Assembly (NCBI GenBank): GCA_938073895.1
Contig: CALJFB010000005.1
Span: forward strand, 1-64,000
Direction: 5' to 3'
DNA from: an uncultured Flavobacteriaceae bacterium
GTDB taxonomy: Bacteria > Bacteroidota > Bacteroidia > Flavobacteriales > Flavobacteriaceae
Length of the DNA: 64,000 nt
Below the pieces are notes generated by a model, which searched no databases, was not told the origin of the DNA, and saw only the letters and a program-made list of their open reading frames with translations. A program made the translations under genes and the position numbers. This document shows, piece by piece, positions 1-64,000 of this stretch (positions are counted from its first letter, which is position 1; every line of letters begins with the position of its first letter).

Positions 1-129
1 TATGCTAATAGCCATACAACGCATCATTATGCAAGTATTGCTTATTTATTACAGCAAGTTAATCCTAATAATGACTTTTTAGATGCAACCTTTGGTATTA
101 ATACAAATGCTTTACATACTCTAAAATGA
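1..129 (+). CDS. C-terminal fragment of a protein cut by the window edge, hypothetical
   Basis: Frame 1 open from base 1 to TGA at 127-129: YANSHTTHHYASIAYLLQQVNPNNDFLDATFGINTNALHTLK*. Confidence 0.6.
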   Translation, partial: YANSHTTHHYASIAYLLQQVNPNNDFLDATFGINTNALHTLK

Positions 130-157
130 TTAATAATGAAAGATGCTACTTGAAATA

Positions 158-196
158 AAAAAAGCTCAATTTAACTTTAGTTAAATTGAGCTTTTA
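158..196. terminator. Bidirectional-looking intrinsic terminator between convergent genes
   Basis: AAAAAGCTCAATTTAAC-TTTAG-TTAAATTGAGCTTTT, long perfect stem flanked by A and T runs. Confidence 0.8.
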
Positions 197-219
197 AGTT
201 ATTATAAATTTATAAAATC

Positions 220-723
220 TTAGTGCTGATGTCCATTTGCTCCGTGAACATGACCGTGTTCTAATTCTTCTTTTGTAGCGTCTCTCATTTCAAGAATCTT
301 ACCTGTAAAGTGTAAGTCCTGATCAGCTAATAAGTGGTTTACGTCTACAGTTATAGTTTCTTCGTTAATAGATATTACTTTTCCAGGAATTACATTCCCG
401 TTTTGATCTTGTAGTGGTAAAATATTTGCAACAGCAACTTCTGGAATTAATTTTCCTTCTTGCATAAACATATCCTGTGCTAATTCTATAATAGCTTCAG
501 GTTTATGAGTTCCATATGCGTTTTCAGATTTTATTCCAAAAGAAAATGTATCTCCTTCTTTTAACTCTGCTACATTAACTTCGAATTCTGGAATCATTTG
601 TCCTAATCCAGATAAAAATGCTAATGGCTCTTTTCCTTCAGTAGATTCTATTAATTGTCCTTCTGCAGTGTCTCTATATAAGTTATACTCTATAGCAATT
701 GCTTTACTTTTTACTTCGCTCAT
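220..723 (-). CDS. slyD: FKBP-type peptidyl-prolyl cis-trans isomerase, SlyD-like
   Basis: 167 aa; FKBP core with inserted flap; His-rich C-terminus (HGHVHGANGHQH). Confidence 0.85.
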   Translation of the reverse strand: MSEVKSKAIAIEYNLYRDTAEGQLIESTEGKEPLAFLSGLGQMIPEFEVNVAELKEGDTFSFGIKSENAYGTHKPEAIIELAQDMFMQEGKLIPEVAVANILPLQDQNGNVIPGKVISINEETITVDVNHLLADQDLHFTGKILEMRDATKEELEHGHVHGANGHQH

Positions 724-763
724 TTAATTAAATTTTTGTGCAAAAGTAAGGTTTAATAGCAGT

Positions 764-991
764 TTAATCAAATAAACTAGACATTATTGTTTTTAGACCT
801 TTAAAGATGAAATAGATAGCTAAACCACAAATTATAATACCTATAATAAATAGTGGTATAAAGAATGGTTTATCTTTATTAATTAATACTAAATGTAATA
901 ATATAGGACCACTAATTAGAAGTGCCAAAGCAATTCCCATTTGTTGTAAACCTTTTACTAATAGCTCTTTATTTGTTCTTTTAGTTTCCAT
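764..991 (-). CDS. Small two-TM membrane protein (DUF6095-like)
   Basis: 75 aa, two hydrophobic segments; 3' of and overlapping murQ on the same strand. Confidence 0.6.
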   Translation of the reverse strand: METKRTNKELLVKGLQQMGIALALLISGPILLHLVLINKDKPFFIPLFIIGIIICGLAIYFIFKGLKTIMSSLFD

Positions 992-1796
992 TGTAGTTTT
1001 CTATTGCGTTACGAACATTCTTGAATTTTAGTAATAGTGTTTTAGCTTCTGAATCTGAGATATTTAATTCGTTAACAATCATTTGTGTTCCGCGTTTAAT
1101 TAATTTAGAGTTAGATAATTGCATATCTACCATTTTATTTCCTTTTACTTTTCCTAATTGAATCATTGTAGAAGTACTAATCATGTTTAGTACTAATTTT
1201 TGAGCAGTTCCAGCTTTCATTCTTGAACTTCCTGTTAAAAATTCAGATTCTACTGTTACTTCTATTGGAAATTGTGCTGTTTTTGCTAGCGGACTTGATT
1301 CATTACAGGTTATACAACCTGTAATAATATTATTTTGATTACATTTTTCTAATGCTGATATTACATAAGGTGTTGTTCCTGATGCTGCAATTCCAATTAC
1401 TACATCTTTTTTAGATACATTATGGTTTTGTAAATCTATCCAACCTTGTGTTTTAGAGTCTTCTGCATTTTCTACTGCTTGTCTTATGGCTTTTTCTCCA
1501 CCTGCAATTATTCCAAAGACTAAATCTGATGAGACTCCAAAAGTTGGAGGACATTCTGATGCATCTAAAACACCAAGTCTTCCGCTTGTTCCTGCACCCA
1601 TATAGAATAATTTCCCGCCATTTTTTAGTCTGTTAACTATTTGCTTGGTTAATTTTTCTATTTGTGGTATTGCCTTTTTTACGGCTTGTGGCACTAAATG
1701 ATCTTCGTTATTTATATTAACTAAAAGCTCGTTTAACGTCATTTTTTCTAAATGATTGTATTTTGAGTCTTGTTCTGTTGTTTTTATAAAATCCAT
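981..1796 (-). CDS. murQ: N-acetylmuramic acid 6-phosphate etherase
   Basis: 271 aa; SIS-domain motifs GAGTSGRLGVLDASECPPTFG and GIAASGTTPYV, typical of MurQ. Confidence 0.95.
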   Translation of the reverse strand: MDFIKTTEQDSKYNHLEKMTLNELLVNINNEDHLVPQAVKKAIPQIEKLTKQIVNRLKNGGKLFYMGAGTSGRLGVLDASECPPTFGVSSDLVFGIIAGGEKAIRQAVENAEDSKTQGWIDLQNHNVSKKDVVIGIAASGTTPYVISALEKCNQNNIITGCITCNESSPLAKTAQFPIEVTVESEFLTGSSRMKAGTAQKLVLNMISTSTMIQLGKVKGNKMVDMQLSNSKLIKRGTQMIVNELNISDSEAKTLLLKFKNVRNAIENYNGN

Positions 1797-1819
1797 ATAT
1801 CAAAAATACGGATTTGTTT

Positions 1820-1971
1820 GCGTTAGTGGTAGTAGCGGCATCCTTTTTTGTGATAATAATGCTGTATTTTTTATAAATTGACTTTACATTGAATTAAACA
1901 TATACCAAACTAAATTTGTACTGCTTTGCAAAAAAGATATAGCGGATGACACGACCCGATAGGGAAACGCC
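1820..1971 (+). repeat. Structured inverted-repeat element / candidate non-coding RNA
   Basis: Left arm GCGTTAGTGGTAGTAGCGGCATCCTTTTTTG (1820-1850) and right arm CAAAAAAGATATAGCGGATGACACGACCCGATAGGGAAACGCC (1929-1971) pair in three helices (GCGTT/AACGC, CATCC/GGATG, TTTTTTG/CAAAAAA); small CCC-GATA-GGG hairpin. Confidence 0.55.
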
Positions 1972-2023
1972 ATTATATTAATATTTTAACAGAATAATAA
2001 ACGCTTTATTTTTTATTAGACTA

Positions 2024-2839
2024 TTACTCTACTGTGTAGTTTGTTGTGTAAGCTTGTGATAATCTAAAATAGCCTAAAGGAAAATTGGCTGTATTTGTAA
2101 TGTTTATACAATTTCCTCTTACGGTTGCTGGTTGGGTTTGAAATGGTCCACCATTGTCTGAATTTGATTGTTGTAAAAGCAAGTTCATGTATTCATAAAA
2201 TTGTTCTGATACGCCAAAGTGATTGATAGTTAGCTCATCTTCTGGTTTTAAATCTTCTTCTGTAAAGAACGCAAAAATTTGATTTCCGTTTGTAAATGCA
2301 TCATCGTAAACTTCTAACATTGGTATTGCTGCGATATCTGTGTCAAATTGGTAGAAATAATAATTTTCTTGGTCTGCTGGATCTGTATAATAGGCTTTAA
2401 TTTCTATTTCTTCTCCAGAAAATCCACCTTCGTTATCTTGCTCTATAAAATCTATTGGACTTACAGATTTAAGCGTTTCTATAGCTGTATAAGTTTCGTT
2501 ATTGTACGTAATATTTAACGTATAGGTTTCGTCTAATACTGGAGTAAATGTGGTTGTTTTATATATGCCAGAATTATCTGTATCTATAAAATTAAAGCTA
2601 TTATTATTACTATCTGTTATTGTAACTACAGCATTTAGTGCTAATGGAATTGATGTTCCAAAATAGGGCGCTGTTTTTGTTAAAATAATTTTTTGCTCGT
2701 TGCCTGGTGTACCATCATACCAATTAATAGATGCTTCTATTACTAGGCGTTCTTGTCCTGTTGGGACATCTATATCTACAACTTTTTCGCAATTTGTAAA
2801 TAAAAAAAGTAGTAGAAATGTATATATAAATGATTTCAT
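2024..2839 (-). CDS. DUF4249 family lipoprotein
   Basis: 271 aa, lipoprotein signal LLFLFTNCEK; directly downstream of a TonB-dependent receptor. Confidence 0.8.
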   Translation of the reverse strand: MKSFIYTFLLLFLFTNCEKVVDIDVPTGQERLVIEASINWYDGTPGNEQKIILTKTAPYFGTSIPLALNAVVTITDSNNNSFNFIDTDNSGIYKTTTFTPVLDETYTLNITYNNETYTAIETLKSVSPIDFIEQDNEGGFSGEEIEIKAYYTDPADQENYYFYQFDTDIAAIPMLEVYDDAFTNGNQIFAFFTEEDLKPEDELTINHFGVSEQFYEYMNLLLQQSNSDNGGPFQTQPATVRGNCINITNTANFPLGYFRLSQAYTTNYTVE

Positions 2840-2843
2840 TTTA

Positions 2844-5213
2844 TTAAAATTTAAAATTATAACTTACCGATGGTACTATACCAAAAATAGATAATTGTGT
2901 TGCTTCGTTTTGTCCAGACATTCTATTTTCTCCAAAGCTTATTGAAGCTGCATTAAATCTGTTATAAATATTATATATTCCAAAAACCCAAGAACTTTGG
3001 TAACCTGTTTTTTTATTAGGTTTTGGTTTGTAAATAGCTGAAACATCTAGCCTGTGGTACGTTGGTAATCTGTCTTGGTTTCTAGAACTAAAATTTGGAA
3101 CACTTACACCATTATATACATATTGTCCGTTTGGATAGGTTGTTGGTTGTCCTGATTGTACTATAAAATTGGCATTAAAATTCCATTTTTTATTAAAATC
3201 GAAACTTCCTGTAAAAGATAGATCGTGTGTTTTATTGTAAGCTGTGTTGTACCAATTACCATTATTAATTCCAGGTTGGTTTGCTGTTTTTCCTGGAGTT
3301 CTTTGTTCGGATTTTGATAATGTATAAGCTAACCAACCTTTAAAGCGACCTTTGTCTTTTTTTAATAAAAACTCTAGTCCATAAGCTCTTGCTTCTCCAT
3401 TTAAAATAACTTGTTCTATAGCATTATTTGCAATTAGATCTGCGCCATCTATATAATCTATTCTGTTTTGTATTATTTTGTAATAAGACTCTACTTCTAA
3501 AGAATACGTATTGTCTTTAAAAGTTTTAAAGTAACCTAAAGCGACTTGATCTAATATTTGTGGTTTTACAAATGTTCCACTTGGTGTCCAAATATCTAAA
3601 GGAGTTGGAGATGTTGTATTAGATAATAAGTGTAAATATTGGGTCATTCTGTTATAACTTGCTTTTACAGATGTACTATTATTTAATCTATAAGATGCTG
3701 CTAAACGTGGCTCTAAATTGGCAAATGTCTCTATAATATCGCTTCTGTTATATGTAGATGTACTAATTGGATCTACTTTTTGATAAATTCCAAACGTTGA
3801 ATTATAAACTACTGCTTCGTTATTCTGATAATTATTAAGCTCGTCTTGTCCTAATCTTAAAAATGAACTTAATCTTAATCCATAAGATAATGTTAGCTTA
3901 TCGGAAACCTGATGTTCGGCATCTATATAAACAGCATTTTCGAAGGCATATTTTTTTGTTAATTGCTGTTCGTTTATTCCAGAACTTGGATTTGAAGGTT
4001 CAATTTTTCCTGGATTAAAACTGTGATGTATGCTATTTAAGCCATATTGGAGTTTAAAATCGTTGTTTATATAATGTTTAAAGTCATACTTTAAATTGAT
4101 GTTTTTTATTCCTGAAACCCAATTAAATTCTACAAAGTTTAGGTTTAAACCATAAAAATAATCAGAATATATAACAGATAAGTTGGAGAATAGTTTGTCT
4201 GAAAACAAATGATTCCATCTAAAATTTACAACTGTATTACCGTAGGTGTTCTCGAAACTATCAGATATTTTAAAAACATCTCTCCCAAAGTAACCAGACA
4301 GGTAAATGTTGTTTTTATCGTTTAATTTGTAACTTAGCTTTGTGTTTAAATCGTAAAAATAAGCTACATTATTATTGTCAAATAATGGTAAAAATAAATG
4401 TGCATAAGAAGATCTTCCTCCTAATAAAAACGATCCTTTTTCTTTTTTTATTGGTCCTTCGGCTAATAAACGACTTGATATTAGTCCAATTCCGCCATTC
4501 ATAGCAAATTTATTACTGTTTCCTTCTTTTTGATAAATATCTAAAACCGATGAAACGCGTCCGCCATATCTTGATGGAATTCCTCCTTTATACAATTTTA
4601 TATCTTTAATTGCGTCTGGATTAAAAACGGAAAAGAAACCAAATAAATGAGACGAATTATAAACTGTAGCTTCGTCTAATAAAATTAAATTTTGATCTGC
4701 AGCACCACCACGAACATTAAAACCGCTACTACCTTCGCCGGCATTTGTAACACCAGGCAATAATGTAATGGCTTTAATTACATCTGCTTCGCCAAAAACT
4801 ACAGGAATATCTTTTATAGTACTTGCTTTAAGTGTATTTACACTCATTTGTGGTGTTCTAAGATTTAGTTTTTCTGAATCTGCGGTAATAATTACCTCAC
4901 CAAGATTTTCGGTACTTTCTTCTAACTTATAATTTAGTGTTGTTTTTTCTGTAAGGTTTTTATTTTCAGAAATAGTTTTAAAACCTAGAAACGAAATCTG
5001 TAAATTGTATGTTCCTTTAGGAATTGTAATAGAGTAGAAGCCGTACTCATTAGTAACTGCTCCAGTTGCTAATTCTGGAATAATAATGTTTACACCAATT
5101 AAAGTTTCGTTAGTAGACGCCTCGGTAATAGTTCCGCTTAGTGTTATGTTTTCTTGAGCTAATGCTATGTTACTGCATAGAATAAGACTTAAAAATAATA
5201 TGAATTTATTCAC
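2844..5213 (-). CDS. TonB-dependent receptor with N-terminal carboxypeptidase-like regulatory domain
   Basis: 789 aa; signal peptide, GTITEASTNETLIGVNI domain, plug motif GGAADQNLILLDEATVYNSSHLFGFFSVFNPDAIKDIKLYKGGIPSRYGGR, beta-barrel ending in F. Confidence 0.93.
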   Translation of the reverse strand: MNKFILFLSLILCSNIALAQENITLSGTITEASTNETLIGVNIIIPELATGAVTNEYGFYSITIPKGTYNLQISFLGFKTISENKNLTEKTTLNYKLEESTENLGEVIITADSEKLNLRTPQMSVNTLKASTIKDIPVVFGEADVIKAITLLPGVTNAGEGSSGFNVRGGAADQNLILLDEATVYNSSHLFGFFSVFNPDAIKDIKLYKGGIPSRYGGRVSSVLDIYQKEGNSNKFAMNGGIGLISSRLLAEGPIKKEKGSFLLGGRSSYAHLFLPLFDNNNVAYFYDLNTKLSYKLNDKNNIYLSGYFGRDVFKISDSFENTYGNTVVNFRWNHLFSDKLFSNLSVIYSDYFYGLNLNFVEFNWVSGIKNINLKYDFKHYINNDFKLQYGLNSIHHSFNPGKIEPSNPSSGINEQQLTKKYAFENAVYIDAEHQVSDKLTLSYGLRLSSFLRLGQDELNNYQNNEAVVYNSTFGIYQKVDPISTSTYNRSDIIETFANLEPRLAASYRLNNSTSVKASYNRMTQYLHLLSNTTSPTPLDIWTPSGTFVKPQILDQVALGYFKTFKDNTYSLEVESYYKIIQNRIDYIDGADLIANNAIEQVILNGEARAYGLEFLLKKDKGRFKGWLAYTLSKSEQRTPGKTANQPGINNGNWYNTAYNKTHDLSFTGSFDFNKKWNFNANFIVQSGQPTTYPNGQYVYNGVSVPNFSSRNQDRLPTYHRLDVSAIYKPKPNKKTGYQSSWVFGIYNIYNRFNAASISFGENRMSGQNEATQLSIFGIVPSVSYNFKF

Positions 5214-5344
5214 GTAAATAATTTATTTGTACACAAGCAAAAGTAAATAAAATTTAGGCTCTAAGTTTTATTTTAACAGTAAGTTAATTATTTAGTTTAC
5301 TATTCTATTAGGCTTTCTATTTTAATTTAAGGAAAATCCTTGAA

Positions 5345-5374
5345 CAAAAAAAGCATCTGTTTTCACAGATGCTA
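5345..5374 (-). terminator. Intrinsic terminator after icd
   Basis: AGCATCTGT-TTTC-ACAGATGCT stem; T tract on the minus strand. Confidence 0.7.
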
Positions 5375-5399
5375 TTTGATTTTATAAGAAGTAAATTAA

Positions 5400-7643
<2,244 letters not shown>

Positions 7644-7775
7644 TTATCTATTTTTTGCTTAGCGAATATACAAAAAAGAAGTCTTTTTTTAAAGTGAAAT
7701 GGAACTGTTATGTTGCTTTTAACTTTTTATTAAATTGATGACTAATTCTTTAAGAATAATATTATTTAAGCTGGT

Positions 7776-8351
7776 TTATTCTGTAATTATTAACTTATAA
7801 TGTGCTAACAAGCCTTCTAAATTATATTTTGAAAATTTAGCACCTTTTAGTTTATTGTTTTCTGGAATTAATGAGATGTTTTTAGCTGAAGTAAAATCGC
7901 ATTTTTCAAGATTTGTTGTATTAAAAACAGCATTTAAAAAGTTACAATTGTTAAATGATGACCCTAATAAATTAGCATTAGAAAAATCGGTCTGATTAAA
8001 ATTACATGCCATAAATGTAGTGTGCTTTAAATTGGTATTTACAAAATTAGCCAATTGTAAATTACAGCTTTTAAAGGTTATGGATAGGAGGAAAGTGTTA
8101 ATTTCTGAAACAGGAAAACCAATCATTTTACAATTAGTAAATGTGGTGTCTTTAAAAATAGTTTCGTTAATTTTAACTAAACTTAGATTACAATCTATAA
8201 ACTCGCATTCCAAAAAGCTAAAAGCCGATAAATAACAAGAATCAAAATTACAGTTTGTAAATGTGCAATTATCGTACTCTGCTTTATCTAATTTTATTTT
8301 AGTAAAATCTTTATTCTTAAAATCCTGATCTGTTATAAACGGTAAATTCAT
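7776..8351 (-). CDS. Pentapeptide repeat protein
   Basis: 191 aa with repeated A(D/N)LxF-type units (CNFNQTDFSNANLLGSSFNNCNFLNAVF). Confidence 0.85.
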   Translation of the reverse strand: MNLPFITDQDFKNKDFTKIKLDKAEYDNCTFTNCNFDSCYLSAFSFLECEFIDCNLSLVKINETIFKDTTFTNCKMIGFPVSEINTFLLSITFKSCNLQLANFVNTNLKHTTFMACNFNQTDFSNANLLGSSFNNCNFLNAVFNTTNLEKCDFTSAKNISLIPENNKLKGAKFSKYNLEGLLAHYKLIITE

Positions 8352-8362
8352 AAAGTAAAAGT

Positions 8363-8400
8363 AAAAAAAAAGCCTTGATATATAATATCAAGGCTTTTAA
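8363..8400 (-). terminator. Terminator after rplS
   Basis: AAAAGCCTTGATAT-ATA-ATATCAAGGCTTTT. Confidence 0.8.
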
Positions 8401-8417
8401 ATATGTTGAGAAAAATA

Positions 8418-8771
8418 TTATTTTCTTCTAACTTCTTTAATTCTAGCTTTCTTACCAGTAAGTTCTCTAAAGTAGAAAATTCTAGCTCTACGTACTTTAC
8501 CTCTTTTGTTAACTTCTACTTTTTGTAAAGCAGGTAAGTTTACAGGGAAAATACGCTCAACTCCTATTGTACCAGACATTTTTCTGATTGTAAAAGTTTC
8601 AGAAGAACCAGTTCCTCTTCTTTGAATAACTACGCCTCTAAAAAACTGTGTACGTGTTTTAGCACCTTCACGAATCTCGTAGTATACAGTAATTGTATCT
8701 CCAGCTGAAAATTCAGGGAAATCTTTTTTGGTTACAAACTCGTCTTGTACAAATTTAACTAACGCTTCCAT
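8418..8771 (-). CDS. rplS: 50S ribosomal protein L19 (bL19)
   Basis: 117 aa; FRGVVIQRRGTGSSETFTIRKMSGTIGVERIFPVN and RRARIFYFRELTGKKARIKE. Confidence 0.97.
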   Translation of the reverse strand: MEALVKFVQDEFVTKKDFPEFSAGDTITVYYEIREGAKTRTQFFRGVVIQRRGTGSSETFTIRKMSGTIGVERIFPVNLPALQKVEVNKRGKVRRARIFYFRELTGKKARIKEVRRK

Positions 8772-8851
8772 ATTTAATATTTTTATTGATTAATCCAAGA
8801 TAACATTCGCGATTATCGCCAGAGGTTAACCCAAATTTGGCTGCAAATATA
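8772..8851 (-). promoter_or_regulatory. rplS promoter -7 box and ~69-nt leader with inverted repeats
   Basis: Minus-strand TATATTTG box (CAAATATA at 8844-8851), then CCAAATTTGG, GGTTAACC, GGCGATAATCGC and GATAA...TTATC before the ATG. Confidence 0.5.
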
Positions 8852-9073
8852 CGTAAAATGTTTATTTATTGTTTATATGAAGTCACTTTTTTTAATAAAT
8901 AAAATCAAGATAGACATTGGTGGTTAAAATCATGATTAATACTATTTAAATTAAGTTTAAAGGTTGATTTATTTATTGGTTAGTCATATTTATAATGTTT
9001 TGCTCTTAATAAATTAAATTTTATTAAGAACAAATTGAACAAAATCCAAATTTATAACTACTTACTCAAAAAC

Positions 9074-9748
9074 TTATTCTAGTAAATCTGGTCTTCTATC
9101 CATAGTTCTTTGGTTGGCTTGTTCTTCTCGCCACTTTTCAATTTTAGGAAAGTTTCCTGTAAAAAGAATTTCTGGAACTTTAAGACCTTTATATTCTCTT
9201 GGTCTTGTATAAATTGGTGGTGCTAATAATCCGTCTTGAAAAGAATCTGTAAGTGCAGATGTTTCGTCTCCTAAAACACCAGGAATTAACCTAATAATAC
9301 TGTCGCATAAAACCGCAGCACCAAGTTCTCCGCCAGAAAGCACATAATCTCCAATAGAAATTTCCTTTGTAATAAGTAGATCTCGCACACGTTGATCTAC
9401 ACCTTTATAATGACCACATAAAATAATTATGTTTTTTGCCATAGATAATGTGTTAGACGTACCTTGATTTAAGGTCTCGCCATCTGGCGTCATATAAATA
9501 ACTTCATCGTAATTACGAGCTTCTTTTAAAGCTGTAATACATTTATCTATAGGTTCTATTAGCATTACCATACCTGCGCCGCCACCAAATTGTGTATCGT
9601 CTACAGTTTTGTGTTTGTTAGTGGTGTAATCTCTTAAATTATGAAAATGTACTTCTACCAAACCAGCATCTATAGCACGTTTTAAAATTGACGCTTCAAA
9701 CGGACTTTTTAGTAATTCTGGTAAAACGGTAATAATATCAATTCTCAT
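9074..9748 (-). CDS. trmD: tRNA (guanine37-N1)-methyltransferase
   Basis: 224 aa; [31 protein letters not shown] and [14 protein letters not shown]. Confidence 0.97.
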
Positions 9749-9924
9749 AATGTAACTTAGTATGCCGCAAATATAATTGAATTGTTTTTATTGCTTGTAA
9801 GTTTTTCTATTTTGTAATTACAAAGTTTTGGTTTTATAATCTTATTTTTAAGTCGCAGTTCAAAATTTATTTTTTCATTTTTTATTCGCCTATTATCTTG
9901 TTTTAAGTGCTTTGCAGTTCCTTG

Positions 9925-10014
9925 ATGAAAAAACGAAACAAAAAAAAATCAAGACTTCACAATCTGTTTCTAAAATTTCTTTCGCGTCAGCATAAAAATA
10001 ATGTGTTCTACTAA
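9925..10014 (+). other. Candidate micro-ORF, 29 aa, highly basic
   Basis: ATG...TAA: MKKRNKKKSRLHNLFLKFLSRQHKNNVFY*; lies in a 389-bp intergenic region. Confidence 0.25.
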
Positions 10015-10137
10015 TAAGTAGTTTTTACTAAAAAGTATATTATAGTATTAATTATAATTTACTTACAGCTATTTTTGCTTTTTCTTGTGCTCAATTCATT
10101 TTTTACGAAAAACATTCTGAGGTCGCGAATTATAAGT

Positions 10138-10815
10138 TTATTTCAATAACCCAATAACTTCTTCAACACCAATAGTTGCTTTTTTAGGAATTACTTGAAT
10201 AGATATATCGTTGGTTGGAGCAGGAGCAGCATCTATATAAAATTTTGGAATATACTTTGGCGCATATTGCATTAAACTTGCAGCAGGATAAACCTGTAAA
10301 GATGTTCCAATAATTAATAAAACATTGGCAGTTTCGCAAATAGAAACCGCTTTGTCTATTAAAGGCACATTTTCTCCAAACCAAACAATATGAGGTCTTA
10401 ATTGTTCGCCTTTTTCATTTTTATCGCCAAAAAAAATATCAGTTTTACAATCGTAAATCTCGTTATCGGAGCTAATTGGTCTCCTTTTTAGTAATTCGCC
10501 ATGTAAATGAATCACGTTTGTACTGCCAGCACGTTCGTGTAAATCGTCTACATTTTGAGTAATTATTGTCACATTAAAGTCTTGCTCTAATTTAGCTAAA
10601 TCAAAATGAGCTTTGTTAGGTTTTACCTCTAATAATTGTTTTCTACGTTGGTTATAAAAGTCCAAAACTAACTCAGGATTTTTGGCAAAACCTTCGGGAC
10701 TAGCAACGTCCATAACATTGTGTCCTTCCCATAAACCATTAGCATCTCTAAAGGTTTTTATACCACTTTCGGCACTAATTCCTGCACCAGTTAAAATTAC
10801 AATATGCTTTTTCAT
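10138..10815 (-). CDS. cobB: Sirtuin NAD-dependent deacylase
   Basis: 225 aa; GAGISAESGIKTFRDANGLWEGH, TQNVDDLHERAGS, HLHGEL, RPHIVWFGE, IGTSLQVYPAA. Confidence 0.93.
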   Translation of the reverse strand: MKKHIVILTGAGISAESGIKTFRDANGLWEGHNVMDVASPEGFAKNPELVLDFYNQRRKQLLEVKPNKAHFDLAKLEQDFNVTIITQNVDDLHERAGSTNVIHLHGELLKRRPISSDNEIYDCKTDIFFGDKNEKGEQLRPHIVWFGENVPLIDKAVSICETANVLLIIGTSLQVYPAASLMQYAPKYIPKFYIDAAPAPTNDISIQVIPKKATIGVEEVIGLLK

Positions 10816-10860
10816 AGCTTTAAAAATATAACATTTTTGTCTAGTTTATACACTTTACTT

Positions 10861-10962
10861 GGGCAAATGGCAAGCCACCACGCTATTCGTTATAGTTTTG
10901 TAAAATCGTAGATTTAAATTTTACAAAAGCTGCCACTACTATCGTTTTTGCGAAATTACTTT
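10861..10962 (-). repeat. Hairpin element resembling the 1820-1971 element
   Basis: Perfect 11-bp stem TTTTGTAAAAT (10896-10906) / ATTTTACAAAA (10918-10928); minus-strand AGTAGTGGCAGCTTTTGT resembles AGTAGCGGCATCCTTTTTTGT at 1831-1851. Confidence 0.35.
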
Positions 10963-11112
10963 TTCATATTATATATTTTTTTGATTTAAACATAAGGTTT
11001 TATACAACTCTTCAATATTAAAAAAAGAAGGTTAAACAAAAACATATATTCTATCATAAGTTTACACTAAACAATTATTATTTACTATTTTTCAGCTTTA
11101 TAAATTATAGAT

Positions 11113-11775
11113 ATGATTGACATTAAACTTTTAGAGCATTTAGAAACTTTTTTATCAGAAAACAGATTAAAACGTTTTAATCACGTATTATCTGGTCGTA
11201 CCAAACATTTTACGGTAGCTACAGAAGATGTTTATCAGTTACACAACACGAGTGCAGTAATAAGAAGTTGCGATGTTTTTGGAATTCAAGAAGTAACCAT
11301 AGTCGAAGAAAAAAACTCTAAACGTATAGATAGAGAAATTGCTATGGGCGCACAAAAATGGGTAGATTTAAACCGACATAATACGGTTAAAGATGCACTA
11401 AAAAGTTTAAAATCTCAAGGCTACCAAATTATTGCAACTACGCCACATACTAACGATTGCGAATTACACGATTTTGACGTCACTAAAAAAGCGTGTTTCT
11501 TTTTTGGTAGAGAAACCGAAGGCTTATCTCAAGAAGTTTTAGATCAAGCCGATGGTTTTCTAAAAATCCCAATGGTTGGTTTTACCGAAAGTTTAAACAT
11601 CTCTGTAAGTGCTGCCATAATTTTACAACACGTTACTACAAAGCTTAAGAAAACCGATATTAATTGGCAATTAACCGAAGAAGAAACTCTTGAAAAACGT
11701 TTAGATTGGTGTACAAAAACCATTAAATCTCACGAGGAAATTGTTGAGCGTTATTACGAAGATAATAAGCTTTAA
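11113..11775 (+). CDS. TrmH/SpoU family tRNA/rRNA 2'-O-methyltransferase
   Basis: 220 aa; SpoU motifs NTSAVIRSCDVFGIQEV, FFFGRETEGLS, IPMVGFTESLNISVSAAI. Confidence 0.9.
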   Translation: MIDIKLLEHLETFLSENRLKRFNHVLSGRTKHFTVATEDVYQLHNTSAVIRSCDVFGIQEVTIVEEKNSKRIDREIAMGAQKWVDLNRHNTVKDALKSLKSQGYQIIATTPHTNDCELHDFDVTKKACFFFGRETEGLSQEVLDQADGFLKIPMVGFTESLNISVSAAIILQHVTTKLKKTDINWQLTEEETLEKRLDWCTKTIKSHEEIVERYYEDNKL

Positions 11776-11889
11776 TTTTTTTTCAATGTTATTATACTAA
11801 TTAAGTAACTATCGAGTTATCTATCATATAAACTTCTAAAAACTAAATTATAATAAACGTCTACTTTTTTAATCAATCATTTAAAATCT

Positions 11890-12537
11890 ATGAAACGTTT
11901 TTTTATTAGTTTAATAATTATTCTATGCGCTTTTTCTTGCACTAAAAATTCAGATATAGATAATTTACCCAATAAGAAAGCCGAAAACTTCTATGCCTTA
12001 ACCGTTGGTAATTCTTGGGTTTATAAAAATTTTAAATATAATTCTGCTACAGAATTATATGAAGACGCTGGAATTGTAGATTCTGTAAGTATTGTTGGTA
12101 CAGAAATTATTTCAAACGAAACTTATTATAAGTTTAGGAGATTTACTGCTGGTAATGATAATAATGAGAATTTTTGTAATCCAAACGGAGAGCATTTTGA
12201 GTTTTTTAGAGAAATAGATGGTGATTTAGTTAATAGCGATGGCGAAATTAAATTCACTAATAATAATTATGAAGAACGATTTTTTTTTGATGCAGGTTGG
12301 GGCATTGTTTATGAAACTCTTGAGGTAGATGAAACAATTAAAAACGTAGAAGCTGGAGCGTTTAATTGTATTAATTCTAAGAGATATGCTAAAATTTCTG
12401 GAACAGGCGAAATTTTACCTGGAATAGATAGGTTTTATTACTCTAAAGGAATTGGTTTAATTTATGACACTTCTTCTTTTACCTCTATTGCAACACCAAT
12501 ATTTATTAGACAATTATCATCCTATAATGTACAATAA
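11890..12537 (+). CDS. Hypothetical lipoprotein
   Basis: 215 aa; lipobox signal IIILCAFSCTKN. Confidence 0.6.
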   Translation: MKRFFISLIIILCAFSCTKNSDIDNLPNKKAENFYALTVGNSWVYKNFKYNSATELYEDAGIVDSVSIVGTEIISNETYYKFRRFTAGNDNNENFCNPNGEHFEFFREIDGDLVNSDGEIKFTNNNYEERFFFDAGWGIVYETLEVDETIKNVEAGAFNCINSKRYAKISGTGEILPGIDRFYYSKGIGLIYDTSSFTSIATPIFIRQLSSYNVQ

Positions 12538-12540
12538 ATT

Positions 12541-12574
12541 AAAAAGGGCAATTATTAAATAATTGCCCTTTTTA
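12541..12574. terminator. Bidirectional terminator between convergent genes
   Basis: AAAAAGGGCAATTATT-AA-ATAATTGCCCTTTTT. Confidence 0.85.
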
Positions 12575-12599
12575 ATTTAATACTAGATATAAAATAAAG

Positions 12600-13421
12600 T
12601 TATAAACGCTTTTTTCTACTTTTACTAAGTATTTTGTATTCTTCGTAGCATTCGTTTATAGCATCTAAAACTTGTAAATCGTTTGCTGTATCTATAAACT
12701 CTTTAGAGTAATTACATTGACTAACAATTTCGTCTAAATCTATTTTTGTAACACCAAGTAGTGCTGTAAGCATATCTCTATCAAAACGAGTAGCAAGAGT
12801 ATTTCTAATCTCGTCGTCTTGTTTCATTTGTTTAAACTTACGCATTTGTTTTCCTTTTCTAGAAAACGTATTGTAAAGAAAATCTACAGGATTAAAAATA
12901 GAACCTAATACTTTAGACAATGCTCCTGGCGATTTTTTACCAGCTTCGTAACCGCTTTTAATACCAGGTATTTTATATCTATAATTATCGTTAACAGTAA
13001 CTTGTTTAATATCTACTTCTAAATATCCGGTTAATTTTAATTGGCTAATTACAACTTCTTCTAGCGCTAAAGCTAATTCTGTAAGAGATATAGTTGATTT
13101 TTCAATTTTATTAACCCAATCGTTAGTTACTCTAATTTTAACCGATTTATAGCCTAAATGCGATAGATGTAACGTATCGTTAACCCTTGCTTTAAGTTCA
13201 AACTCTCCTTTGTTATTTGTTGCAGCACCAATAACTTGGTTTAAGTTTGTAATATTAACGCCGCTTAAGGTTGTGTTAGATGTGGCATCAATAATTACAC
13301 CTCTTACAAATCCTATTTTATTAGTTTCTGTAGAGTCTTTAGTAATGGTACTATTTTTATTTTGCGCTTCAATAGAAGATATTAAAATAACACTAAATAA
13401 GATGGAAATAAATAATTTCAT
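12600..13421 (-). CDS. Carboxypeptidase-like regulatory domain (CarboxypepD_reg-like) protein
   Basis: 273 aa; signal peptide then VRGVIIDATSNTTLSGVNITNLNQVIGAATNNKGEFELKA. Confidence 0.75.
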   Translation of the reverse strand: MKLFISILFSVILISSIEAQNKNSTITKDSTETNKIGFVRGVIIDATSNTTLSGVNITNLNQVIGAATNNKGEFELKARVNDTLHLSHLGYKSVKIRVTNDWVNKIEKSTISLTELALALEEVVISQLKLTGYLEVDIKQVTVNDNYRYKIPGIKSGYEAGKKSPGALSKVLGSIFNPVDFLYNTFSRKGKQMRKFKQMKQDDEIRNTLATRFDRDMLTALLGVTKIDLDEIVSQCNYSKEFIDTANDLQVLDAINECYEEYKILSKSRKKRL

Positions 13422-13666
13422 TTACAATAAGTATAATATCAAAAATAGAAAACAATTAACCATTATAACTATTTATAGCTTTTTTTTGACGAAAGATTAA
13501 CAAAAAAAGCATATTGTAATATCTTATTTTAAATATTTAGGTTACATAATATTTATTCTATTTTAATTTTATGTCTCACTTTCGTCTTGGTTGTGTTGTC
13601 TTCAATCAATATAAGTAGAATATTAAGGTTTCTAAATTTTTTAATGTATGATTTAGATTAGTCACT

Positions 13667-13710
13667 AAAAATAAAAAGACCAAACGTTAAGTTTGGTCTT
13701 TTTATTTTTT
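13667..13710 (-). terminator. Terminator after the DEAD-box helicase gene
   Basis: AAAAAGACCAAAC-GTTAA-GTTTGGTCTTTTT. Confidence 0.8.
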
Positions 13711-13724
13711 TAAGTATTAAGTTT

Positions 13725-15584
13725 CTAGTCTTCAGAACGTCTAGAGCGTCTTGGTCTATCAGAAAAAGATGTGCTTCTTTCAGAACTGCGTCTATCAGGT
13801 CTATCAGAACTGCTTCTACGATCGCTGTTTCCGCTTTTTCTATCTCCGCCAAAACCACCAGAACGTCTTTCGCCTCTTGGTCCATCGTTACGTTTTCTTC
13901 GGTCTCCGCCGCCACTACCTTCGCGACGTCTTCCTCCGCCGCCACCGCGGTTTCTTCCACCGCCACCGCGTCCACCTTTGTCTTCTGTAACTTCTACATT
14001 AACAAAGCGTCCGTTTTGCTTATAGTCTGTGAAAAATGCTAATACTTTTTCTTGGTGTTCTTTTTCTGTATTAAAGAAAGAAAAAGTTTCTTTACAATCC
14101 ACTTTGAAAACATCGTCTCTACCTAAATTTAGTTCTTCTTTTAAGAAGTCTTTAAGTTTCATCCAATCGTAACCATCTTTTTCTCCTACGTTAATAAAGT
14201 AACGTGCTGCATTTCCTCCAGAAGATCTTCTGCCACTTTCTCCGCGATCACGTCCATTATCTTGAACATTTAAGTCTTTAGATTTCTGGTAGTATTTAAA
14301 GAAACGTGTAAATTCGGCAGAAAAGAATTTTTTAATTAAATCTTCTTTAGTGTCTTCTTCAAATAAAGCATTTATTTCTTCTAAATAGGGATCAATATCT
14401 GTATTAACTTTAGCAGCGTGAACTTTAGCAGCTGTAGCTTTAAGTTGTACTTCACAAATTTGCATTCCATTAGGAATTTCTTTTTTAATAAAGTCTTTTT
14501 TAATAATACGCTCTATACTTTTAATTTTGCGTACTTCACCTTTATTTACAATAACCATAGAAATTCCTGTCTTACCAGCACGTCCTGTTCTTCCAGATCT
14601 GTGTGTGTAAGTTTCTATTTCGTCTGGTAACTGGTAATTAATTACGTGTGTAATATCGTCAACATCAATACCACGCGCAGCAACATCTGTAGCTACTAAC
14701 ATTTGTATTTGTTTGTTACGGAATTGCTTCATAACAATATCACGTTGATTTTGACTTAAATCTCCGTGTAATGCTCCAGCACTGTAGCCATCTCCAATTA
14801 AGTTTTCGGCAACTTGTTGTGTGTCTCTTTTTGTACGACAGAAAATTACAGCAAATATTTCTGGATTTACATCGGCCAAACGTTTTAATGCATGGTAACG
14901 GTCGCGAGAATTTGCTATATAATATTCGTGAGAAACTGTTTTAGAACCTTCATTTTTATGACCAACCGTAATTTCTTTAGGCTCGAACATAAATTTCTTA
15001 GCAATAGTTGCTACTTCTCTTGGCATAGTTGCAGAGAATAACCATGTGTTTTTTTCGTCTGGTGTATGCGATAAGATTTCAGTTATATCTTCTTTGAAAC
15101 CCATGTTTAGCATTTCGTCAGCTTCATCTAAAACCGCATATTGGATTTTAGAGATGTCAACCAAACGTCTTTTAATCATATCTTTCATTCTACCAGGCGT
15201 AGCAACAATTACTTGTGCGCCACGTTTTACTTCTCTGGCTTGGTCTTGAATGCTTGCTCCACCATAAATAGCGGTAACATTTAAACCTTTATTGTACTTT
15301 CCGTACAATTTCATCTCGTTAGTAATTTGTAAACAAAGTTCACGAGTAGGCGATAAGATTAAACCTTGTGTTGTACGGCTTTCAATGTCTATTTTTTGTA
15401 ACATTGGAAAACCAAACGCAGCAGTTTTTCCAGTTCCAGTTTGCGCTAAGGCAACTAAATCTGTGTCTTCTTCTAATAATATTGGGATTGCTTTGGCTTG
15501 GACTTCACTTGGTGTTTCAAAACCTAAGTCTGTAATTGCCTTTAGTAAGTCTTCGTTAAGACCTAATTCTTGGAATGTGCTCAT
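13725..15584 (-). CDS. DEAD-box ATP-dependent RNA helicase with RGG/RS-rich tail
   Basis: 619 aa; AQTGTGKT, PTRELCLQI, VLDEADEMLNMGF, SATMP, HRSGRTGRAGKTG; DbpA-like RNA-binding domain; C-terminal GGRGGGGRNRGGGGG tail. Confidence 0.95.
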   Translation of the reverse strand: MSTFQELGLNEDLLKAITDLGFETPSEVQAKAIPILLEEDTDLVALAQTGTGKTAAFGFPMLQKIDIESRTTQGLILSPTRELCLQITNEMKLYGKYNKGLNVTAIYGGASIQDQAREVKRGAQVIVATPGRMKDMIKRRLVDISKIQYAVLDEADEMLNMGFKEDITEILSHTPDEKNTWLFSATMPREVATIAKKFMFEPKEITVGHKNEGSKTVSHEYYIANSRDRYHALKRLADVNPEIFAVIFCRTKRDTQQVAENLIGDGYSAGALHGDLSQNQRDIVMKQFRNKQIQMLVATDVAARGIDVDDITHVINYQLPDEIETYTHRSGRTGRAGKTGISMVIVNKGEVRKIKSIERIIKKDFIKKEIPNGMQICEVQLKATAAKVHAAKVNTDIDPYLEEINALFEEDTKEDLIKKFFSAEFTRFFKYYQKSKDLNVQDNGRDRGESGRRSSGGNAARYFINVGEKDGYDWMKLKDFLKEELNLGRDDVFKVDCKETFSFFNTEKEHQEKVLAFFTDYKQNGRFVNVEVTEDKGGRGGGGRNRGGGGGRRREGSGGGDRRKRNDGPRGERRSGGFGGDRKSGNSDRRSSSDRPDRRSSERSTSFSDRPRRSRRSED

Positions 15585-15716
15585 TCTTTTAGTAAGTATT
15601 CAATTGCATTGCTATAATAATGGTGTTACATTAAGAAGCGCATCGAAAATACTGAACCTTAAAACTTCTAGTAACACAGTCCTCACTCTGAGGAGCTTTA
15701 ATAAAGTGCAAAGGTA
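15585..15716 (-). promoter_or_regulatory. Promoter plus ~120-nt structured 5' leader of the DEAD-box helicase
   Basis: Minus-strand TACCTTTG box (CAAAGGTA at 15709-15716); hairpin CCTCA-GAG-TGAGG (15681-15693); nested stems GTGTTAC/GTAACAC (15623-15629 / 15671-15677) and AGAAG/CTTCT (15634-15638 / 15665-15669). Confidence 0.6.
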
Positions 15717-15850
15717 CTCTTTTATTTGGTATTAACAAGGTTTAGATTATTTTTGTATCTAAGCTGTTGATTATTAAGTGTTTGTTTTTTTAATTTCTAA
15801 TAATGAAATTAACAAGGATTCCATGTTTAAAGTATAGAAAAAAAGTAGAA

Positions 15851-17131
15851 TTAAGACTTTTTAAGTTGCTTGTTTATTTTTTTTATGGCATTTTCAATAG
15901 ATTTTTCAGGTTCTATAATATTATAAGCTCCCCAAAATTTGTTGTCTAAAAAGCCATTGGCTTGCTCTTCAAAAATACTTGATGCTTTTAATTTGTTTTT
16001 ATTGGTAATTTTGTAGTTGTTATTGTATTCCCAATCTGTTATTGCCATTTCGCTTTGTAAACTATATTTTTTTCCAAACCATTGACTTTTCCATTTTACT
16101 TTAAAGTCTAAACTAATATTACTATATGCATAATGCCATTTTCCATGACTTAGCGAAAAGTTAACTATATAATTTGCTTTTGTTGGTAGTACTTTAGCAT
16201 TTCTTGGTTTTGTATTTATAAATAGTTTACTTGCTTTTTGTGGATTACTTAAATTTAAGTTGTAATCTGCCTTAGTTAGTGCGTTTGTTTCTGAGTCTAT
16301 ATATAATTTACCATAATACAAAATGTCTGTAATGTTTTCCTTTTGTTTAAAGGCTACAACATATACTTTTTTATTATTTATGACAGTAGATTTGTTAAAT
16401 GAAAAAGTATAACTATCGTAATTATTGTCTGTAAATATAAAATCTGGATACTTAATTAAATCTGTGTGTAACGCACTATATGGTCCGCCACGAAGTTTTA
16501 ATGCTAAGGTGTCTAGTTTACTGTAGTTGGTTTTTTTACGAGCCTTTATAATGGTTATTATATCTCTTTTTGACGTTGAATATGGTGTTTTTTGAATATT
16601 TAATACAGCTTCGGATAATGATGCATTTCTATTGTTTTTCTTTATTGTTTCCCTGTAAAAGCTTGTCATTACAGTAGATTTATTAAGGTAATTATTGTTT
16701 TTTAGTTTTAGCATTTTTAAAACTAAATCTTTAGCATTTTTGTTTTTTAATAGCTCTACGACTTCTAATTGTGTAGGCGCAGGAAGTAAGTAAATAATAT
16801 TTCCAGTTCTTTTTAATGTGCTTAAATCAATTTCTAAAGGTTGGTATCCTAAAAAAGATATTTGCATTTGTTTAAGCATTCTGTTTGTTGGTAATTTTAA
16901 AACAAATTCGCCTTCTTTATTAGTAATTGTGCTAATGTTAGAATCTAAAACATTTAACGTAGCTAAATGCATTGGATTTGAACTTGTCTTGTCTAGAATT
17001 TTTCCTGAGAAAAAAGTAGTATTTTGAGCAGATAAGAATACTGTTTGTAATAGTAGTAAGCAAAAAATAAAGCTATTACGTTTTATGTTTATTGAAGCTT
17101 TCATAATATCAATTTTTATAAAGTTAATCAA
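15851..17131 (-). CDS. Carboxypeptidase-like regulatory domain protein (DUF5686-like)
   Basis: 426 aa; signal peptide, FFSGKILDKTSSNPMHLATLNVLDSNISTITNKEGEFVLKLP. Confidence 0.7.
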   Translation of the reverse strand: MINFIKIDIMKASINIKRNSFIFCLLLLQTVFLSAQNTTFFSGKILDKTSSNPMHLATLNVLDSNISTITNKEGEFVLKLPTNRMLKQMQISFLGYQPLEIDLSTLKRTGNIIYLLPAPTQLEVVELLKNKNAKDLVLKMLKLKNNNYLNKSTVMTSFYRETIKKNNRNASLSEAVLNIQKTPYSTSKRDIITIIKARKKTNYSKLDTLALKLRGGPYSALHTDLIKYPDFIFTDNNYDSYTFSFNKSTVINNKKVYVVAFKQKENITDILYYGKLYIDSETNALTKADYNLNLSNPQKASKLFINTKPRNAKVLPTKANYIVNFSLSHGKWHYAYSNISLDFKVKWKSQWFGKKYSLQSEMAITDWEYNNNYKITNKNKLKASSIFEEQANGFLDNKFWGAYNIIEPEKSIENAIKKINKQLKKS

Positions 17132-17206
17132 TTAGGCTCCTTTTTTTGAAAGTTTTATGTTAAATTTAAGACTTATCAACCTTTAAAGAGTATTATATTT
17201 ACAGTC

Positions 17207-17214
17207 TATTTTTG
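17207..17214 (+). promoter_or_regulatory. bshC -7 box, Bacteroidota type
   Basis: TATTTTTG, ending 6 nt before the ATG at 17221. Confidence 0.45.
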
Positions 17215-17220
17215 CCTAAT

Positions 17221-18819
17221 ATGAAAAAACAAACCTTAGCTTATTCTGAAATTCGATTTTTTTCGCCTTTAATAAAAGATTACATGGCAAAATCTGCTGG
17301 TTTAAGACCTTTTTACTTAAACGGAACTACATTAGAAGATTTTAAAAGTCAAATAGCAGTAAAGCAAGATTTTTCTATGGCTAATAGGCAAGTTTTAGTT
17401 AAGTCGCTTAAAGCGCAATACACTAATATTGATACTTCAGAATTAACAAAACAACATATTGAGAGTTTATTAGAACCTAACACATTTACAATAACTACAG
17501 GACATCAATTAAATTTATTTACAGGACCATTATATTTTTTGTTTAAAATTGTATCTGCTATAAATTTAGCTAAAGAATTAAAAGTTGCTTATCCAGAACA
17601 AAACTTTGTACCAGTATATTGGATGGCCTCAGAAGATCACGATTTTGACGAGATTAATTACTTCAATTTTAAAGGAAAAAAAGTACAGTGGAATAGAGTT
17701 GCAAGTGGAGCAGTTGGAGAATTAGATACTAAAGGTTTAGAGCAAGTTTTTCAATTATTTAAAAATCAATTAGGATTAAGTAATAATGCTAAAACGTTAA
17801 CAAAACTTTTTAAAAATGCTTATTTAGAACATTCAAATTTAGCAGATGCTACAAGGTATATTGCTAATTTTTTATTTAAAGATTATGGTTTAGTTGTTAT
17901 AGACGCTAATTTTAAAAGTTTAAAACAATTATTTATTCCAAGTATAAAACAAGAATTAGAGCAACAGGTATCTTTTGCAAATGTTACTCAGACCTCTAAG
18001 GCTTTGGGCGCACTAAATTCTGATTATAAAATACAGGTTAATCCAAGAGAAATTAATCTTTTTTATAACCATAAAAATCTTAGAGAACGAATTGTTTTTA
18101 AAGATGGCAATTACAACGTATTAAATACCAAACTAACTTTTTCTAAAGCAGAGATTCTAAAAGAAGTAGAAACTAATCCACAACACTTTTCGCCTAACGT
18201 AATTTTAAGACCATTATATCAAGAACAGATTTTACCTAATCTTTGTTATATTGGTGGCGGCGGAGAATTGGCGTATTGGTTTCAGTTAAAACAAAACTTC
18301 GAAGCCTTTAATACACCTTTTCCAATTTTATTAATGCGTAATTCTGCTTTATTGCAAAGTAAAGTTCAAGCAAATAAAATGTCTAAGTTAGATATTTCTC
18401 CAAAGCAATTATTTTTAAAACAGATTGATTTAGTCGAAGAAAAAGTAAAAACAATTTCTAAAATTAGAATTGATTTTAGTTCTCAAAAATTACAATTAGA
18501 AAATCAATTTAAAGATTTGTATGAAATTGCAAAACAAACCGATGCATCTTTTGTTGGTGCAGTTGCAGCACAAGAACGTAAACAAATTAAAGGAATAGAA
18601 TATTTAGAACAACGCTTGTTAAAAGCACAAAAGCGTAAACTAAATACCGAAGTAGATAGAATTACTGAGCTTCAAAATCAGTTATTTCCAAACAAAAGCT
18701 TACAAGAACGACAAGCAAATTTCTCCGAATTCTACTTGGAATATGGCGAACTATTAATTCCTTCACTTATAGAAAGTTTAAATCCGTTAGATTTAGAGTT
18801 TAGTATTATTACACTTTAA
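17221..18819 (+). CDS. bshC: Bacillithiol biosynthesis cysteine-adding enzyme
   Basis: ~533 aa; TITTGHQLNLFTGPLYFLFKI, YWMASEDHDFDEI, PNLCYIGGGGELAYWFQLK; start taken at the first ATG. Confidence 0.92.
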   Translation: MKKQTLAYSEIRFFSPLIKDYMAKSAGLRPFYLNGTTLEDFKSQIAVKQDFSMANRQVLVKSLKAQYTNIDTSELTKQHIESLLEPNTFTITTGHQLNLFTGPLYFLFKIVSAINLAKELKVAYPEQNFVPVYWMASEDHDFDEINYFNFKGKKVQWNRVASGAVGELDTKGLEQVFQLFKNQLGLSNNAKTLTKLFKNAYLEHSNLADATRYIANFLFKDYGLVVIDANFKSLKQLFIPSIKQELEQQVSFANVTQTSKALGALNSDYKIQVNPREINLFYNHKNLRERIVFKDGNYNVLNTKLTFSKAEILKEVETNPQHFSPNVILRPLYQEQILPNLCYIGGGGELAYWFQLKQNFEAFNTPFPILLMRNSALLQSKVQANKMSKLDISPKQLFLKQIDLVEEKVKTISKIRIDFSSQKLQLENQFKDLYEIAKQTDASFVGAVAAQERKQIKGIEYLEQRLLKAQKRKLNTEVDRITELQNQLFPNKSLQERQANFSEFYLEYGELLIPSLIESLNPLDLEFSIITL

Positions 18820-19294
18820 AATAGCGTATTTTGACCGTATTCTATAGTATTATTTGTGTTTGAAATTTTAAATTATATAGAATATTTGTATTTGTTTGGA
18901 TAACATAACGTTAGACATTATAAAATTTATATAAATAGAATAACGCATTCAAATTGTAGTATTTACAAACTTAATAGCGCTAAAAGCTTAACTATAAATG
19001 CGCTACACATAAAATTAATTAGTAAATAAGTTTTTTTGTGAATTATATAAGCAAGCTGTGCGTAATCTAGGAGTTTACTTTTGTATATATTAATTACGAA
19101 AATACTTTTACTTTGGTAACTTCAATAAAATCAACCTATAGAGTAGATGTAGTGCTAGTTTGAAGCTGTTGTTTTCTTACTCTAAACACCTAGAAAACTC
19201 CATAATATTGACACTAAATTCTATGTTTTAAGCATTATAGATAAGTATGTTAAAAAATGCGTTAGAAAATTGAGGTCGTTTTAAACGCTTTTTA

Positions 19295-19302
19295 TATTTT
19301 TG
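19295..19302 (+). promoter_or_regulatory. guaA -7 box, Bacteroidota type
   Basis: TATTTTTG, ending 3 nt before the ATG at 19306. Confidence 0.45.
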
Positions 19303-19305
19303 CGT

Positions 19306-20838
19306 ATGCAACACGACAAGGTACTTATATTAGATTTCGGATCGCAATACACACAACTTATTGCGCGTAGAGTTAGAGAACTTAATATCTATTCTGAAAT
19401 ACATCCATTCAACAAAATTCCAAAACAATTAAACGACTACAAGGCAGTAATTCTTTCGGGAAGTCCAATGTCTGTTAGGTCTGCTGAAGCTTTTCATCCA
19501 GAACTAAAAGGTATTCGTGGCGAAAAACCATTACTAGCTGTATGCTACGGAGCACAATATTTAGCTCACTTTTCTGGTGGAGAAGTAGCCGAATCTAATA
19601 CCAGAGAATACGGTCGCGCAAATTTAAGTTTTGTAGAGGATGATTTGTTTTTAGAAAATATTAGCCTTGGTAGCCAAGTTTGGATGAGCCATAGCGATAC
19701 TATTAAAACATTACCTACTAAAGGAAAACTTTTAGCAAGTACACACGATGTAAAAAATGCAGCCTATAAAATTGAAGACGAGCAAACTTATGCTATTCAA
19801 TTTCATCCAGAAGTTTATCATTCTACAGACGGAAAACAATTATTAGAAAATTTCTTAGTTAAAATAGCAAAATTAAATCCAGATTGGACACCAAACGCTT
19901 TTGTAGGAGAAACCGTAGAAGGTTTACAAGCAAAAATTGGAGACGATAAAGTGGTTCTAGGACTTTCTGGAGGCGTAGACTCTTCGGTAGCAGCAATGTT
20001 ATTACATAAAGCTATTGGAAAAAACTTGTATTGTATTTTTGTAAATAACGGTTTATTACGTAAAAACGAATTTGTAGATGTATTAGAGCAATACAAAGGA
20101 ATGGGCTTAAATGTAAAAGGTGTAGATGCTTCGGCACGCTTTTTGGATGCCTTAGCTGGAAAGAGTGATCCAGAAGAAAAACGTAAAGCTATTGGACGCG
20201 TTTTTATTGAAGTTTTTGATGATGAAGCCAATCAATTAGATGGTGTAAAATGGTTAGCGCAAGGAACAATTTATCCAGATGTTATAGAAAGTGTTTCGGC
20301 AACTGGTGGACCAAGTGCTGTTATTAAAAGTCATCATAATGTTGGAGGATTACCAGATTTTATGAAACTTAAAATAGTAGAACCTTTACGTTTATTATTT
20401 AAAGATGAAGTAAGAAGAGTTGGAGCTTCTATGGGAATGGATAAAGCCTTATTAGGTCGTCATCCTTTTCCTGGACCAGGATTAGCAATTCGTATTTTGG
20501 GAGATATTACGCCTGAAAAAGTGCGTATATTACAAGAAGTAGATGCTGTTTTTATTAACGGATTAAGAGATGCAGGATTGTACGATAAGGTTTGGCAAGC
20601 AGGAGCAATATTATTACCAGTTAATAGTGTTGGAGTTATGGGAGACGAACGTACATACGAAAAATGTGTAGCTTTAAGAGCTGTAGAAAGTACAGATGGT
20701 ATGACTGCAGATTGGGTAAATTTACCTTACGAGTTTTTACAAAAAACGTCTAACGATATAATAAATAAAGTGAAAGGTGTAAATAGAGTAGTTTACGATA
20801 TAAGCTCTAAGCCACCAGCAACTATAGAATGGGAATAA
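19306..20838 (+). CDS. guaA: GMP synthase (glutamine-hydrolysing)
   Basis: GATase motifs [29 protein letters not shown]-loop [26 protein letters not shown]; ends PPATIEWE. Confidence 0.98.
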
Positions 20839-20925
20839 TATCGAATTAAATTTCAAAGCAATTCGGGTTTAAAATGAATTGCTTTGAAATTAATTTTGAT
20901 ACACTAATCAATTAGTACATATATT

Positions 20926-22956
20926 ATGATAAAACGAATTTTAATTTTAGTTTGCTTTTTTACTTTAGCATCTTGCATATCTGTTAAAGCACAAAACTTT
21001 ATAACCCATAAAGTAGAAGCCAACGAAACCGTATCATCTATAGCTACTAAATATAAAGTTTCAAAAACTCAGATTTACGATTTAAATCCTGATGCTAAAA
21101 ATGAATTAAAACTTAATGCCGTTTTAATTATCCCAAATAACACTAAACCAGAATCGGATTCAACTCAAGAAAGCAGTAAAGTATCCGATGTGAAAGAAAA
21201 CGCAGTTGCTTCGTCAAAAGACATAGACGATACAAAAAATGCTGACACATTACAAGACTTCAAAACACATAAGGTTAAACGCAAAGAAACCTTATATAGT
21301 TTGTCTAAATTATACAACATAAGTCAAGACAACATTAAAAAGTACAATCCATCGCTATATTCAACTAACTTACGTAAAGGCGATGTTATTAAAATTCCTA
21401 TTTTCAAAAAAGAAAAAGTAATAGTTACAAAAACAACTAAAGCGTTACCTTTAGGAAAACATGTTGTTAAAGTTAAAGAAGGAAAATGGCGAATAGCTTC
21501 TAGTTACGGGATTACTGTTGAAGAATTAGACGCATTAAATCCTCAAGTTACAAATGGTTTAAAAGTTGGAGACACTATAAATATACCTATAAAAGAAGTT
21601 GGAACAATAAATCCAGTAGACGATAAGTATAGCTATTATAAGGTTTTACCTAAAGAAGGATTTTTTAGATTAAAATTAAAATTAGGTCTATCTCAAGAAG
21701 AGTTAGAACTATTAAATCCAGATCTTAAAACCCAAGGATTAAAAGAAGGATTATTATTAAAAATCCCTTACAATAGATCTTATTTAAATACAGAAGTAAC
21801 CTCTAATAATGTGGTAAACGATTCTGTAATAGCTTTAGGCAAGCCAACAAACTTATTAGCTTTAGTAAGAAATAAAGATTTAAAGTCAATAGCATTTATG
21901 TTGCCTTTTAAATTAAATACTATAGAGTTAGATTCTGTAAATGAAACTAATAATAGAATAGAAAATGATAAGCTATTAAACTTATCTCTAGAATTTTATT
22001 CCGGAGCAGAAATGGCTTTAGATTCTTTAAAAAATTTAGGCTTTAATTTAAACGTTAAAGTTCTAGATACTCAAAATAAGCAAAGTACATGTTTAGAGTT
22101 TATAGATGGTTTAATTTCTAATAAAACAGATGTGGTAATTGGGCCATTTATGCCTTCAAATTTTAATTTGGTAGCTAAAAAACTACTAGTTAGTAATATT
22201 CCAGTAGTTAATCCATTAACTAAAAAGGTAGATTTAGGACACAATGTGTTTCAATCCAGACCAAGCGAAATGTTATTGCATCAAAAAATAATTAATTATG
22301 TTAAACAAGATTCTACGTCTCATATTGTAATTATTCACGATTCTAAAAATATAGCATCAAAAAACTCATTAAAGTTAGCATTTCCTAATGCAACTGTTGT
22401 AGCTTCAAGATTAAATAAAAAAACAAAAGAAGATGATTTTTTTGTTTACGATTTAGATATAACTAAAGCTTTAAAACCAGGCAAAAACATAGTTTTTTTA
22501 GAAACTCAAAAAGAAGGATTTGTGTCTAACGTTTCAAGTATTTTGAATTCTAAAAATAATTTAAAACATTTATCTGTTGTTTTAACAACCACAGATTACA
22601 ATAATGCATTTCAAGGCGATGAGGTTTCTAATAAGCATTTATCTCAATTAAATTTTACGTTTCCTACCATTGCTAAAATAAATAACGACAACGATAACAG
22701 TAACTTTATAGAAGCTTACAAAGCTAAATATAACGAAACACCAAGTAGTTTTGCTACAAGAGGATTTGATTTAACTATGGATATAGTTTTGCGTATTTCT
22801 TCATCGGAAACTTTATATCATTCTGTTAAAGAAGTATCATTAACTCAATATGTAGAAAATAAATTTAGTTATACAAAATCCGTTTTAGGTGGTTTTCAAA
22901 ATAATGGCGTATTTTTAGAAAAGTACGATGGATTAAATCTTGTTGAGGTAGAGTAA
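20926..22956 (+). CDS. LysM-repeat protein with a C-terminal periplasmic-binding-protein-like domain
   Basis: 676 aa; signal peptide; several LysM units (HKVEANETVSSIATKYKVSKTQIYDLNP); PBP1-like fold region. Confidence 0.8.
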   Translation: MIKRILILVCFFTLASCISVKAQNFITHKVEANETVSSIATKYKVSKTQIYDLNPDAKNELKLNAVLIIPNNTKPESDSTQESSKVSDVKENAVASSKDIDDTKNADTLQDFKTHKVKRKETLYSLSKLYNISQDNIKKYNPSLYSTNLRKGDVIKIPIFKKEKVIVTKTTKALPLGKHVVKVKEGKWRIASSYGITVEELDALNPQVTNGLKVGDTINIPIKEVGTINPVDDKYSYYKVLPKEGFFRLKLKLGLSQEELELLNPDLKTQGLKEGLLLKIPYNRSYLNTEVTSNNVVNDSVIALGKPTNLLALVRNKDLKSIAFMLPFKLNTIELDSVNETNNRIENDKLLNLSLEFYSGAEMALDSLKNLGFNLNVKVLDTQNKQSTCLEFIDGLISNKTDVVIGPFMPSNFNLVAKKLLVSNIPVVNPLTKKVDLGHNVFQSRPSEMLLHQKIINYVKQDSTSHIVIIHDSKNIASKNSLKLAFPNATVVASRLNKKTKEDDFFVYDLDITKALKPGKNIVFLETQKEGFVSNVSSILNSKNNLKHLSVVLTTTDYNNAFQGDEVSNKHLSQLNFTFPTIAKINNDNDNSNFIEAYKAKYNETPSSFATRGFDLTMDIVLRISSSETLYHSVKEVSLTQYVENKFSYTKSVLGGFQNNGVFLEKYDGLNLVEVE

Positions 22957-23116
22957 TGCTAATGTTTTAATGATGTATTTTGTATAAAATATTAGTTAAC
23001 GTTAGTAGCTTATATAATTTTTGAAATAGATTTTTCTAGAGATTACCAACAGCAATTAAAATAGAAAAAAAGTAGCTATGCATATTAATTTATTAAAAAG
23101 CTACAAGCTATAGGTT

Positions 23117-23353
23117 ATGGAATTACAGCAACCAGACAAGACGTTTTTAATCCAATTGGCGCACACTAAAATGCCATTTGGAAAGTATAAAGATCGTTAT
23201 TTAATAGATCTTCCAGAATATTATATTGTTTGGTTTCATGGTCAAGGCTTTCCAAAAAACAAGTTAGGAACTATGCTAGAAACCGTATATACTTTAAAAT
23301 TAAATGGCTTAGAAGATTTGGTTAGAACGATTCATAAAAATTTTAAACCATAA
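23117..23353 (+). CDS. DUF3820 family protein
   Basis: 78 aa; MPFGKYKDRYLIDLPEYYIVWF. Confidence 0.8.
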   Translation: MELQQPDKTFLIQLAHTKMPFGKYKDRYLIDLPEYYIVWFHGQGFPKNKLGTMLETVYTLKLNGLEDLVRTIHKNFKP

Positions 23354-23391
23354 TTAATTAGTTTAAGGCTTTAAAATATTAATACTTTTCG

Positions 23392-25055
<1,664 letters not shown>

Positions 25056-25115
25056 TGTTTTGGATAAATTATTGACTAAATAACTATAACGCCTATAAAT
25101 GCGTTTACAATTAAC

Positions 25116-26999
25116 ATGGAAGAAAAAAAACTTGACACAAAATCGATTATAGGTTTTGTACTAATTTTCGGAATTTTATTATTCATGATGTGGCAAAATC
25201 AGCCTACAGAAGCAGAATTAGCCGATAAAGCAAAACAAGAACAACTAGAAAATGATAAACAAGATGCTAAACAGAACGTCAGTTCTACAGCAACTTTATC
25301 AACAACTTCAGAAATTAATGCAGCACCAGTTTCCGATTCTTTACAGCAAATTGCTAGAAAAAACAAGCTTGGTGTTTTTATAGATAATGGAACCTCAAAA
25401 TTTATTACTGTAGAAAACACGGTTTTAAAATTAAAGTTTAATACAAAAGGCGCTTATTTAGCCGAGGTTGAATTAAAAGAACACTTAGACTCCAAAGGCG
25501 AACCAATTTATTTAATAAAAGAAAATAATTCTTCTTTTAATTTAAATTTTGGAACAACAGATAATAGAATTCATAACACAAGAGATTTAGTTTTTGATTC
25601 TAATATTATTGAAAATGGAGAAAACACCATTGTATCTTTTAAATTAAATGTTGGGCCAAGTCAATTCTTAGAGTATAAATATGTAATAAAACCATCAGAA
25701 TATATGATAGATTTTATTATTAATTCTCAAGGCTTAGATCAAGTTTTAAACAGTTCTAAAACAGTTGACTTAGATTGGAATTTAAAAGCTTATAGTTACG
25801 ATCAAAGTATTTCTTACGAGAATCGCTACACAGAGTTAGTATATAATTACGAAGGTGGAGAAATTAACGAATTATCCATTTCTAGCGATGATGAAGAGGA
25901 AGAGCAAGATGTTAAATGGTTATCTTTTAAGCAACACTTTTTTAGTTCGATTTTAGTATCAGAAAAGGCGTTTGACAAAGTAAAATTAGCCTCAAAAAAT
26001 TTAGTAGAAGACGAAAAAGTCGATACTGTATTTACAAAACATTTTAATGCTAAAACAACATTAGCATTAACAGGAAATAATATAAACCAGAATTTTAAAT
26101 TCTATTTTGGACCATCGGAGCGTAAAACTTTACAAGAATATGGCGATAATTTAGAAGAAAGTATCTATTACGGTTGGGGAATTTTTGGATGGATTAACAA
26201 ATTTTTATTCATTCCATTATTTGCGTTTTTAAGTCAGTATTTACCTTACGGTATTGCAATTATTGTAATGACAGTGTTAATTAAATTAGCCATGTCTTTT
26301 GTACAATATAAGCAGTATTTATCTCAAATGAAGTTAAAAATTCTGAAACCAGAATTAGATGCAATTCGTGAGAAGCATAAAAATAATAAAATGAAGGCGC
26401 AACAGGAAACTATGGCGTTACAAAGTAAAGCAGGCGCAAGTCCATTAAGCGGTTGTTTACCAGCATTAATACAAATGCCAGTTTTCTATGCATTATTCTC
26501 GTTTTTTCCAGTAGCATTTGCATTAAGACAGCAAAAATTTCTATGGGCAGAAGATTTATCATCTTATGACGAAATTGCCCAATTGCCAATACATGTTCCA
26601 CTTTATGGAGATCACATAAGTTTATTTCCAATATTAGCAGCAGTAGCCATTTTCTTTTATATGAAATTGACTACAGGACAACAACAAATGTCTGCTCCAC
26701 AGCAAGAAGGTATGCCAGATATGGCAAAGATGATGAAGTATATGATTTACTTTGCACCAATAATGATGTTAGTGTTTTTTAATAATTACGCATCTGGATT
26801 AAGTTTATATTACTTTATTTCTAACCTAATTAGTATTGGTATATTATTAGTAATTAAAAACTTTATTTTAGACGAAGACAAGATTTTATCTAAAATTGAA
26901 GTTAATAAGACTAAACCTAAAAAGGAGAACCGTTTTCAGAAGAAAATGAAAGAGATTATGGAAGAAGCCGAAAAGCAAAAGCAGCAAGGTAAAAAGTAA
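25116..26999 (+). CDS. yidC: Membrane protein insertase YidC
   Basis: 627 aa; periplasmic domain plus GWGIFGWINKFLFIPLF, GCLPALIQMPVFYALFSFF. Confidence 0.96.
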   Translation: MEEKKLDTKSIIGFVLIFGILLFMMWQNQPTEAELADKAKQEQLENDKQDAKQNVSSTATLSTTSEINAAPVSDSLQQIARKNKLGVFIDNGTSKFITVENTVLKLKFNTKGAYLAEVELKEHLDSKGEPIYLIKENNSSFNLNFGTTDNRIHNTRDLVFDSNIIENGENTIVSFKLNVGPSQFLEYKYVIKPSEYMIDFIINSQGLDQVLNSSKTVDLDWNLKAYSYDQSISYENRYTELVYNYEGGEINELSISSDDEEEEQDVKWLSFKQHFFSSILVSEKAFDKVKLASKNLVEDEKVDTVFTKHFNAKTTLALTGNNINQNFKFYFGPSERKTLQEYGDNLEESIYYGWGIFGWINKFLFIPLFAFLSQYLPYGIAIIVMTVLIKLAMSFVQYKQYLSQMKLKILKPELDAIREKHKNNKMKAQQETMALQSKAGASPLSGCLPALIQMPVFYALFSFFPVAFALRQQKFLWAEDLSSYDEIAQLPIHVPLYGDHISLFPILAAVAIFFYMKLTTGQQQMSAPQQEGMPDMAKMMKYMIYFAPIMMLVFFNNYASGLSLYYFISNLISIGILLVIKNFILDEDKILSKIEVNKTKPKKENRFQKKMKEIMEEAEKQKQQGKK

Positions 27000-27020
27000 T
27001 CTTTCTTACAATAATGATAC

Positions 27021-27058
27021 AAAAACTGTCAAAAATTAAACTTTGGCAGTTTTTTTGT
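27021..27058 (+). terminator. Terminator after yidC
   Basis: AAAACTGTCAAA-AATTAAAC-TTTGGCAGTTTTTTT. Confidence 0.7.
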
Positions 27059-27091
27059 AAAATAGAATTAAATAAATAACGTTATACCATT

Positions 27092-27802
27092 ATGAAATAC
27101 TTTTTAATACTAATAAGCTTTATTGTTTTTAAAGTGTCTACTGCGCAAGAAATTAATCAATTAGATAACAAAGGTGAACGTCATGGTAAATGGCAAAAAA
27201 CATTTCCTAAAACAAATATTTTAAGATATCAAGGTCAGTTTAATCATGGAAAACCTTTTGGAACATTCAAATTTTATGAAGCCATTAAAAATAAATCGGT
27301 TTTAATTGCAAAGCGAGTTTTTAACTCAGAAAACAATCTTGCAGAGGTTACATTTTACTCTTCTAAAGGAAATGTAGTAAGTAAAGGTAAAATGCGCAAT
27401 AAAATTTATGTTGGAGAATGGTTGTATTATCATAAAGACTCCAAGCAATTAATGACACAAGAATTCTATAACGATAATGGATCTTTAAATGGAACTAAAA
27501 GTGTGTATTACGCATCAGGTCAATTAGCAGAAACAATGCAATATAAAAAAGGCTTTTTAGATGGCGAAAGTCTATCGTATTCAGAAAGTGGAAAGCTTTT
27601 AAGGATAGAAAATTATAAAAATGATTTGTTTCATGGCGTATATAAAACTTTTGATACTAAAGGAAATCCAGTTGAAGATGGCCAATATTTTAATGATCAA
27701 CGTAAAGGTATATGGAAATTTTACAAGAACGGTAAGTTAATTGAAGAGCGCGATTTAACACAAAAAAGCAATAATCCTTATAAAAATGGCACTAAAAAAT
27801 AG
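27092..27802 (+). CDS. YwqK/MORN-like repeat protein
   Basis: 236 aa; repeats such as GSLNGTKSVYYASGQLAETMQYKKGFLDGESLSYSESGKLLRIENYKN. Confidence 0.8.
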   Translation: MKYFLILISFIVFKVSTAQEINQLDNKGERHGKWQKTFPKTNILRYQGQFNHGKPFGTFKFYEAIKNKSVLIAKRVFNSENNLAEVTFYSSKGNVVSKGKMRNKIYVGEWLYYHKDSKQLMTQEFYNDNGSLNGTKSVYYASGQLAETMQYKKGFLDGESLSYSESGKLLRIENYKNDLFHGVYKTFDTKGNPVEDGQYFNDQRKGIWKFYKNGKLIEERDLTQKSNNPYKNGTKK

Positions 27803-27825
27803 ATTTACTAATTAAATGTTATTTC

Positions 27826-27866
27826 AAAAAAAAAAGAGCTCCAATACTGAAGCTCTTTTTTTTTAA
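27826..27866. terminator. Bidirectional terminator between convergent genes
   Basis: AAAAAAGAGCT-CCAATACTGA-AGCTCTTTTTTTT. Confidence 0.75.
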
Positions 27867-27878
27867 TAATGTTTGAAT

Positions 27879-28871
27879 TTAGTTTAGGTTTGGAAGCACA
27901 ACTTTATCAATAGCGTGTATTACACCATTTGTAGCTTGTACATTTGTAGCAATAATACTACTAATTCTTCCGTTTTCGTCTGTTAATTTTGGTCCTCCAC
28001 CAGTAGAGTTAAATATTAAATCGTCTCCTAAAGTTGTATAAGTTGTACCACTAACAAAGTCTGTATCTTGCGCATTTGTACCAGCAATAACATGTGTATT
28101 TAATGTTGCTTCTAATGTAGCAGTAGGTATGGCAGCTAGGTTAGCATAATTTAATTCTGTTAAGACTTCAGCAAAAGCTAAATTTGTTGGTGCAAATACT
28201 GTAAAAGGCGCAGGACTAGTTCCATTAGCTGTTTGTAATGTACTAACATAAGTAAAAGTAGTTTCTCTAGTTAAAGCATCTACTAATATACTAAAGTTTG
28301 GATCTGCAGTAGCAAAAGTAACTACATCTGGTAAACCAATTACTGCATCTACAATATGAACTAAACCGTTGTTTGTAGTAACATCTGGAGTTGTTACAGT
28401 AGAAACACCATTTAATTTAACACCAGCGTTTCCGTTGTAAAAAATACTTAATTTAGTATTTCCTACGCCATCGGCTAGAGTGTTTTCATAACCTGTAGCT
28501 CCACTTAAGTCTGAGGCAGCGTAGTTAGTTCCAGCAATAACGTGATTAAGTAATACTTGTTTTAAAGCTGCTACTGGTACTGCATTTAAATCTGCATCTC
28601 CAAGAACGTCAACAAACCCATTATCAATTAAAAAGTTGTTAAATGCTGTATTTGTAGGTGCAAAAACCGTTTTGTTTCCAGATGCTGTTAATGCATCTAC
28701 TAAATCAGCTTTAATTACAGCTTCTACCAGCATACTTAACTCTGGAGTAGCTTGTGCAGTTTCTACAATATTTTTAGTTGTTGCAGTTGTTGTAGCATCA
28801 TCGTCGCTACTGCAAGAATTAAATGCAACTAGTGCAATTAAGGCTAATGTAATTGTTTTAATTGTTTTCAT
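27879..28871 (-). CDS. Fasciclin (FAS1) domain lipoprotein, two domains
   Basis: 330 aa; lipobox FNSCSSDDD; two copies of TVFAPTNxAF...HVIAGT. Confidence 0.92.
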   Translation of the reverse strand: MKTIKTITLALIALVAFNSCSSDDDATTTATTKNIVETAQATPELSMLVEAVIKADLVDALTASGNKTVFAPTNTAFNNFLIDNGFVDVLGDADLNAVPVAALKQVLLNHVIAGTNYAASDLSGATGYENTLADGVGNTKLSIFYNGNAGVKLNGVSTVTTPDVTTNNGLVHIVDAVIGLPDVVTFATADPNFSILVDALTRETTFTYVSTLQTANGTSPAPFTVFAPTNLAFAEVLTELNYANLAAIPTATLEATLNTHVIAGTNAQDTDFVSGTTYTTLGDDLIFNSTGGGPKLTDENGRISSIIATNVQATNGVIHAIDKVVLPNLN

Positions 28872-29034
28872 AGTTTTCTTTTTTTTGTTTTCTCAAATCT
28901 ATAAAATTCGTAAGTGTTTCAATCTTAAGTTTTTGTTAAACTTTTAAGTCTATTTATTAAACAATAAAACGAATTGCTCTAAAATATAATAAAAGCGATA
29001 TAAAACTTATCTTTGCAATTCATTAAATTATAAG

Positions 29035-30225
29035 ATGAAAAAAAGAGTTATAGTTGGTTTGTCTGGTGGCGTAGATTCTAGCGCTGCAGCACACTTGTTA
29101 ATAGAGCAAGGTTATGAAGTTATAGGCTTGTTTATGAAGAATTGGCATGATGATACTGTTACAATTTCTGATGAATGTCCATGGTTAGACGATAGTAATG
29201 ATGCTATGCTTGTAGCACAAAAATTAGATATTCCTTTTCAAACTGTAGATTTAAGCGAGCAATACAAAGATCGTATTGTAGATTATATGTTTAATGAATA
29301 CGAAAAAGGAAGAACGCCAAATCCAGATGTACTTTGTAACAGAGAAATTAAGTTCGATGTTTTTATGAAAATTGCCTTAGAGCTTGGAGCAGATTATGTT
29401 GCAACGGGTCACTATTGCCAAAAAACTGAAACAGAAGTTAATGGAGAAATTGTTTACCAGTTAAAAGCTGGAGCAGATAGTAATAAAGATCAATCGTATT
29501 TCTTGTGTCAATTATCGCAACAACAACTCGCTAAAGCGTTGTTTCCTTTAGGAGAATTACAAAAACCTCAAGTTAGAGAAATTGCAGCAAAAGCAGATTT
29601 AATTACAGCCGATAAAAAAGATTCTCAAGGCTTGTGTTTTATTGGAAAAGTAAGATTACCAGAGTTTCTTCAACAAAAATTAAAACCTAAAAATGGAGAG
29701 ATTATAGAAATAGCAGCTGGTTTTTCAGCATATAATAAGTCATTACCAAGATTTAGTTCTAAAGAAAACGAATTAGCTTATAAGGCTAAACGAATAGATT
29801 ATAAAAAAGAAGATGGAAAAGTTGTTGGAACTCATAATGGTGCACATTATTTTACCAAAGGTCAGCGTAAAGGACTTGGCGTTGGTGGCACTGTAGAACC
29901 ATTATTTGTTATAGAAACAGACGTAGAAGAAAATATTATTTATACAGGTCAAGGAAAAACACATCCTGGATTATATAATAATGTAGTATTTGTATTAAAC
30001 GATGAAATCCATTGGATTCGAGAAGATTTAGAGCTTAAAAACGGAGAAAAATTAGACGTTTTAGGCCGAATTAGATATAGGCAAACATTAGAAAAAGCAA
30101 CTCTTTATAAAACTGAAGCAGGTTTATATGTGGAGTTTGAGAAAAAACAATCTGCCATTACCGAAGGACAATTTGTGGCTTGGTATCAAGACAACGAGTT
30201 GTTAGGTTCTGGAGTTATGAGTTAA
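29035..30225 (+). CDS. mnmA: tRNA-specific 2-thiouridylase
   Basis: 396 aa; [62 protein letters not shown] -7 box upstream. Confidence 0.97.
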
Positions 30226-30310
30226 ATAGTTATAAATGTCTAGTGCATTATCGATATTTTAAAAAAAAAGTAAAGTTAAGCCATAAGTAGACAATATAAA
30301 ATCAGATTAA

Positions 30311-31252
30311 ATGCAAAATAGTATTACAAAATTATTCAATATCCAGTATCCAATAATTCAAGCAGGAATGATTTGGAATTCGGGATGGCGTTTAGCATCT
30401 GCCGCAAGTAATTCAGGTATTCTAGGATTAATTGGTGCAGGAAGTATGTATCCAGATGTTTTACGTGAACATATTCAGAAATGTAAAAAAGCAACCAGTA
30501 AACCTTTCGGAATTAATGTTCCTATGTTATATCCTAACGTAGAAGAAATTATGAACATTATTGTAGAAGAAGACGTTAAGATTGTTTTTACTTCTGCTGG
30601 AAATCCCAAAACTTGGACCAAATGGTTGCAAGATAAAGGTATAACAGTTGTTCATGTTGTTAGTAGTTTGAAATTTGCATTAAAAGCCCAAGAAGCTGGT
30701 GTAAATGCAATTGTTGCCGAAGGTTTTGAAGCTGGAGGACATAATGGTAGAGACGAAACAACTACGTTAACTTTAATACCAATGGTTGCCCAAAAATTAA
30801 CTATTCCATTAATTGCTGCAGGAGGAATTGCAACAGGTAAAGCCATGTTAGCTTGTATGGTTTTAGGAGCAAATGGCGTTCAAGTTGGAAGCCGTTTTGT
30901 AGCAAGTACAGAAAGTTCTGCTCATAGCGCTTTTAAACAAGTTGTGGTAGATGCTAAAGAAGGCGATACACAATTAACCTTAAAAGAGTTAGCACCTGTA
31001 AGATTAATTAAAAACAAGTTCTTTAACGATGTTGCTAGTTTATACCAAAAAGGAACAACGCCAGAAGAATTAAAAAAATTACTAGGTCGTGCAAGAGCAA
31101 AACGAGGCATGTTTGAAGGCGATTTAGTTGAAGGCGAATTAGAAATCGGGCAAATAGCAGGCTTAATTCACGATATTAAATCGGTTCAAGATATTGTAAC
31201 AGAAATTATTACGGAGTTTGATGAAGCTAAAGTAAAAATTTCAGCGCTATAA
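30311..31252 (+). CDS. Nitronate monooxygenase / 2-nitropropane dioxygenase-like (FabK-like) flavoprotein
   Basis: 313 aa; YPIIQAGMIW, VAEGFEAGGHNGRDETTTLTLIP, IAAGGIATGKAMLACMVLGANGVQVGSRF. Confidence 0.9.
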   Translation: MQNSITKLFNIQYPIIQAGMIWNSGWRLASAASNSGILGLIGAGSMYPDVLREHIQKCKKATSKPFGINVPMLYPNVEEIMNIIVEEDVKIVFTSAGNPKTWTKWLQDKGITVVHVVSSLKFALKAQEAGVNAIVAEGFEAGGHNGRDETTTLTLIPMVAQKLTIPLIAAGGIATGKAMLACMVLGANGVQVGSRFVASTESSAHSAFKQVVVDAKEGDTQLTLKELAPVRLIKNKFFNDVASLYQKGTTPEELKKLLGRARAKRGMFEGDLVEGELEIGQIAGLIHDIKSVQDIVTEIITEFDEAKVKISAL

Positions 31253-31409
31253 CTACGTTTGTTTTACAATATAATTTAACCAATAACACTTATTTAGCTT
31301 GCTGTTTTTAGTGTGTAAAACTTTAGATTATTGCTTCAAAATTTAGATATTTTTACTTCTTGAAGTTGTAAATTGCGCCCGCATACAAATTAAATATTAC
31401 CTTTTTAAA

Positions 31410-32786
31410 ATGAACCTTTCGCAATACACTAAAGAATTTAAAGCAAATTGGTTATTGGCAGCACCAATAATGCTTGGTATGTTAGGTCATACTTTTGTAA
31501 GTTTTGTAGATAATATAATGGTTGGACAACTAGGAACTGCAGAATTAGCAGCAGTGTCTTTAGGGAACAGTTTTATGTTTATTGCAATGTCTATAGGAAT
31601 TGGATTTTCTACAGCAATAACACCTTTAATAGCTGAAGCAGACTCTGCTAAAAATTTTGCAGAAGGAAAATCAGCATTTAAGCACGGTTTATTTTTATGT
31701 TCTGTTTTAGGACTAACATTATTTCTAACGTTATATTTTGCTAAGCCTTTAATGTATATAATGGAACAACCTCTAGAAGTTGTAGAATTAGCTTTGCCTT
31801 ATTTAGATATTGTAGCATTTTCTTTAGTTCCATTAATAATTTTCCAAGCATTTAAGCAGTTTAGCGACGGATTGTCTCTAACTAAATATCCAATGTATGC
31901 CACGCTTTTTGCTAACATAATTAATGTAATACTAAACTATTTATTAATATTTGGAAAATTTGGATGTCCAGAATTAGGTATTGTTGGAGCAGGAATTGGT
32001 ACATTAATATCACGTTTTGTAATGCTCTGGTTTATGTGGTATGTGTTAAAACAGAAAAAGAAATCTACAGCTTATGTTACCAACATTAAGTTTTTTACAC
32101 TATCTAAACAAAAACTTAATAAAATTATAGCTTTAGGCGCGCCAAGTGCTATGCAAATGTTCTTTGAAGTCGGTATTTTTACTTCAGCCGTTTGGTTAAG
32201 CGGATTGTTGGGTAAAAATCATCAAGCAGCAAACCAAATAGCCCTAAATTTAAGTTCTATGACATTTATGGTAGCTATGGGATTAGGCGTTGCAGCTATG
32301 GTTAGAGTTGGAAACCAAAAAGGGTTAAAACAGTATTTTGAATTGCGCCGTATTGCCATTTCAATATTTCTCTTCGGATTTATATTTGCAGTGGTTTTCT
32401 GCCTAATATTTTTAATATTTAATGCAAGTTTACCAAAAATTTATGTCGATTTTAAAGATGCAATTAATGCAGCCGATAATTTAGAAGTTATAACAATAGC
32501 ATCACAATTATTATTTGCAGCAGCCATTTTTCAGATAAGTGATAGCCTACAAGTTATTGTTCTTGGTGCGTTAAGAGGTTTACAAGACGTTAAAATACCA
32601 ACTTTAATTACATTTATAGCTTATTGGTTAATTGGTTTTCCTGTAAGTTGGTTTTTAGGAAAAGAAGATATGTACGGTAGTTTTGGAATTTGGTTAGGTT
32701 TATTAGCTGGATTAACAAGTGCTGCAATTTTATTGTTTATTCGTTTCCACTATCTAACAAAAAGATTAATTTTGTCAAACAACTAA
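31410..32786 (+). CDS. MATE family efflux transporter
   Basis: 458 aa; ~12 TM; SFVDNIMVGQLGTAELAAVSLGNS. Confidence 0.93.
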   Translation: MNLSQYTKEFKANWLLAAPIMLGMLGHTFVSFVDNIMVGQLGTAELAAVSLGNSFMFIAMSIGIGFSTAITPLIAEADSAKNFAEGKSAFKHGLFLCSVLGLTLFLTLYFAKPLMYIMEQPLEVVELALPYLDIVAFSLVPLIIFQAFKQFSDGLSLTKYPMYATLFANIINVILNYLLIFGKFGCPELGIVGAGIGTLISRFVMLWFMWYVLKQKKKSTAYVTNIKFFTLSKQKLNKIIALGAPSAMQMFFEVGIFTSAVWLSGLLGKNHQAANQIALNLSSMTFMVAMGLGVAAMVRVGNQKGLKQYFELRRIAISIFLFGFIFAVVFCLIFLIFNASLPKIYVDFKDAINAADNLEVITIASQLLFAAAIFQISDSLQVIVLGALRGLQDVKIPTLITFIAYWLIGFPVSWFLGKEDMYGSFGIWLGLLAGLTSAAILLFIRFHYLTKRLILSNN

Positions 32787-32798
32787 GAGATTAAAACT

Positions 32799-33026
32799 AT
32801 GGAACTTCCAAAATTTATATTAGGCGATAATACCGATTTACCAAACGCAATTTTTGTGATTCACACAGAATTTCCAAGATTTATAATTAATCTTGAAGAT
32901 GATGATGTAGAATGGTTTGAAGACTTTGATGCACAAGACGAAAAAGAATTAGAATTAGAAATGGAAGGTCTTGTAGAAGAAGCTACTGCTTTTTACGACA
33001 GAGAAGTAGCGCAATACGATAGTTAA
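32799..33026 (+). CDS. Conserved hypothetical acidic protein
   Basis: 75 aa; tightly packed between MATE and PAP2 genes. Confidence 0.65.
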   Translation: MELPKFILGDNTDLPNAIFVIHTEFPRFIINLEDDDVEWFEDFDAQDEKELELEMEGLVEEATAFYDREVAQYDS

Positions 33027-33031
33027 GAGAT

Positions 33032-33610
33032 ATGTTAGAACAGTTATTAGAATTAGATAAGAGTATATTTTTAGCTTTAAATAGTTCGGGTTCTCCTTTT
33101 TGGGATAGTTTCTGGATGATTTATACAACTAAAACATCTTGGATTCCTTTTTATGCTGTTTTGTTATTCTTAATGTTTAAAAAACTTAATACTAAAATGT
33201 TTTTTTTGACTTTAGTAGTAATTGCTTTAATGATAACCTTTACAGATCAAATAACTAATCTATTTAAAAGTGGTGTGCAACGTCCAAGACCTTGTCACGA
33301 CTCAGGTTTAGAGTCTTTAATGGTTTTAGTTAAGCAATCTTGCGGTGGTGCCTACGGTTATTTTTCGGGTCATGCTAGTAACTCTATGGTAATAGCAATT
33401 TTTTCTGGTTTAGTTTTAAGATACAAATATAAGTACGCTATTTATGGACTAATAGTTTGGGCAATTTTTATGGGTTACAGTCGCATTTACATTGGTGTAC
33501 ATTATCCTTTAGATGTGCTTTCTGGGTTTATATTTGGTGGAATTTCTGGATATTTATTTTATAGATTAAATAATTACCTGCAATCTAGATTTACTTTAAT
33601 TGAGAAGTAA
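33032..33610 (+). CDS. PAP2 family phosphatase
   Basis: 192 aa; GVQRPRPCHD, YFSGHASNSM, SRIYIGVHYPLDVLSG. Confidence 0.92.
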   Translation: MLEQLLELDKSIFLALNSSGSPFWDSFWMIYTTKTSWIPFYAVLLFLMFKKLNTKMFFLTLVVIALMITFTDQITNLFKSGVQRPRPCHDSGLESLMVLVKQSCGGAYGYFSGHASNSMVIAIFSGLVLRYKYKYAIYGLIVWAIFMGYSRIYIGVHYPLDVLSGFIFGGISGYLFYRLNNYLQSRFTLIEK

Positions 33611-33759
33611 CAAGCTAGATAATAAGATTTTAAGCGATTCTGATACTTATAAATTAAAGGTATAGTTAAGTTATAAAGTTAGATTAGACTAAGATTACTT
33701 TTTTGAAGACTTTTTTGAAGATTGTTTAAAGCTAAAAATTGATAAAATATAATTGTTAA

Positions 33760-34842
33760 TTACTTTTCCTTGTAAAACAAATCTAGAAGCTGTTTTGCAG
33801 CATCAAAAGGTGTGGTTTTATTAGTAGCCACTAATTCTTTTTGATAATCTAATGCCGATTTTATATTAGTATTAGAAAAGAAATCGCTTTTTAAAGCATC
33901 TGTAATTGTTTGAAGCAACCAATAATTATTTTGATTTTGTCGCTTAGTTTCAAAGTTGTTGTTGTCTTTAGTAATAGAGACATAACTCATTACTGTATCC
34001 CAAATTTCTTGAATACCTTCACTTTTAATAGCACTTGCTAAAAGGACTTTAGGTTGAAACTTACTTTCTTTTTCCGGATAAAAATGTAAAGCTCTATTAA
34101 ATTCAATTTTGGCTAATTTTGCAGCTTTAATATTTTCGCTATCAGCTTTGTTAATTACAATAGAATCGGCCATTTCTATAATGCCTCGTTTTATGCCTTG
34201 TAGTTCGTCTCCTGCACCAGCTAATTTTAACAATAAGAAAAAATCTACCATACTATGTACAACAGTTTCGCTTTGTCCAACGCCAACGGTTTCAATTATA
34301 ATAACATCGTAACCGGCAGCTTCGCAAAGAATAATGCTTTCTCTGGTGTGTTGTGCAACGCCACCTAACGTATCTCCAGAAGCCGATGGACGAATAAATG
34401 CATTTGGATCTTTTACCAAATCTTCCATTCTGGTTTTGTCGCCTAAAATACTTCCTTTAGTAACCGAACTACTTGGATCTACCGCCAAAATGGCTACTTT
34501 ATGACCTTTGGAAATTAACAGTTTTCCTAAAGCTTCTATAAATGTACTTTTTCCAACACCAGGAACACCAGTTATTCCTAATCTAACCGATTTAGAAGCT
34601 TTTGGTAAACATGTGTTTATAATGTATTTTGATTTAGTTTTGTGTGTTTGATTTTTACTCTCGATAAGAGTAATTGCTTGGCTTAAAGCTGTAATATTTC
34701 CTTTTAATATATTTTTAGTTAAAAGGACTTCGTCTATGTTTTCTTTTCGTTTGGCCCTAATTTTAGAAATAGAAGAGTTGCTGGTTATATTTTGATTATT
34801 AACACCAGATGTTTCATTTAAAGCCGATTTTTTTTGAGACAT
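33760..34842 (-). CDS. meaB: Methylmalonyl-CoA mutase-associated GTPase MeaB
   Basis: 360 aa; GITGVPGVGKSTFIEALG, VLAVDPSS, DVIIIETVGVGQSE, VINKAD. Confidence 0.95.
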   Translation of the reverse strand: MSQKKSALNETSGVNNQNITSNSSISKIRAKRKENIDEVLLTKNILKGNITALSQAITLIESKNQTHKTKSKYIINTCLPKASKSVRLGITGVPGVGKSTFIEALGKLLISKGHKVAILAVDPSSSVTKGSILGDKTRMEDLVKDPNAFIRPSASGDTLGGVAQHTRESIILCEAAGYDVIIIETVGVGQSETVVHSMVDFFLLLKLAGAGDELQGIKRGIIEMADSIVINKADSENIKAAKLAKIEFNRALHFYPEKESKFQPKVLLASAIKSEGIQEIWDTVMSYVSITKDNNNFETKRQNQNNYWLLQTITDALKSDFFSNTNIKSALDYQKELVATNKTTPFDAAKQLLDLFYKEK

Positions 34843-34887
34843 AATCTAACCTTTTTTCAAAGTTAAAATTGGATTTTTTCGAGATAA

Positions 34888-35433
34888 TTATTTTTTTAAC
34901 GGTACTTCTATTTTAGTGTTATCCCAAGCCATAGTTAAAAATAAGTTGTCTGTAGAATTATCAAAAGCCATTGTAAACTGCTCAACTTCTGTATCAATAA
35001 TATTTACATTTGTATTGTAAGTAAGAATATCAAAATTAGGTTCGCGCATTGGTTTATTTGTTGCATCAACGCCCCAAGCATACATTTTAGAATTAAAAAT
35101 AACCGTCCAAGATGTATCATTTGGAATAGTCCAAAGTGTGTATTTTCCTTTTTTTAAGGTTTGTGTTCCAATATTTAAATCCTTGTTGGTTTCAAAAGTT
35201 GTAGCTTCATTGGCCCCAGTTCTCCAGATTTCGTTAAAAGGAACTAAAGCCCCAAAAATCTCTCTGTTTCGTTTAGATGGTCTGTTGTAGAATATTTCTA
35301 ATTCTAAATCTTCAACTTCAAAAACTACTGTTTTCTTAGGACTTAAAGGTTTATTTACGGCACCATTATTAAAATAAGAGATTCCAAAAACACCTATAGC
35401 AACTAAAATTAATATTAAAATTATACGTTTCAT
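34888..35433 (-). CDS. DUF2911 family protein
   Basis: 181 aa; IFGALVPFNEIWRTGANEATTFETNKDL. Confidence 0.85.
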   Translation of the reverse strand: MKRIILILILVAIGVFGISYFNNGAVNKPLSPKKTVVFEVEDLELEIFYNRPSKRNREIFGALVPFNEIWRTGANEATTFETNKDLNIGTQTLKKGKYTLWTIPNDTSWTVIFNSKMYAWGVDATNKPMREPNFDILTYNTNVNIIDTEVEQFTMAFDNSTDNLFLTMAWDNTKIEVPLKK

Positions 35434-35541
35434 TTAAATAAATTGTAATTCATTCAAATATACTTAAAGTCTATTAATGTTAAAATTGTTATGCATTAAA
35501 AATTTCTTAAATGTGTGTTTTTAAATAATTTTTTTTTTTTT

Positions 35542-35566
35542 GCAACAACACTGTTTTTTTTTCGTC
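35542..35566 (+). promoter_or_regulatory. ECF-sigma-type promoter for the downstream sigma factor gene
   Basis: GCAAC (35542-35546) - 16 nt - CGTC (35563-35566), embedded in T tracts. Confidence 0.5.
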
Positions 35567-35606
35567 TTTAATATAAAACCAATCATCTAAAAAGAATAAT
35601 CAAAGC

Positions 35607-36158
35607 ATGCATCATCTTGATATCATTGAAAAATGTCGACAAAATGACCGGAAAGCGCAGGTAGAACTTTACAAAACGTATTGTGATGCCATGTATACTG
35701 TTGCTAAACGTTATTTACGTCACGATGCAGAAGCAGAAGATGCTGTACAAGATGCATTTATTAAGGCCTTTACTAAACTGCATTTATTTTCTGCCGAAGT
35801 TACTTTTGGTGCTTGGTTAAAACGCATTGTTATAAATACGTGTTTAGATGTATTAAAACAACGCAAAAAAGAGCTTATTAACTTAGATGAAACACATCTT
35901 AAAGTAGTTGATAATTCTTTAGATGATGAATGGCGCATTACAGACGAGTATTCTATAGAAACTATTGTAAAAACAGTTAACGACTTGTCCGAAAAATATG
36001 CCATTATTTTAAAATTGTTTCTTTTTGAAGGATTTGATCACCAAGAGATAAGTGGCATTTTAAACATTACAGAAACATCCTCAAGAACATTAGTATTTAG
36101 AGGGAAACAAAAATTAAAAGCTTTACTTAAAACACCACAACATGCAACAGGATATTAA
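35607..36158 (+). CDS. RNA polymerase ECF-type sigma factor
   Basis: 183 aa; sigma-70 region 2 (HDAEAEDAVQDAFIKAFTKLHLF) and region 4 (FEGFDHQEISGILNITETSSRTLVFRGKQKLK). Confidence 0.92.
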   Translation: MHHLDIIEKCRQNDRKAQVELYKTYCDAMYTVAKRYLRHDAEAEDAVQDAFIKAFTKLHLFSAEVTFGAWLKRIVINTCLDVLKQRKKELINLDETHLKVVDNSLDDEWRITDEYSIETIVKTVNDLSEKYAIILKLFLFEGFDHQEISGILNITETSSRTLVFRGKQKLKALLKTPQHATGY

Positions 36159-36705
36159 TAAAAAATTTAAAGGTTTTGAAGCGGAACACGTTTCTAAAAT
36201 GCCAAGCGGACACGAAGCTCGGTTTTTATTGAAATTAGATGCAGATCAACCTATAAAAAGAACCTCTAATAAGTGGTTTTATTATATAGCTGCAAGTGTT
36301 ATGTTGTTTTTAAGTTGTGGATTGTTTTTGTTTAATAATAAGACAGAACAGCCAATAAAACGTACTGTAAGTGTAGAAAAATCATTAGAGTTAAAGTCTT
36401 TAGGAGATGTGTCTCCAGAGTTAAAACAAGTAGAGAACTACTATTTAGCAAGCATAAATTTAGAATTATCTAAAATGTCCATAAACTCTAATAATAAAGA
36501 GCTTTTTGATACATATTTAGATCAGTTAGAAAACTTAAATGTGGCGTATAAAAACTTATCTAAAGATTTAACTCAAAATGGCCCAACAGAAGTTTTAGTT
36601 ACTGCACTTATTGAAAATTTAAAATTGAGATTAGAGACGTTACAACGTTTAAAAAATCAATTAAAAGAAATGAATCAAAATTTTAATAGCAACACAATAA
36701 TTTAA
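36142..36705 (+). CDS. Probable single-TM anti-sigma-like or regulatory membrane protein
   Basis: 187 aa; one TM (WFYYIAASVMLFLSCGLFLF); overlaps the sigma factor gene by 17 nt. Confidence 0.6.
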   Translation: MQQDINKKFKGFEAEHVSKMPSGHEARFLLKLDADQPIKRTSNKWFYYIAASVMLFLSCGLFLFNNKTEQPIKRTVSVEKSLELKSLGDVSPELKQVENYYLASINLELSKMSINSNNKELFDTYLDQLENLNVAYKNLSKDLTQNGPTEVLVTALIENLKLRLETLQRLKNQLKEMNQNFNSNTII

Positions 36706-36711
36706 AAAATT

Positions 36712-38160
36712 ATGAAAAATATAATCTATTTATTAGCGCTCCATTTAAGTTTAGTGACTTACGGACAACAAAAAGTAAATAAGCCTACGCAAACCATAAA
36801 AACAGGTAAAAATGTAACTATAGATTTAGATACTAATAATGTAAATTTAGAATTAGATACTTGGAATAAGGATTATGTAGAAATTGAAGCTTATTTAGAA
36901 AGCGACACTTTATCTAAAGATGCGCTTTTAGAGGAGTTAAAAAACTGGAATGTAGATGTTAATTCTGACAGAGATAAGCTATCTATTACATCTAAAGTTG
37001 GGAATTCGCATAGTTATAAAACGTCAAATATTGTTTTTCTAAATGAAGCAGATAATGCTATGGAAAATCTAAAAATTGAAATGGCTGAATTGCCGGAGAT
37101 TGAAGATATAGAACATATTAGAGTACTTAATTTTAGCAAAATGCCTGAAATTCCTGAGTTACCAGAACTTCCTGAGGGTAATTTTAATTTCCAATTTGAT
37201 TATAATACCTATGAAAAAGATGGTCAAAGTTATTTAGATAAATGGAGTAAGCAATTCGAGAAGAAATTTGGAAAAGCTTACCAAGAGAAAATGTCCAAAT
37301 GGGCAAAAGAGATTACAGAACTAAATATTGATCCAGGTAGTATTATAAAATGGTCATCTACATCTACAACAACCAGTAGCGATTCTTCGTCTAAAGATGA
37401 TAAGCATAGAAAATCTCTTGAAAGATCTCAAGAAAGATTACACCATAGAAAAGCTGAATTATTAGAAAGAAAAGCAGAACTTCTTACTAGAAAGGCAGAA
37501 CGCGTTATGGAAATAAAAACGCGTCAAAAACATAGAAGAGAACACTTAGACAATAGAAAGCAGTTAATAATTAACTTTAGACATAAGTCTAATAATTCTA
37601 ACATAAAAAGAACTATTAAAATTAAGATGCCTAAAAAAGCAAAACTTAATATGAATGTTAAACACGGCGAATTAAAATTGTCTTCGGTTATAGAAGATTT
37701 AAATGCCAATTTAGCCTATTCTAACTTATCTGCTAACAGAATTAATGGAAGTCGTACTTCCATTAATTCTTCGTTTTCTAACGTGTCTATTAATTATTGG
37801 GATGCAGGAACATTACAATTAGATTATGTAGAATCTGCTATGTTAAATCAAATAAAGACTATTGATTTAAGTTCTAAATCGTCTAATATTACTATTAACG
37901 AGTTGTTAGATAATGCTAAAATAATCCATAGTTTAGGAGATTTAACAGTAAAAGTACTATCGCCAGATTTTACAAATTTAGATGCTACATTAAATGGAAG
38001 CGATGCTTTATTAAATGTTCCAAAAGATGTGAAATTAATTTTTAATGGTAAAAATTCTAAATTGAATAACGAAGCTGTTTTGGAAAAAGTAATTAATAAA
38101 TCTTCAGATAAAAAAAGCGTTAACGTAAATGCAAAATTTAGTAAGGTTTATACCAATTAG
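36712..38160 (+). CDS. Secreted DUF4097-like adhesin/beta-helix protein with central coiled coil
   Basis: 482 aa; signal peptide, charged heptad segment RKAELLERKAELLTRKAERVM, C-terminal beta-rich repeats. Confidence 0.6.
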   Translation: MKNIIYLLALHLSLVTYGQQKVNKPTQTIKTGKNVTIDLDTNNVNLELDTWNKDYVEIEAYLESDTLSKDALLEELKNWNVDVNSDRDKLSITSKVGNSHSYKTSNIVFLNEADNAMENLKIEMAELPEIEDIEHIRVLNFSKMPEIPELPELPEGNFNFQFDYNTYEKDGQSYLDKWSKQFEKKFGKAYQEKMSKWAKEITELNIDPGSIIKWSSTSTTTSSDSSSKDDKHRKSLERSQERLHHRKAELLERKAELLTRKAERVMEIKTRQKHRREHLDNRKQLIINFRHKSNNSNIKRTIKIKMPKKAKLNMNVKHGELKLSSVIEDLNANLAYSNLSANRINGSRTSINSSFSNVSINYWDAGTLQLDYVESAMLNQIKTIDLSSKSSNITINELLDNAKIIHSLGDLTVKVLSPDFTNLDATLNGSDALLNVPKDVKLIFNGKNSKLNNEAVLEKVINKSSDKKSVNVNAKFSKVYTN

Positions 38161-38178
38161 TATTTGTAAAAATATTTA

Positions 38179-39636
38179 TTAAGATTTCATTTTTTTTAAT
38201 CGATACAAAATTGGTTGTAGTACTTTTTTTGTAGAATTATAAAGAATAATATCTTTTATGTAATCCTTAAAAACTTTTGGATTTATTGGAATAGATAGAA
38301 GTTTAGTGTCATAATAATTTAATAATTCCTTTTGTATTAATGCACCAGATTTTGACCTTTGTTTTGCTGTTGTATTAAATAGTATTGAATAAATTAAGTA
38401 TTTGTTATTATATGGAGAGACATCTTCTGTGTTTGCAAAGTCTAATTCGTAAGACCATTTTGCAACAAATTTGGATAGTATTTCTTCTAAATAAAACAAA
38501 TCACTTGCTTCAAAATTATACGTTTTTATATAATCTTTATTTAAACGTAACCATTTCTCTAAGTAGTCTGTTTTTTCTTTTTCAGTTTCTAAATGTCCTA
38601 TACGTTTATCGCTATAATCTTTAGTTTTAAATAAATAATTATGTGGACTTTTTATAATTCCTGCGCCATTAGCCGTAATAATAAAGTCCTTTTTGTAATT
38701 ATGTTTAATCCATTGTATGTTTTTAGTTTTACCTAAAATTCTTGGAATTAAAAATTGTGAACTGTATTTTTTTAAAAATGAATCTGTTAAAGGTTCAAGT
38801 TGTATTATTTGATGTTTTAGGTTAAATAATTTACATATTTTTGCAGCTATAGAAACATCTCTTTTTACATAAGCATCATTTCTATTAAAGGTGAAAAATG
38901 AAGATTTAAAGTTGTTTTTAATAACCGAACCAACTAAGACTCTAGAGTCTATTCCTGCTGTTAAAGCAATACTATAACTGCCTACTTTATCTACATAAGC
39001 AATTGTGTTATCTATTATTTTGGCATTAAGTATAGTTAGTTCTTTAAGTGAGAATTTTTTGGTGCAATAAATTTTAATTCGGTTAGCTTTAAAAGTATTT
39101 AGATTTAAAACGTGATTTGGCTGAAGGATTTCAAGGTCTTGATCCCATTCTTTATTATTAACAAATAAGTGTTCTTGAACTTTTAGAAAGATAGAATTCT
39201 TTGCTAAATCTTGTAGTTTATTAGGTAAGTTTAATTCCTTTTTAGAATATTCTATAAGTAATTTATCGCAAGAGCTTAAATATTTATGTAATGCGTCTTT
39301 AAAATAAAACACACGTCTAGTTCCAAGAAAATCGTTTATTATTTTTAGGTTAGTTCCTGTTTTAAATAGTATTAAAAAGCGTCCAGAACATTGCTCTATA
39401 AACTCCAGTAATAAGTCTTGATTTGAAAAATTAGATAATGTTAATGCAATTTCTTTAGTGTTATTTTGATTAGTTACAGGATTAAAAATATAACCAATAA
39501 TACAAATATTGTTTTTTGCTAAAGTTACCTCTAATTTACGATTTGTGTGAATTGTAAACTCATTAAAAGTATGCGTGTTAAAACCTTCAATTTTAATTGA
39601 TGGATTATCTGTAATAACATATTGATTTAAACGCAT
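38179..39636 (-). CDS. Asparagine-synthase-like protein, divergent
   Basis: 485 aa; IALTAGIDSRVLVGSVI PP-loop-like motif; GTRRVFYF in N-terminal region. Confidence 0.65.
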   Translation of the reverse strand: MRLNQYVITDNPSIKIEGFNTHTFNEFTIHTNRKLEVTLAKNNICIIGYIFNPVTNQNNTKEIALTLSNFSNQDLLLEFIEQCSGRFLILFKTGTNLKIINDFLGTRRVFYFKDALHKYLSSCDKLLIEYSKKELNLPNKLQDLAKNSIFLKVQEHLFVNNKEWDQDLEILQPNHVLNLNTFKANRIKIYCTKKFSLKELTILNAKIIDNTIAYVDKVGSYSIALTAGIDSRVLVGSVIKNNFKSSFFTFNRNDAYVKRDVSIAAKICKLFNLKHQIIQLEPLTDSFLKKYSSQFLIPRILGKTKNIQWIKHNYKKDFIITANGAGIIKSPHNYLFKTKDYSDKRIGHLETEKEKTDYLEKWLRLNKDYIKTYNFEASDLFYLEEILSKFVAKWSYELDFANTEDVSPYNNKYLIYSILFNTTAKQRSKSGALIQKELLNYYDTKLLSIPINPKVFKDYIKDIILYNSTKKVLQPILYRLKKMKS

Positions 39637-39649
39637 TGGTTTTAAATAA

Positions 39650-39690
39650 AAAATCTCCGACTAATTTATACGAAATTAGTCGGAGATTCA
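39650..39690 (-). terminator. Terminator after the J/KTSC gene
   Basis: AATCTCCGACTAATTT-ATACG-AAATTAGTCGGAGATT; U-rich tail on the minus strand. Confidence 0.8.
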
Positions 39691-39715
39691 AATGTATTTT
39701 AATAAGAATTCTATT

Positions 39716-40162
39716 TTAAGCTTCTTGTAAGCTCTTTTTAGATTTTCTGTATAAGTAAGAATTGAAAATTGTTCTTTTAGCAAAACGAACTAATTTATCC
39801 GATTGACACATTTTTATGTATATCGTTTTTGGAACACCAAAATACTCATAGGTTGTTCCGTCTACAAAAGTTACTTCTAAAAGTACGCCTTTATGTTGGA
39901 AATCTGCAATACCAGAGGTAATAGTAGCGTTATATTCGTCTAAATTTTTAGCTTTAGTTTCTGGAGCTATACTTACTAAAAAATGGTAAGCGTCAATAAC
40001 TTTACGTCCCATTATTTCTGCTTCTTCTAATTTTTGGGCATCATCCTGAAATTTATCTGGATGCCAATCTTTAACCAAATTACGGTAAGCTGTTTTTAAT
40101 TCTTTTAAAGTTGATTTTGGCTCTGCAGCAAATAATGTTCTGTATTCTTTAACGCGTTTCAT
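39716..40162 (-). CDS. J-domain protein with C-terminal KTSC domain
   Basis: 148 aa; ELKTAYRNLVKDWHPDKF, then VTFVDGTTYEYFGVPKTIYIKMCQSDKLVRFAKRTIFNSY. Confidence 0.8.
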   Translation of the reverse strand: MKRVKEYRTLFAAEPKSTLKELKTAYRNLVKDWHPDKFQDDAQKLEEAEIMGRKVIDAYHFLVSIAPETKAKNLDEYNATITSGIADFQHKGVLLEVTFVDGTTYEYFGVPKTIYIKMCQSDKLVRFAKRTIFNSYLYRKSKKSLQEA

Positions 40163-40247
40163 AAGAAATTTTTAATGAAGCGCAAATATAGAGGTTAAAA
40201 GTAAAGTAGTAGTTGTTTTAGTTAGTTTATTTTTAGAAGTTTAAACA

Positions 40248-40282
40248 AAAAAATCCCAAAACAAACGTTTTGGGATTTTTTA
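40248..40282 (-). terminator. Terminator after secA
   Basis: AAAAAATCCCAAAAC-AAAC-GTTTTGGGATTTTTT. Confidence 0.85.
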
Positions 40283-40301
40283 TGAATTTAAAATGTTATA
40301 C

Positions 40302-43300
40302 TTAATTAACAATAACCCAAGTTCCACCTACTAATAAAGGCTCTGCTTGTTTGTATTTAACGGTTTTGCTTTCGCCAGTCATAACATTTTTAATAGTTAC
40401 TTTATCGTTACGTCCAATTTTTGGTTGGTCTCTAACAATAGTTTCCACAACTTGTCTCTCTGGTTGTGTTTGTCCAGCTTGTCTATTTTGAGCAGTACGT
40501 TGGTCAAGGTTTTGAATTTCGTCCTTTTGCACGTTAAGCTTTTCTTTTCGCTTAACGTCTCTTGCTTCTGTAATTGCGTTTGTTGTTTCCTGAGGTAATT
40601 CTCCTTTAAATAAGAAAGAAATCACTTCTTTGTTTACACTATCAATCATGCTTTTAAATAGCTCGAAAGCTTCAAATTTATATATTAATAACGGATCTTT
40701 TTGCTCGTGAACCGCTAATTGTACAGATTGCTTTAACTCATCCATTTTGCGTAAATGTGTTTTCCAAGCATCGTCTATAATTGCTAAAGATATATTCTTC
40801 TCGAAATCTACAATTAATTGTTTTCCTTCAGTTTGGTATGCTTTCTCTAAATCTGTAACAACTTGTAAAGATTTTACACCATCTGTAAAAGGAACTACTA
40901 TGCGCTTAAATTGATCGCGTTGCGTTTCGTAAACATTTTTAATTACAGGATATGCAACTTCTGCATTACGAGTCATTTTAGATTTATAATGTGCAAATGC
41001 TTCTTTGTATACTTTTTGAGCAATATCTAAAGCAGATAATTTGGTAAACTCTTCTTGAGTAATTGGAGAACTCATAGAGAAATAACGAATTAATTCAAAC
41101 TCGAAATTCTTAAAATCGTTAGCCGTTTTATTACCTTCAGAAATTACTTCAGCTGTATCATAAACCATATTGGCTATATCTACGCTTAAGCGTTCTCCAA
41201 ATAAGGCGTTATATCTACGTTTGTAAACAACTTCACGTTGCGCATTCATAACATCATCGTACTCTAAAAGACGTTTTCTAACTCCAAAGTTATTTTCTTC
41301 TACTTTTTTCTGAGCACGCTCAATAGATTTAGAAATCATTCCATGTTGGATAACTTCGCCTTCTTTTAAGCCCATTCTATCCATCATTTTTGCAATTCGT
41401 TCCGATCCAAAAAGACGCATTAAATTATCTTCTAAAGATACATAGAATTGAGAACTTCCTGGATCTCCTTGTCTACCAGCACGACCACGTAATTGTCTGT
41501 CTACACGTCTAGAATCATGACGTTCTGTACCAACAATTGCTAATCCTCCAGCAGCTTTAACTTCGTCGCTTAATTTAATATCTGTTCCACGACCGGCCAT
41601 ATTTGTTGCAATAGTAACTTGTCCTGGTTGTCCTGCTTCTGCTACAATATCTGCTTCGCGTTTATGTAATTTTGCGTTAAGTACATTGTGTGGTACTTTT
41701 CGCATTGCTAACATTTTTCCTAAAAGTTCCGAAATTTCTACATTAGTTGTACCAATTAGAACTGGTCTTCCTGCTTGAGATAATTTGGTTACTTCGTCTA
41801 TAACTGCATTGTATTTTTCACGCTTAGTTTTGTAAACTAAATCGTCTCTATCGTCTCTGGCAATTGGTCTGTTTGTTGGAATTTCTACAACATCTAATTT
41901 GTATATTTCCCATAATTCTCCAGCTTCAGTTACCGCAGTACCTGTCATACCAGATAATTTGCGATACATTCTAAAGAAGTTTTGAAGTGTTACTGTTGCA
42001 AATGTTTGCGTAGCATCTTCAATTTTAACATTTTCTTTGGCTTCTATGGCTTGGTGTAATCCGTCTGAATAACGACGACCATCCATAATACGACCAGTTT
42101 GCTCGTCTACAATCATTACTTTGTTTTCCATAACCACATATTGGTTATCTTTTTCAAATAATGCGTAAGCTTTTAATAATTGATTTAAAGTGTGAATACG
42201 TTCGGATTTTATACTAAAATCTTTAAAAAGTACTTCTTTTAATTCGGCTTCTTCTTCAGTAGCTAATTCTTGCTTTTCAATTTTAGCAATTTCTAAACCA
42301 ATTTCAGGTAATACAAAAAAGTCAGGATTTTCTTCACCCGAAAGATAATCTACACCTTTATCTGTTAGTTCAATTTGATTGTTTTTTTCGTCTATAACAT
42401 AATACAATTCCGCATCTACCTTTGGCATTTCGCGGTTATTGTCTTGCATATAGGTGTTTTCTGTCTTTTGCAGTAATAATTTTATACCTTCTTCAGATAA
42501 AAATTTAATTAAAGCTTTGTTTTTTGGAATTCCTCTAAAGACTCTTAATAATTGAAATGCACCTTCTTTAGTATCGCCATTTGCTATTTGCTTTTTGGCC
42601 TCTGCTAAAACACTTACTAAGTATTTTTGTTGAACAGATACTATGTTTTCTACTTGTGGTTTTAATTCTGTAAACTCGTGTCTGTCGCCTTGTGGAATAG
42701 GACCAGAGATAATTAATGGTGTTCTGGCATCATCTACTAATACAGAATCTACTTCATCTACAATTGCGTAGTGGTGTGGACGTTGTACTAAATCGTTTGG
42801 AGAATGCGACATATTATCACGTAAATAATCGAAACCAAATTCGTTATTTGTACCGTAAGTAATGTCTGCGTTATAAGCAGCTCTTCTTTCGTCCGAGTTT
42901 GGTTGATGGTAATCAATACAATCTACGCTTAACCCGTGAAATTCAAAAATTGGTGCCATCCAAGCACTATCTCGTTTTGCCAAGTAGTCGTTTACTGTTA
43001 CCAAGTGTACTCCTTTTCCTGCTAATGCATTTAAGTATACGGGTAAAGTTGCTACTAATGTTTTTCCTTCTCCAGTTTGCATTTCTGCAATTTTACCTTG
43101 GTGCATTGCAATACCACCAATTAACTGCACATCGTAGTGGATCATATCCCAAGTCACTTCTTTTCCGGCAGCATCCCATGAATTTGCCCAAATAGCGTTA
43201 TCGCCATCTAAAGTAACATTGTCTTTACGTCCAGAAATTAAGCGGTCAAATTCGTTAGCTGTTACTTTTACTTCTGTGTTGTTTGTAAAACGAATAGCTG

Positions 43301-43655
43301 TTTCTTTAACTACACCAAATGCTTCTGGAAGAATATCTGTTAAAACTAATTCGCTTGCAATGTAAGATTCGTCTTTAATTTTATCAATTTCTTGGTAAAT
43401 GTCTTCACGTCTGTCTATGTCTTCTGTAGCATCTGCTTCAGTTTTAAGATCGTTAATCCTATTATTAAAAGGCTTTCTTGCATCTGCAATTTTAGCTTTA
43501 AACTCGTTGGTTTTAGCTCTTAATTCATCGTTAGATAATGCAGATAGTGCAGGTCCAAAGGTTTTAACCTTTTCTACCAATGGCATTATAGACTTAACAT
43601 CTTGTTTGGATTTATCTCCAACAAAAAGTTTTAATACTGAATCTAAAAAAGTCAT
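40302..43655 (-). CDS. secA: Preprotein translocase subunit SecA
   Basis: 1117 aa; MQTGEGKTLVATLPVYLNAL, HYAIVDEVDSVLVDDARTPLIISG, ATNMAGRGTDIKL, RQLRGRAGRQGDPGSSQFY. Confidence 0.98.
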   Translation of the reverse strand: MTFLDSVLKLFVGDKSKQDVKSIMPLVEKVKTFGPALSALSNDELRAKTNEFKAKIADARKPFNNRINDLKTEADATEDIDRREDIYQEIDKIKDESYIASELVLTDILPEAFGVVKETAIRFTNNTEVKVTANEFDRLISGRKDNVTLDGDNAIWANSWDAAGKEVTWDMIHYDVQLIGGIAMHQGKIAEMQTGEGKTLVATLPVYLNALAGKGVHLVTVNDYLAKRDSAWMAPIFEFHGLSVDCIDYHQPNSDERRAAYNADITYGTNNEFGFDYLRDNMSHSPNDLVQRPHHYAIVDEVDSVLVDDARTPLIISGPIPQGDRHEFTELKPQVENIVSVQQKYLVSVLAEAKKQIANGDTKEGAFQLLRVFRGIPKNKALIKFLSEEGIKLLLQKTENTYMQDNNREMPKVDAELYYVIDEKNNQIELTDKGVDYLSGEENPDFFVLPEIGLEIAKIEKQELATEEEAELKEVLFKDFSIKSERIHTLNQLLKAYALFEKDNQYVVMENKVMIVDEQTGRIMDGRRYSDGLHQAIEAKENVKIEDATQTFATVTLQNFFRMYRKLSGMTGTAVTEAGELWEIYKLDVVEIPTNRPIARDDRDDLVYKTKREKYNAVIDEVTKLSQAGRPVLIGTTNVEISELLGKMLAMRKVPHNVLNAKLHKREADIVAEAGQPGQVTIATNMAGRGTDIKLSDEVKAAGGLAIVGTERHDSRRVDRQLRGRAGRQGDPGSSQFYVSLEDNLMRLFGSERIAKMMDRMGLKEGEVIQHGMISKSIERAQKKVEENNFGVRKRLLEYDDVMNAQREVVYKRRYNALFGERLSVDIANMVYDTAEVISEGNKTANDFKNFEFELIRYFSMSSPITQEEFTKLSALDIAQKVYKEAFAHYKSKMTRNAEVAYPVIKNVYETQRDQFKRIVVPFTDGVKSLQVVTDLEKAYQTEGKQLIVDFEKNISLAIIDDAWKTHLRKMDELKQSVQLAVHEQKDPLLIYKFEAFELFKSMIDSVNKEVISFLFKGELPQETTNAITEARDVKRKEKLNVQKDEIQNLDQRTAQNRQAGQTQPERQVVETIVRDQPKIGRNDKVTIKNVMTGESKTVKYKQAEPLLVGGTWVIVN

Positions 43656-43767
43656 AATATTGTATAATTAAATAGAGTTTTACCTCTGTAATATGATTTG
43701 TAATTGTGTTATTGCAATTTATTGCTAAATATACGTAGAGTACTTGGGTTAGTTAGAATAAAAACAC

Positions 43768-43800
43768 AAAAAAAGCCTCAACAATGAGACTTTTTTTTTA
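43768..43800 (-). terminator. Terminator after the DUF2795 gene
   Basis: AAAAGCCTCA-ACAA-TGAGACTTTTTTTTT (one G-U position). Confidence 0.65.
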
Positions 43801-43813
43801 ATTGTTATGAGAG

Positions 43814-44035
43814 TTAATATTCGTCCTCATTCCACAGATAATCTTCTTCTGTAGGATAGTCTGGCCAAATTTCCTCTATAGAATCGTAAGAATCGCCTTC
43901 ATCTTCAATAGATTGTAAATTTTCTACAACTTCTAAAGGTGCTCCGGTACGGATTCCGTAATCGATAAGCTCATCTTTTGTTGCTGGCCAAGGTGCATCA
44001 CTTAAATAAGATGCTAATTCTAAAGTCCAATACAT
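43814..44035 (-). CDS. DUF2795 family protein
   Basis: 73 aa; MYWTLELASYLSDAPWPATKDELIDYGIRTGAPLEVVENLQSIEDEGDSY. Confidence 0.85.
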   Translation of the reverse strand: MYWTLELASYLSDAPWPATKDELIDYGIRTGAPLEVVENLQSIEDEGDSYDSIEEIWPDYPTEEDYLWNEDEY

Positions 44036-44192
44036 GTATTTGTATGTTTTAATTTTTGCAAAAATAATTTTTTAGTCGATATATGCAAACAAAATGTTAA
44101 TTAATTTCGTGTTATAGTTTTGTTAACGTAAAATTATGCGGTATTATCTAAAAAATTACTGCTGTTAATGAACGTTGCTAATTTAGCTGGAT

Positions 44193-44765
44193 TTAGTGTT
44201 TTTCAGGAATCCATTTTACTTCGTTAGCTTGTAAATCATTAGACAATTTTCGTGCCAATACAAAAAGATAGTCAGATAGTCTATTTAGGTATTTTAAAGC
44301 TTCAGGCAAAAAAGGTTCAGCATCGTTAAGTGCTGATGCTAAACGTTCTGCTCTTCTGCAAACGCAACGTGCAATATGACAATATGACACAGTTGTGTGT
44401 CCGCCTGGTAATACAAAATGCGTCATTGGCGGCAAGGATTCGTTCATTCTGTCCATTTCATCTTCCAGTAATTTGATATCTTCTTCTGAAATTTTTGGAA
44501 TGTTTAAACGTTCTTTTCCGTTTTTAAGTATTGCTTTTTCGGGATCTGTTGCTAAAATTGCACCAACAGTAAATAATTTATCTTGAATTATTATTAAGAC
44601 GTTTTTATATAATTCGTTCATTTCTTGATCGCGAATTAAGCCAATATGAGAGTTTAGCTCGTCTACAGTTCCGTAACTATCTATTCTAATATGATGTTTT
44701 GGAACACGAGTTCCACCAAATAGTGCAGTTGTACCTTTATCTCCAGTCTTAGTATATATTTTCAT
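44193..44765 (-). CDS. Cob(I)yrinic acid a,c-diamide adenosyltransferase (PduO type)
   Basis: 190 aa; MKIYTKTGDKGTTALFGG, HFVLPGGHTTVSYCHIARCVCRRAERL, LNRLSDYLFVLAR. Confidence 0.95.
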   Translation of the reverse strand: MKIYTKTGDKGTTALFGGTRVPKHHIRIDSYGTVDELNSHIGLIRDQEMNELYKNVLIIIQDKLFTVGAILATDPEKAILKNGKERLNIPKISEEDIKLLEDEMDRMNESLPPMTHFVLPGGHTTVSYCHIARCVCRRAERLASALNDAEPFLPEALKYLNRLSDYLFVLARKLSNDLQANEVKWIPEKH

Positions 44766-45215
44766 TTTTAAATATCGCTAACTCTTTCTAAAGAAAGAGA
44801 ATTGTTATGATTTTATTGTGTTTATTCTTCACAACGAAGTTATAAAATATCACTCTAATAGTATAGTTATTTTTTTGTTAATGTTTAAGAGCTATTAATC
44901 TTTCATGTTTTTAAAACGCTCACTATTTAGATGTTTTAAATTCTATCCAATTAGAAGAGTAACTCCTAACTAATGTTAGCTCCTAATTTTATGTTTAATT
45001 TATTTTGTTTTGTAGATTGGTACTTAATTTGTTCTAGAAATCTTCTTATTATTTGTTTGTGAAAACTGCTATTTTTCCTAATAAATTAGTGTTTTAAGTA
45101 GCAAGAATTGTTTTAGCTAACTCAATTTTTATTGTTAGAATAGCTATAATTTAGTGTCTAATTAAGTAAAAAACACAAAATGCTATTAGATAAGTGTATA
45201 TGTATCTAAACGACA

Positions 45216-45989
45216 CTAAAGTCTAATTACAAAATGCTCTTTTTCCTGTTCTTGTCTAAAAAATACAAATCCGCACCAATAGGTGTCTATAGTTACTGAA
45301 ACTTTTGGGTGATTTTTTATGATTTGCCAAGCTTCGGTCATTTCTTTAGACCAATAAATTTCGTTAAAAACAAGAATAGAATTGTTTGTAATATTATTTA
45401 AAAGCGATTCGAAGTAGCTTAAAGTGGATTCTTTTTGATGATTTCCATCTAAAAATATAAAATCGAATGTTTCATTTTTTAAAAGACCTAAACTTTTAGA
45501 AATATCAGAATTTAGAATTGAAATGTTTTTTGTGTTATTCTTTTTTAAATTTTGAGTTGTAAAGTCTGCTATATTTTGACAGCTTTCTGTAGATGTAATT
45601 TTTCCTTCGGGATTTCCTTTGTGTAAGGCAAAAGTTGAAATTCCTAAAGAGGTTCCAAGTTCTAAGCTGTTGTTAAAGTTGAAATAATTGGCCAAGCGAT
45701 AGAGTAGTTGTGCTCTTTTTTGTGTGCTGCTAGTATTTTTTGCTAGCTCAGAAATTAGCCTATTGTTAGTTTTAGCAATTTTGGAGCCTTTTCCTAAATC
45801 TGTAACTTCTAAAGTTGATTTGTTTTTTAATAATTGCGATGTATAGTTTTTTAAATCTTTATAATCTGAATACCTTTTTTTATCGTAAAAACATTTTGTC
45901 ACTAAATTGTAAACAAATGGCGAATGTACGCCATGCTGATTAGATGATTTTAATATGAATTTAAAATATGCTTTAATTTTATACCACAC
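45216..45989 (-). CDS. Class I SAM-dependent (O-)methyltransferase
   Basis: 257 aa; SLELGTSLGISTFALHKGNPEGKITSTESC, FDFIFLDGNHQKE. Confidence 0.8.
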   Translation of the reverse strand: MWYKIKAYFKFILKSSNQHGVHSPFVYNLVTKCFYDKKRYSDYKDLKNYTSQLLKNKSTLEVTDLGKGSKIAKTNNRLISELAKNTSSTQKRAQLLYRLANYFNFNNSLELGTSLGISTFALHKGNPEGKITSTESCQNIADFTTQNLKKNNTKNISILNSDISKSLGLLKNETFDFIFLDGNHQKESTLSYFESLLNNITNNSILVFNEIYWSKEMTEAWQIIKNHPKVSVTIDTYWCGFVFFRQEQEKEHFVIRL

Positions 45990-46044
45990 TTTGGTTTGGA
46001 TTTATTTTTTTAGAAGTTTAAATAAAAGACTTGTGTTTTCTTGC

Positions 46045-46080
46045 CATGGCACAAAGGTGCAAAGCATTGCTTTGTGCACA
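46045..46080. repeat. CACAAAG/GCAAAG-type imperfect palindrome
   Basis: GGCACAAAGGTGCAAAGCATTGCTTTGTGCAC. Confidence 0.4.
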
Positions 46081-46134
46081 AATAAAACATTAATTTCCTT
46101 ATGGATTTACTCTAAACTTAAGGTTGAAATTAGT

Positions 46135-48039
46135 TTAACTTTCTAGTTTTTCGGTTAATTCCATCCAACGCATTTCTTTTTCGTCAATTTTATCTATAAC
46201 TTTTTGAACTTTATCGGATAACTTTAAAATATCATCTTGATTTAGTTCAGGATCTAAGAATTTCTTTTCTAATTCAGTTTTGTCAAATTCTAAACTTTTA
46301 ATTTTGCTCTCTAAGTTTTTGTATTCTTTTTGTTCGTTATAACTTAAAGTGTTGTTATTATCTTTTTTCCAAGATTGTTTTTCTTTTACGGTTTCTTTAG
46401 ATGCCGATTTTAATTCTGGTTTGGGATCCTTACTACCATCGTAAGCTCTAAAATCTGAATAGTTACCAGGAAAATCTTCAATTACACCATTACCTCTAAA
46501 TACAAATAAGTGATCTACAATTTTATCCATAAAATAACGGTCGTGAGAAACAACCATTAAGCATCCTGGGAAATCTAAAAGGAAATCTTCTAATACATTT
46601 AAGGTTACAATATCTAAATCGTTAGTAGGTTCGTCTAAAATTAAGAAGTTAGGATTCTGAATTAAAACAGTACATAAATACAGGCGTTTGCGTTCTCCAC
46701 CACTAAGTTTTTCAACAAAATCGTATTGCTTTTTTCTGTCAAATAGAAAACGTTCTAATAATTGTTGTGCACTTATGGTTCTTCCTTTTTTAAGCGGAAT
46801 ATAATCGCCAAATTCTTTAAGAATATCTATAACTTTCTGATTTGGCTTTGGGGTAATTCCATTTTGTGTGTAGTACCCAAATTTTATGGTGTCTCCAGTA
46901 ATTACTTTACCAGAATCTGGTTGCGTAGTTCCTGTTAAAATATTTAAAAATGTAGATTTTCCAGTTCCATTTTTTCCAATAATTCCAATACGATCACTTT
47001 TTTGGAAATTGTACTCGAATTGATCAAGTATTTTTTTGTCTTTAAATGCTTTAGAAACTTTATGAAATTCTATAATTTTACTTCCTAAACGTTCCATATT
47101 AAGCTCTAATTCCACAACATGATCTTTACGTCTTTGGTGTGCTTTGTGCTTAATTTCTGTAAAATCGTCTATTCTAGATTTAGATTTAGTTGTACGTGCT
47201 TTAGGTTGCTTACGCATCCAACCTAATTCTTTTTTATAAAGTTGTTTTGCTTTGTTTGTTTCGGTTTCAAATTGAGAAATTCTAGCTTCTTTTTTTTCTA
47301 AGTAGTAACTGTAATTTCCTTTGTAGTTGTACATTTTACCGTGATCTAACTCGATAATTTCGTTACAAACACGTTCCAAGAAATACCTGTCGTGCGTTAC
47401 CATAAAAAGCGTAATGTTTTCTTTGGCAAAAAAAGCTTCTAACCACTCAATCATTTCTAAATCTAAATGATTGGTAGGTTCGTCTAAAATTAATAAATCG
47501 GGTTTGTTAATTAAAGCATTAGCAAGCGATAAACGCTTTTTTTGTCCACCAGACATTGTGCTTACTTTTTGCTCTAAATTGTCTAATTTTAATTTAGAGA
47601 GAATTTGCTTGTATTGTGTTTCAAAATCCCAAGCATTGTTACTGTCCATGGCTTCAAAAGCACGTTGGTAAACCTCTTCGTCTTCTGGATTAAGTAGCGC
47701 TTGTTCGTAATTTTTTATAATTTTAAGGGTATCGTTTTCAACATCAAAAATGCTTTCCTCAACAGTTAAATCGGGATTTAGAACAGGTTCTTGAGGTAAA
47801 AATGAAATTTTAACGTCTTTTCTAAACACAATATTTCCAGAATCAGGATTGTCAAATCCAGCAAGCATATTTAGAATAGATGTTTTTCCAGAGCCGTTTT
47901 TAGCTACAAATGCTATTTTTTGGTCTTTATGAACACTAAAAGATATGTCCTGGAATAAAGTTAATTCGCCGTAAGATTTAGATATGTTTTCTACGTTAAG
48001 ATAATTCACAATAAAATTTTTGTTGCAAATTAAGGACAA
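46135..48039 (-). CDS. ABC-F family ATP-binding protein
   Basis: 634 aa; two ABC cassettes (VAKNGSGKTSIL, GIIGKNGTGKSTFLNIL), two signature motifs, C-terminal coiled coil; true start probably nearer NYLNVENISKSYGE. Confidence 0.93.
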   Translation of the reverse strand: MSLICNKNFIVNYLNVENISKSYGELTLFQDISFSVHKDQKIAFVAKNGSGKTSILNMLAGFDNPDSGNIVFRKDVKISFLPQEPVLNPDLTVEESIFDVENDTLKIIKNYEQALLNPEDEEVYQRAFEAMDSNNAWDFETQYKQILSKLKLDNLEQKVSTMSGGQKKRLSLANALINKPDLLILDEPTNHLDLEMIEWLEAFFAKENITLFMVTHDRYFLERVCNEIIELDHGKMYNYKGNYSYYLEKKEARISQFETETNKAKQLYKKELGWMRKQPKARTTKSKSRIDDFTEIKHKAHQRRKDHVVELELNMERLGSKIIEFHKVSKAFKDKKILDQFEYNFQKSDRIGIIGKNGTGKSTFLNILTGTTQPDSGKVITGDTIKFGYYTQNGITPKPNQKVIDILKEFGDYIPLKKGRTISAQQLLERFLFDRKKQYDFVEKLSGGERKRLYLCTVLIQNPNFLILDEPTNDLDIVTLNVLEDFLLDFPGCLMVVSHDRYFMDKIVDHLFVFRGNGVIEDFPGNYSDFRAYDGSKDPKPELKSASKETVKEKQSWKKDNNNTLSYNEQKEYKNLESKIKSLEFDKTELEKKFLDPELNQDDILKLSDKVQKVIDKIDEKEMRWMELTEKLES

Positions 48040-48328
48040 AATTTATAAAAACCGCTTTAAAGTTTTGTTATTAGTGGCTAAAACTTATATTTGTCTTAAT
48101 ACAATTCTAAAAATAAATAAGTTTAAATCTCTACTTTTTATTTAGTGGCGTTTATATCTTTTAGTTTTAGCGTTACCAATAAAAATGTATTTTACTTACA
48201 AGATAAAGGCTCTATTGTTAACGTTTTTTACTGTAAATTAAGCTCTAAAATCTTGTAATTTAGTAGCTAATAAGTATAGAAAACCTTTAGGATATAGGTT
48301 AGAAAAAAATGATTAATGTTCTAATATT

Positions 48329-49768
48329 ATGTTATTTAACTCATTAGATTTTGCCATTTTTTTGCCAATAGTATTTTTACTTTATTGGTTTGTTGCTCAA
48401 AAAAACTTAAAGATTCAAAATCTACTAATTGTTACAGCAAGCTATGTGTTTTATGGTTGGTGGGATTGGCGTTTTCTATCTTTAATAATATTTAGTTCCA
48501 TATTAGATTATTTTATAGGCATTCAAATAGCTAAGACCAAGACTATTTGTATGCGAAAACTGTTTTTATGGTTAAGTATTTGTATAAATTTAGGTTTTCT
48601 AGGTTTCTTTAAATACTATAATTTCTTTACAGATAATTTTGTTCAGGCATTTACTTTTTTTGGATTAGAGGTTAAACCTAATACGCTTAATATTATTTTG
48701 CCTTTAGGAATAAGTTTTTATACGTTTCAGACTTTAAGTTATACTATAGATGTTTACAAAAGAAAGTTAAAACCTACAAAAGACATTATTTCATTTTTAG
48801 CTTTTGTTAGTTTTTTTCCTCAATTGGTTGCTGGTCCAATAGAGCGTGCATCTCATTTATTACCTCAATTTTATAAGAAAAGAGAATTTCATTATTCTAA
48901 AGCAGTAAATGGTTGTAAGCAAATTTTATGGGGTTTAATTAAAAAAGTAGTTATAGCAGATAATTGCGCTTATTATGCTAATATTATATTTACAGATTAC
49001 CAGGATTTTAACGCAAGTACATTATTTTTAGGTGCATTGTTTTTTGCGTTTCAAATTTATGGCGATTTTTCTGGTTACTCAGATATTGCCATAGGAACAT
49101 CTCGTTTATTTGGTTTTAACTTAAAACAGAATTTTGCGTTTCCATACTTTTCAAGAGATATTGCAGAGTTTTGGCGTAGATGGCATATTAGTTTGTCAAC
49201 TTGGTTTAGAGACTATTTATATATTCCTTTAGGTGGAAGTAAAGTTGGAACTTTAGCGAAAGTTAGAAATACATTTTTAATTTTTGTAGTTAGCGGATTT
49301 TGGCATGGCGCAAATTGGACTTTTATAATATGGGGATTTTTAAACGCTTTGTTTTTTTTGCCATTACTATTAACTAACAAAAATAGAATTAATACCAGTA
49401 TTGTTGCTCAAAATTCGGTGTTACCAAATGTAAAAGAACTCTTTCAAATGGGTTCTACTTTTTTATTAATAGTAATAATGTGGATTTTTTTTAGAGCAGA
49501 AAGCATAAGTCATGCTTTATTATATATTAACAAAATGTGTAGTCTAAGTCTTGTATCTTTCCCTAATATTTTTCCAAAATGGTTAATAGTAACTGTTATT
49601 TTATTTATGCTAGTGGAATGGTTTGGTAGGCGAGATCAATTTGCAATAGAAACTCTTTTGCTTAAGAGATCTAAAGTGCTAAAGTGGGCTTTTTACTTTA
49701 TGTTAATTGTCTTAGTTTTTATACTTAAAAGCGAAACAGAACAAGATTTTATATATTTTCAGTTTTAA
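48329..49768 (+). CDS. MBOAT family O-acyltransferase
   Basis: 479 aa; multi-TM; FAFQIYGDFSGYSDIAIGTSRLFGFNL, DIAEFWRRWHISLSTWFRDYLYIPLGG, SGFWHGANWTFIIWG. Confidence 0.94.
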   Translation: MLFNSLDFAIFLPIVFLLYWFVAQKNLKIQNLLIVTASYVFYGWWDWRFLSLIIFSSILDYFIGIQIAKTKTICMRKLFLWLSICINLGFLGFFKYYNFFTDNFVQAFTFFGLEVKPNTLNIILPLGISFYTFQTLSYTIDVYKRKLKPTKDIISFLAFVSFFPQLVAGPIERASHLLPQFYKKREFHYSKAVNGCKQILWGLIKKVVIADNCAYYANIIFTDYQDFNASTLFLGALFFAFQIYGDFSGYSDIAIGTSRLFGFNLKQNFAFPYFSRDIAEFWRRWHISLSTWFRDYLYIPLGGSKVGTLAKVRNTFLIFVVSGFWHGANWTFIIWGFLNALFFLPLLLTNKNRINTSIVAQNSVLPNVKELFQMGSTFLLIVIMWIFFRAESISHALLYINKMCSLSLVSFPNIFPKWLIVTVILFMLVEWFGRRDQFAIETLLLKRSKVLKWAFYFMLIVLVFILKSETEQDFIYFQF

Positions 49769-49965
49769 TAAAACTTTATAAAAATAGTTATAATCTTATC
49801 TTTTAGTAGAGAATTATTTCTTTAATAATAGTGAAGAATATTTGCTTCACAAGGTTGTAATTACAAGAATTGGCAACGTTAAGAATTGCTTTTTGCTTTT
49901 AATTATAAAACGCTTGCTTTCCACCTATATTTCATTATTTTAGCTAATGTGTTAAAATTTTTAAA

Positions 49966-51120
49966 ATGAAAAAAATAGGATTTATTCCATTAAGAAAAGG
50001 TTCAAAAGGTATTCCAGGAAAAAATAAACGTAAAATGGTTGGTAGACCGCTTTTTACATGGGTTTTAGGAGCTGCTTTTTTTTCTGATTTAGATGAAGTT
50101 GTGGTTTATACAGACGATGAAGATATTATTAAATTTATCAATAAAGAATACCATTACACGACTAAAATTAAAGTGGTAGAAAGACCTGCAGAAACTGCAA
50201 CAGATATGGCTTCTATAGAATCTGCTATGTTAGCTTATGCAGAAAGTATAGATTATAATTTTGATGTATTTTGTTTACTTCAAGCAACATCGCCTTTTAC
50301 AACAGAAGACGCCATAAATCAGAGTTTAAATAAATTATCAGAAGGTTTTGATTCTACTGTAAGCGTTGTAAATACAAAGCGTTTTTTATGGAATGAAAAC
50401 GGTACACCAGTAAATTACGATTATAATAATAGACCAAAACAGCAAGATTTTAATGGCTTGTTGGTAGAAAATGGCGCAGTTTATACTTGTACTAAATCGA
50501 TTTTAAAAACAAATCAAAATAGGTTAGGCACTAAAGTTGGTGTCGTTAAAATGCCAAAGAACGCTTTATTAGAAATAGATTCTGAACAAGATTGGATTGC
50601 AATAGAGCAATTATTAATAGAAAGGCAGCAACACCAGAAACAAGCGGCAAAAATTACGCATTTAGTATTAGATGTAGATGGTGTTTTTACAGATGGAAGT
50701 ATAACGTATACTAAAGATGGCGAACATACCAAACGTTTTGACATGCGCGATGGTATGGGTTTAGAGATTTTAAGACAATTTGGAATTAACGTTATAATTA
50801 TGACGAGTGAGAATTCTGAATTAGTTGCCAAACGTATGCAGAAATTACAAATTAAAGATACATATCTTGGTGTTAAAGATAAATTTACCTTGTTAAATAA
50901 AATAGCTAAAGATCAAGGTTTACCTTTAAGTAATTTTGCATATATCGGAGATGACGTAAACGATTTAGCTAATATTTGTACTGTAGGTTGGTCTTTTGCT
51001 CCAAATAACGCTACTGCCATAGTAAAGTTAAATGCAGATGTTACTTTGTCTAAAGATTCGGCAAATGGTGCTATACGTGAAGCTTGCGAATTCATTAAAA
51101 CTTATAACAAAAGATTTTAA
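49966..51120 (+). CDS. Acylneuraminate cytidylyltransferase fused to KdsC-like HAD phosphatase domain
   Basis: 384 aa; N-terminal FIPLRKGSKGIPGKN nucleotidyltransferase motif; C-terminal HLVLDVDGVFTDGSITYTKDGEHTKRFDMRDGMGLEIL ... YIGDDVNDL. Confidence 0.92.
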   Translation: MKKIGFIPLRKGSKGIPGKNKRKMVGRPLFTWVLGAAFFSDLDEVVVYTDDEDIIKFINKEYHYTTKIKVVERPAETATDMASIESAMLAYAESIDYNFDVFCLLQATSPFTTEDAINQSLNKLSEGFDSTVSVVNTKRFLWNENGTPVNYDYNNRPKQQDFNGLLVENGAVYTCTKSILKTNQNRLGTKVGVVKMPKNALLEIDSEQDWIAIEQLLIERQQHQKQAAKITHLVLDVDGVFTDGSITYTKDGEHTKRFDMRDGMGLEILRQFGINVIIMTSENSELVAKRMQKLQIKDTYLGVKDKFTLLNKIAKDQGLPLSNFAYIGDDVNDLANICTVGWSFAPNNATAIVKLNADVTLSKDSANGAIREACEFIKTYNKRF

Positions 51121-51705
51121 AACAAATCGATTTTAGAAAAAAAATATACGTAATTCCAGAAATAGGTTCTAATTATAAAGCTAACATATAAGCAGTAGTC
51201 GCGTAAATGTTTTTACATATTTTTGATTTGCTTTTTGATAAATTATTGCTGTTTCTTTTATTACGGATTTGTAAATAGAGAATATTTGCAGGCTTTTAAA
51301 AATGTAAACTCAAGGTTTTGTTTGAATATATTGGTAGAGGTTTTTAAAAATATTTTTCTTTTATCCAAAGAATAAAAACAATTTTATTTAGATCTTCAGG
51401 TTGGGTTCAAATAAATTCTAGTTATGGTAGTAGTAACTATTATAGCTTGAAGAAACTACAATATGATTTATATTACATTAAGCACAGACGTTTTCTTAGA
51501 TCTTAATAATTTTATTAAGACTCTAAGTACAGTTGTTTTTTACAGCGTACATTAGGCGTCTTTTTTTTATTATTTATTTTATTTTTAAAACTTTAACTTA
51601 ACCTCTTAATTATTAATTTGGTTAAATTTTGATATTGTAGATGAAACTAAATTATTTTAAAAATAAAATCATATTTCTAAAATCTTATTGCTTTGTATAA
51701 AATAG

Positions 51706-52878
51706 TTAATTAACTTGTTTTTTAACAAACCAAAAAACAAAAGTACTTCTAATTAATAGTGCAATTACTATAGGTAATAAAGTAGGAGCAAATCTTTGTA
51801 CGCCAACTATCCAATGCATGCAAGTTAGTACAAGCATTAAAATTAAAAACATATAGTATTTACTAACTATAATACTAGGTTTTCTTTTTAGCATTGCTTT
51901 TAAAAGTAGTAGGTTGAAAGGAAAAGCCCAAAGTAAATTATAGTTGTATGCAGTCATAGTGTGATCTGTTGCAAACCATAATAGTAGTAGTAAAACTCCA
52001 ATTAAGCCTGTAAAAGTTAAAATAGCAATATCTAAATAACGGCTTCTAATATTTAATTTATAATCTTTAACTGTTCTATATATAATTAATAAGGCTAGAA
52101 GTAAACAAATTACTAATGGACTACAAATTAATAATATTAGTGTGTTTTTTGTTTTAGGTTTAGCTTCAAAAATAACTTTACTATTTTTTACTAATGGTTT
52201 GTTATTTAGACTTGCAACTTCAAAAAAACTAAATACATTTTTTGGCAAAAACATATGTTCTTTTTCTGTAGCTAATTGGTCTATTTTAGAGCCAAGTGCC
52301 AAATCAATTCCAAAACTTCCCCAAGAATTCCTGTTTAATTCGTCTTGTATTAGTGTTCTAAATGTTTTTGGAGTGTAATTTTTTGGTGTACTATATTTAA
52401 TCGTATTATTTAAAATATTATTTGTTACAGCAGGAATTCTAGTAGCGCAATTATCATAAAAAAAATCGTATAAATAGGCTCTGTTTTCTGGTTTGTAATT
52501 ATTTAAAATATACTTGTAATATGTGTTTTTTTCTTGAGTGTTTAGATCTAAAACTTGTTCTTTTATGCTGCGGTTGTAGTACCTGTATGTGTTTTCAAAC
52601 TGTCTATATTCATTTTTGCTCATTAAGTAATTTAGCTTTCCTTGAACAAATTTGGTGTAGAAATTTGGTGTATCAAAGTCATAAAGTCCGTAACCGTAAA
52701 CAATATCTTCTTTACCGTTTTTTATTCTAATGGCAGAATGTCCAAAACTATCGTTTAAGTTTGTTCCAGGACCTATTGTAAGAATACTTATCTCTGCCGA
52801 TTCTAATAAAACCGATTGCCCAAAAGATTGTAATGAGATAAGAAAGATTGCTAAAAAGTAAAGTTTTTTTAAGTACAT
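51706..52878 (-). CDS. DUF4105 family membrane protein
   Basis: 390 aa; LLTIGPGTNLNDSFGHSAIRI-like N-terminal region; several C-terminal TMs. Confidence 0.85.
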   Translation of the reverse strand: MYLKKLYFLAIFLISLQSFGQSVLLESAEISILTIGPGTNLNDSFGHSAIRIKNGKEDIVYGYGLYDFDTPNFYTKFVQGKLNYLMSKNEYRQFENTYRYYNRSIKEQVLDLNTQEKNTYYKYILNNYKPENRAYLYDFFYDNCATRIPAVTNNILNNTIKYSTPKNYTPKTFRTLIQDELNRNSWGSFGIDLALGSKIDQLATEKEHMFLPKNVFSFFEVASLNNKPLVKNSKVIFEAKPKTKNTLILLICSPLVICLLLALLIIYRTVKDYKLNIRSRYLDIAILTFTGLIGVLLLLLWFATDHTMTAYNYNLLWAFPFNLLLLKAMLKRKPSIIVSKYYMFLILMLVLTCMHWIVGVQRFAPTLLPIVIALLIRSTFVFWFVKKQVN

Positions 52879-52879
52879 A

Positions 52880-53953
52880 TTATCTAAATAAGCTAAAGTC
52901 TAATTTTAAAGAAAACACATTAGAATAAAGTGCTACACTTTGGTCTCCAATATCTGTAAAGGCATAATCTACATGTACGCCTTTGTATTTAAAACCTAAA
53001 CCTAGGCTTGGTTGAAAAGATGTAGTTTCAGAATTGTCAAACTCTAGTTCACGCTGAAAATTACCAACGCCTGTTCTAAGATAAATCATGTCTAAGTAAC
53101 CAAATTCAAAACCTAAAGCAGGACTTATACTTACGCTTTTAGTAGAGAAAATATCGTTTGTTTGCGCAAAACGCATATTTAAATCAAATTCGCCTTCTAG
53201 AGAATAGTCGTGTCTAAAAATAAATTTCTTACTCATTCCAATTTGTAATTTAGGAATGGTAATTTCTGTTGTTTCGGGTAATTCTTGGTTTTGTCCTTCT
53301 ACAGCATCTTTAATTCTGGCAAAAGCTTCTTCATCAAAAGACCAATTATTATAAGTTGTTGTAATATCTCTAGCCATTACACCAAACTTCCAGTTGTTTT
53401 TACTTTCAAACTGAAGTGCAGCATCTAAACCAAAACCCCAAGAAGCACCAAAGTCTCCAATTATACGTCTAATTACTTTGGCGTTTACACCATAATATAA
53501 TCCTTCTATAGGTAAATGTCTTGCATAAGAAAAGGTTAGTCCGTAATCTGCTGTAGAGAATAGTTTAATCCTATCAAAATTTACATTTCCTTGGTCATCA
53601 ATTAATTCTGTAGTGTCTAAAATATCATCTACTGCAAAACGAATTAAACTAATACCAATGGCACTTTTTCCGTCGTCTAAAGGCATTGCAAAAGCAGCAT
53701 AATCGTAATTAGCAATATTTGCAAAGTAGCTAGAGTGCATTAATGCAATCTGTTTGTCTTCTAATTTTGCTAAACCAGCAGGATTCCAATAACCAGAATT
53801 TACATCCATAGTTTTGGCAACAACTGCGTTACTCATTCCTAAAGCAGCTGCATCTACACCAATATTTAAAAATTCGTTAGAATATTTACGGACAGATTGT
53901 GCGTTTACCGATAGGCTTATAATGGTTAATAAAATGACTAGTTTAAGTTTCAA
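52880..53953 (-). CDS. PorV/PorQ family outer membrane protein
   Basis: 357 aa; signal peptide; FLNIGVDAAALGMSNAVVAKTMDVNSGYWNPAGLAKL; FadL-like beta barrel. Confidence 0.85.
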   Translation of the reverse strand: MKLKLVILLTIISLSVNAQSVRKYSNEFLNIGVDAAALGMSNAVVAKTMDVNSGYWNPAGLAKLEDKQIALMHSSYFANIANYDYAAFAMPLDDGKSAIGISLIRFAVDDILDTTELIDDQGNVNFDRIKLFSTADYGLTFSYARHLPIEGLYYGVNAKVIRRIIGDFGASWGFGLDAALQFESKNNWKFGVMARDITTTYNNWSFDEEAFARIKDAVEGQNQELPETTEITIPKLQIGMSKKFIFRHDYSLEGEFDLNMRFAQTNDIFSTKSVSISPALGFEFGYLDMIYLRTGVGNFQRELEFDNSETTSFQPSLGLGFKYKGVHVDYAFTDIGDQSVALYSNVFSLKLDFSLFR

Positions 53954-54076
53954 TTACAGTTTTTTTACAAAGATGATACATTTTTTCAATATAATAAACT
54001 TCTAAATTCACACTATATTGTATTATGTTTGTTTTAGACGTAAATAGTTTGCTATTTTTACAAAAAAGAACTGAAA

Positions 54077-54826
54077 ATGGAGATTAAAAAACATATTCCT
54101 AATTTTATTACCTTATTAAATTTATTCTGCGGATGTATTGCTGTGCTTTTTGCAGTAAATAATAGTTTTGTTTTAGCTGCTTTTTTTGTGTTTTTAGGGA
54201 TATTTTTTGATTTTTTTGATGGTTTTTTTGCTAGAAAACTAAATGTATCTTCAGAGATTGGGTTGCAATTAGACTCTTTAGCCGATATGGTTACAAGCGG
54301 ATTAGTGCCAGGAATTATAATGTTTAAGCTAATTGGTTTGTCCATAGATTCGCCAACTTTTAACGAAACAGCAACAGAATGGAACGATATGTTTCATTTT
54401 ACAGGATTTAAAGCATCATTACTGCCGCTTATTGGGTTATTTGTAACCTGTGCATCTGCTTACAGATTGGCAAAATTTAATGTAGATATAGAGCAACAAG
54501 ACTTTTTTAAAGGTTTACCAACGCCAGCAAATACACTTTTAATTATGTCTTTGCCGCTAATTATGGCATTTCAAAATAACGATTTAATTAATTCTATTAT
54601 TTTAAATAAATGGTTTTTAATAAGTTTAACGTTGTTTAGCTGTTATATTTTAAATTCTGATATAAAGTTATTCGCATTAAAATTTAAAGACTATAGTTTT
54701 AAAAACAATGTAATACGTTACATTTTTCTAATATTGTGTGTTGTATTGTTAATTGTGTTACATTTTGCGGCAATACCTTTAATTATTGTGCTTTACATTT
54801 TGTTATCAATTATATCTAAAGATTAA
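54077..54826 (+). CDS. pssA: CDP-alcohol phosphatidyltransferase (phosphatidylserine synthase-like)
   Basis: 249 aa; NFITLLNLFCGCIAV; motif DFFDGFFARKLNVSSEIGLQLDSLADMVTSG. Confidence 0.93.
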   Translation: MEIKKHIPNFITLLNLFCGCIAVLFAVNNSFVLAAFFVFLGIFFDFFDGFFARKLNVSSEIGLQLDSLADMVTSGLVPGIIMFKLIGLSIDSPTFNETATEWNDMFHFTGFKASLLPLIGLFVTCASAYRLAKFNVDIEQQDFFKGLPTPANTLLIMSLPLIMAFQNNDLINSIILNKWFLISLTLFSCYILNSDIKLFALKFKDYSFKNNVIRYIFLILCVVLLIVLHFAAIPLIIVLYILLSIISKD

Positions 54827-54847
54827 ATTAAATAAAAAGTTTAAAAT

Positions 54848-55714
54848 ATGGCTTCAGGATTTTTTGCTTTATTAGATGATATTGCAGTATTAATGGACGA
54901 TGTTTTGGTAATGAGTAAAATTACCACCAAAAAAACGGCTGGTATTCTAGGCGACGATTTGGCTGTTAATGCAGAGAAAGCATCAGGTTTTGTATCTTCT
55001 AGAGAACTTCCTGTATTATGGGCTATTACTAAAGGTTCTTTTTTAAACAAAATTATTATTTTACCTATTGCGTTTTTATTAAGTGCTTTTTTACCTTGGG
55101 CTGTAACTTTAATCCTGGTTTTAGGTGGCGTATATTTAGCTTTTGAAGGTGCCGAAAAAATATACGAATTTTTTGTGCCTCATAATTCAATAGCTAAAAA
55201 AGATCTTGTAGCATTATCTCCTGAAGAAACTTTAGAGTTTGAAAAAACAAAAGTTAAATCTGCTATTTTAACTGATTTTATCTTGTCTGTAGAAATTGTA
55301 ATTATTGCTTTAGGAACCGTTTTAGATAAGCCTTTAATATTTCAAATAATGGTAGTTTCTATAGTTGCAATAATTGCAACTGTTGGTGTTTATGGAATTG
55401 TAGCTTTAATTGTAAGAATGGACGATTTTGGTTTTGCTTTAATTAAGTTAAATAAAAAAGGTAAAGGTGTTTTATATTATATAGGTCAATTTTTTGTTCA
55501 GGCTTTGCCTAAGTTAGTAAAAGCATTATCTGTTATTGGAACTTTAGCTTTAATTTTAGTTGCTGGCGGAATTTTTAAACATAATATCGATAAAATTCAT
55601 CATTTATTTATTAATTGGCCATCATTATTAAGCGATTTTGCAGCAGGATTAGCTGTTGGTTTTAGTGCGCTTGTTGTTTTTAAGGCCATTAAAAACTTAT
55701 TATTTAAGAAGTAA
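54848..55714 (+). CDS. DUF808 family inner membrane protein
   Basis: 288 aa; MASGFFALLDDIAVLMDDVLVMSKITTKKTAGILGDDLAVNAEKASGF. Confidence 0.92.
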   Translation: MASGFFALLDDIAVLMDDVLVMSKITTKKTAGILGDDLAVNAEKASGFVSSRELPVLWAITKGSFLNKIIILPIAFLLSAFLPWAVTLILVLGGVYLAFEGAEKIYEFFVPHNSIAKKDLVALSPEETLEFEKTKVKSAILTDFILSVEIVIIALGTVLDKPLIFQIMVVSIVAIIATVGVYGIVALIVRMDDFGFALIKLNKKGKGVLYYIGQFFVQALPKLVKALSVIGTLALILVAGGIFKHNIDKIHHLFINWPSLLSDFAAGLAVGFSALVVFKAIKNLLFKK

Positions 55715-55930
55715 GTTTGTTTTAAGTAATAAAACAATTTATTACTAAAGCATTAAATCGCTATAAATTATAAAGTTTCTTTCTCAGTCTATTATAACTC
55801 CAAGTTAACTCATCTATTAAAGTGAGTTTTTAAGTTTACACATGTTTATTCCAAGCTAAATCTTTTTTATTTTATTAAATAAAGTTTTGTAGAAAATTAT
55901 TTCGGTTAACCAAAGGTTTTATAAACAAAT

Positions 55931-55972
55931 AAAAAGCGCCATTAAACAAGTGGTTAATGGCGCTTTTTTTTA
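55931..55972 (-). terminator. Terminator after the GSII gene
   Basis: AAAAAGCGCCATTAA-ACAAGTGG-TTAATGGCGCTTTTTTTT. Confidence 0.85.
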
Positions 55973-55995
55973 TTTATATAATAACTAAAAGTATG

Positions 55996-57015
55996 TTAGT
56001 CAATATTAGCAGATTTTACTGTTTTAACAATTCTAGCTGCAACTTTATATGGATCTGCGTTAGAAGCAGGTCTTCTATCTTCTAGCCAACCTTTCCAGTC
56101 TTTTTCAACGGTAATAATTGGAATTCTAATAGACGCACCACGATCAGAAATTCCATAACTAAAGTCGTTAATAGAAGCAGTTTCGTGATCTCCAGTTAAA
56201 CGTTGTTCGTTAAATTCTCCGTAAACAGCAATATGTTCTTTTACTACAGGTCTAAATGCTTCACAAATTTTCTCGTAAGTTTCACGGGAACCACAAGTTC
56301 TTAGAGTTGTGTTAGAGAAGTTAGCGTGCATTCCAGAACCATTCCAGTCTAAGTCTTTACCTAATGGTTTTGGATGGTATTCTATATAGTAACCATAGCT
56401 TTCTGTTAAGCGATCTAATAAATAACGAGAAACCCAGATTTCGTCTCCAGCAATTTTAGCGCCTTGTGCAAATAATTGGTATTCCCATTGTCCAGATGCA
56501 ACTTCTTGGTTAATTCCTTCAAAGTTTAATCCAGCATCAATACATAAATCAGCATGTTCTTCAACAATATTTCTACCATGCGTATGTCTTCCACCAACAG
56601 AGCAGTAATACATTCCTTGTGGAGCAGGATATCCACCAACAGGGAAACCTAATGGTAATTCTGTAGCTCTATCCATAATAAAGTATTCTTGCTCAAAACC
56701 AAACCAGAAATCGTTGTCATCATCGTCAATTCCAGCTCTTCCGTTAGATGTATGTGGTGTTCCATCAGCATTTAAAACTTCAGTCATTACCAAAAAAGCA
56801 TCTCTACGTGCAGGATCTGGATAAATAGCAACAGGTTTTAGTAAACAGTCCGAATTATCTCCAATAGCTTGACGTGTAGAACTTCCATCAAAAGACCACA
56901 TTGGGCAATCTTCTAAAGTTCCGTTAAAGTCGTTAACAACTTTAGTTTTGCTTCTCATATTCTGTGTCGGTTTATAACCATCTAGCCAGATATACTCTAA
57001 TTTTGTTTTAGCCAT
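55996..57015 (-). CDS. Glutamine synthetase, type II (eukaryote-like)
   Basis: 339 aa; EYIWLDGYKPTQNMRSKTKVV, CPMWSFDGSSTRQA, NGSGMHANFSN, RGASIRIP; GSII-like length. Confidence 0.93.
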   Translation of the reverse strand: MAKTKLEYIWLDGYKPTQNMRSKTKVVNDFNGTLEDCPMWSFDGSSTRQAIGDNSDCLLKPVAIYPDPARRDAFLVMTEVLNADGTPHTSNGRAGIDDDDNDFWFGFEQEYFIMDRATELPLGFPVGGYPAPQGMYYCSVGGRHTHGRNIVEEHADLCIDAGLNFEGINQEVASGQWEYQLFAQGAKIAGDEIWVSRYLLDRLTESYGYYIEYHPKPLGKDLDWNGSGMHANFSNTTLRTCGSRETYEKICEAFRPVVKEHIAVYGEFNEQRLTGDHETASINDFSYGISDRGASIRIPIITVEKDWKGWLEDRRPASNADPYKVAARIVKTVKSANID

Positions 57016-57047
57016 AATACTTTATGTATTTATATTTAAATTCTCTG

Positions 57048-57176
57048 CAAAGATATATTAAATTGAATGACCCTAAAAAAAATAGGGTATTTTTTGTGTT
57101 GAATTGTAAGAATATGTATTTACCTCTATAAAAATTAGGGTTAATTTATTTTTAATGATTAATTTAGGTATTTTTG
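57048..57176. promoter_or_regulatory. Divergent GSII/GSIII promoter region with operator-like inverted repeat
   Basis: GSII -7 box CAAAGATA (57048-57055, minus TATCTTTG); ACCCTA-N7-TAGGGT (57070-57088); TAGGGT half-site (57136-57141); GSIII -7 box TATTTTTG (57169-57176). Confidence 0.5.
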
Positions 57177-57193
57177 GTTAAAATTTTTGGGGT

Positions 57194-59380
57194 ATGACTA
57201 ATTTTAGATTCAATGCAGTAGAAACTGTTTTAAAACGAAAAGCTATAAAAGTGAAATCGTTAAAAAAGCGGTCGGAACATTTTGGTAAAAAAGTATTTAA
57301 CTTTAATACCATGCGCCAGTATGTTACAGCAAATGCAGTAGATCAAGTTTTAGATGCGGTTAAAAGCAGAAAAAAAATAAAAGAAAGCACTGCAGATTTA
57401 ATAGCTTTAGGAATGAAAGAATGGGCTATATCTAAAGGTGTAACACATTACACGCATTGGTTTCAGTCTTTAACAGGTGCAACTGCCGAAAAACACGATG
57501 CATTTCTTCAGATTTTAGATAATGGTTTAGCTATAGAGCAATTTGAAGGCATACAATTAATACAGCAAGAACCCGAAGCGTCTAGTTTTCCAAGTGGTAG
57601 CGTAAGAGATGCTTTTGAGGCTAGAGGTTATTCGGCTTGGGATCCATCTTCTCCAGCATTTATATATGGAACTACATTGTGTATTCCAACAATTTTTGTG
57701 TCTTATACAGGCGAAGCTTTAGACCATAAAACACCTTTGTTGCGTGCTATACATAGCGTAGATGATGCATCTGTGGCAGTTTGTAAATATTTTGATAAAA
57801 ATGTTAAACGTGTTGAAGCGTCTTTGGGTTGGGAACAGGAATTTTATTTAATAGATCGTGCTTTGGTAAACGCCAGACCAGATTTATTATTAACAGGACG
57901 AACTTTAGTGGGGCAATCTGCTGCAAAAGGTCATCAGATTAACGATAATTATTTTGGAACTATTCCAAACCGAGTGATGTCTTTCCTTAGAGATTTAGAA
58001 GACCAATGTATAGCGCTTGGTATTCCTGTAAAAACAAGACATAATGAAGCAGCGCCAAATCAGTTTGAATTGGCACCAATTTTTGAAGAAGCAAATTTAT
58101 CTGTAGATCATAATTCTTTAGTTATGGATGTTATGGATAAAGTTGCCGAACGTCATTTTTTTAAAGTTTTATTTCACGAAAAGCCTTTCGATCATTTAAA
58201 TGGTTCTGGTAAGCATAACAACTGGAGTTTATCTACAGATACTGGCATAAATTTATTGCGACCTGGAAAAACACCAATGGGAAATCTTCAGTTTTTAGCA
58301 TTTTTTATAAATACAATTAAAGCAGTAAAAGATTACGAGTCGCTTTTGCGTGCATCAATAGCATCTGCAAGTAACGATTTAAGATTAGGAACTAATGATG
58401 CGCCACCAAATATAATGTCGGTTTTTATAGGCCAAAAATTAACAAAAGTGCTTCAGCAGTTAGAGAAAGTTACCAAAGGGAAATTGTCTCCCGAAGAGAA
58501 AACCGATTTAAAATTAAATGTTATTGGTAAAATTCCTGAGATTCTATTGGATAATACAGATAGAAACAGGACATCGCCTTTTGCTTTCACAGGAAATAAA
58601 TTCGAATTTAGAGCTGTAGGATCAAAAGCAAGTTGCGCTAATCCAATGACGGTTTTAAACACTATTGTGGCTAAACAATTAATAGATTTTAAAGTTGAGG
58701 TAGATAGCTTAATAAATAAGCAAGACCTGCCAAAAGACGATGCTATATTTAATGTATTAAGAGATTATATTAAATCCTGTAAGCCTATATTATATGATGG
58801 CAATAATTATTCTGAAACTTGGGCAAAAGAAGCTAAAAGGCGTGGCTTAAGTTATTCTACAAATACGCCAGAAGCTTTAAAAGCTGTTTTATTACCAAAA
58901 CACGTTGCTCTGTTTCAGGACTTAAATGTAATGACAGCTCAAGAAATAAAAGCACGATTAGAGATAGATTTGGAAGATTATGTTAAAAGACTTCAAATAG
59001 AAGGACGCGTTTTGTCTGAATTGGTTTTAAATCATATTATTCCATCAAGTGTGGCATATCAAAATATATTATTAAAAAACGTAAAACAAATGCAATCCGT
59101 TTTTCCAGAAGATTATAAGTTACATGCTAAGTCTCAAATAGATTTAATAGCATCAATTTCTAAACATTTACGTGTTGTTAAAACCGAAATGGATATTATG
59201 GTGCAAGCCAGAAAAAAGGCTAATGTGGTAGATAATCTTCAAAATAAAGCAATTATGTATTGTAATTCTGTAAGAGCACGTTTTGAAGATATTAGATATC
59301 ATTCTGATAAATTAGAATTAATTGTAGAAGATAAGCTATGGACCATACCAAAATATCGAGAGTTATTATATACTAAATAA
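57194..59380 (+). CDS. glnN: Glutamine synthetase, type III
   Basis: 728 aa; GWEQEFYLID, KTRHNEAAPNQFELAPIFEEAN, LNGSGKHNNWSLST. Confidence 0.96.
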   Translation: MTNFRFNAVETVLKRKAIKVKSLKKRSEHFGKKVFNFNTMRQYVTANAVDQVLDAVKSRKKIKESTADLIALGMKEWAISKGVTHYTHWFQSLTGATAEKHDAFLQILDNGLAIEQFEGIQLIQQEPEASSFPSGSVRDAFEARGYSAWDPSSPAFIYGTTLCIPTIFVSYTGEALDHKTPLLRAIHSVDDASVAVCKYFDKNVKRVEASLGWEQEFYLIDRALVNARPDLLLTGRTLVGQSAAKGHQINDNYFGTIPNRVMSFLRDLEDQCIALGIPVKTRHNEAAPNQFELAPIFEEANLSVDHNSLVMDVMDKVAERHFFKVLFHEKPFDHLNGSGKHNNWSLSTDTGINLLRPGKTPMGNLQFLAFFINTIKAVKDYESLLRASIASASNDLRLGTNDAPPNIMSVFIGQKLTKVLQQLEKVTKGKLSPEEKTDLKLNVIGKIPEILLDNTDRNRTSPFAFTGNKFEFRAVGSKASCANPMTVLNTIVAKQLIDFKVEVDSLINKQDLPKDDAIFNVLRDYIKSCKPILYDGNNYSETWAKEAKRRGLSYSTNTPEALKAVLLPKHVALFQDLNVMTAQEIKARLEIDLEDYVKRLQIEGRVLSELVLNHIIPSSVAYQNILLKNVKQMQSVFPEDYKLHAKSQIDLIASISKHLRVVKTEMDIMVQARKKANVVDNLQNKAIMYCNSVRARFEDIRYHSDKLELIVEDKLWTIPKYRELLYTK

Positions 59381-59432
59381 ATGCTTCAATTTTAAATAGA
59401 ATAAATATATTTGCATCATAAAATCAATTGTT

Positions 59433-60611
59433 ATGAGTCAAGAAATTAGTAAACGATATGCGCAACGTGGTGTTTCAGCTTCAAAAGAAGATGTGCATAA
59501 TGCTATAAAAAACATAGACAAAGGTCTGTTTCCAAAGGCATTTTGTAAAATCGTACCTGATTACTTAACTAACAACGAAGATTATTGTTTAATAATGCAT
59601 GCAGATGGCGCAGGAACAAAATCGTCTTTAGCCTACATGTACTGGAAAGAAACTGGAGATTTATCGGTTTGGAAAGGTATTGCTCAAGATGCTTTAATAA
59701 TGAATATAGACGATTTGTTATGTGTTGGTGCAACAGATAATATTATGTTATCTTCTACAATTGGAAGAAATAAAAGTGTAATTACAGGTGAAGTGCTTTC
59801 TGCCATTATTAACGGAACAGAAGAGTTAATTAAAGATTTAAAAGGTTTTGGAGTAACTATTCATTCTACAGGTGGCGAAACCGCCGATGTAGGAGATTTA
59901 GTACGAACTATTATTGTAGACTCTACTGTTACAGCACGTATGAAACGTTCTGATGTTATAGATAATGCAAACATTAAACCAGGCGATGTAATTGTTGGTT
60001 TAGAAAGTTTTGGACAAGCAAATTACGAAACATCTTACAATGGTGGTATGGGTTCTAATGGATTAACGTCTGCTAGACACGATGTTTTTGATAAGTATTT
60101 AGCAACAAAATATCCAGAAAGTTTTGATGCTGCAGTGCCAGAAGATTTAGTGTATTCTGGAAAAGTAAAATTAACAGATGCAGTTGTAGATTCTCCAATA
60201 GATGCAGGTTTATTAGTGTTATCTCCAACACGAACTTATGCGCCAATTATAAAAGAAATTTTATCTAAATTTAAAAGTAATGTGGTTCACGGAATGGTAC
60301 ATTGTTCTGGTGGCGCACAAACTAAAATACTTCACTTTATAGATAATTTACATATTGTAAAAGATAATATGTTTAATGTACCGCCATTATTTAAATTAAT
60401 ACAGGAGCAATCTAAAACAGATTGGAAAGAAATGTATCAAGTATTTAACTGTGGACATAGAATGGAATTATATGTGTCTCCAGAAGTTGCGCAAGATATT
60501 ATTGCAATTTCTAAATCGTATAATGTAAATGCTCAAATTATTGGTAGAGTAGAAGCGTCAGAAAGTAAAAAACTTACAATAGAGAGCGAATTTGGAACGT
60601 TTAACTACTAA
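59433..60611 (+). CDS. AIR synthase-related protein (PurM-like)
   Basis: 392 aa; HADGAGTKSSLAY, STGGETADVGDLVRT, GLESFGQANYETSYNGGMGSNGLTSAR; TATATTTG -7 box upstream. Confidence 0.85.
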   Translation: MSQEISKRYAQRGVSASKEDVHNAIKNIDKGLFPKAFCKIVPDYLTNNEDYCLIMHADGAGTKSSLAYMYWKETGDLSVWKGIAQDALIMNIDDLLCVGATDNIMLSSTIGRNKSVITGEVLSAIINGTEELIKDLKGFGVTIHSTGGETADVGDLVRTIIVDSTVTARMKRSDVIDNANIKPGDVIVGLESFGQANYETSYNGGMGSNGLTSARHDVFDKYLATKYPESFDAAVPEDLVYSGKVKLTDAVVDSPIDAGLLVLSPTRTYAPIIKEILSKFKSNVVHGMVHCSGGAQTKILHFIDNLHIVKDNMFNVPPLFKLIQEQSKTDWKEMYQVFNCGHRMELYVSPEVAQDIIAISKSYNVNAQIIGRVEASESKKLTIESEFGTFNY

Positions 60612-60631
60612 CTTTAAATATTAGTTGTGTT

Positions 60632-61582
60632 ATGAAATTGTTTGTTAAATTATTTTGTTTCTTATTTTGTGTAATATCTTATGGGCAAAGTGGTCAAATA
60701 ATAACCAGTAAACCAATTGCAGATTCATTAAAAACCTGGCAATTTAAAAATAAAGCAGGCATAGATTTAAGCGAGGTTACTTTTGTAAATTGGAATGCTG
60801 GTGGATCTAATTCAATATCTGCTTTATCTAGTTTATTATCTACATTAGTGTACAAAAAAGAACGTTTAACATGGGTTAATCGCGGTGTTTTTAGGCTTGG
60901 AGGAAACAAACAAGAATCTCAGCGAATTAGAAAAACAGACGATGCCTTAGAATTAACATCTAATATAGGTTACCAAAAAGATAGCTTATCTAATTGGTAT
61001 TATTCTGGTAGATTTAATTTAAAAACGCAATTGCTTCACGGTTTTAGTTATCCAGATAGAGAAAACCCTATTTCTAAGTTTTTTGCGCCAGGTTATATTT
61101 TTCTTGGAATTGGTGCAGAATATGGTAAAAGAATAGAAGAATGGTCTGTTTATGTATCGCCTTTAACCTATAAAGGAACTATGGTTTTAGATAGAGAATT
61201 AGCAAATTCTGGTGCATTTGGTGTAGAACCAGCAGTTTACGATGTTGATGGGAATTTAATTAAAAAAGGAAAACGAAATAGATCAGAATTAGGACTTTAT
61301 TTTATAGCCACTTATCAAGCAAATTTATTTGAAAATATTAACATTAGAAGTCAGACAGAATTGTATTCGGATTATGTTAATAGTTTTGGAAATATTGATG
61401 TAAATTGGGAGATTTTATTTGATTTTAAAGTTAACGATTTTGTTAGAGCAGCATTAGGTTCTCACTTAATTTACGATGATGATGTAGATGCTTTTGAAGA
61501 AATAAATGGTAAGCAAATTAACAAAGGTCCAAAAGTACAATGGAAACAAATTCTTGGCGTTGGTGTTACCATGGATTTTTAG
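60632..61582 (+). CDS. DUF3078 family protein
   Basis: 316 aa; signal peptide; TFVNWNAGGSNSISALSSL. Confidence 0.88.
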   Translation: MKLFVKLFCFLFCVISYGQSGQIITSKPIADSLKTWQFKNKAGIDLSEVTFVNWNAGGSNSISALSSLLSTLVYKKERLTWVNRGVFRLGGNKQESQRIRKTDDALELTSNIGYQKDSLSNWYYSGRFNLKTQLLHGFSYPDRENPISKFFAPGYIFLGIGAEYGKRIEEWSVYVSPLTYKGTMVLDRELANSGAFGVEPAVYDVDGNLIKKGKRNRSELGLYFIATYQANLFENINIRSQTELYSDYVNSFGNIDVNWEILFDFKVNDFVRAALGSHLIYDDDVDAFEEINGKQINKGPKVQWKQILGVGVTMDF

Positions 61583-62226
61583 GTTATATAATGCAGTTTT
61601 TCTAAGTCTTCTTTTGTTTTTATTTCTTTCATGTTTCCTTTATCTAAAAAATAAATAGTATCACTTAATCTTAAAATCGGTCTAAATATATGGTCCGATA
61701 TTATAATAGCTTTATGCTTTTTTTCTTGAGCTAGTAAGGCTTCAATTTTTTCAACATAAATTGGCGATAAGTGATTAAAAGGTTCGTCTAATAGTACTAA
61801 GTCTACATCTCGCATTAGCGTTAAGTAAATTTCAATAATACGTCTTTCGCCACCAGATAATGTTTTTATCTTTTGATTAGCATTAATTTTTAGTTCGGAA
61901 AACTTATTAAAGAATATATTTAAGTCTAAATTGTAAAATGTAAAGGCTTTTTTTACCGAAATGCCTTTTGGTATAAGTCTTTTTTGATGTAAATAACTTG
62001 CTCTCTTACAAGAAAAAAGCGGCTTTAAATAAACGTTGTCATTTAGTCTTATATAAGAATTTTGAGATTTAAGATGTCCAAATATTACATTAAATAAACT
62101 GCTTTTTCCACTGCCATTTCTTCCTAATAATCCTGTTATTTTGCCAGTTTCGGCTTTTAAATAAACACTATTTAATATTTTAGTAGTGCCATAATAAAGT
62201 TCAATACTATCAGTTTCAAAAATCAT
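61579..62226 (-). CDS. ABC transporter ATP-binding protein
   Basis: 215 aa; GLLGRNGSGKSSLFNVIFG, LSGGERRIIEIYLTL, LVLLDEPFNHLSP. Confidence 0.92.
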   Translation of the reverse strand: MIFETDSIELYYGTTKILNSVYLKAETGKITGLLGRNGSGKSSLFNVIFGHLKSQNSYIRLNDNVYLKPLFSCKRASYLHQKRLIPKGISVKKAFTFYNLDLNIFFNKFSELKINANQKIKTLSGGERRIIEIYLTLMRDVDLVLLDEPFNHLSPIYVEKIEALLAQEKKHKAIIISDHIFRPILRLSDTIYFLDKGNMKEIKTKEDLEKLHYIT

Positions 62227-62546
62227 AAAAATAGAAATAAGCTAAAAATTAATATACTAATAAAACTATCCAGTAAATAAGTACCTAAAATAAGTTGCCA
62301 TTGTTTTACGCCCAAATTTTGGTAAAATATAAAATCTGATTTGTATTTGCTTTCGTTTAAAATATACCAAGCAAATAGTAGTAGTGCCATTTTGAGTAAA
62401 AAAATAATAAACAAAGGAATTTTAAAACTTAAAAGAAAAATAGATACTAGTATAGAAGTGAAACTAATAGGTTTGTAAAAAATAAAAATTGCAGAAAGGA
62501 GTTTTGGCATAAACATTTGTTTGTTAAAGCTTTTTAAGCAGTGCAA
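62223..62546 (-). CDS. Small membrane protein, likely partner of the adjacent ABC ATPase
   Basis: 107 aa; about 3-4 hydrophobic segments; 4-nt overlap with the ATPase ORF. Confidence 0.6.
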   Translation of the reverse strand: MHCLKSFNKQMFMPKLLSAIFIFYKPISFTSILVSIFLLSFKIPLFIIFLLKMALLLFAWYILNESKYKSDFIFYQNLGVKQWQLILGTYLLDSFISILIFSLFLFL

Positions 62547-62610
62547 TAGCGTGATAAATATATGGTAAATTAATAAATTATCGTATTTTTACGTTTCAAT
62601 TTACAACTAC

Positions 62611-63687
62611 ATGTTAGAGAAATTACAAATAGTTAAGCAACGTTTTGATGAGGTAAGTGATTTAATCATTCAGCCAGACGTAATTACAGATCAAAAACGT
62701 TACGTACAATTAAACAGAGAATACAAAGATTTAAACGCTTTAATGAAAAAGCGTGAAGAATATATAGAAGCTACAAATAATTTAGCTGAAGCTGAAGAAA
62801 TCCTTGCAGATGGAAGCGATGCCGAAATGGTAGATATGGCAAAAATGCAATATGAAGAAGCTAAAACAGCGATTTCTAATTTAGATGAAGATATTCGTTT
62901 TATGCTAATTCCTAAAGATCCAACAGATGCTAAAAATGCAGTTGTAGAATTAAGAGCAGGAACAGGTGGAGACGAAGCAAGTATTTTTGCTGGAGATTTA
63001 TTTAGAATGTATAGTAAATACTGCCAAAGTAAAGGTTGGAAAGTCGATACCGTAGATTTTAGTGAAGGAACCAATGGCGGATTTAAAGAAATTCAGTTTG
63101 AAGTTTCTGGAGAAGATGTCTACGGAACATTAAAGTTTGAAGCAGGCGTTCATCGTGTGCAACGTGTGCCACAAACAGAAACCCAAGGTAGAGTTCACAC
63201 AAGTGCAGCAACTTGTATGGTATTTCCAGAAGCCGAAGAGTTTGATGTTGAGATAAACCCTAAAGATGTAAGAATAGATTTTTTCTGTTCTTCTGGACCT
63301 GGTGGACAATCGGTAAATACAACTTACTCTGCAGTACGTTTAACTCACGAGCCTACAGGATTAGTAGCGCAATGTCAAGATCAGAAATCACAACATAAAA
63401 ATAAAGAAAAAGCCTTTAAAGTATTAAGATCTAGATTATACGATTTAGAATTAGCAAAAAAACAAGCCGAAGATGCCTTAATAAGAGGTTCTCAAGTAAC
63501 ATCTGGAGATAGAAGTGCTAAAATTAGAACGTACAATTATCCACAAGGTCGTGTAACAGATCATAGAATTGGATTAACACTTTACGATTTACCAAATATT
63601 GTAAATGGAGACATTCAAAAAATTATTGATGAGTTACAGTTGGCAGACAATACAGAAAAATTAAAGGCTAACGATAACGTACTTTAA
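62611..63687 (+). CDS. prfA: Peptide chain release factor 1
   Basis: 358 aa; [38 protein letters not shown]. Confidence 0.98.
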
Positions 63688-63711
63688 TACTAACCCAAAA
63701 AAAAACTAATC

Positions 63712-64000
63712 ATGAAAAAAATAATATTTACATTAAGTTTTTTAAGTTTTACTTGTTTAGTTAGTGCGCAAAATTATTTTGGTTATTTATCAGATAATTA
63801 TGCTGGTTTACAAAGTGTAACTTTAAATCCTGCAAATATTACAGGTTCTAAATTTAAATCGGAAGTTAACTTAGTTTCTGTAAGTGGAAGTTTTAATAAC
63901 GATTATGTTTCTGGAGATTTTAAAGACTTTTTAGACGGAAAAGATATAAACAACAGTAACTTAAATCCTACTGGAAATAACAACTTTGCTGTAAATATTG
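63712..64000 (+). CDS. N-terminal part of a secreted protein truncated by the window end (DUF5723-like)
   Basis: MKKIIFTLSFLSFTCLVSAQNYFGYLSDNYAGLQSVTLNPANITGSKFKSEVNLVSVSGSF..., open to window end. Confidence 0.6.
   Translation, partial: MKKIIFTLSFLSFTCLVSAQNYFGYLSDNYAGLQSVTLNPANITGSKFKSEVNLVSVSGSFNNDYVSGDFKDFLDGKDINNSNLNPTGNNNFAVNI

Follow-up and report, generated by a model that had tools for sequence, protein, structure and literature searches.

What kind of element occupies the non-coding stretch of ~150 bp between murQ and a gene for a DUF4249 lipoprotein-like protein in an uncultured Flavobacteriaceae bacterium? The locus lies near the start of the window, the whole stretch of 64,000 nucleotides analyzed here, and the sequence-only reading had taken it for a multi-helix structured element, either an ncRNA or a repeat family, with a possible relationship to the Flavo-1 motif. 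We found that the element is an atypical, long-tip member of Flavo-1 (Rfam RF01705) with a real fold, so that the suspected relationship was correct. In a 601-base search, the whole RF01705 model (positions 1-76 of 76) matched at 1815-1960 (+) with 35.1 bits (E=9.8e-6). The family is thus a known one, but the match was not perfect: its score was below the gathering threshold of 42 bits because the tip loop of ~80 nt brings ~70 extra bases into the alignment. Our own covariance model (R1), which was built from 16 aligned copies and includes an outer helix, scored the window copy at 72.7 bits (E=3e-16, 1816-1975); since this copy was among the 16 training rows, the score is not independent evidence. 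The folding energy of the window copy was no better than that of shuffled sequences (z +0.27 on the + strand and -0.83 on the - strand). Therefore, energy alone is insufficient for a claim of structure, and homology and covariation are decisive. All features are listed in Table 1.

Table 1. Coordinates of the Flavo-1 copies in the window, of the genes beside the first copy and of the parts of its fold.
Feature	Position	Strand	Remarks
murQ	981..1796	-	downstream neighbour; starts 19 nt past the element, which is antisense to murQ
Flavo-1 element, long-tip form	1816..1975	+	strand as in the Rfam model; RF01705 and own covariance model R1
Outer helix, 5' arm GCGTT	1820..1824	+	pairs with 1966-1970; outside the 76-position Rfam model; 99.0% of cells paired in 104 copies
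Helix 2, 5' arm GTG	1826..1828	+	pairs with CAC 1950-1952; 100% of cells paired
Helix 3, 5' arm TA	1830..1831	+	pairs with TG 1947-1948; T.G pair marks murQ-site copies
Two-base helix, 5' arm GC	1835..1836	+	pairs with GC 1942-1943; 97% of cells paired
Apical helix, 5' arm ATC-C-TTTTTT	1840..1849	+	99.3% of cells paired
Tip loop, AT-rich	1848..1931	+	84 nt counted between model pairs; belongs to the 77-84 nt length class
Apical helix, 3' arm AAAAAAGAT	1930..1938	+	104-copy alignment
Two-base helix, 3' arm GC	1942..1943	+	104-copy alignment
Helix 2, 3' arm CAC	1950..1952	+	104-copy alignment
Lateral hairpin CCC-GATA-GGG	1955..1964	+	hairpin segments fold end to end in 104 copies
Outer helix, 3' arm AACGC	1966..1970	+	same 104-copy alignment
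DUF4249 lipoprotein-like gene	2024..2839	-	upstream neighbour; stop codon 48 nt from the element 3' end; name from the sequence-only reading
Second Flavo-1 element	10858..10955	-	between divergent sir2-like and trmH-like genes; R1 47 bits

The fold was analyzed in an alignment of 104 copies from the source genome and its relatives. In this alignment, which was fitted to the model and hence leans towards it, 99.0% of the 1975 cells paired, compared with 84.7% in shuffles, and slid controls fell to 32-54%. Changes on both sides were present in 15 of the 19 pairs (covariation score 0.419 versus 0.145). Double changes occurred in all five pairs of the outer helix, helix 2 showed GC/AU and GC/CG/UA exchanges, and the two-base helix, flanked by conserved purine-rich mismatch loops, appeared in all four combinations (GC/GT/AC/AT). 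The outer helix and the lateral hairpin, whose segments formed a mean of 4.3 pairs (1.7 when shuffled), are additions to the Rfam model. The segments named from sequence alone, GCGTT/AACGC, TTTTTTG/CAAAAAA (1844-1850 and 1929-1935) and CCC-GATA-GGG, are all present, and the proposal of a folded element with fixed internal interruptions holds in the 104 copies, as does that of a variable center, with tips differing in both length and sequence. CATCC and GGATG can pair as had been proposed, but they are not the conserved partners: in homologues ATC (1840-1842) pairs with GAT (1936-1938), and GTG with CAC.

The internal mismatches were preserved too. A G.A mismatch at one position of an internal loop was kept in 103 of the 104 copies, and a second site had A.G in 97 copies, G.A in 7 and no third combination. 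Homogenization of the two arms by template switching should erase such mismatches, and it can therefore be ruled out as the source of covariation. In addition, G.T pairs exceeded A.C pairs by 25 to 6 on the Rfam strand (p-value 0.0009, which is optimistic because the copies are mutually related) and by 11 to 1 in copies antisense to both neighbors. This excess favors folding of the Rfam strand, either as RNA or as single-stranded DNA.

Tip length varied among the copies. Tips of 6-22 nt were found in 73 copies, 32-64 nt in 15 and 77-84 nt in 16. In a model-independent pattern scan, the distance between the anchors was 96-103 nt in 22 of 39 copies and 104 and 106 nt in two more, and few copies were longer. 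The murQ-site tips of four Winogradskyella, one Polaribacter and one further relative (G018) measured 79-81 nt. Long tips of different genera were unrelated in sequence, those within the source genome showed only partial likeness, and no internal structure was observed in the long tips. Thus, there are two tip classes, a short one (6-22 nt) and one of fixed length and free sequence (77-84 nt), and this division is new; it is possible that the long class stems from one long ancestor with few indels. By eye, mid-sized tips at four loci (L044, L058, L162 and L219) contained palindromes resembling other Bacteroidota repeats, e.g., GAGCGGAGTCGAAG, and such tips look like nested insertions of other palindromic repeats.

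We also compared the murQ locus across relatives. The order tonB-DUF4249-murQ was kept in ~40 loci, mostly without the element, which was found just upstream of murQ in 15 of 95 loci (one of them, L145, a weak match with E=0.005). Orthologous copies at this site reached 43-53 bits with the Rfam model. Occupancy was clustered on the tree, yet ~8 changes are needed to explain it, and two Polaribacter carried the element in opposite orientation. The T.G pair was common to the window copy and the murQ-site copies of two Psychroserpens and four Winogradskyella, and among the 104 aligned copies it occurred only in the window copy, which supports descent of these copies from one ancestor. Moreover, ten aligned antisense copies at this site showed double changes in seven pairs, so that the fold has been constrained in place, and some copies had broken pairs (G018 and one Psychroserpens). 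Taken together, these comparisons support inheritance of the DUF4249-murQ fold across several genera, accompanied by compensatory changes. The same-genus relative (G001, 99% complete) had no murQ match at E<=1e-50, and the gene was present in the other 14 relatives searched.

Elsewhere the element is dispersed and mobile in appearance. The repeat half of the earlier proposal was borne out by ~30 Flavo-1 copies in the source genome, some of which reached 42-62 bits with the Rfam model. Copies at E<=1e-4 were present in 20 of 39 relatives, and the number per genome ranged from 0 to 32. The second window copy exceeded the Rfam threshold (43.9 bits at 10872-10956, -) and belonged to a subfamily of three that were 97-98% identical and located at unrelated sites; the version of this subfamily in the same-genus relative was only ~73% identical. 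Seven other genomes, that of the same-genus relative among them, kept the sir2-trmH gene order, and the element was absent from all seven, a comparison that rests on few genomes and would also be compatible with loss instead of gain. Eight other copies were apparently at orthologous positions in both congeners, one of them judged from a single flank. Finally, flanks were exchanged reciprocally between two copies of different subtypes (L014 and L020 in the source genome versus L066 and L162 in the same-genus relative), and copies therefore also mark rearrangement breakpoints. Pairs of copies 3-4 kb apart were considered as the two ends of one transposon and rejected, as they enclosed ordinary, partly conserved host genes. 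In one genome (G036), four loci (L034, L053, L068 and L069) contained the element within a longer compound repeat, with ~60 bases per flank, including a 3' hairpin, repeated. The window further contained an Rfam L19-Flavobacteria ribosomal protein leader at 8801-8828 (-; 41.5 bits).

Copies were not restricted to chromosomes. Peromfec virus RodF7_7 (L262), a complete Microviridae genome, contained the full fold (56.4 bits, E=1.7e-13), and a weaker match of 30.4 bits in Microvirus mar49 (L499) lay antisense, ~10 nt behind the Rep gene. In two inoviruses, Dulem viruses 63 and 60 (L500/L501), nothing but the outer parts matched (18.6 bits), and the insert was longer. All these Flavo-1 or Flavo-1-like folds of ssDNA phages were located in intergenic regions. 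The two microviruses differed in element orientation, so that a phage signal tied to the virion strand was rejected as unlikely. In six tailed-phage contigs (L419, L425, L427, L431, L436 and L442), Flavo-1 was antisense and directly behind a diverged large-terminase gene; four of these terminases were 26-43% identical to the first, and their name comes from a single PHROG match plus a weak Pfam match. The DUF4249 query had no match in viral contigs, and one plasmid query returned no copy.

Flavo-1 is therefore a repeat with a strongly conserved structure that is scattered over Bacteroidota chromosomes and is also carried by phages; it turns over between sites, and its usual place is immediately after a stop codon, in antisense orientation. 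In our opinion, the best explanation, with a probability of roughly 0.45, is a non-autonomous folded mobile DNA element, REP/MITE-like in kind, with secondary local retention. The Rfam strand would fold, probably while its DNA is single-stranded during replication or transfer; a putative enzyme would recognize the fold, including the conserved G.A-rich loops, and might place new copies beside gene ends. Some old copies, such as that at the DUF4249-murQ site, would have persisted for long without losing their fold, suggesting that it is also under constraint or of use in place. We counted in favor of this explanation the copy numbers in the source genome and its relatives, the near-identical trio, the empty sir2-trmH site, the exchanged flanks, the phage copies, the opposite murQ-site orientation in Polaribacter, the G.T/A.C bias and the covariation with preserved mismatches, as well as the data on transcription described below, i.e., no enrichment of promoters or terminators and published transcription that is indifferent to strand. 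Against it, RAYT is excluded as a general driver, no mobilizing enzyme was found and no target-site duplications were visible. Compensatory changes at the inherited murQ site and at least eight positions common to the congeners also indicate retention beyond what transposition alone predicts.

The main rival, which appeared somewhat unlikely, is a useful structure at the 3' ends of genes in hosts and phages, which would work in the mRNA or an antisense transcript and serve as a 3' stabilizer, a stop-proximal modulator or a factor-dependent terminator, with spread as a by-product. It is supported by the compensatory changes that arose while copies stayed at the murQ site, and by gene positions, which were taken from simple ORF calling. 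Copies between co-directional genes were antisense in 73 cases and sense in 34. Where the 3' end of the element faced the 3' end of an opposite-strand gene, the distance to the stop codon was 0-8 nt in 34 of 65 elements, compared with 5 of 47 where the 5' end of the element faced a gene 3' end (Fisher p=3e-6), and a few copies overlapped the stop codon by up to 4 bases. This antisense preference 0-8 nt behind stop codons is new for Flavo-1, and the rival explanation also agrees with the location after the large-terminase gene that several phages have in common. A second group of elements, read by eye, lay just past the apparent terminator hairpin of the gene itself. However, many copies were not stop-adjacent and 14 were located between divergent genes, the G.T/A.C count disfavored the mRNA strand of antisense copies, neither strand had a U-run after the structure, and consistent transcription was not seen in published RNA-seq (PMC9723704).

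An unlikely alternative is that Flavo-1 serves as a DNA binding site for a protein of the nucleoid, of replication or of repair, with binding dependent on the fold or on the two half-sites being a fixed distance apart. The conserved unpaired bases, the long tip class that is fixed in length and free in sequence, and the presence in several replicon types could all be explained in this way. However, no candidate protein emerged, and the range from 0 to 32 copies among relatives means that any such function is not essential.

A family of trans-acting small RNA genes, as which Flavo-1 is typed by Rfam (Gene; sRNA), appeared quite improbable. Covarying helices on one strand and the tolerance of G.T on the Rfam strand would suit it. 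However, promoter boxes were present upstream of 11 of the 104 copies versus 5-11 in controls, a T-run followed the 3' end in none of the 104, and neither promoter boxes nor terminal T-runs were enriched on either strand; on these grounds, an independent sRNA gene equipped with promoter and terminator was rejected. The tens of copies have unrelated tips, and in published RNA-seq Flavo-1 was indifferent to the strand of the transcript (PMC9723704). Together with the antisense-biased or strand-indifferent position of the copies, these data speak against the ncRNA half of the sequence-only reading, and the Rfam label is not supported by the present evidence. Chance complementarity in an AT-rich spacer, which the single-sequence folding energy alone would have allowed, is refuted by homology, copy number and covariation.

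A bolder form of the mobile-element explanation, which we consider rather doubtful, is that the sRNA classification is wrong and Flavo-1 represents a novel type of structured DNA element, mobile or domesticated, of Bacteroidota chromosomes and of tailed and ssDNA phages, which would settle opposite stop codons, be read as a folded single strand by a putative enzyme, and have a long form whose tip is constrained in length (77-84 nt) but not in sequence. Flavo-1 has been counted as one of the bacterial sRNA families of highest abundance (PMC9029176); if it is a folded DNA repeat, this label misleads sRNA surveys. The question is made testable with regard to strand, binding partner and deletion phenotype by the position at stop codons, the occurrence in phages, the discrete lengths of the tip and the extended fold.

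Several known systems resemble Flavo-1 in part. Integron attC sites likewise have a folded strand in which unpaired features are conserved and the terminal structure varies; however, the outer boxes of Flavo-1 are reversed (GTT...AAC) with respect to the generally known attC consensus, which rules out an attC-like site, and its copies are single and dispersed rather than in cassette arrays. ERIC-like repeats are comparable as short palindromic intergenic repeats. REP/BIME elements, which are thought to move as folded ssDNA, are also imperfect palindromes scattered outside genes, often close to the 3' end of a gene, and conserve some of their unpaired bases (PMC3733652, PMC6006769), but REPs measure 20-65 nt, whereas Flavo-1 is ~90-160 nt and lacks a strict GTAG tag at the hairpin foot. 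The obvious candidate for driving the spread, a RAYT/Y1 transposase (PF01797), was absent from the source genome (92.7% complete) and from three relatives with 13-19 Flavo-1 copies (G018, G025 and G006), and eight RAYT loci (L071-L078) contained no Flavo-1 match, so that RAYT is out as a general driver and a RAYT-driven REP was rejected. MITEs (reviewed in PMC10969869) are short palindromes of intergenic regions that are non-autonomous, occur in discrete sizes and may or may not be transcribed; Flavo-1 shares with them several near-identical copies and empty orthologous sites. The flanks of similar copies had no target-site duplication by eye, a non-exhaustive search found no parent transposon, and covariation in Flavo-1 was much stronger than expected of a decaying inverted repeat. 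The closest system is the Flavo-1 RNA motif itself (RF01705; Weinberg et al., 2010; PMC2864571), with which the window copy agrees in sequence, in loops and in the helices of the core along the full 76 positions, and from which it differs in its long tip, the extra outer helix and lateral hairpin, and its sub-threshold score. The family is thus known, and its long-tip form is new.
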